From the IMG/VR virus record IMGVR_UViG_3300034522_000096, positions 1-34,075 of that record: a stretch of DNA of 34,075 nucleotides; one strand, written 5' to 3'. The notes below the pieces were generated by a model that saw only the letters and a program-made list of their open reading frames with translations, searched no databases and was not told the DNA's origin. The stretch is from a virus. The stretch's first letter is position 1; every line of letters starts with the position of its first letter. The translations under genes were made by a program, and so were the position numbers. Below, piece after piece: positions 1-34,075 of the stretch.

Positions 1-792
1 TTAGAAAAGCCCTGCAGGCTCTGCTGAGCGATCCCAGCTATAAATGACCAGCTCGCCGCGCTCGACGCGGTTGGCGGCGCCACCGACGGTGTAGTCCAGC
101 TTGAGCGCCTCCATCTCGTAATCCTTGAAGCACTCCCGGATGGCTGGGTGGTCGTTGATGCTGATGACCGCCTTGCCCTTGATGCTCTTGAGCTTCCTGG
201 CCATCAGCTCATACTGCTCCCAGGGAAACGGCACGCCGTAGCCCTCGGTCTCCCAGTACGGCGGGTCTAGATAAAAGAGCGTGTGTGCGCGGTCGTAGCG
301 GTCGACGCATGCCGCCCAGTCCAGCTGCTCTATATATGTGCCGGCCGCCAGGCGCAGGTGCGCGGCCGAGAGGTTCTCCTCGATGCGCAGCAGGTTGATG
401 GCTGGGGCGGTGGTCGCGGTACCGAAGGTCTGGCCAGCCACCTTGCCGCCGAAGGACTGCTGCTGCAGGTAGAAGAACCGGGCCGCCCGCTGGATGTCGG
501 TCAGCGTCTCGGGCCGGGTGTCTTGCAGCCACTTGAACACCTGGCGGGACGTGAGCGCCCATTTGAACTGCCGCACGAACTCTTCCAGGTGGTGGGTGAC
601 GACCCGGTACAGATTGACCAGGTCGCCGTTGACATCGTTCAGTACCTCGACGTCGGCCGGGTGCCGGGCAAAGTAGACGGCCGCGCCGCCCGCGAACACT
701 TCCACGTAGCAGTCATGCGCCGGAAAGCGCTTGAGCAGCATGTCGACCAGCCGGCGCTTGCCGCCGATCCAAGGGATGATGGGGTTTGTCAT
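1..792 (-). CDS. D12-class DNA adenine N6-methyltransferase
   Basis: This 263-aa protein is a class D12 (Dam-like) adenine methyltransferase, which transfers methyl groups from S-adenosylmethionine to adenine N6. The SAM-binding start PWIGGKRR is at residues 7-14, followed by VEVFAGGAAVYF at 30-41. The catalytic motif IV, DPPY, is at 176-179. The stop codon is the first three bases of the window, so the gene is complete. It starts inside the end of com (80-nt overlap in another frame), the layout of Mu com-mom. The likely role is protecting phage DNA from restriction late in infection. From memory, Com-linked adenine methylases such as the one in Haemophilus FluMu can be nearly sequence-independent; specificity here cannot be read from sequence. 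Confidence 0.92.
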   Translation of the reverse strand: MTNPIIPWIGGKRRLVDMLLKRFPAHDCYVEVFAGGAAVYFARHPADVEVLNDVNGDLVNLYRVVTHHLEEFVRQFKWALTSRQVFKWLQDTRPETLTDIQRAARFFYLQQQSFGGKVAGQTFGTATTAPAINLLRIEENLSAAHLRLAAGTYIEQLDWAACVDRYDRAHTLFYLDPPYWETEGYGVPFPWEQYELMARKLKSIKGKAVISINDHPAIRECFKDYEMEALKLDYTVGGAANRVERGELVIYSWDRSAEPAGLF

Positions 793-946
793 TTATCTCA
801 GCTTCCGGCACTCGGCGGTGCTCTGGTGTGACGCTCTGGGCGCTCAGCTGATTGAAAGCCCCGCAGCGGGGGCATTTGATGACCAGGCGGATGTACTCCC
901 CCTCGGCCAGTTTGCGGCGGCAGTTGCCGCAGCGTATTTCAGTCAT
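713..946 (-). CDS. com: Com-like zinc-finger translational regulator
   Basis: This 77-aa protein has a CxxC-N15-CxxC zinc ribbon (C6, C9, C25, C28) followed by a basic, Pro-rich tail. This matches Mu Com, an RNA-binding protein that opens the mom ribosome-binding site. The last 80 nt overlap the start of the methylase in a different reading frame, so translation of the methylase is probably controlled by Com as in Mu. The start at 944-946 has AAAGGG a suitable distance upstream. A palindrome, TTTCAA-TAG-TTGAAA, lies just before the ribosome site. Mu controls com-mom through several upstream GATC sites; here I find only one, at 984-987, so Dam/OxyR-type control is not evident. Confidence 0.88.
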   Translation of the reverse strand: MTEIRCGNCRRKLAEGEYIRLVIKCPRCGAFNQLSAQSVTPEHRRVPEAEINDKPHHPLDRRQAPAGRHAAQALSGA

Positions 947-956
947 TGCAAGCCCT

Positions 957-971
957 TTTCAATAGTTGAAA
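957..971. promoter_or_regulatory. Inverted repeat upstream of com
   Basis: The sequence TTTCAA-TAG-TTGAAA is a perfect 6-bp dyad with a 3-nt centre, about 10 nt upstream of the com start and next to its ribosome-binding site. It could be an activator or repressor site for the com-methylase unit, or a small mRNA hairpin. No function is shown by sequence alone. Confidence 0.35.
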
Positions 972-1051
972 GGTGATAGGCTTGATCCGCTCTCGCGAGG
1001 GTGGCGGGTCTTGCCTGGCTTGCAGGGTCATCTGCAGGTTGGGGGTTTGGC

Positions 1052-1069
1052 CAGGTGTTACCGCACCTG
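1052..1069. other. Hairpin between tail genes and com
   Basis: CAGGTG-ttaccg-CACCTG forms a perfect 6-bp stem in the 142-nt gap between the end of the DUF4376 gene (1089) and com (946). It lies where leftward tail transcription would end and com transcription begin. There is no U-run on the leftward strand, so it is not a standard intrinsic terminator. The T-run at 1084-1090 is on the wrong side and overlaps the stop of the upstream gene. Confidence 0.3.
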
Positions 1070-1088
1070 ACCAGGTCGCCCGTCTTTT

Positions 1089-1721
1089 TTATTGTGGCCA
1101 GCCCTCCTCGACGTTGTAGGCAGCCAGGCCGGCCACATCGCCAATGGCGGCCAGCGCCTGAATCGCGTCATGGTGGCTACGCTCGGCGGTGAAGCAGGCC
1201 TGGACATGGCGTGCGATGGCACAAGCGATGGCCTGCAGCTCGGACAGCGAGAGGGATACCCATCCGCTTTCCGCCTTGAAATCTACGGCCTCAACCCCTG
1301 CGGCCACTGCATTGGCCACCACCGAGGTAATGCGGTTTTGATCTTCAATCGCTGTGGCCACCCGCACGGCATCAATATTGATCCCGCCTGTTTCGTGCTG
1401 CCAGCGCATCTCCGAGGTGCGGGCCATGAGTGCCTGAGCGGCTGTAGCTGCTGCTTGCCGCAGCTCCTCATGGCCCAAGGGCAGAACCTCCCGCGTCACG
1501 ATAACGACCCGGTTTTCAGCGTCGACCGTGAGCAGTTCAGCGCCGTAGCGCTGCTGTAGGTCCAGGGGGGCGCTCTTGTCTACTGCTGGCCACCAGGCGC
1601 AACCTTGCACGCCTAGCTGCGGGTCAGTCCATGACAGGTCGGCCAGAGATTCAGGCGCGAGACCTTGCAGAAAAGTTGGCAGTGGTTCGCGGGTAGCGAT
1701 GTTGTTTTGAACTTTAATCAT
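1089..1721 (-). CDS. DUF4376 tail-fibre-associated protein
   Basis: This 210-aa protein ends in a domain like DUF4376. It contains a W-x-GGI-type turn (HETGGINI), a VATAIEDQNRI segment, a FKAESGWVSLSLSELQAI stretch and a final helical HVQACFTAER part. In tailed phages such proteins follow the fibre gene and are thought to be fibre-assembly or fibre-tip proteins. The N-terminal half has features of tail-fibre assembly proteins (WW, PAVD) but is not clear. Its start overlaps the end of the fibre gene by 8 nt, implying co-translation. It is the last gene of the tail block before com. The family call is from recognition; exact function is uncertain. Confidence 0.7.
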   Translation of the reverse strand: MIKVQNNIATREPLPTFLQGLAPESLADLSWTDPQLGVQGCAWWPAVDKSAPLDLQQRYGAELLTVDAENRVVIVTREVLPLGHEELRQAAATAAQALMARTSEMRWQHETGGINIDAVRVATAIEDQNRITSVVANAVAAGVEAVDFKAESGWVSLSLSELQAIACAIARHVQACFTAERSHHDAIQALAAIGDVAGLAAYNVEEGWPQ

Positions 1722-3042
1722 TATTTGCTTTCAATACCCTAAAACCTAGGTTGTTTTCCCTGTAATAAATATTCGCATCAGAATCTGATTGCGTGAGAGC
1801 GTGAATGGTTACACCAGTCTCTGCGGTAGCTACTGTAGGTGCTGCTGTTGGAGTTGACCATGCAACGGCTGCGCCGTTAGTGCCTGGAACTGTTGTTGCG
1901 GTGACTGGGTTAAAAAATGTCACAGGAAGTCCTACAGGGAGCACGGGGTTAAGCTCCAAAAGACCACTTACGTAGACCTTTTCAGGCCGGAACATTCGTA
2001 TAGAGCTAGGGTCTGCGTAAGGCAGCTTTGCTTCGTCCCGCATGAAGTTTATGGTCTCAGAAAGATGGCGAATACCTGAACTGATCAGGTAATAGCTTTG
2101 CTCAAAAAGCTCAGTCAAAAGATTGAACTTAAAGACCGCCCTATTCACAGACGAGCTTGCACTCTTAGTACTCGACATCAGGATATAAAGGTCAGTACCT
2201 ACGATGCAGCAACTCTGGTACTCGTTCATTGATGTTGGAAGTCCTGTAGAGTATGATGTACTTTTGTAAGTTATTGCTCCTGAGGCAGAGTCAATAATGC
2301 CAACGGCTGTTGCAGAGCTAAGGTTGCCAACTATGTAGCTTTTTTTAAGTTCTTTATGGTAAACAAGGTCGTAATCCTTAGGATTGAATATGCCATGATA
2401 TGCTGCATACGGCACAGTAAATAATTCAGCCCCGGAATTACTTAGGCAGCATAACCGTCTGATTTTTTGTGTAGTGTTCTCAGTAATACATGCAAGCACA
2501 CCACCTCCAATAGCTAGTATCTTGGAGGCAATAAGATTAGACGAGCTATGGTGTCTATTAAACAGTATTTCACCAGACGGACTGAGGACTATGACACCAC
2601 TAGACGTACTTGAGTACGAGTATGTTAATGCCGCACCGCCGTTATCTAAAACCTGTATAGATAGAACACTGATCGTTTGCGAAAAACTTACGTCTTTTGC
2701 CCATACAAGCGTATCGCCGGAAAACATTTCGACATGCAGTATCTGATTGCCAGTCTTCATGTTGGCAATTGCCAGTCTTCCGAAATTTTCATCTATAGCG
2801 ATAGTCCCGCCTAATACGTAATTCTTCCTGGTACGAAGATTTGTAGTTGAAACCCCGGCGCCCACAAACGGAAACCCTCTACCCACCTGTGCATAGGTTA
2901 AAAAGTTATCTGCTGAAGAGTTCATAGAGCCGTACCCAACTTCCAACAGCTCAGACTTAGCTTCAGCAGCCACACGCTGCGGCAGCCCCGGCAACCCGCC
3001 GCCAACTGCAGGCGCTCCGTGTAACCCGTATGTGTAGGTCAT
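1714..3042 (-). CDS. Tail fibre / receptor-binding protein (variable, AT-rich)
   Basis: This 442-aa protein starts with a Gly/Pro-rich segment (MTYTYGLHGAPAVGGGLPG). It continues with a long beta-rich part in which short strands, Gly turns and Ser/Thr runs recur, as in beta-propeller or beta-helix receptor-binding proteins. The C-terminal ~80 residues are Thr/Ala/Pro-rich. Position after the tail tip and before a DUF4376 protein supports a fibre role. The first ~90 nt of the gene are GC-rich like the neighbours, but most of the rest (about 1740-2900) is clearly AT-richer and uses different codons. This suggests an exchanged host-range module. Its ATG shares one base with the upstream stop (TGATG). 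No known family is recognised with confidence. Confidence 0.6.
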   Translation of the reverse strand: MTYTYGLHGAPAVGGGLPGLPQRVAAEAKSELLEVGYGSMNSSADNFLTYAQVGRGFPFVGAGVSTTNLRTRKNYVLGGTIAIDENFGRLAIANMKTGNQILHVEMFSGDTLVWAKDVSFSQTISVLSIQVLDNGGAALTYSYSSTSSGVIVLSPSGEILFNRHHSSSNLIASKILAIGGGVLACITENTTQKIRRLCCLSNSGAELFTVPYAAYHGIFNPKDYDLVYHKELKKSYIVGNLSSATAVGIIDSASGAITYKSTSYSTGLPTSMNEYQSCCIVGTDLYILMSSTKSASSSVNRAVFKFNLLTELFEQSYYLISSGIRHLSETINFMRDEAKLPYADPSSIRMFRPEKVYVSGLLELNPVLPVGLPVTFFNPVTATTVPGTNGAAVAWSTPTAAPTVATAETGVTIHALTQSDSDANIYYRENNLGFRVLKANND

Positions 3043-3482
3043 CAGACGGCCTCCCCGACATCCTTGAACTCAGACACCTCGCCAGCAACCGCAATACCTG
3101 CCGCCAGGTTGGCAACCATGGAAGTAGCGAAAAGCTTATCGCCTCGTCCGAGTCGCAGAGGTTGTTGCTCGCTGATTTCCGTGACGAAAGCCACGGGCAA
3201 CTTTGCTGTTTTGTTACCAGCGACGGCGTAATCCCATGTCGGAGCGACGACTGAGAATCGTGGAACTTTGACTGCCGAGCCATTTTTCTGGACAAAGATA
3301 ATCACACCAGAGGCTGTGATTGTCCCGACAGGTGCAGCACTAATTCGTGTCACCAAGCAACCTTCCGTACCTGCGGTGTAAAGCTCCACGGCATCACTAC
3401 CGTTGGGGTTTCCTGCCGCAGTCAGCACTGCACCAAAGGTTTGAGGGTCTTGCGCGAAAGCTGGTTTGTGCGTCTTGCTCAT
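3042..3482 (-). CDS. Hypothetical tail-region protein
   Basis: This 146-aa protein has a beta-rich pattern with alternating hydrophobic residues (LVTRISAAPVGTITASGVII). It has no membrane segment and no recognisable catalytic motif. It sits between a coiled-coil fibre-like protein and the putative receptor-binding protein, with a TGATG junction to the latter. A structural or fibre-connecting role is therefore likely. I do not recognise a family; a small head or tail decoration protein is an alternative. Confidence 0.6.
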   Translation of the reverse strand: MSKTHKPAFAQDPQTFGAVLTAAGNPNGSDAVELYTAGTEGCLVTRISAAPVGTITASGVIIFVQKNGSAVKVPRFSVVAPTWDYAVAGNKTAKLPVAFVTEISEQQPLRLGRGDKLFATSMVANLAAGIAVAGEVSEFKDVGEAV

Positions 3483-3492
3483 GTCTTACCTT

Positions 3493-3966
3493 TCAAAATA
3501 CAAGTGCTGCGGCCCACATGTCCGCTTCTATATCCACTACGCCGGTCTGACCGTTGACAGACGTGACGGGGCCGTCCTGAATGCCTGCCGCTGCAGCTTC
3601 TGCGCGCTGCGCTGCTGCAAGCGCCGCCTCGGCGGCCGGGACAGCCTGGAAGGCAGCCTGCGTAGCCTCGGCGGCTTTGGCAGTTGCCACCGCCGCAGAT
3701 CCGTATGCACTACCAGCTGAGGCACCCGCCTGGTTGCGGTAGCCCATGGCATCTTCGGCTTGCTGCTGCGCATTCGTGGCAGCGTCATAGGCCACGGCCG
3801 CGTTGTGCGCTACGTTCTGAGCCTGCGCATTGGACTGCTCTTGGAAACCCTGAAGCGCAGAGACAAAGCCATCCCCACGCGCATCAAAATTAGCGGGGTC
3901 CGCCAGCGTGGGCGGCACCGGCAGAGGATCTGTCAGTACCGGAGACAAAGGGATTTCATCAGCCAT
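3493..3966 (-). CDS. Ala-rich coiled-coil tail fibre-like protein
   Basis: This 157-aa protein has a Pro-rich N-terminus (about residues 1-25) and a long Ala/Gln-rich helical stretch (about 30-125) typical of trimeric phage fibre shafts. Near the end is a VTSVNGQTGVV motif (about 133-143), common in phage fibre repeats. I chose the ATG at 3964-3966, which overlaps the upstream stop as TGATG; a GTG one codon earlier is also possible. The gene follows the tail-tip protein. It probably links the tail tip to the receptor-binding protein or is a short fibre itself. Confidence 0.6.
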   Translation of the reverse strand: MADEIPLSPVLTDPLPVPPTLADPANFDARGDGFVSALQGFQEQSNAQAQNVAHNAAVAYDAATNAQQQAEDAMGYRNQAGASAGSAYGSAAVATAKAAEATQAAFQAVPAAEAALAAAQRAEAAAAGIQDGPVTSVNGQTGVVDIEADMWAAALVF

Positions 3967-4901
3967 CACAGCTCCTCGATTTCAATTTTTGCCGGGGCCT
4001 CATGAATGGAGTCCGGCGAATAAGTCAAACGGCGATACAGCCCGAACAGCAACAGACTCAGGTAGTAGGGACTGTCAGGCTGGGTCGCCAAACCGATCCA
4101 AAGCGCTGGCATGCCATTGAGCCGGTCACGAACGCCGCGCACACGGTCCACGTTGCTGGCAGGCACGATGAAGCTGCCGGCAAAACGCGGCACGGTGCGC
4201 CGCCGCACCAGAGACACGCCCGGACGCAGCGACCCATCGAACTCGCGCTCGATCTGAGAAAAGTTGCTGCTATCGATGTCCGGGTTCCATTCCATGTCAC
4301 CCAGCCATTCGCCTCGTCCCAGCACGATGTACTGCACCGAGGCCTGGCCCGAGACGGGCAGGATTTCGATCTCGATTTGCACCCCGGACACGGGGGGGAT
4401 GTTGATCCAGACGATGGCGCCCTGTTGCAGAAACGATGCGGTAAACCAGTCGTACCAGCCCAGCACATCGCGCCGCTGCAAACTGCGCTCTGCAGGCCCG
4501 AAAAGCACTTGGCCACCGTGACGGACCGTGATGCGAGCAAGCTGCCCGCGCAGTCCATAGAGGCCCACGGTATCCACGCGCCGGCGGGGCTGCAGCACGA
4601 TGCGCAACGGCTGGCCATCAGCCTGCACCGTGGGTGTGCTCTCGTAATACTCAAACGCAGCGTATTTGCTACACACCCGCAGTTTTTGCCATGTATCGGG
4701 CGACGCCTCGGGCGGAGTGTCCGCCGTGTCGACTCCGGCGCCCACACGCCGGTAAACCTGGCGCGTGGCAGGGCGGTGGCACAAAGCACCATTCGTCCAT
4801 TCCCCAACAGACCACGCAGGTGTAGGGTCCAGCGCCTCTACGCTGTGTTCCAGCACATCGGCAGGCTCCACCACCTGGGGCTCAATCACATAAAAGCTCA
4901 T
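3966..4901 (-). CDS. Putative tail-tip (distal tail) protein
   Basis: This 311-aa protein directly follows the tape measure with an ATGA overlap (4898-4901), the usual place for distal-tail or hub proteins of siphophages. It has an N-terminal part rich in W and Y, a beta-rich middle, and a C-terminal LLLFGLYRRLTYSPDSIHEAPAKIE-type end. There are no transmembrane segments and no peptidase motif. It is the only non-fibre-like gene between the tape measure and the fibres, so it may combine Dit and hub functions. The family is not recognised; the role is inferred from position. Confidence 0.55.
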   Translation of the reverse strand: MSFYVIEPQVVEPADVLEHSVEALDPTPAWSVGEWTNGALCHRPATRQVYRRVGAGVDTADTPPEASPDTWQKLRVCSKYAAFEYYESTPTVQADGQPLRIVLQPRRRVDTVGLYGLRGQLARITVRHGGQVLFGPAERSLQRRDVLGWYDWFTASFLQQGAIVWINIPPVSGVQIEIEILPVSGQASVQYIVLGRGEWLGDMEWNPDIDSSNFSQIEREFDGSLRPGVSLVRRRTVPRFAGSFIVPASNVDRVRGVRDRLNGMPALWIGLATQPDSPYYLSLLLFGLYRRLTYSPDSIHEAPAKIEIEEL

Positions 4902-7900
4902 GTGGTTCTTTCCGGTTTTGTCATCACCACCACCTCACCCCGGGCGATGGCCTCCAAGACAGTGCGCATGCGGCGGTTTTCGTCCTCCACGGCGCCCAGC
5001 TTGTCTGCCAGCCTTCGGTTGCTTGAAGTGATCTCTGCCAGCAATGCGTCGGTGCGGCTGCTGTCGCGGCTGCCGCCGCCCAGAGCCTGGGCCAACTGCT
5101 GCTGGTTCCAAATGCGGCTGGGGCCTGTGGCTTCCAGCTCCCAGCCACGCTCGCCTACGATGCGCAGGCCGCCAAGGTGATCACCCCCCGTGGCAAAGCC
5201 AGGCACGCCTGCCAACTTGCGCAGGTAGTCCCAGTCGGCATCGGTTTGCTGGCCCGTGGTCTTATTGACCTGGTCGCGGATCTGCGTATCGCTCAAACCG
5301 GCAGCCAGCATTTGCTGGTACAGAGCGGCTTTTTCTTCAGGCGTGCGACTTGTGACCCCAGTAATAGCGCTGGCGTATGTGCTTGCATTGGCAGACTGCA
5401 GGGCAGCCAGCAGCGGCCCAAGAGCCGCCACCGCCTGCCCGACCGACATAGTGGCGTCAATCTGCAGTTGGTCGTAGCTCAGTGCCTGCTGCCAGTACGA
5501 CAAGGTTTCATCCAGACGCTTGATCTGCGACTCGGCCGCGCGCAGCTGCCGGTCCTGCACCGTGAGCTGGCTATCGGTCAGACCGCCCAGCTCGCTGAGC
5601 TGATTGGCCAGCAGCAAGGTGTCACGCTCGCGGTCCAGCAGCGAGACATAAGCCCCGTTGTTGATACCGCCACGCGCGGCCGAGATGGCGTCCTGCAACT
5701 GTCCGAAGTCTGTGACCGCAGCACCACCACGCACGGCGGCCAGGGCATTCTCGACATAGACCATGCCCTGTGCCGCCAGCATTTGGGCCGTGCCATCCAC
5801 GGTGCCGTACAGCTCGCGCGCATTGCTGGTGAGCAAATTGAGCGTACTGGACAGTGTGCTAATAGCGGTCTGTGCGGCACTCTGGATACCTTGCCAATAC
5901 GATTTTTCGCGATCGACAGCGGCTTCCAGGCTGGCCATGGCCGAGTCCCAGGCGCCCTGACGGGCATCTGCTGCAGCTTTGGCTGCATCGGACGCCGCCT
6001 TGGCGGCATAGTCTGCGGCCGTAGCAAACGACTGCGACATGGCCATCAGCTTGACCGCCAGCTCGCCCTGGCCTGCAGCCATGGCCGCCTCTACCGTCGC
6101 AGCGAATTGCTGCTTGGCGGCCTCGCCCATCCGGGGATCCAGGCTGATGTCCAGCCCCGCCAAGGCAGTCTGCACCTGGACAGATAGGGACTCCATGCGC
6201 TCAGCCTCGCTGTAGAAAGCGCTGTAATAGCCAGCAGCGCTGCTGGCCAGTACATCCATGCCACCCGATGCAGTCAACAGCTGGGTCTGCAGCTCTTCGC
6301 TGATGCCCTTGAACATGGACATGCTCTGGCCCAGAGCATCGAACCCTGCCTTGTTGGCCGCGATCTGGCCCAGGGCCGCATTGAGGGTGTCCAGGTCGGT
6401 CGCTGCATTGAGCAGCTGGTCGGCCCAGCCGGGCAAGTCCATGGCCAGCATGGCGGACTTCACATCCACGGCCGCAGCAGCCAGGTATTGCTTGTAGCCC
6501 TCCTCGCCATCGGCAAAGGTCTTGGGCGCCCACTTGCTGGAGCGCGATTGCTCCCAGTCGGTCAGCACGTTGCCCAAGGCGTCTTCAATGCGCAGGCTGC
6601 CCCAGGCGCCGTCGCCGGAGCTGTCATCTGCAAAGGCCGTGGCCACGGTGTAGCCAGCTTCCTTGCCGAAGGCTTTGGCAAAGCCGTCCAACGAAGCGCC
6701 CAACGTGCCGGCGATGCCGCTGATGGCCGCCTGGTTGGAGCTACTCCACTCCCCGGCAGCCCCCATACCGAAGGTGGCCCGGTTGTAAATGTCGCGCCCG
6801 TCCGAGACTTGCCCGCCGCTGTAGATGGCCCCAGCACCCATGTGGGGCGTGCCGGAGTTGTCGAAGCTCTTGATGATGCTGTACAGGGCAGCGGCTCCAG
6901 CGATCCAGGGTGCGGCAGCGCCAATCGTCATGCCCACACCTGTGGTGCCCCCAGCCGATCCGATCAGCGATGCAGTACCGCCAATTCCTAGCTGGCCACC
7001 CGCCGCAATCCCTGCACCCAGCTCGCCCAAGAAGCTGCTGCCCATCAGACTGCCCAGCTGGGTGACACCTGTAGCCAGGGTGCCAGACAATCCGCCAGAA
7101 AACGCCGACCACAAATTTTGCCCGGACTGCAGCAGCCCTAAAGGATTGGCAGCACCGCCAGATGCACCAGAGCTGCTCGAATTGCTTCCAGTAATGCCCC
7201 CAACCATGCCCTGGATACTGGCAATGACTGGCACGATAAATGGCTGTGCAAATGCTTTGTACAGCTGGTCTGCGACGGAGGTTTTAAAGGATGTCGTCAG
7301 ACTTTTATTAAAAGCCTTCCATTTATCCTCTCCATCGTTGAGCATGTCCGCAAAGCCTTTGCGGAAAATGTCATCCATCTGCTCGACAGACTGGGTCAGC
7401 TCACGGGCGTAGACGCGCGCTGAAGCTCCTACCATCGCTTGTGCAGCGGCAGCGGTAGCATCAGATTTAAGCTTTTCGGCGGCAGCCGCATCGGCTGGAT
7501 TCTTGGCATCGATCTCTTCAAGCCGCTTCTTGAGGTCGATAGCGATGCGGTATTGCTCAAGCGCAATTTCACGGTCACGCTGAGACATGATCGCCAATGA
7601 CGCTTCATAGCGTGTCGCGTCATTGGCCTCTTTGATGCTGCGTGTGTACTCATCCACCATCTTGGCGGACTCGTTGTAGCCACTGACTTTCGCCAAATCA
7701 CGCACTGCAGCCGCCTGTGCCCGCAAAGCTGCGCTGGCACGGCCAGACAGATCAATGCCCTCTTGCGTGACCGCTTCGGCCTCCAGCTGCGCTGCGACTT
7801 CCTCAACACGTGCTTGGCGCAGCGTACCAAGTGCAGCTCCAGTTTTTCCGATTTCTTCGGATTCCAACCGCGCCAGGCGCACGCTTTCCTGCGCTTGGTT

Positions 7901-14248: not shown

Positions 14249-16624
14249 TCAGGCCACGACGGCCTTGGTGGCGCAGCGCCAATCGGTCACCGCGCCGCCA
14301 TAGATGTGGCGCACCTTGTAGGTCAGCTTGTCTGCTGCGAACATGGAGCCCGAAGTGGGCGAGTCCTGCACAAACAGTTCGGGCTCTTCCTTGCCATCCA
14401 GGAAGCCAACCTCGATGCCAGGGATGTCGGCAGGATCGGCCACCGTGCACCAGTCGTTGGGGTCGGTCCAGTACCACACCGGGATGATCTGCATACTCAA
14501 CTGCTGCAGGAACGTGCGCTCGTTGTTGGTGGCCAGCTTGAACAGATCCACGGCCGCTTCTTGCAGATCCACCGGCACGACCAGGCGCGTTGGCGCAATC
14601 CCGATGCGGTCCCCACTGTTCAGCTCGGTCTGCTTGAGCATGGCCAGGCGGTGGGCGGCCAGTTGGTCCTTGGTCAGAGCGCCCGTGAAGAGGTTGGCAT
14701 GGTCGGCATGGAAGAAAGCCTTGCCGTCATACACCGGGGCATTGGCGCGGAAGAAGTCAAAAACGAACTTAGCCAGCGTGCGCTTGGCTGCGCGCGAGAG
14801 CTTGGTCGGGATGCGGCGAATGGTGCCCACATCGTCGTTCTTGATCATCTCCAGCGTCACATCTTCCGTGCCGCCCTTTTTGCCGGCCTTGTATGTGGCC
14901 TCTTCATCGGTCGGGCTGTTCAATGGCTGGTAGTCCGCGCCTTCGGCAACGGTTGGCAAATCGCCGTAACCACCCCAGCGGGTGCGGTGCTGCACGCGGA
15001 AATCGCTCAGCGGCACCACACTCACCAGTTGACGCCAGCCGTCAAAGTCCACGGCCGCGCGGTATTCGGACAGCATGCGGCGGGCGATACTGTCGCCCAG
15101 CACTTGATCCAGCGAGTCGCTGCCCAGCGACTCGGTCATGCGGGAGCGGTCGCAGTCACGCAGACGGCCGGTCACCAGGCGGTCGCCAGTCATCTCGATG
15201 TAGCACTCCTTGAAGGACTGCACGCGACCGTGGTCCTTGTGCTGCGGGTCCCAAAAGGCGGCCAGCATGTCCTGCATGGTCAGGCTACGGTCTCCCACCA
15301 CGACAGAGCCTGCACCAAAAGGCGGAACGCGCACAGCGCCGCTTTCTGTCATGCGGGCGATGTAGTCCCCCTCAGCCTTGATCAGGTCGCCCACGGCAGC
15401 CTCGGTCAAGCGGTCAGCACCTGCCGCCGCCACCTGGGCCTGCAAGCGTTCTTTGGCAACCTTCGGCAGGTTGGTCGCGGTAATGCGGTCACGGGCTGCG
15501 GCGCGCAACTCGAACACTTGCAAGTCGGCGCGCGTCAGGGGCGTGCTGTCGCCCTGGGCTTCGGTCACGCGCTGGCTGCCAGGCACAGGCACCAAGGTGC
15601 CGCACACGGACTCGTGCATGCGCACCAGGTCGTCGTCGCTGATGGTCTCCACGTTGATCGTGGCATGTTGTGCTGGGTCTTTGGCCTTGATGGCCTCCAG
15701 CATGCGTTGCTTCCACAAAGGCATAGCTTCGGTTCCTTGGGGGGTGGTTGGGTCTGCGGCGGCTTCGGTCAGACGGTCCAGGCCGCCGCCAGCGCCCGGC
15801 TCGACAATCAGGTCCACGGAGTGCACCTTGGTGAACTTGACGGCTTCGCGCAGCGTTTCGCTGCCGGCTTTGCGCTTTTTGGTGCGTGCATCGGCATCGA
15901 TGGACAGGCCCAGCAGCCCCTGCATGCCGCGCCGCACGGACTCGGTCATCTTGGTAACAGCGGCGTCGTTGGGGTCGATGGCTTTGAAGGTGCCAACCAG
16001 TGCTCCGGTGTCGGGCGTCTTGCCCTCGACAAAGCGCACGCTGTAAATGCCGCCGATCAGGTTGCGCACGTCCTTGCCCTTGCCGGCAATGTGCTCGGCA
16101 TCGGACTTGGCGAACACGCGCACGCCTTCGAACATCGGCGCAGCCTCGCGCAGTGCCTGGTCGGGGTAGTAATTGCGGTTGCCACTGCGGCCGGCACGGA
16201 TCAGCGTGACTTCGATAGAGCCGTCCTGGGCTTCTCGGAACGCAGCATCTGCCTGGGCTTCACGAACTACGGTTTTGTCAGCAGGGACAGTGGGCACGTA
16301 TTGCTCCACCACTTCCACAGGTGCTGCCAGCGTGACCTGGTCGCCCGAGGGCGTAGCCGTCACGGTGTAGCCGTACTGGTATTTGCGCCCGCCCATCTCG
16401 ATGATGGCGCGGTCGGCGTAGATCGCCGTCAGCGACACCCATCGGTCGTTGACAGGCTTGGAGGGGTACACCACGGCGCCAATGGCCGCACGCACCATGT
16501 CGATCAGTTGCCGAAAGTCACGTTCAGGCGCGGGGGCTGCCTCGCGCATGGCGGTATCGATGGCACCGACGGTTTGCAGGCCGCCGCAAGCACCCAGCGC
16601 AGCGATGATCTGGGACCAGCTCAT
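14249..16624 (-). CDS. Prohead protease / major capsid protein fusion
   Basis: This 791-aa protein joins a protease, a scaffold-like linker and the capsid subunit in one chain. Residues about 133-285 resemble prohead serine proteases, with candidate catalytic H178 (DAEHIAG) and S241 (LLGLSIDADA). Residues about 290-430 are charged and helical like a scaffold. From about 430 onward the chain resembles Mu/D3112-type capsid proteins (for example WRQLVSVVPLSDF and FFHADHANLF). The motif [LMVF]-x-E-[AS] occurs 13 times in the first 500 residues but almost never later, suggesting self-cleavage sites. In Mu the protease/scaffold (I) and capsid (T) are separate genes. It is the second gene of the second late block. 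Confidence 0.85.
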   Translation of the reverse strand: MSWSQIIAALGACGGLQTVGAIDTAMREAAPAPERDFRQLIDMVRAAIGAVVYPSKPVNDRWVSLTAIYADRAIIEMGGRKYQYGYTVTATPSGDQVTLAAPVEVVEQYVPTVPADKTVVREAQADAAFREAQDGSIEVTLIRAGRSGNRNYYPDQALREAAPMFEGVRVFAKSDAEHIAGKGKDVRNLIGGIYSVRFVEGKTPDTGALVGTFKAIDPNDAAVTKMTESVRRGMQGLLGLSIDADARTKKRKAGSETLREAVKFTKVHSVDLIVEPGAGGGLDRLTEAAADPTTPQGTEAMPLWKQRMLEAIKAKDPAQHATINVETISDDDLVRMHESVCGTLVPVPGSQRVTEAQGDSTPLTRADLQVFELRAAARDRITATNLPKVAKERLQAQVAAAGADRLTEAAVGDLIKAEGDYIARMTESGAVRVPPFGAGSVVVGDRSLTMQDMLAAFWDPQHKDHGRVQSFKECYIEMTGDRLVTGRLRDCDRSRMTESLGSDSLDQVLGDSIARRMLSEYRAAVDFDGWRQLVSVVPLSDFRVQHRTRWGGYGDLPTVAEGADYQPLNSPTDEEATYKAGKKGGTEDVTLEMIKNDDVGTIRRIPTKLSRAAKRTLAKFVFDFFRANAPVYDGKAFFHADHANLFTGALTKDQLAAHRLAMLKQTELNSGDRIGIAPTRLVVPVDLQEAAVDLFKLATNNERTFLQQLSMQIIPVWYWTDPNDWCTVADPADIPGIEVGFLDGKEEPELFVQDSPTSGSMFAADKLTYKVRHIYGGAVTDWRCATKAVVA

Positions 16625-16626
16625 CG

Positions 16627-16872
16627 TTAAGCCTCGGCGTCGGTGAGCTTCTGGCCGTCGCGGGTCACCACGACCACATGGGTGCCGTAGTCGCGGAAGG
16701 CCAAAACCTCGGCCTCTTGCACAGCCACGAGTTTGGGGCGCAGCGCTTTAACGATTTTGCCGTTTGCCTTGGTATCTACCTGCTCGTAGACAGTGCGCTG
16801 CACGCGCTTGGCTGCTTCGGCAGCAGTCAGTTGCTGGGCCTGCTGGGCTTGATTGTCTTCCTGGTCGGGCAT
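16627..16872 (-). CDS. Small hypothetical protein before the capsid fusion
   Basis: This 81-aa protein has a Gln-rich helical N-terminus (DNQAQQAQQLTAAEAAKRV) and a compact beta-like C-terminus (VQEAEVLAFRDYGTHVVVVTRDGQKL). It has no membrane segment. Its stop lies 2 nt from the start of the protease-capsid fusion, so the two are co-translated. It is the first gene of this late block, following a 116-nt gap with a terminator. A head-assembly accessory role is likely by position; no family recognised. Confidence 0.7.
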   Translation of the reverse strand: MPDQEDNQAQQAQQLTAAEAAKRVQRTVYEQVDTKANGKIVKALRPKLVAVQEAEVLAFRDYGTHVVVVTRDGQKLTDAEA

Positions 16873-16940
16873 TTGTCACTCCATCTGGACCGCGAAGGGC
16901 GGTGTTGCGATGGGGTGACTGTGCCGGGATGGGCACAAAC

Positions 16941-16970
16941 AAATAAGGCCCGCAAATGCTGGCCTTATTT
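16941..16970 (-). terminator. Rho-independent-like terminator (10-bp stem) after the 100-aa gene
   Basis: AAATAAGGCC and GGCCTTATTT form a perfect 10-bp stem around a 10-nt loop. Read leftward, the stem ends in TTATTT and continues TGTTTG, a T-rich tail. Symmetry means it could act in both directions. It separates the 100-aa gene from the capsid block. The same loop and GGCC core, with flanking bases, recur at 24044-24073. Confidence 0.7.
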
Positions 16971-16988
16971 AGAAACTGAATGTATCAG

Positions 16989-17291
16989 CTACACCTTTTC
17001 AGATAGCAGCCTGGCGACCTTATTGATCTCGTAACACGCCCAAATATCAGCAATAAAAGATGCTTCATTACCTTCAAGGCTCTCTAAGAGCTGAGAGAAA
17101 TACTCTGACCGCCCTTCGTATCCTATGGAGGAAAGCACGCGGGAGCATAACTTTAGGCCAGCCTCCTTATGTCCTTGCATGTGCAGCACACATCCTGCAG
17201 AGAAAGCATCTGCTAGAAGCATTGCAGAAGTGTCGTCTTTGGCCTGGTTGCTAATAATTTCTCGAAGCTTATCGGTACTAATCGACGACAT
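16989..17291 (-). CDS. Hypothetical AT-rich insert gene (possible moron)
   Basis: This 100-aa, mainly helical and acidic protein contains TDKLREIISNQAKDDTSAMLLADAF, CVLHMQGHKEAGLKLCSRVL and a final FIADIWACYEINKVARLL. It has three scattered cysteines and no membrane segment. Its DNA is visibly AT-richer than the head genes on both sides. A 140-nt gap with an AT-rich repeat precedes it, and a strong hairpin terminator follows it. These are signs of an independently transcribed gene inserted between gpF and the protease-capsid gene. AGAGG lies 6 nt from the ATG at 17289-17291. No family recognised; the helical pattern could suggest a small binding protein. Confidence 0.65.
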   Translation of the reverse strand: MSSISTDKLREIISNQAKDDTSAMLLADAFSAGCVLHMQGHKEAGLKLCSRVLSSIGYEGRSEYFSQLLESLEGNEASFIADIWACYEINKVARLLSEKV

Positions 17292-17340
17292 GGATGCCTC
17301 TCTAGCGCCCTCCTAGGGAGGGGGTGGTGGTCATGGTTGC

Positions 17341-17360
17341 GTTTAAACATAGTTTAAAAC
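17341..17360. promoter_or_regulatory. AT-rich repeat upstream of the 100-aa gene
   Basis: Within the 140-nt gap, GTTTAAAC (17341-17348) and GTTTAAAAC (17352-17360) lie 3 nt apart, about 50-70 nt upstream of the leftward 100-aa gene. This is where a promoter or operator for that gene would sit. No clear -35/-10 pair is visible. A GC stem, CCCTCC-TAG-GGAGGG, at 17308-17322 lies between this repeat and the start codon. Confidence 0.3.
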
Positions 17361-17431
17361 AGCGCAAGCGCAACAAAGCATCACCAACCAATACCACCCA
17401 TGCCATAAACCTATTTAAAGCCTCCTGCGGC

Positions 17432-18361
17432 TTATTCTTTGCGACGCCCCGCGCGCTTCGCAGCCTGGTCCAGTGCAGCCTTGCGGCCATCGAGCTGCAA
17501 CTCCTGTTTCGTGAAGGGCTTGGCCCCCGGCGTCATCACCTGCCACGTCTTGAGCCAGGGAAGGGATATGCAGCCGCAGTGGATCACTTGCTCTGGGGGG
17601 GCCTTGGGGTCATGTGGGCACTGCATCAAGTCAATGCCGCCACCGGGGTTGGGCACCTTGAACGGCAGGCCAGCATCGACCACCTGGCCATCCATCAGGT
17701 CGTGATTCCAGCGGCTGTGAATCTTGCCGCTGCGCCGCCACTGCTTGCCCAGGCCTGGCACCAATGGTGCTGACTGCACCAGACGCTCATTGCCGGCCAC
17801 GGCAAATGCACGGCTGACTTCGGTGCGCACAATCGATGTGGCTCGCTTTGGGGAGTCCGCACCCAATATCGACTGCACCTGCTGTATCGCTTCAAATGGG
17901 GTGGTGCCACCAATGGTGACCAGGCCGAGCTGCTGGTTGATCTTGCCAGCGGCCTCTGTCGAGACAGCACGCATACGCTCCACAGCGAAGGTTTGCATGG
18001 CCGTCAGCACACGGGCGTCCAAAGCGCCCAAGCGCAACTCCACACCATGGCCTGCAGCGGCCAAGGGCTTGTCCACGACATCTTCACCCTGCTGCCAGCC
18101 ATCACGCAGTGCCTGCCCCATAGCTGCACCAGCTTGTTGGCCCACGGCAGCCAGCACCGTCTCGACCTGGTCGCGCAGCCGCCCCAATTGCCACTGTTGC
18201 CAGTCTGTCGGCTGGTTCGTGAGCTGCTGCATGATCTGGGCCAGCCCTGCCTGCAGCAGTGCCACAACCCTCTGATCGGCGCTGAGCAATAGACGTGCAC
18301 GGTCTGCCAAGTGCTCTTTTAAAGCGGCCTCGTAGCGACTGCGCTCCTGCGCTGGGGTCAT
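17432..18361 (-). CDS. Head morphogenesis protein (Mu gpF-like)
   Basis: This 309-aa protein has a helical N-terminal two-thirds and the conserved C-terminal signature of phage minor head proteins. That signature includes SIVRTEVSRAFAVAGNERL, KQWRRSGKIHSRWNHDLMDG, FKVPNPGGGIDLMQCPHDPKAPPEQVIHCGC. The family (Phage_Mu_F) acts near the portal early in head assembly. It overlaps the portal gene by ATGA (18358-18361), and the order TerL, portal, gpF is as in Mu. The Lys/Arg-rich end (KRAGRRKE) may bind DNA. It is the last gene of the first late block. Confidence 0.9.
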   Translation of the reverse strand: MTPAQERSRYEAALKEHLADRARLLLSADQRVVALLQAGLAQIMQQLTNQPTDWQQWQLGRLRDQVETVLAAVGQQAGAAMGQALRDGWQQGEDVVDKPLAAAGHGVELRLGALDARVLTAMQTFAVERMRAVSTEAAGKINQQLGLVTIGGTTPFEAIQQVQSILGADSPKRATSIVRTEVSRAFAVAGNERLVQSAPLVPGLGKQWRRSGKIHSRWNHDLMDGQVVDAGLPFKVPNPGGGIDLMQCPHDPKAPPEQVIHCGCISLPWLKTWQVMTPGAKPFTKQELQLDGRKAALDQAAKRAGRRKE

Positions 18362-19839
18362 GGCGCAGCCCGACCTGCCTGCAGCGCATCTCGCAATTCA
18401 GCCGGCAGGTTGAAGGTATCGGCTGCAGCTTTTTTCTTGCTGCGCTCTTCGGCTTCTATCCGAGCAGCTGCCAACTCGGTCTTTGCATCAAAGTCCTGGC
18501 CGAAGCGCTGGGCCACATCCGCCACAATCTTGAGAGCAGTCTCTTCTGTCAGCAGGCCTGCATTGATCATTTGCACGACAGCCGACACCACGGACTGCAT
18601 GGCGCTGGCGAACTTGGTGATGTCGCGGTTGAGCAGCTCAGGGAATACAGCGGTAACTTGCCATTCATCGGAGGACCAAACGGGTGCCTCTCCATTAACA
18701 CGGGCATGGCACAGCAACACATACCGGCCAATCTCCTCCAGCATGATCTTCAAAAACGACTGACGCATGCTGTATGTCTTGAAGGTAGGCTCTCCCATCT
18801 CCGAAGCTGCTGCGCGGTTTACGTCACCGCCCCCACCGTACCAGTGCTCTGGCATGGTGCTACCTCCCAGCACATGGTTGCGCAGCAGGCGCGCACTGGC
18901 ACTGGTATCGGCCGCTTGCAACTGGGGCGTCTTGGCCTCCAGCTTCACGTTGTCGTTGTGCACAAACGTGGAGTTCGGACCAGGTGGCACAAACTCTTTT
19001 TCATACTTTTTCACAGTAGCATCGTCTGCGCCCTTGAGCTCCACGTCCCAGACGAAAGAACGCAAGTAGCCAATACGGTCCAGCTCATTGAACAGAAAGT
19101 CGTCGTAGGCATCCAGCCAGTCCATCTGGCCCAGTAGATCGCTGCGGCCCCGGCTGCCATTGGGAAACTTGTTGAGCTGGTACAGCAGACACTCACCATC
19201 GGTGAATTCCTCAGCTCGAATGCGCACGGTGTGCTGACTGAACAGCTCTGAGTCTTCACCCAGCACGATCACACGGTACTTGAACTGACGGCCCCGGTTG
19301 TCTCGCTTCGTCACCACACCAATCGGCTGCTCGGGGTTGTCCGGGTCGTTGACCACAGTGGCGATTTGGCGCGGGTCCAGATAGCCCAAGCGCACGAAGC
19401 CATCGCCTTCCCGGACGCTGGCGATATAGCATTGCTCTCCCAGCAGGCCCAGGGCGCGGACTCGGGGGGAGAGCTTGAGCGGCCAATTGTTGATAGGGTC
19501 CGACCAGAAAGCATTGAGCAGATTCTGGTGTTTTTCGTCCTTGCACTGCAGCGTCACGCCTTCAGCCAGCAGGTAAGCCAGTGGCAGCTCAACCAGGCGA
19601 TTGGCAATCAGGTTGCTCTGCCACAGGTGTTCAGCCAGCTTTTGCATGCGGTCCTGCGCCATGGGGGCCAGATCACGCTCATTTTGCTGGCCCGATCCTT
19701 CGCTGGTAATGCGACGCCAGCCTTCACCACCGCCCCCCTGGGCGCTGGCCGCTTCACGCACAGGGCTTTGCGTCGCGTTGTCCGTCGCAACCTCAGAACC
19801 CCACCCCACGAAGCCCAGCATACGTTCGATCATTCCCAT
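18358..19839 (-). CDS. Portal protein
   Basis: This 493-aa protein is the phage portal, the dodecameric DNA gate at one head vertex. Recognisable parts are HLWQSNLIANRLVELPLAYLL, YLDPRQIATVVNDPDNPEQP and the long LLYQLNKFPNGSRGRSDLLG. A clip/stem region and a helical C-terminus of the DUF1073-like kind follow. A GTG at 19848 overlaps the upstream stop, but the ATG at 19837-19839 has AGGAG 8 nt upstream, so I chose it. It follows the large terminase and a 59-aa gene and overlaps gpF. Confidence 0.85.
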   Translation of the reverse strand: MGMIERMLGFVGWGSEVATDNATQSPVREAASAQGGGGEGWRRITSEGSGQQNERDLAPMAQDRMQKLAEHLWQSNLIANRLVELPLAYLLAEGVTLQCKDEKHQNLLNAFWSDPINNWPLKLSPRVRALGLLGEQCYIASVREGDGFVRLGYLDPRQIATVVNDPDNPEQPIGVVTKRDNRGRQFKYRVIVLGEDSELFSQHTVRIRAEEFTDGECLLYQLNKFPNGSRGRSDLLGQMDWLDAYDDFLFNELDRIGYLRSFVWDVELKGADDATVKKYEKEFVPPGPNSTFVHNDNVKLEAKTPQLQAADTSASARLLRNHVLGGSTMPEHWYGGGGDVNRAAASEMGEPTFKTYSMRQSFLKIMLEEIGRYVLLCHARVNGEAPVWSSDEWQVTAVFPELLNRDITKFASAMQSVVSAVVQMINAGLLTEETALKIVADVAQRFGQDFDAKTELAAARIEAEERSKKKAAADTFNLPAELRDALQAGRAAP

Positions 19840-19844
19840 GGTGC

Positions 19845-20024
19845 TCACTCCTGTGCTGCCAGCTCGGCACCGACCAAGGCCATGGCCATCCGGCCATGAT
19901 CGTTATGAAGGGTGATGATTTCGCGCAACTTGGCAGCAGCCAGTTCTATGCCCTTGCGGTCGGAATCGGGCAGATCGGCAATCGCGCCCTTGATCAGCAA
20001 AAGGGTGACTTGGTCTTGGTTCAT
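19845..20024 (-). CDS. Small hypothetical protein between terminase and portal
   Basis: This 59-aa ORF starts ATG at 20022-20024 and ends TGA at 19845-19847, just before the portal. It contains MNQDQVTLLLIKGAIADLPD, DRKGIELAAAKLREIITLH and an Ala-rich end (MALVGAELAAQE), giving an amphipathic helical profile. It is in line with the operon, and portal translation is probably coupled to its stop. Similar very short genes occur between terminase and portal in transposable siphophages. No function recognised. Confidence 0.7.
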   Translation of the reverse strand: MNQDQVTLLLIKGAIADLPDSDRKGIELAAAKLREIITLHNDHGRMAMALVGAELAAQE

Positions 20025-20047
20025 GGGTTGTTCTTGTCTTTAAAGTG

Positions 20048-21721
20048 TCAGCCTCGGCGGAACATGCGAGCAGCTGTACGGGCGTAGCGCTCGCGAGCGC
20101 TTTGGTGCTGGTGGTGGACGTTGCCGCCCTGGGTCGCCGCTGCGATTCCTCCCGTGACGCACAGCATGTAGAGCATCTGCACCATGTCTGGGCCGTCGTC
20201 ATGGTCGGCCTTCGGGAAGTGGCGAAACTGGTCGATCAACGTGGTCTGGCTGCTGTGCAGGCGTATCAGGCCGTTGTGCATGTGTGGCTGCAAGCTTTCG
20301 ATGCGCAACAGTTTGTCGCTGGTGGGGGTCAGCGCACGGGCTGGTACGGGAACACCCATCTGCGCGCTGCGCTTGACCAACTCGGTCCGCAAGAACTCTT
20401 GAAACTGCACGGACTCGATGCCCCAGACGACGCAGCAATATTCGCGCTGCATTTCAATGATGTCGCTGATGATCTTGTCTGGCACACGCTTTTTGATCCC
20501 CGCCTCGACAACGTCCATGACGCCGGTTTCGCGGTTGTAGCCGCCCACACCAATGGCGCTGGGGTCGCGGCGATTGTTTCCGGCCTTGCCAAGGCTGGGG
20601 TCGCAGGCACCGTAGAAAATCCACTCAGACAGGCGGTTCACCCAAAACTGAATGCTCTTCGCAAAGGGGGCCTCGTCGCCCGCAACCGGGTCGTTCTGCT
20701 GCTCGCTGTCAAACGCGTCATGGCCTTCTCGGGCGCGGCGAATCATCAGCTTGACCAGAGGACGAAGCGCTGGCCAGGAGACTTGTGCGCCACGATCCAT
20801 CTCTGCCTGGTGCTCTTTATAGAGCGCCATGGCTGCAGCTTCGCCCTCTTGAGGTGAGTCGGCATTGAGCAAAAATCCTTCGAACTGCTCCCACAGGTCC
20901 ATGCGTTCAGGCCACTTGATGATGGCTTTAAAGACCTTGCGATTCCACAGCGGATTCTTCAAAAAACGCGCCAACACGCTGTCATAGTGCAGCACGGTGC
21001 CGACTAGGATGGCATCCATGGAGTCGTCAGGCGGCCCCAGCGATAGCACGCTCTTGGTCACAAAGGACTGCAGCTTGTCGCGCTGGGCCGGGGTGTTGAC
21101 GTTCTCATCGTTCTCGATGTCGTCGCAGATCGCCAGATCCGGGCGGTGCGCACCGTGTCGACGGCCACGAATCTTTTTGCTGGAGCCAAAGGCCTCGACC
21201 TTGCGGCCGTTGGCCGTCACCATCACACCAGCTCGCCAAACCTTGCCGGCACCGCAGGCCTCAGGGAAATCGCTGGCAATGCGTGGGTTCGCCTCCAGCT
21301 CGGCCTTGATTGCCTCCAGCATCTCTGCCGCCTGCTCGAAAGCGTCCATCACGATGATGGCGTACCACTTGGCACCTGTGACAAGACACCATGCCACAAA
21401 GCTCATGCTGATCTTGGTGGACTTGGCCTCGCCACGCGGTGCAGCGATAGCATCGCGTTGCCCAGCCTGCGCATTGATGATCTCTGGCAGGCGCTTGTAC
21501 AGGTACTTGTGCAGCTCGGACGGTTCGGCGCGGCCGTAGTGCGGAAAATAGTTGCGGTCCCAGTACTCGAAGCCGGTGACCGGATCACACACTTTGCGGC
21601 GTCGCTCTGCAATGGCAGCCGGGTTGACGTCCCAGCCATCCAAATTGGCATCAATTTGCCGACGCAAGCCATCGGCCAGCGTAGACAGGCCTGCCAGAAA
21701 ATCTTTGCTGCTCTTGGCCAT
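20048..21721 (-). CDS. Terminase large subunit (Mu gp28-like)
   Basis: This 557-aa protein is the packaging motor ATPase and nuclease. A Walker A-like motif APRGEAKST is at residues 94-102 and Walker B LAICDDIE at 197-204. A first acidic residue of the nuclease centre is in FYGACDPSLGK (D374). The segment DSEQQNDP is typical of the family. I start at the ATG 19 nt-independent of the upstream extension, at 21719-21721, one base after the small terminase stop; the longer frame lies inside that gene. In Mu-like phages this enzyme packages host-flanked DNA by headful cutting. Confidence 0.93.
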   Translation of the reverse strand: MAKSSKDFLAGLSTLADGLRRQIDANLDGWDVNPAAIAERRRKVCDPVTGFEYWDRNYFPHYGRAEPSELHKYLYKRLPEIINAQAGQRDAIAAPRGEAKSTKISMSFVAWCLVTGAKWYAIIVMDAFEQAAEMLEAIKAELEANPRIASDFPEACGAGKVWRAGVMVTANGRKVEAFGSSKKIRGRRHGAHRPDLAICDDIENDENVNTPAQRDKLQSFVTKSVLSLGPPDDSMDAILVGTVLHYDSVLARFLKNPLWNRKVFKAIIKWPERMDLWEQFEGFLLNADSPQEGEAAAMALYKEHQAEMDRGAQVSWPALRPLVKLMIRRAREGHDAFDSEQQNDPVAGDEAPFAKSIQFWVNRLSEWIFYGACDPSLGKAGNNRRDPSAIGVGGYNRETGVMDVVEAGIKKRVPDKIISDIIEMQREYCCVVWGIESVQFQEFLRTELVKRSAQMGVPVPARALTPTSDKLLRIESLQPHMHNGLIRLHSSQTTLIDQFRHFPKADHDDGPDMVQMLYMLCVTGGIAAATQGGNVHHQHQSARERYARTAARMFRRG

Positions 21722-21722
21722 A

Positions 21723-22220
21723 TCACCGCACCTTCGCCAGCTCTTCGCCAAACGGCTCCAGCATCTCGACCAGAGCCGACAGGTGCTGCGGATAACGCGC
21801 CTGCGCAAACGAGGCGAAGCGCTGCAGCAGGTCCAGCTGCACGGCCTGTTTGTTCAGCTCCGGGTTGAGACGCTTGAAACTGGCCATGGTCTTGTTAAAG
21901 CTGTCGCTCATGCTGGCCAGCGTCTCAGCACGGTCACGTGCGCTCATTTCCGTGGCGTCGCGCAGCAAATCCATGGTGGCCTGGTGCTGCACCAGGTAAT
22001 CTTCCAGAAGCCGGGCTGACAGGTTTTTAAACGTGTCATCGCCCATGGCCACAGCAGTGCGGGCCATGTCCCAGTCGTCCCCCTTGTCGGCCGCCTCGCG
22101 TTTCCAGCGATTGGCCGTACCACGCGGCACACCCAGCTTGGCGCACGCTGCCTCCATGGGCAGGCGCTGGAACACATACAGGCCGCGCAGCTGGGTGCGG
22201 GATTCTTGCGGGTGCGCCAT
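21723..22220 (-). CDS. Terminase small subunit (DUF1804, Mu gp27-like)
   Basis: This 165-aa protein begins MAHPQESRTQLRGLYVFQRL and has the DUF1804 pattern: an N-terminal HTH (about residues 21-42, MEAACAKLGVPRGTANRWKR), GDDWDMART, a central LVQHQATMD helix, LASMSDSFNKTM, and a C-terminal YPQHLSALVEMLEPFGEELAKV. The family is the DNA-recognition subunit of Mu-type terminases. It overlaps the holin-like gene by one base and is directly followed by the large terminase. Confidence 0.92.
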   Translation of the reverse strand: MAHPQESRTQLRGLYVFQRLPMEAACAKLGVPRGTANRWKREAADKGDDWDMARTAVAMGDDTFKNLSARLLEDYLVQHQATMDLLRDATEMSARDRAETLASMSDSFNKTMASFKRLNPELNKQAVQLDLLQRFASFAQARYPQHLSALVEMLEPFGEELAKVR

Positions 22221-22513
22221 CAGCCCCCCAGGCTGCCGCCACGCAGGAAGTTCTTGATACCTTCAACGACCAAGGCTGTGCCCACGGCCACCGCGCCACC
22301 AGAGACAGCACCAGCCACAGCAGCCTTCTTTTCGACCTCGCGCAGGCGAGAGTCCAGACCGTTGTAGTGTTCCTCCATCCGGCTCTCCATCCGGTCCATG
22401 CGACGGTTCTGCTGGTCCTGGCCATCCTTGAGGGATTGCACCAGGCCATGGATTTGCCCCAGCAGCAGCAGTTCCTGGCGGCGGTCGTCTTTGTTGTTCT
22501 CTGTTTGGCTCAT
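22220..22513 (-). CDS. XhlA-like holin / hemolysin-type membrane protein
   Basis: This 97-aa protein has a charged coiled coil (about residues 11-63) with Arg/Met/Glu heptads, and one C-terminal hydrophobic Ala/Gly/Val helix (about 64-83), then a short basic Gly tail. That is the layout of XhlA-type proteins, which work with phage endolysins in lysis. The ATG at 22511-22513 overlaps the Rz stop (ATGA). It lies within the lysis block, between spanins and terminase. Whether it is the true holin or an accessory factor is not clear; no other multi-helix holin is seen nearby. Confidence 0.65.
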   Translation of the reverse strand: MSQTENNKDDRRQELLLLGQIHGLVQSLKDGQDQQNRRMDRMESRMEEHYNGLDSRLREVEKKAAVAGAVSGGAVAVGTALVVEGIKNFLRGGSLGG

Positions 22514-23127
22514 GGTTGCGCGTTGTCGTTGAGATGGTCGATCAAGTGCTGGAATCGCTTGCGATCCTGGGCGCAGGATTGAGCGTTCTCGGCATGATTG
22601 GCCCAGGCATCGTCGAGGGTGAGACCTGAGTCTTGGGCACAAGTGGCTTCGGTGCCTTCGGAGGGATCAGCAGTGCCGCAGGCACCAACGGCCTGGTCCT
22701 GGCTTGTGAGGGCACCGTTCCACATGCGGACAGCAGCGAGAGTGAGGCTAGGGCTGCTATGGACAGCAGCGTCAGCCTCCACACTCGCTTGCGATGCACA
22801 AGCCCCATGTGGCGCAGTGGCCACCACAGCAGGTACTGTGCGAGGGACCACAAGAGGCACGCGGCTACGAAGCTGGCTGTAAGTGGCGGAAAGTTCGGCA
22901 TAGCGTTCCTCTTGCTCCAAGTGTTCGCGCAGATAGTTGCCTGCGGCGTTGTCTGCACGGCGGTTGGCGATCTCCAGCTCTTGTGCAGCCTTCTGATTGG
23001 CTTTGGCTTGGCGGGCTACCCAGGCGTTGTCCGTGGCGGTGTGGCCCCACCAATAGCCACCGCCAACCAAGCCGAGCACGATGAAAAGCACCAGCCAGCT
23101 GCGTGCGTTGTTGATCAGACCAATCAT
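22510..23127 (-). CDS. Rz-like inner-membrane spanin
   Basis: This 205-aa protein has an N-terminal membrane anchor (about residues 10-28, SWLVLFIVLGLVGGGYWWG) followed by a periplasmic coiled coil (about 38-90, AKANQKAAQELEIANRRAD). This is the design of Rz i-spanins, which join an outer-membrane lipoprotein to fuse the two membranes at lysis. The C-terminal half has several cysteines and is longer than in lambda Rz (153 aa). Its sequence there is forced to share DNA with the nested Rz1. It overlaps its neighbours by ATGA on both sides. Confidence 0.85.
   Translation of the reverse strand: MIGLINNARSWLVLFIVLGLVGGGYWWGHTATDNAWVARQAKANQKAAQELEIANRRADNAAGNYLREHLEQEERYAELSATYSQLRSRVPLVVPRTVPAVVATAPHGACASQASVEADAAVHSSPSLTLAAVRMWNGALTSQDQAVGACGTADPSEGTEATCAQDSGLTLDDAWANHAENAQSCAQDRKRFQHLIDHLNDNAQP
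22542..22808 (-). CDS. Rz1-like outer-membrane spanin lipoprotein, nested in Rz
   Basis: This 88-aa ORF lies wholly inside the Rz gene in another frame. From the ATG at 22806-22808 it encodes a lipoprotein signal: basic HRKR, a hydrophobic core, and the lipobox LLSAC with the lipidated Cys at residue 29. The mature 60 residues are Pro-rich (10 or more prolines), as in Rz1 o-spanins. A nested Rz1 within Rz is a known gene arrangement in lambda-like phages. The open frame extends upstream, but this start gives a proper signal sequence. Confidence 0.85.
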   Translation of the reverse strand: MGLVHRKRVWRLTLLSIAALASLSLLSACGTVPSQARTRPLVPAALLIPPKAPKPLVPKTQVSPSTMPGPIMPRTLNPAPRIASDSST

Positions 23128-23375
23128 TTCCAGAGCACGCCTCGTATCTGAAGCACGAACTCGTAGACCAGTTTTCCGTCGTCTTCTTCGTAGCCAAACC
23201 CATTGACGAACTCAGAAAACGAAGGCCCCATACCGGCCTTGTCCAGGTAGCGAAAGAACTGCGCGGCCGTTTCCGCGACCGACATGCGGAACTCTTCGTG
23301 CTTGCGCGCAGCCACACGCTCAGCGCGGCGCTTTTTGATGAGTTCCCACTCGTCTGGTTCGAGATAAACCTTCAT
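23124..23375 (-). CDS. Hypothetical protein in the lysis cassette
   Basis: This 83-aa soluble protein has a charged helical N-terminus (EPDEWELIKKRRAERVAARKHEEF), a middle helix (VAETAAQFFRYLDKAG) and an aromatic acidic end (FVNGFGYEEDDGKLVYEF). It has no signal or membrane segment, so it is not a holin. It overlaps both endolysin and Rz by 4 nt, so it is surely translated with the lysis genes. No family recognised. Confidence 0.7.
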   Translation of the reverse strand: MKVYLEPDEWELIKKRRAERVAARKHEEFRMSVAETAAQFFRYLDKAGMGPSFSEFVNGFGYEEDDGKLVYEFVLQIRGVLWK

Positions 23376-24016
23376 GGCTCAGTCCTCCACGTGCCGGTGG
23401 AGAAGTCATAGTTGGCGCGCAGCAAAGCCACGCCCTCTAGGCAACGGCGGCGCTCATCGAGGCGACGGTTGTAGAGGCCTTGCACAAAGCGGTATTCCCA
23501 CTGGCCCTGCGCGTTCTTGCGCCCGGTCTTGGTGTAGCTCCAAACGGGCTGGCCGTCTGGACCATGGGCCAGGGCATTGCAGGCTTGCTCGTACTCCTGT
23601 CGATTGAGGTGCCCCATAGCGCGGCTGGCGCAAGTGTTGGGCTCACCGAAGTTGTGCCCATGGCTGGAGAACGAATCGAGGATGGGCTGAGTGACGGGCA
23701 CACGGATGCAGTCCAACACCCGCGCCTGGCCATGCTGGGCCACTTGGCTGCCCACAGCCATACATTGCGCATCGGACCAGTAATCGCCCAGCACCACGGG
23801 CACTGGGCTAACTGACTTGGTCAGGCCCAGGCACGCCGTGGGCAGGCCACCCGCAAGCTGGTCTGCATAGACCCGGTTTTTAAAACCCGGTGTGCCGTCA
23901 GCCCTTGCCGGGCCGTCTTCATAGCTGGAGAGGTAGCCGACATACGCCGAGCTGCCCAGCACCAGCGGGATGCCGAAGCGGACAACGGTTTTGCCAAGAG
24001 AAAAGCTGTTTGCCAT
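23372..24016 (-). CDS. Endolysin, lysozyme-like (GH24-type) with possible SAR domain
   Basis: This 214-aa protein is lysozyme-like. It has a candidate catalytic triad E33, D52 and T60, the last in GGLPTACLGLT, which resembles the GxPTxCxG(x)T motif of phage GH24 lysozymes. Later segments (FSSHGHNFGEPNTCASRAMG, LYNRRLDERRRCL) match the family. Residues about 14-29 are a weakly hydrophobic, Gly/Ser/Ala-rich segment typical of signal-arrest-release endolysins exported by Sec. Six cysteines could give disulfide control. Spacing between the E, D and T is wider than in T4-type enzymes. It is the first gene of the first late block; the ribosome site is weak and a GC hairpin (24019-24035) precedes the start. 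Confidence 0.8.
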   Translation of the reverse strand: MANSFSLGKTVVRFGIPLVLGSSAYVGYLSSYEDGPARADGTPGFKNRVYADQLAGGLPTACLGLTKSVSPVPVVLGDYWSDAQCMAVGSQVAQHGQARVLDCIRVPVTQPILDSFSSHGHNFGEPNTCASRAMGHLNRQEYEQACNALAHGPDGQPVWSYTKTGRKNAQGQWEYRFVQGLYNRRLDERRRCLEGVALLRANYDFSTGTWRTEP

Positions 24017-24018
24017 GG

Positions 24019-24035
24019 CCCCGACTTTCGCGGGG
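24019..24035. other. Hairpin at the endolysin start
   Basis: CCCCG (24019-24023) pairs with CGGGG (24031-24035) 3 nt upstream of the endolysin ATG. Read leftward, it would sit over the ribosome-binding site of the lysis mRNA. It may lower endolysin translation or be part of the late promoter region. There is no T-run. Confidence 0.4.
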
Positions 24036-24043
24036 TAGGCACC

Positions 24044-24073
24044 AACAAAAAAGGCCCGCAGATGCTGGCCTGA
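24044..24073 (-). terminator. Rho-independent terminator of the lysogeny operon
   Basis: Read leftward, AGGCC-N10-GGCCT (24071-24067 and 24056-24052) is followed by a T-run (24052-24047, TTTTTT), a standard intrinsic terminator. It lies after the repressor operon and before the endolysin gene, insulating late genes from transcription in the lysogen. Loop, stem core and flanks are nearly the same as at 16941-16970. Confidence 0.8.
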
Positions 24074-24104
24074 TATTCAAAAATGATGACGTTTGACAGT
24101 AACA

Positions 24105-24120
24105 CGGGCCTGCTGGCCCG
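24105..24120. other. GC hairpin between lysogeny operon and late genes
   Basis: CGGGCC-tgct-GGCCCG is a perfect 6-bp stem in the gap between the exported-protein gene (ends 24138) and the terminator. It lacks a T-run. It could be a dyad for the late activator or a second, weak terminator element. Leftward, a TTGACC hexamer (24125-24120) abuts it but no good -10 follows, as might be expected of an activator-dependent promoter. Confidence 0.35.
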
Positions 24121-24137
24121 GTCAAATGTCCGCAAAG

Positions 24138-24485
24138 TCAGCCACCGGGCGTGATCAACTGCTTTCCATCAATCACAAGAAGTTTGATATTTCCGGATTT
24201 TTCATCGACTACGCACATAGCGATAACTGCCACCTCAAGTCCGAGTCCATTTTTCAGACGAACCATACGGGAGTTACCGTTCCAAAGGTAGCGCCAGTCA
24301 ACTCCTCCGCGCATCGCTCCAACATCAGGTATTACAGCAGTCTCCGGGTCACGTGCTGTTTGACGAATCGCGTTCTGACAAGTCCGTAAAGCATTTTCAT
24401 TGCTAACGTTTTTTCCTTGAGAAAAAACTGAAGCAGACAAGATAAGAGATATTACAAATGCTAAGAATAATTTTATTAATTTCAC
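24138..24485 (-). CDS. Small exported (Sec signal) protein in the lysogeny operon
   Basis: This 115-aa protein has a clear signal peptide: KLIKLF, a hydrophobic core LAFVISLILSA, and a likely cleavage after SVFS (about residue 22). The mature part has two cysteines (C36, C91) that could form a disulfide, a GGVDWRYLWNG segment and a KNGLGLEVAVIAMC segment. It is thus probably periplasmic. The DNA is AT-rich like the rest of this operon and unlike the late genes. It lies 23 nt after the 201-aa gene and before the operon terminator, so it should be made in the lysogen with the repressor. That suggests a lysogenic-conversion role; no family recognised. Confidence 0.75.
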   Translation of the reverse strand: MKLIKLFLAFVISLILSASVFSQGKNVSNENALRTCQNAIRQTARDPETAVIPDVGAMRGGVDWRYLWNGNSRMVRLKNGLGLEVAVIAMCVVDEKSGNIKLLVIDGKQLITPGG

Positions 24486-24508
24486 TGTTCCCTCATTTTT
24501 TATGACTA

Positions 24509-25114
24509 CTAATTCTTCTTCCTCATGACATATGCATATGTCCTCTGAAGCTGTGCTGTAGATAGTTCAGTTAGAGAATTTAAGCCAAAGTATTTATTTA
24601 TATAGGGAACATAGGCCCTATCGTCACCTAACTGATTTTTGCATCTAGTCTTAATGCTTCTTATTCTCGACAAGCGCCAATCATCATCTTTTGATGAAGC
24701 AGATGGCATTGCTCGAAGCATTACCATTTGTTTTTTTATAAAACCTACTACGGCAGTATATTTTTCAGACTCAATCTCTCGATATGACGCTGCTGAACCC
24801 TTCGAATTAATCATCCGCCAAGCTGACTGAATGGTTAATGGTTTCTTCTTTATTGAATTGTGTAATTTCACCCATTCGTGACAGAGATTAAATATAACGC
24901 CACATTGCTCCGAATTTATAGGATTTAAAACGGGCGTTACGACCTTCCGTCTTTTGGTTATGTTATTAACGTGAACAGTTACTGGTCCACAAGCTCCAAT
25001 AATGTTTGTGCCACCGACTATTGAGTGAATTTCAATATTTGGTTTAGAAATATTGCGTCCAGCAACATCCCCGCCAACATTGTCGACGACCAACCGTAGT
25101 TTTCTACCGGTCAC
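24509..25114 (-). CDS. Repressor-linked protein sharing the NVGGDVAGR motif
   Basis: This 201-aa protein starts GTG at 25112-25114, overlapping the repressor stop (GTGA). Its N-terminus (residues 8-22) carries LVVDNVGGDVAGRNIS, nearly the same as the C-terminal INIKGNVGGDVAGRDIKK of the repressor. A Gly/Val/Asn-rich beta-like stretch follows (to about 55). The rest is helical and basic (EWVKLHNSIKKKPLTIQSAW, YINKYFGLNSLTELSTAQLQ). The C-terminal pattern is faintly like ORF6C domains of phage antirepressors, but this is weak. Shared motif and translational overlap suggest it associates with, or modulates, the repressor. AT-rich codon use sets it apart from the late genes. Confidence 0.75.
   Translation of the reverse strand: MTGRKLRLVVDNVGGDVAGRNISKPNIEIHSIVGGTNIIGACGPVTVHVNNITKRRKVVTPVLNPINSEQCGVIFNLCHEWVKLHNSIKKKPLTIQSAWRMINSKGSAASYREIESEKYTAVVGFIKKQMVMLRAMPSASSKDDDWRLSRIRSIKTRCKNQLGDDRAYVPYINKYFGLNSLTELSTAQLQRTYAYVMRKKN
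25058..25082. repeat. 25-bp imperfect repeat, copy in the 201-aa gene
   Basis: This segment matches 25141-25165 at 22 of 25 bases. It encodes the NVGGDVAG motif at the start of the 201-aa gene. The copies are 83 bp apart, which is out of frame, but each falls in the right frame of its own gene. This suggests DNA duplication across the gene junction or strong selection for the motif. Confidence 0.7.
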
Positions 25115-25443
25115 TTCTGTGCTCTCTTTTTTATATCTCTTCCAGCAACGTCACCCCCAACATTGCCTTTGATATTGATCTGCACACCGCCATCACCGGC
25201 GCTCTGGACAAAGTCATCCATGCCCATCAAAAGCTTGTTGATGTCAACCCGGAATCTTTCATGCAGTGCTCTTAGATATAGAGCATCTGGTAAGCGCTTC
25301 GCTCTCTCAATACGCGATTGAGTCGGTTGGCTAACACCCATGAGCGAAGCGAACGCTTCCATTGAAAGCCCCGTCTCTGAACGTATCCGAAGGATGCGCG
25401 ACGCCAACTGCAAGTCGCCATAGTCCTTCTCACTTGATTCCAC
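25111..25443 (-). CDS. XRE-family phage repressor (Mu c-like role)
   Basis: This 110-aa protein has an XRE helix-turn-helix (about residues 13-70, LASRILRIRSETGLSMEAFASLMGVSQPTQSRIERAKRLP). It has a short C-terminal tail with GNVGGDVAGRDI (93-104) and no S24 protease domain, so RecA-type self-cleavage is not expected. It is divergent from the early operon, as a lysogeny repressor should be. The frame is open back to 25557, but that would overlap the divergent Ner-like start. I prefer the GTG at 25441-25443, with AAGGGGG 7 nt upstream and both operators outside the gene; ATG at 25480-25482 is an alternative with a poor ribosome site. Confidence 0.75.
   Translation of the reverse strand: MESSEKDYGDLQLASRILRIRSETGLSMEAFASLMGVSQPTQSRIERAKRLPDALYLRALHERFRVDINKLLMGMDDFVQSAGDGGVQINIKGNVGGDVAGRDIKKRAQK
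25141..25165. repeat. 25-bp imperfect repeat, copy in the repressor gene
   Basis: This is the partner of 25058-25082 (22 of 25 bases identical), encoding the NVGGDVAG motif near the repressor C-terminus. Confidence 0.7.
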
Positions 25444-25458
25444 CAAACATCCCCCTTC

Positions 25459-25472
25459 ATTCCAGTCGGAAT
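25459..25472. promoter_or_regulatory. Operator-like dyad 1 (ATTCC-N4-GGAAT)
   Basis: ATTCC-AGTC-GGAAT is a 5-bp inverted repeat with a 4-nt spacer. It lies in the switch region just upstream of the preferred repressor start. An identical arm/spacer layout recurs at 25485-25498. These are the best candidates for repressor and/or Ner binding sites. Confidence 0.7.
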
Positions 25473-25484
25473 AAACATTCATCC

Positions 25485-25498
25485 ATTCCAAATGGAAT
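25485..25498. promoter_or_regulatory. Operator-like dyad 2 (ATTCC-N4-GGAAT)
   Basis: ATTCC-AAAT-GGAAT is the second copy, centred 26 bp from the first. On the leftward strand both copies read TATTCC-N3-TGGAATG, so identity extends beyond the arms. Between the divergent repressor and Ner-like genes, two sites could allow cooperative control of both promoters. No clear -35/-10 boxes could be assigned. Confidence 0.7.
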
Positions 25499-25538
25499 AG
25501 ACTGTCCTCATGCAACACATCGTATCTCACCTTATCCC

Positions 25539-25808
25539 ATGACAGCACAAAGAACACCCGAGAAGGTCAAAGAAGAATTCTCAGCGGCAGGCATCTCCAT
25601 CAGAGAGTGGGCCAGCGCGCATGGATTCAGCTATGAGGTAGCAAAGTCAGTGCTTTCTGGTCGCATTGCCGGCAAGCGCGGAGAGGCTCATCGGATTGCA
25701 CTCGCGTTGGGTCTGAAGACGGGAAGCATCGTGGAGCCATCCCAATTCATGCCACCACCACCAAAGCAAAAGCGTCGCTTCGCTGCAATTAAGGGTGGGC
25801 TTGCATGA
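25539..25808 (+). CDS. Ner/Cro-like DNA-binding protein
   Basis: This 89-aa protein has a helix-turn-helix-type core (about residues 6-60): TPEKVKEEFSAAGISIREWA, then AHGFSYEVAKSVLSGRIAGK and RGEAHRIALALGLK. It ends in a Pro/Lys-rich tail. It is the first early gene and faces away from the repressor, the position of ner in Mu, whose product turns down repressor and early transcription. The ATG at 25539-25541 is chosen because the upstream frame runs through the operators and the repressor 5' end. It overlaps the next gene by ATGA. Confidence 0.8.
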   Translation: MTAQRTPEKVKEEFSAAGISIREWASAHGFSYEVAKSVLSGRIAGKRGEAHRIALALGLKTGSIVEPSQFMPPPPKQKRRFAAIKGGLA

Positions 25809-26125
25809 CTAGTAAGCCACGCCTTAAACGAGGTATTTCCGGGGACTTGACTGTTATAGCCACGGCCGACTCTACGCAAAGCGTATTGCTGGCGCGTGGG
25901 CTCATCAAGGCCCATTACGGTAGCTTGGGGCACTTCGCGCAGGTGTTCAAACTGCCTTATGGCGCAGTTTGTGAAGCCACAAATCCTAAGAAAGAACGGC
26001 TGAGCGCACGACGCGCAGGAAACGTTGCTCTTGTACGGCGAATTCTTGGCCTTCGATCTGAGCCTACGGCACTAGCTACCAGCATTGCGGATGCAATCGC
26101 TAGAAAGCAAGGGGCTCGCACATGA
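25805..26125 (+). CDS. HTH-like early protein before transposase
   Basis: This 106-aa basic protein contains a possible DNA-binding helix pair: GSLGHFAQVFKLPYGAVCEA followed by RLSARRAGNVALVRRILGL. The N-terminus is a short basic segment. It overlaps both the Ner-like gene and the transposase gene by ATGA, so the three are one translational unit. It may be a second regulator or a transposition accessory factor. No family recognised with confidence. Confidence 0.65.
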   Translation: MTSKPRLKRGISGDLTVIATADSTQSVLLARGLIKAHYGSLGHFAQVFKLPYGAVCEATNPKKERLSARRAGNVALVRRILGLRSEPTALATSIADAIARKQGART

Positions 26126-28299
26126 AATGGCTCACCGCACGCGAGATAGCGGGCTTGCCGGGCATGCCATCGTCAGAGCGTCGGACTCGTGACTGGCTGA
26201 ACCGCGCACGAATAGATTCTCGTGCTCGGCAAGGCCGCGAAGGCGGCGGTGGCATGGAGTACGACTGCAGCGCACTGCCCGAAGAAACCCGCGCCGCTAT
26301 TGCCGCACGCCAGATCACCGCTGCAGGCTCTGTCGCCCTGGCATCGAGTGAGGCTGCACCTGTGCGCTCATTCGCACCTGTCATGGCTCAACCAGGCGCA
26401 CTGCAACCGGCAGCGCGTCGCCAGCCAAGCCTGGCAGACAAGGCTGTGGCAGATGCACGGGTGCGCCTGGTCACTATGGTGCAAGAGCTGGTCCCGCTGG
26501 AGGGGGTCAAGCGCGCCTGCGTTCTTCTGGCCGCCAAGCTGGTCACTGGCGAAGCTGGCCAGGAAGCACTCGCCATCGCCCGCACTGCCAACCAGCGCGC
26601 ACGGGGTGACATGGTCAGCGCCCGCACTCTGGAGCGCTGGATGAGCCAGCACCGCGAAAGCGGATGGTGGGGCTTGCTGCCCGCAGAGACCGAGCAACGG
26701 ATCACACACATTGCGGACGACGTGGCAGCCGTGCTGGGCCTGTACCACAGCAAGGATGCGCGTTTTCGCAAGCTCAGCGCTGCAGCCCAAGAGGTCACCC
26801 GCATGCAGGGCCGTGACTATGACAGCTGGACTGCGCTGTACGACCGCGCCCGCCGCGCCTTGGCAAAGGTCGGACGCTCGGCACAAGCCAGCGTTGCCTT
26901 GATCAAGGCCCGCCACTCTGGCGCTCAACGCGACGCCAAGCTGCCATTCAAGCGCCGTGACACGACGATGCTTGCACCCATGGATGTGTGGGTCATTGAT
27001 GGCCACACGTTTAAAGCCAAGGTGCGCCACCCTGACCACGGTGCCCCGTTTGCCCCAGAGCTGACGGTGGTGCTTGATGCTGCGACACGTTTGATCGTCG
27101 GCTGGTCGGTCAACCTCTCGGAGAGCGTGATCGCGGTGGGCGATGCGCTGCGCCACGCAGTGGGCCAGCACGGCATTCCGGCCATTCTTTATAGCGACAA
27201 CGGTTCAGGTGAGACAGCCAAATCGATGGACTGCCCCATTGATGGTTTCTGCGCTCGCCTGGGCATTGACCACCGCCTGGGCCTGCCCGGTAAGCCTCAG
27301 GGTCACGGGATCATTGAGCGCAGCTGGCAAACCCATGCGATTAATGCCGCGCGCAAGTTTGGCAGCTACCAGGGCAAGGATGTGGATGGCGGAGCATTCC
27401 GCAAAGTGGCTGCCGAGCTGGTTAAAGAGCAGCGTGCGATCAAGCGTGCTGAGCAAACCGGCCAGGTCATCAAGTTGTCCACCAAGGCCCCGACTTGGCA
27501 GCAGTTTATCGATGGCATTGAGGTGATGGTGCAGGAATACAACCTGCAACACCGCCATAGAAGTTTGCCCAAGCGCACGGACGGCAAGCGCATGACTCCG
27601 GCCGAGGCCTGGGCGGCCAGCTTCGACGTCAGCCTGCAGCACAAGCCCTCGGCGCTAGAGCTGCGCATGCTGTTCATGCCCAGCGTCATCCGCACGGCAA
27701 AGCGCGGCGAAGTGGTGTTCTTCAACCAGCACTACCAGGCCCCGGATTTGATGCGTCGTGACATCGATGGTCGCGAGGTGAGCGTGCGCTACGACATTCA
27801 CGACCCGAACTTTGTGCTGGTTTACACGCTGTCGGGAGAGTTTGTCTGCGAGGCCAAGTGGAACGCCAACCGCATCGACTTCTTCCCGAAGCCGGTGATT
27901 CAGATGGCGCGCGAGCAGCGCGTGGCCGCTGCCGTCAAACGTCGCGAGCAGCAGATCGAAACAGCGCTGCGCGAGCTGGACACACCTGTGGATGCCGGCG
28001 CAGGCCGGGTGCTGTCCGCCCCTGAAGCAGTTGTAGTGCTGCCCGCGGTGATGGATGTGGCCGCAACCCTTGTGCCTGTGGCTGCAGAGCTTGCGCGCCC
28101 CGCGTTTTTTGACACCCCAAGCGAGCGCTACGAATGGTTGATGCGCAACCGTGAGCAATGGACCGACAGCGACTCGACCTGGCTGCAGACCTATGTGATC
28201 AGCGACAGCTATGTCGATCTGCGCGAGTACTTCGAGAGCCGGGGATTGGGATGGGACGGCTCCGACGCTGATGCCAGCACTTTTAAGAAAGCTCTGTAA
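26122..28299 (+). CDS. Mu-type DDE transposase A
   Basis: This 725-aa protein is a MuA-like transposase, slightly longer than MuA (663). An N-terminal Mu-type HTH is at about residues 1-65 (TAREIAGLPGMPSSERRTRDWL). End-binding subdomains span about 100-280. The catalytic core holds D293 (VIDGH), D359 (YSDNG) and E399 (GHGIIER), the DDE triad that cuts phage ends and joins them to target DNA. A MuA-type C-terminal beta-barrel (about 555-610) and an activating tail follow. The final ~60 residues should contact MuB and ClpX in Mu. It overlaps the previous gene by ATGA. It defines the element as a transposable phage that integrates and replicates by transposition. Confidence 0.96.
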   Translation: MKWLTAREIAGLPGMPSSERRTRDWLNRARIDSRARQGREGGGGMEYDCSALPEETRAAIAARQITAAGSVALASSEAAPVRSFAPVMAQPGALQPAARRQPSLADKAVADARVRLVTMVQELVPLEGVKRACVLLAAKLVTGEAGQEALAIARTANQRARGDMVSARTLERWMSQHRESGWWGLLPAETEQRITHIADDVAAVLGLYHSKDARFRKLSAAAQEVTRMQGRDYDSWTALYDRARRALAKVGRSAQASVALIKARHSGAQRDAKLPFKRRDTTMLAPMDVWVIDGHTFKAKVRHPDHGAPFAPELTVVLDAATRLIVGWSVNLSESVIAVGDALRHAVGQHGIPAILYSDNGSGETAKSMDCPIDGFCARLGIDHRLGLPGKPQGHGIIERSWQTHAINAARKFGSYQGKDVDGGAFRKVAAELVKEQRAIKRAEQTGQVIKLSTKAPTWQQFIDGIEVMVQEYNLQHRHRSLPKRTDGKRMTPAEAWAASFDVSLQHKPSALELRMLFMPSVIRTAKRGEVVFFNQHYQAPDLMRRDIDGREVSVRYDIHDPNFVLVYTLSGEFVCEAKWNANRIDFFPKPVIQMAREQRVAAAVKRREQQIETALRELDTPVDAGAGRVLSAPEAVVVLPAVMDVAATLVPVAAELARPAFFDTPSERYEWLMRNREQWTDSDSTWLQTYVISDSYVDLREYFESRGLGWDGSDADASTFKKAL

Positions 28300-28357
28300 C
28301 GGCTGCCACCGCCACAGAGCTGATTTGCGAAAACACAAAACGAGAAGGAATGTAACC

Positions 28358-29095
28358 GTGAAAAAGGGATTTGTGCAAACGTCGAATTTTCGCCTGCTCA
28401 AGGAAGCAGAGAAGACGGTCGCGCGCCGTGGTGCTCGCGAAGCGAGCCTGGTGTTGGTCCAAGGTGTGTACGGCATCGGCAAGAGTGAGCTGACCGAGCG
28501 CTGGGCCAGCGAGAACGGCCATGTGTTTGTCCGTGCCCGAGAGACCTGGACCAAGCGCACGCTGCTCGATGAGATCGCCAACAACATGGGACTGTCGGTG
28601 CGCGGCTCGGCCGTGGATGTGCAAAACCGCATCATCGGCCACTTGGCTGTCAGCATGCAGTCGCTGATCATCGATGAGGCTGACCACCTGGTGGATCTGC
28701 GCAGCGCCTCCAAACTGGAGACCATCCGCGACATCAGCGACATGACCGGCACCATGGTGTTTCTGGTTGGTATGGAAAACCTGCCGGCTACGGTGCAGCG
28801 CTATGAGCACATCGCCAGCCGTGTTGCGCGCATCGTTGAGCTGCACCCGCTGTCCATTGCCGATGTGCAGGCCACATGCAAGGCAAAGTCCGATGTGACC
28901 ATCAGCCAGGCACTGCAAGAGCAGATTCATCGCGACAGCAAAGGCCGCATGCGCCTTGTGCTCAATGCGATCAGCAACATCGAGCAGTGGGCAGAAGCCA
29001 ACAGCTGGACAGCAGTGGATGTGACCCATGTGCAGGGCAAGCCCCTGTGCCCCGATTTCAGTGGCCATCAGGCCGCCAAGCGCCGGGGAGTCTGA
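28358..29095 (+). CDS. MuB-like AAA+ transposition ATPase
   Basis: This 245-aa protein is an AAA ATPase of the MuB/TniB type that captures target DNA and stimulates the transposase. Walker A GVYGIGKS is at residues 36-43 and Walker B SLIIDEAD at 102-109; a sensor-like FLVGMENLP follows at about 132-140. It is shorter than MuB (312) and lacks the N-terminal HTH part. The start is the GTG at 28358-28360, with GAAGGA 8 nt upstream; the longer open frame overlaps the end of MuA and lacks such a site. It directly follows the transposase gene. Confidence 0.92.
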   Translation: MKKGFVQTSNFRLLKEAEKTVARRGAREASLVLVQGVYGIGKSELTERWASENGHVFVRARETWTKRTLLDEIANNMGLSVRGSAVDVQNRIIGHLAVSMQSLIIDEADHLVDLRSASKLETIRDISDMTGTMVFLVGMENLPATVQRYEHIASRVARIVELHPLSIADVQATCKAKSDVTISQALQEQIHRDSKGRMRLVLNAISNIEQWAEANSWTAVDVTHVQGKPLCPDFSGHQAAKRRGV

Positions 29096-29096
29096 T

Positions 29097-29741
29097 ATGT
29101 CCATCAGCACTTGGTCCGTCGCCCGTTCGCTGATTGCGCTGGGCCGCAATGTGAAAGGTACGAAGCCGTTCACAGAGGCACAGCTCAGCCAATGGGCCAG
29201 CGATGCACACACTGACTTCTCTGCTGGTGCGGCCGGCATAGCCCTGAGCCGGATGCGTATCCAAAACTGGGTGGAGGGTTTCGAGGCTGGCCGTATCCGT
29301 CAAGGTTCGTTCGTGCAGTGGCGGTTGACACACCTGGGATTGCAGGCGGTCGAGGCCGCGATGCAGACATGCCCTGATGCCTCGCCCCCCGATCCTGCAG
29401 AGATGTCCGTGCGGCTGTGGAACTTGCTGCGCATCCGTCGCCGTCTCACCGCCGATGAAGCGGCAGAGACACTGGTCGATGCCGGCGACGGCAGCTACCC
29501 AGCAGCCAAAAAGCGCATTGGTGCTTTGCTGGCCGCCTGGGTCAAGCACTCCCCAAAGGTAGTTGCCACAGCGCAAAAACGCGAGTCAGGCCGCATCCGC
29601 TATGTACTGCTGCAGGACATTGGCCGCTGGCCACCCACCTCCAAGGCTGGTCAGGTCCATCCGACCAGGTTTGCCAACGTCTCGCCGATGCCTGCCAGCT
29701 ATCGCCGCTCATCTGCCACATCGAACGAGGTGCAGCAATGA
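29097..29741 (+). CDS. Hypothetical early protein with winged-helix-like part
   Basis: This 214-aa protein starts ATG at 29097, one base after the MuB stop. The N-terminal part has TEAQLSQWASDAHTDFSAG and FEAGRIRQGSFVQWRLTHLG. The middle (about residues 100-165) reads like a winged helix: VRLWNLLRIRRRLTADEAAE, DGSYPAAKKRIGALLAAWVK, with a wing KRESGRIRYVLLQD. A regulatory DNA-binding role is likely. Proteins of this size are common after MuB in transposable phages, but I cannot name the family. Confidence 0.7.
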   Translation: MSISTWSVARSLIALGRNVKGTKPFTEAQLSQWASDAHTDFSAGAAGIALSRMRIQNWVEGFEAGRIRQGSFVQWRLTHLGLQAVEAAMQTCPDASPPDPAEMSVRLWNLLRIRRRLTADEAAETLVDAGDGSYPAAKKRIGALLAAWVKHSPKVVATAQKRESGRIRYVLLQDIGRWPPTSKAGQVHPTRFANVSPMPASYRRSSATSNEVQQ

Positions 29742-30190
29742 CGCCGCCATACATGAGCGCTCCCTGGTTCGCGCTACTGCAAGGCCGAACAGGCAAAGGA
29801 GCCGTTCGCGCCCAAGTCGCAAAACAGCTTGGCATCAGTGCCGCAGCACTGAGCCAGGTACTCAACGGTTCAGGCGCATACGGCAGCGGTGCGGCCAGCA
29901 CCTCCCGCATTGCCGAGCGCGTGGTGCACACGTTTGGTCGGTATGTCTGCCCGCACCTATCCCAGGAGGCTGGCGGTGAAGAAGTGGAGATCACCGCAGA
30001 TCAGTGCAAGGGGTTCGCACACCGTCCAGCCCCTACCGGCAGTCCGCGCGACATGCAGCACTGGCAGGCCTGCCGCCAGTGCCGACACCGCGAAGCCAGC
30101 GCACCGCCTGTTGCCCGCGCCGTGCAGCCACGCAAGGTAATTCCGATCCAGGTTCAGCCTCAGGAGCATACCCATGCACCAAGCCTTTAA
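29738..30190 (+). CDS. HTH protein with C-terminal Cys cluster
   Basis: This 150-aa protein has an N-terminal lambda-repressor-like HTH (about residues 18-68: GAVRAQVAKQLGISAAALSQ, VLNGSGAYGS). A Cys/His-rich segment follows (C71, H73, C90, C112, C115, H117) that could bind zinc. The last ~30 residues are Pro/Gln-rich. It overlaps the previous gene by ATGA and the next by 17 nt. It is likely an early regulator of phage or host genes. The zinc call is from spacing only. Confidence 0.7.
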   Translation: MTPPYMSAPWFALLQGRTGKGAVRAQVAKQLGISAAALSQVLNGSGAYGSGAASTSRIAERVVHTFGRYVCPHLSQEAGGEEVEITADQCKGFAHRPAPTGSPRDMQHWQACRQCRHREASAPPVARAVQPRKVIPIQVQPQEHTHAPSL

Positions 30191-30416
30191 AGCACCTGCG
30201 GTTGTGCTGATCCAACTGGCCTTGCCGATGACAGAGGCCGACTACCAGCGCCCGCCGCTGGGCTGGATCAAGCGCCGCGCCCGCCGTCTGCAGCGTGCCT
30301 ATCCCATCGGTCGCCGCATCGCGATTGCTTCGGCTGCCGACGACTACGCCACGTTCACCCACATGCACCGCGAACGACTTTCACAACTTCTCAAAGGAGG
30401 CCACCACCATGCCTAA
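30174..30416 (+). CDS. Hypothetical basic protein
   Basis: This 80-aa protein is Arg-rich in the middle (GWIKRRARRLQRAYPIGRRI) and ends in a His run (GGHHHA). It may bind nucleic acid. Its start overlaps the previous gene and its 3' end overlaps the next gene by 8 nt. The perfect AAAGGAGG site for the next gene lies inside it. No family recognised. Confidence 0.65.
   Translation: MHQAFKAPAVVLIQLALPMTEADYQRPPLGWIKRRARRLQRAYPIGRRIAIASAADDYATFTHMHRERLSQLLKGGHHHA
30393..30400 (+). promoter_or_regulatory. Strong Shine-Dalgarno for the 60-aa membrane protein
   Basis: AAAGGAGG matches the 16S rRNA tail fully and lies 8 nt before the ATG at 30409. It is the strongest ribosome site seen in the early operon and fixes the start of a small membrane protein whose open frame runs further upstream. 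Confidence 0.85.
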
Positions 30417-30591
30417 ACCCAAATCACCTTCGTGTTACTTCGCCCCTGGGACCATCGAACACAGCAAGTCACCCATGAGCAGGATGGAAAAAACTGCCGT
30501 GTTGCTCTTCTTGTTCCTGATGTTGATGCTGCTGGGCTACTGCATTGCATCTATCTACGGTTATGTGGAGCTGCGGGGTGGCCTGACATGA
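30409..30591 (+). CDS. Small single-pass membrane protein
   Basis: This 60-aa protein has a soluble N-terminus (about residues 1-27) and one very hydrophobic helix (about 28-51, TAVLLFLFLMLMLLGYCIAS), then a short tail. It starts at 30409 after a consensus AAAGGAGG. The stop overlaps the next ATG (ATGA). Early small membrane proteins in transposable phages include toxins and exclusion proteins (Mu kil is in a similar early region), but no homology is visible and the function is open. Confidence 0.75.
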   Translation: MPKPKSPSCYFAPGTIEHSKSPMSRMEKTAVLLFLFLMLMLLGYCIASIYGYVELRGGLT

Positions 30592-30983
30592 ACCGTTCCA
30601 TGAGCCCAGAAAGCAAGGCCTTGGTGGATTACCTGCGCAAGCACGGAGGCGCATCAGTGGACACGCTGACGACCGTGGTGCCTGCTGACAGCCGTACCGG
30701 CTTGCGTAAGCGCCTGGGCAACCTGGAGCGTGGCGGCTGGCTACAAAAAGAGCAGGAGCAAGAGACGGTGCTGTGGTCCATACGCCCATCTGCACGCGAG
30801 CTGTTTGCAAAAGCCGAGTTGCCTCGCCCTGCCACCAAGAAGCCTCCCTTCGTTGGAGTGCCTGCATTGCCGCGTCGCATCAATGTGATGACTACGCCCC
30901 CCTACTGCCCATCCCAAGACCTGGTTGCGCGCCAGGGTGCCTTCGATTTCATGCGTGTGCCGAGCCACGGCGTGCGTTGCTGA
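30588..30983 (+). CDS. Winged-helix-like early protein
   Basis: This 131-aa protein has an N-terminal winged-helix pattern (about residues 5-60): ESKALVDYLRKHGGASVDTL, then RTGLRKRLGNLERGGWLQKE and a wing QETVLWSIRPSA. The C-terminus is Pro-rich with several basic residues and is probably disordered. The ATG at 30588-30590 overlaps the stop of the membrane-protein gene. The pattern resembles phage winged-helix regulators that act on early gene expression. Function is inferred. Confidence 0.7.
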   Translation: MNRSMSPESKALVDYLRKHGGASVDTLTTVVPADSRTGLRKRLGNLERGGWLQKEQEQETVLWSIRPSARELFAKAELPRPATKKPPFVGVPALPRRINVMTTPPYCPSQDLVARQGAFDFMRVPSHGVRC

Positions 30984-31000
30984 CAAAGAGAGAACGACAA

Positions 31001-31630
31001 ATGACACAACAAAATATTCACGAAACCATTCCCGAAGGCTACATGAAGAATGCCCAGGGGCATCTTGTCCCAGTGGCGAACGTGCGCGAACAAGACCTGC
31101 TGCGTGACCAGGTGGTACGCACTTTGGTGGCGCAAGCTCTGGAGGCCAACCAAAAACTGGTCGACTTCAAGAAGAAAGCCCTGGATGACATCACCGACCT
31201 GGTCAAGATTTCTGGAGAGCGCTATGGCGTCACCCTGGGCGGCGAGAAGGGCAACATCTCTATCAGCTCCTACGACGGCAAATACAAGGTAATGCGTTCG
31301 GTTGCCGACTTGATTCAGTTCACTGAGGAACTGGAAGCGGCCAAGGCGCTGGTCTTTGCATGCATCAATCGCTGGTCCGAGGGGGTGAATCCCTTCATCA
31401 AGACTTTGGTGATGCGAGCCTTTGCACCAGGTAGCAATGGCCAGCTCAAGACCACCGCCGTGCTGGACCTGCTGCGTGTTGAGTTTGACGATGCCGAGTG
31501 GACGGAGGCCATGCGCGCGCTCAAGGACAGCATTGCCGCCAGCGGTACAGCGATCTATGTGCGCGTGTATGAGCGTATTGGCAGCTCCGAGAAGTACAAG
31601 GCAATCCCTTTGGACTTGGCGGCCGTATGA
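31001..31630 (+). CDS. DUF3164 family protein
   Basis: This 209-aa protein matches DUF3164, found in the early region of many Mu-like phages. It begins with IPEGYMKNAQGHLVPVANVR and LRDQVVRTLVAQALEANQKL. A central GGEKGNISISSYDGKYKV motif follows, and then AFAPGSNGQLKTTAVLDLLR. It has mixed helical and beta character and no membrane segment. The molecular role of the family is not known to me. The start at 31001 is the only good one, 17 nt after the previous gene. Confidence 0.85.
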   Translation: MTQQNIHETIPEGYMKNAQGHLVPVANVREQDLLRDQVVRTLVAQALEANQKLVDFKKKALDDITDLVKISGERYGVTLGGEKGNISISSYDGKYKVMRSVADLIQFTEELEAAKALVFACINRWSEGVNPFIKTLVMRAFAPGSNGQLKTTAVLDLLRVEFDDAEWTEAMRALKDSIAASGTAIYVRVYERIGSSEKYKAIPLDLAAV

Positions 31631-31645
31631 AAAACGAGCGGCTGT

Positions 31646-32296
31646 ATGCGCAAGGAAGTATGGACAGAGGCGGAGAAAGCCACCCTGCAAAATTTGTACG
31701 GCAAGACGTCAAAAGAGAAGATTGCAGCCCAACTGGGAAAGACTATTTGGTCAGTGCGCAGCATGGCCAAAAAGCTGAACCTGACGGTGAGCAATCTATG
31801 GTGGACTCCAGAGCAGGAGGAGCAGTTACGTCAGCTCTATCCCACTATGGACGTAGCCAGTCTTGCACAAGCCCTGAACAGATCCGTGGCGTCGATTTAC
31901 ATGAAGGCCCACGAGTTGAGGGCGGGCAACGTCAAGCTAAAGAGACGCAACAAGCTGTCCATCGGGGACGAACGCTTGAACAGCCACGGGTTGTTGGTAC
32001 GCAAGATGACGGATACGGGCAACCAGTGGAAGGACTGGAAGCGTGTGGATGTCATCGAGTGGGAGGCCATCCATGGCCCTGTCCCGGCGGGGAAAGTTCT
32101 TGCACGAGTGAATCCATACCTGCCTCGGTCACCGAGCAACATGGCGGTTTACAGCAAGCAGGAGCTGTCGGCGCATTTCACGGGCATAGGCATGCCACCC
32201 GAGATGCGCGAACTGATGTCGCTCAAACGGCAAATCCTGAAGGAACTGGGAAAAGCTCCTGTGCAACAAACATCGAACTCACCCGAGTCAGATTGA
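31646..32296 (+). CDS. Tandem SANT-type DNA-binding protein with degenerate HNH-like domain
   Basis: This 216-aa protein has two SANT/Myb-like repeats (about residues 4-45, VWTEAEKATLQNLYGK; and 52-92, WWTPEQEEQLRQLYPTMD). A C-terminal domain follows (about 108-180) in the pattern of phage HNH endonucleases: LLVRKMTDTGNQWKDWKRVD, EWEAIHGPVPAGK. Relatives, from memory, have His where this protein has D135 and K150, so the nuclease centre appears lost. It probably binds DNA without cutting it. The stop overlaps the next ATG (TGATG). Confidence 0.75.
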   Translation: MRKEVWTEAEKATLQNLYGKTSKEKIAAQLGKTIWSVRSMAKKLNLTVSNLWWTPEQEEQLRQLYPTMDVASLAQALNRSVASIYMKAHELRAGNVKLKRRNKLSIGDERLNSHGLLVRKMTDTGNQWKDWKRVDVIEWEAIHGPVPAGKVLARVNPYLPRSPSNMAVYSKQELSAHFTGIGMPPEMRELMSLKRQILKELGKAPVQQTSNSPESD

Positions 32297-32472
32297 TGGC
32301 GCTGCTCAAGGCAGTGCGCAATCAACAGACGCCAATTGTTGAAGAGCGCAAGCTGGCCATCAGCGCAGGAGTTACGGCCCTCGTGGATTCCATTCGAGTT
32401 GAAGTCGAGCACTCCGTTCTCAATCAAGGCCGCCATCACAGCTTCTTCAACCCCAAAGGAGAAGGTCAATGA
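32296..32472 (+). CDS. Small hypothetical early protein
   Basis: This 58-aa protein starts at the ATG overlapping the previous stop (TGATG) and ends in an ATGA overlap with the next gene. It contains MALLKAVRNQQTPIVEERKL and a helical ISAGVTALVDSIRVEVEHSV. It is too short for a clear domain. Placement within the overlapped gene chain makes it a likely real gene rather than chance. Confidence 0.65.
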   Translation: MALLKAVRNQQTPIVEERKLAISAGVTALVDSIRVEVEHSVLNQGRHHSFFNPKGEGQ

Positions 32473-32825
32473 GTCGTAAAAAAAGTATTGATGCCGTACG
32501 AGATGTGCTGTTCGCCCAATTGGAAAGGCTCGCAGACCCCCAGCAGCAAGTTGATTTTGAGCGCTGCCGATTGGTAAATGAGACCGGGCAACTGATCGTG
32601 AATACAGCCAAGGTCGAAGTGGAATATGCAAAGGTAATCAAAGGTGCAACCACGCTGCCCTTTATTGAAGATCAGGAAGGCCTGGTCGAACGACCTTATG
32701 GCAATCCATTACCGGCCAAGGCTCCAGAGGTTGGCGATAAGCCTGAAAACAAAAACGGCCCCACCACGCCCGCCATTAACCATCCATGGCGCGGTTTGGG
32801 ACAACGTGAAGGACGTCTGACATGA
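32469..32825 (+). CDS. Hypothetical early protein
   Basis: This 118-aa protein has an N-terminal helical part (about residues 5-60: IDAVRDVLFAQLERLADPQQ, VNETGQLIVNTAKVEVEYAK). This pattern is common in short phage proteins next to gemA. The C-terminal half is Pro/Gly-rich and probably disordered. It overlaps both neighbours by ATGA. No enzymatic motif; function unknown. Confidence 0.7.
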   Translation: MSRKKSIDAVRDVLFAQLERLADPQQQVDFERCRLVNETGQLIVNTAKVEVEYAKVIKGATTLPFIEDQEGLVERPYGNPLPAKAPEVGDKPENKNGPTTPAINHPWRGLGQREGRLT

Positions 32826-33307
32826 GCGCCACAGAGAAAAGTATGAGCAGAAGATTTAAAAATGTTGCCTCTTCTGCGGCAGCTATTGCAGAACGCAAAC
32901 GCGAGCTGGGCCATATTCACCAGGGGCGCGCAGCTCTAGGCTGGAGCGAAGACGACTATCGCTTTCACCTGGTAGAGCTGACAGGCAAAGCCAGCTCGGC
33001 CGACTTGGATGCTGCGGGCCGCAGCAAGGTGCTGGCACACATGGCCAAGCTGGGGTTCAAACCCAAATCCAGCGGCTTTAAACCTTTCGATCAGGCAGCC
33101 AAGATCAAATGGCTTTGGCGCAAGCTGGGCGAGGCAGGTGGACTGCGTGAGAGCAGCCCACAGGCGTTACTGGCTTTTGTCGGGCGGACTGCAGGAATGA
33201 GCGTTGCCGATATTAAGTTTCTGCCAACGCGTGAAGCATCAACTGTTATTGAAGCGCTCAAGTCCATGTTGGACCGTGCCAAACATGCACAGGGAGGTGC
33301 CCGATGA
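32822..33307 (+). CDS. gemA: GemA / Mu gp16-like regulatory protein
   Basis: This 161-aa protein fits the GemA (DUF1018) family. The signature parts are LGHIHQGRAALGWSEDDYRF, LTGKASSADLDAAGRSKVL, LGFKP, then AAKIKWLWRKLGEAGGL, and a C-terminal VIEALKSMLDRAKHA. Mu GemA modulates host gene expression and DNA supercoiling-related functions; here that role is by analogy. It overlaps the previous and next genes by ATGA, and Mor lies two genes downstream, as in Mu-like early regions. Confidence 0.88.
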   Translation: MSATEKSMSRRFKNVASSAAAIAERKRELGHIHQGRAALGWSEDDYRFHLVELTGKASSADLDAAGRSKVLAHMAKLGFKPKSSGFKPFDQAAKIKWLWRKLGEAGGLRESSPQALLAFVGRTAGMSVADIKFLPTREASTVIEALKSMLDRAKHAQGGAR

Positions 33308-33654
33308 AACCTCTTTATGTCATCTCGCTGGCATTTGGTTGCTTGGCGAGCGTCATTTACTGGGACATCAATTCAGAAACCAGGATTGCAGAACGCAAGG
33401 CAGAAGCCGATCAAAAAGAGGCAGACAAGCGCCCTCGCAAGGTAAATGAGGCCAATGGCTGCGAAGTCTGGGCTTTCAAACCCACTGACCGCTGGCTGTA
33501 CTTCTCCCGTTGCGCTAACGACAAAACCAGCACGATCAACACCTGGGATGAGTGCCGTAGCGTGAACTCGGGGAAGGTGAGCCGCACCGAGTGCACACCG
33601 CACAGCCTGACCATCACCCAGGTGCCGAAGCAACGCCAAGCGCGGAGCAGCTGA
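33304..33654 (+). CDS. Membrane-anchored Cys-rich hypothetical protein
   Basis: This 116-aa protein has an N-terminal membrane anchor (about residues 4-20, LYVISLAFGCLASVIYW), then a charged helical part (about 24-47). A compact domain with four cysteines (C53, C70, C84, C97) and many aromatic residues (EVWAFKPTDRWLYFSRC) follows. The domain is likely periplasmic with disulfides. It lies between gemA and mor. No family recognised; a host-envelope or exclusion role is possible. Confidence 0.7.
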   Translation: MKPLYVISLAFGCLASVIYWDINSETRIAERKAEADQKEADKRPRKVNEANGCEVWAFKPTDRWLYFSRCANDKTSTINTWDECRSVNSGKVSRTECTPHSLTITQVPKQRQARSS

Positions 33655-33658
33655 TCCG

Positions 33659-34075
33659 ATGTCCCACACCATCGCTATTCCTGTCGATCTCCTGCCGCCT
33701 TTGCTGCAGGACTTTGAGCGCCTGGTCGGCCTACAAGCGACCATGGCACTGGTGCGGGTCTATGGTGGCGTGCGGGTGTACTTTCCCACCGTTGACCGGG
33801 CTACGCCCGATCACCCCTACGCAGCCATCATCGGCCTGGACAAGCTTTTAAAGCTGTCCGAGGAGTACGGCGGCCTGCCGCACTTTCAACTGCCCAAGGC
33901 TGAGCGCGCCTTGCTTGCCGTGCGCAATGCACGCATTGCAGCCGCCTATAGCTCCGAAAAGACTGCCCGTCAGATCGCATCAGAATATGGGCTGACCGAG
34001 GGGCAGGTGGTCCGCATCGTGGCCTCTCTTGGTGCAAGGCCCCCACCTGAAAGGCGCCAGCGTCCGCTGTTTTAA
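33659..34075 (+). CDS. mor: Mor-family middle transcription activator
   Basis: This 138-aa protein resembles Mor/C activators. It has an N-terminal dimerisation part, LLPPLLQDFERLVGLQATMA then VRVYGGVRVYFP, and a C-terminal HTH (about residues 98-125: SSEKTARQIASEYGLTEGQV). Mor dimers activate the Mu middle promoter together with RNA polymerase. It is the last gene of the early operon and its stop is the last codon of the window. No second Mor-like gene (C) is seen, so this may be the only late activator here, or C lies outside. Confidence 0.88.
   Translation: MSHTIAIPVDLLPPLLQDFERLVGLQATMALVRVYGGVRVYFPTVDRATPDHPYAAIIGLDKLLKLSEEYGGLPHFQLPKAERALLAVRNARIAAAYSSEKTARQIASEYGLTEGQVVRIVASLGARPPPERRQRPLF

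Follow-up and report, generated by a model that had tools for sequence, protein, structure and literature searches.

Among the closest described systems is that of phage T4, whose prohead protease gp21 cuts after ITE and LTE, i.e., with Glu at P1 and a hydrophobic residue at P3 (PMC5694885). gp21 breaks the core down into peptides and trims the capsid protein, and it also degrades itself (PMC9958956); the portal protein gp20 is not processed (PMC5694885). In giant phages, the prohead proteases (SPN3US gp245 and that of phiKZ) also cleave after Glu, process the portal protein, and cut themselves (PMC5694885, PMC10052503); the SPN3US enzyme cuts after A-x-E, and long propeptides are chopped at several sites (PMC10052503). 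Fusions of a prohead or ClpP-like protease to a major capsid protein are covered by the NCBIfam families NF045541 and NF045540. Phages lambda (C/Nu3) and Mu (I/Z) have nested protease-scaffold genes, in which an in-frame internal start gives a protease-free scaffold product. Proteases that cleave after Glu, propeptides cut more than once, portal proteins that are trimmed, and fusions of protease and capsid protein have, then, each been described before. The specificity of prohead proteases is also known to vary; its determinants are hard to study, as is the way in which it could change in an enzyme whose many essential sites are spread over several proteins.

Here, we present an analysis of one gene in a 34,075-base viral record (the window, i.e., the whole stretch of DNA analyzed). 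With a DDE transposase and Mu-type head genes, the window belongs to a Mu-like transposable phage; the gene order is transposase, large terminase, portal, Mu F-like protein, and then the gene of interest, and a profile search also gave a DUF1804 match. Based on sequence comparisons and structure models, this gene very probably encodes a head-assembly polyprotein in which a T4 gp21-type serine protease is preceded by an N-terminal module and followed by a scaffold and the major capsid protein, with a nested start within the gene, and the polyprotein is predicted to digest itself to release the capsid protein at 498/499 and to trim the portal protein. Moreover, we consider it likely that the cleavage code of this head programme has changed, in that the protease of one clade came to cut after Ala/Gly/Ser instead of Glu, with P1 changed accordingly at some ten sites of the polyprotein and at one site in the product of the separate portal gene, coincident with K173L, the loss of residue 268, and a change at S269, and that the nested start serves a protease-free scaffold-capsid product. 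The features are as follows (a slash marks a predicted cut).

14249 to 16624, minus strand: protease-scaffold-major capsid polyprotein gene, 791 amino acids, a single open reading frame; PF25209 at residues 497 to 787, phrog_29592 over nearly the full length
16310 to 16519, minus strand: small N-terminal beta module in the AF2 model, about residues 36 to 105, flanked by sites 28 and 122/131
16232 to 16234, minus strand: site E131/A132, N-terminal protease border
15767 to 16231, minus strand: protease domain, residues 132 to 286, predicted gp21/assemblin fold, candidate catalytic residues H178, S241, and D271
16145 to 16147, minus strand: site E160/A161, within the protease domain
15941 to 15943, minus strand: site E228/S229, within the protease domain
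15764 to 15766, minus strand: site E287/A288, C-terminal protease border
15131 to 15763, minus strand: scaffold region, residues 288 to 498, from motifs and AF2 model, with sites 310, 338, 355, 408, 427, and 498
15734 to 15738, minus strand: Shine-Dalgarno sequence AAGGA ahead of the internal start
15722 to 15724, minus strand: internal in-frame ATG (M301), predicted start of a 491-residue scaffold-capsid product
15131 to 15133, minus strand: site E498/S499, predicted capsid maturation cut
14252 to 15130, minus strand: major capsid domain, residues 499 to 791, HK97 fold, from PF25209 and Foldseek
18358 to 19848, minus strand: portal protein gene (phrog_10963), predicted substrate in trans
19753 to 19755, minus strand: portal site VRE32/A33, the one conserved N-terminal motif
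17432 to 18361: weak match to a Mu F-like domain
26122 to 28299: DDE transposase (phrog_310)

The likeness to T4 gp21/gp22/gp23 (Peptidase_S77; 5jbl) lies in the modelled protease fold, in sites that pair a hydrophobic P3 with Glu at P1, and in the predicted pattern of scaffold, capsid, and self processing. In contrast to T4, however, protease, scaffold, and capsid protein are one polypeptide in the window, and the portal protein is a predicted substrate. With SPN3US gp245 and the phiKZ enzyme, the window shares Glu at P1, multiple cuts, a portal site, and predicted self-cutting, but its motif is L/M/F-x-E rather than A-x-E, and the genes of the giant phages are separate. As in NF045541 and NF045540, a protease is fused to a related capsid domain; these models match the window protein only from residue 429 or 503 onward, with 172 and 148 bits compared with cut-offs of 525 and 475, respectively. 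The four protease-capsid fusions sampled (LPPA33, PBb002, S1, and RcKemmy) have no marked excess of Glu motifs.

The first-pass annotation had read the gene as a protease-capsid fusion with a scaffold part, and the folds bear this out. The C-terminal part is Phage_capsid_4 (PF25209, E 8e-46) and matches HK97-like capsids in Foldseek; an AF2 model of the polyprotein, built with 66 sequences, gives a helical scaffold and an HK97-type capsid. Low-confidence linkers in this model (30 to 34, 111 to 131, 288 to 299, 345 to 361, and 427 to 443) coincide with or adjoin sites 28, 122/131, 287, 355, and 427. The protease domain modelled alone (AF2 pLDDT 90.5) is best matched by T4 gp21 (5jbl_A; Z 10.3 over 134 residues, VIA-align), with herpesvirus proteases ranking next, i.e., a gp21/assemblin fold. 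A Foldseek search of the PDB with the same model gave no significant match and no prohead protease, and a sequence search of the PDB with the protease found no prohead protease. phrog_15531 matches the protease in 67 of 68 members, whereas PF03420 (Peptidase_S77) matches one of the 68 (E 0.025) and not the window protein. S241 and D271 are invariant among homologues and H178 nearly so; these conserved residues may be catalytic. Many of the capsid matches are annotated as ClpP-type protease-capsid fusions; we rejected this assignment for the window protein because its protease fold is gp21-like.

Residues 1 to 500 contain 13 copies of [LMVF]-x-E-[AS], with E/A or E/S junctions at exactly the residues first pointed out (28, 122, 131, 160, 228, 260, 287, 310, 338, 355, 408, 427, and 498), whereas in 2000 composition-preserving shuffles the average is 1.1 copies and the highest count 6; the initial observation is thus confirmed. 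For a stricter pattern, hyd-[RT]-E-[AS], the count in the same residues is 11, compared with a mean of 0.2 and a maximum of 3. In the remaining window proteins tested, the motif count was at or near chance. The annotation had held that the idea would fall if the motifs were not conserved among close homologues. Among 62 non-redundant sequences including the query, in which the homologues are 37 to 80% identical to it, 61 are enriched, with 8 to 18 sites in the N-terminal part compared with ~1 to 2 expected, and the enrichment persists down to 37% identity; the refuting condition is, therefore, not borne out. Across homologues, P3 is mostly L/M/F, Glu is the one residue enriched at P1, and P1' is A/S/C, which supports the T4-type reading given to the motifs at first sight; for the pattern [LMFI]xZ[ASC], the observed/expected ratio in the Glu-rich homologues (E-type, below) is 9.3 for Z = E and at most 1.6 for every other residue. 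The sites at the domain borders (131, 287, and 498) are near-invariant; the motif is present in 59, 61, 54, and 50 of the 62 sequences at sites 131, 287, 160, and 228, respectively. Sites 28, 122, 260, 310, 338, 355, 408, and 427 are less strictly conserved or slightly shifted. The lone later motif, LQEA, was confirmed at 687 to 690 (site 689) and is present in only 21 of 62 homologues, i.e., it is not conserved.

The region is Ala- and Glu-rich, and several of the sites fall within predicted helices, as expected if the motifs were a by-product of a helix-rich scaffold composition or helix caps rather than protease sites. We give this explanation next to no weight, because composition-keeping shuffles yield only 1 to 2 sites, no residue other than Glu reaches a similar enrichment at P1, the sites fall at domain borders, and two genes show a coordinated change of P1 (below); a chance or compositional origin as such is rejected on the basis of the shuffles together with the testing of every residue at P1. 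Rather, the conservation of the sites implies that the predicted protease would cleave C-terminally to Glu.

The portal protein carries the same signal. Its N-terminal site reads hyd-x-E-[ASC] in all 60 of the E-type portals whose N-terminus could be read, and no other neighbouring or virion protein of the window has a site as conserved. In a Neck1-like protein (window 13204 to 13746), a motif column is present in 54 of 117 relatives, and this protein is a possible minor substrate.

The sole exception among the 62 sequences (L110) has a single motif. Further searches revealed 15 proteins that form a clade and have no more than 3 Glu motifs each, compared with at least 7 in 135 others (E-type); per-site counts in this sister clade are for 11 representatives of the 15. 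At the aligned sites, P1 is A/G/S: Ala in 11/11 at 287 and at 473, Ala in 8 and Ser in 2 at 160, and Ala in 10 and Gly in 1 at 498, where Glu is found in 93/93 E-type sequences. Site 228 is mixed (Asp 5, Ala 3, Ser 3). Accordingly, the [LMFI]xZ[ASC] ratio in this clade is 5.1 for Ala and 1.2 for Glu. Every sister-clade portal with a readable N-terminus has hyd-x-A-[AS] (LKA/A in L161; LPA/A in L164; MQA/A in L166 to L168; IKA/S in L170 and L173; LQA/S in L212, L213, and L226). Glu is retained in only 5 of 116 site cells, compared with 120 of 183 cells in other conserved Glu columns (Fisher by column, p = 0.003, the columns being phylogenetically non-independent), and overall Glu content is nearly equal between the two groups (0.068 versus 0.064). 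Because other conserved Glu residues are mostly retained and total Glu is similar, Glu was lost at the sites and not generally.

That Glu is gone from nearly all sites is what one would expect if the sister-clade protease were dead or replaced and its sites had simply decayed. This is very improbable, since H178, S241, and D271 are kept in both clades (11/11 sister-clade representatives), P3 is hydrophobic in 93 of 96 and P1' is A/S/C in 87 of 96 cells over nine sites, P1 converges on A/G/S with the 5.1-fold enrichment of [LMFI]xA[ASC], and the portal site has the same new P1. Rather, the protease specificity and the substrates appear to have switched in concert. A change from Glu to Ala/Gly/Ser at almost all of the sites and at the portal site is hard to explain unless they are substrates of the linked protease; these comparisons, therefore, strongly suggest that the changed sites are real cut sites. 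Together with the conservation of the border sites, they favour the programmed self-digestion proposed at the outset. Of the two capsid release points envisaged then, 498/499 fits, while 427 lies within the scaffold.

A short list of candidate residues accompanies the switch. Residue 173 is Leu in 15/15 sister-clade proteases and K/R in 124/135 others; residue 268 is absent in 15/15 and present in 135/135 others; and S269 is replaced in 10 of 11 representatives. Further protease columns also change on the sister-clade branch, and because the switch was probably one evolutionary event, its link to K173L, the deletion of 268, and the S269 change is unreplicated. K266 was dropped as a single-residue cause because Lys is also found in the sister clade, and K173 alone is insufficient because a few E-type proteins lack it. 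In a protease-only tree, the sister clade is grouped at 100/97 and is nested among E-type proteins if rooted on Amigo and Nonagon, a weak root; a capsid-only tree requires one change, with the sister clade weakly supported (44/74). The protease of Arthrobacter phage Amigo (gp24; L238) is distantly similar to that of the window (34.5% over 83 residues, E 3e-4), and Amigo represents a split-gene version in which the same Glu motif occurs on the protease-scaffold gp24 (10 copies versus 1.7 expected), the capsid protein gp26 (LHES at 35), and the portal protein gp23 (LQES at 30), but the capsid gene is separate, unlike in the window. Because this unfused outgroup is E-type on all three proteins, Glu is probably the ancestral P1 residue.

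Sites 160, 228, and 260 differ from the others in that they sit in folded helices or strands of the AF2 model and are possibly structural. Accordingly, only the border (131, 287, and 498), scaffold, and portal sites might be cut, and the protease would not destroy itself. Consistent with this idea, 228 is often Asp rather than Ala in the sister clade (5/11), and E160 might form a covarying structural pair with K173. However, most homologues retain 160 and 228 together with their complete P3 and P1' context, 160 is A/S in 10/11 sister-clade proteins, and T4 gp21 pentamers degrade one another (PMC9958956). On balance, we regard this restricted set of cuts as possible but doubtful and keep self-destruction in the model.

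Residue 301 is Met in 131 of 135 E-type homologues despite its location in a gappy linker. A Shine-Dalgarno match of at least 5 bases precedes this ATG in 99/134 E-type and 13/14 sister-clade genes, compared with 4% of other in-frame ATGs, and in most relatives the assigned start of the polyprotein has a weaker one. This internal start should, from its sequence, give a protease-free scaffold-capsid product and may be how a 1:1 protease-capsid fusion avoids excess protease. Compared with lambda C/Nu3 and Mu I/Z, the nested product of the window also includes the capsid protein. A small gene upstream (16627 to 16872) stops two bases before the polyprotein ATG (TAACGATG, window 16622 to 16630), and this close spacing suggests translational coupling.

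We propose that the gene start yields a probably minor full-length chain and the start at 301 a more abundant scaffold-capsid chain. The two would co-assemble in the prohead, and the protease would thereby be carried inside. By analogy with T4 (PMC9958956) and SPN3US (PMC10052503), the protease would act after closure of the shell, recognizing [L/M/F]-x-E/[A/S/C], or [L/M/I/F]-x-[A/G/S]/[A/S/C] in the sister clade. According to this model, it would free itself by cuts at 131 and 287, cut the scaffold small at 310, 338, 355, 408, and 427 (in relatives also at 372 and 473), release the capsid subunit at 498/499, and trim the portal protein after residue 32. It may also destroy itself at 160, 228, and 260, the least certain cuts, and the fragments would exit before DNA packaging. 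We infer cleavage itself, the order of cuts, the product ratios, and the protease residues that determine P1.

Our literature searches found neither a described specificity switch of this kind nor this fusion; as far as that literature shows, a gp21-type polyprotein with a nested start and a cleavage code that has changed in concert in two genes are new. Because the aligned sites of two genes have a different P1 residue in each of two related lineages, and the list of candidate protease residues is short, the question of specificity is testable by domain and residue swaps. Moreover, the polyprotein with its nested start is a compact model for how the protease dose, scaffold, and shell are balanced within one gene.

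The N-terminal module ahead of the protease varies among relatives, as if the part cut off were exchangeable cargo: in three of them (L170:2791-4845, L173:2788-4881, and L117:182-2305), a stretch that by eye is ChaB-like replaces the small beta module. The fusion protein of Stenotrophomonas phage S1 (L234:822-2804) has 8 copies of hyd-x-R-[ASC] in its N-terminal part compared with 1.3 expected, perhaps reflecting Arg at P1.
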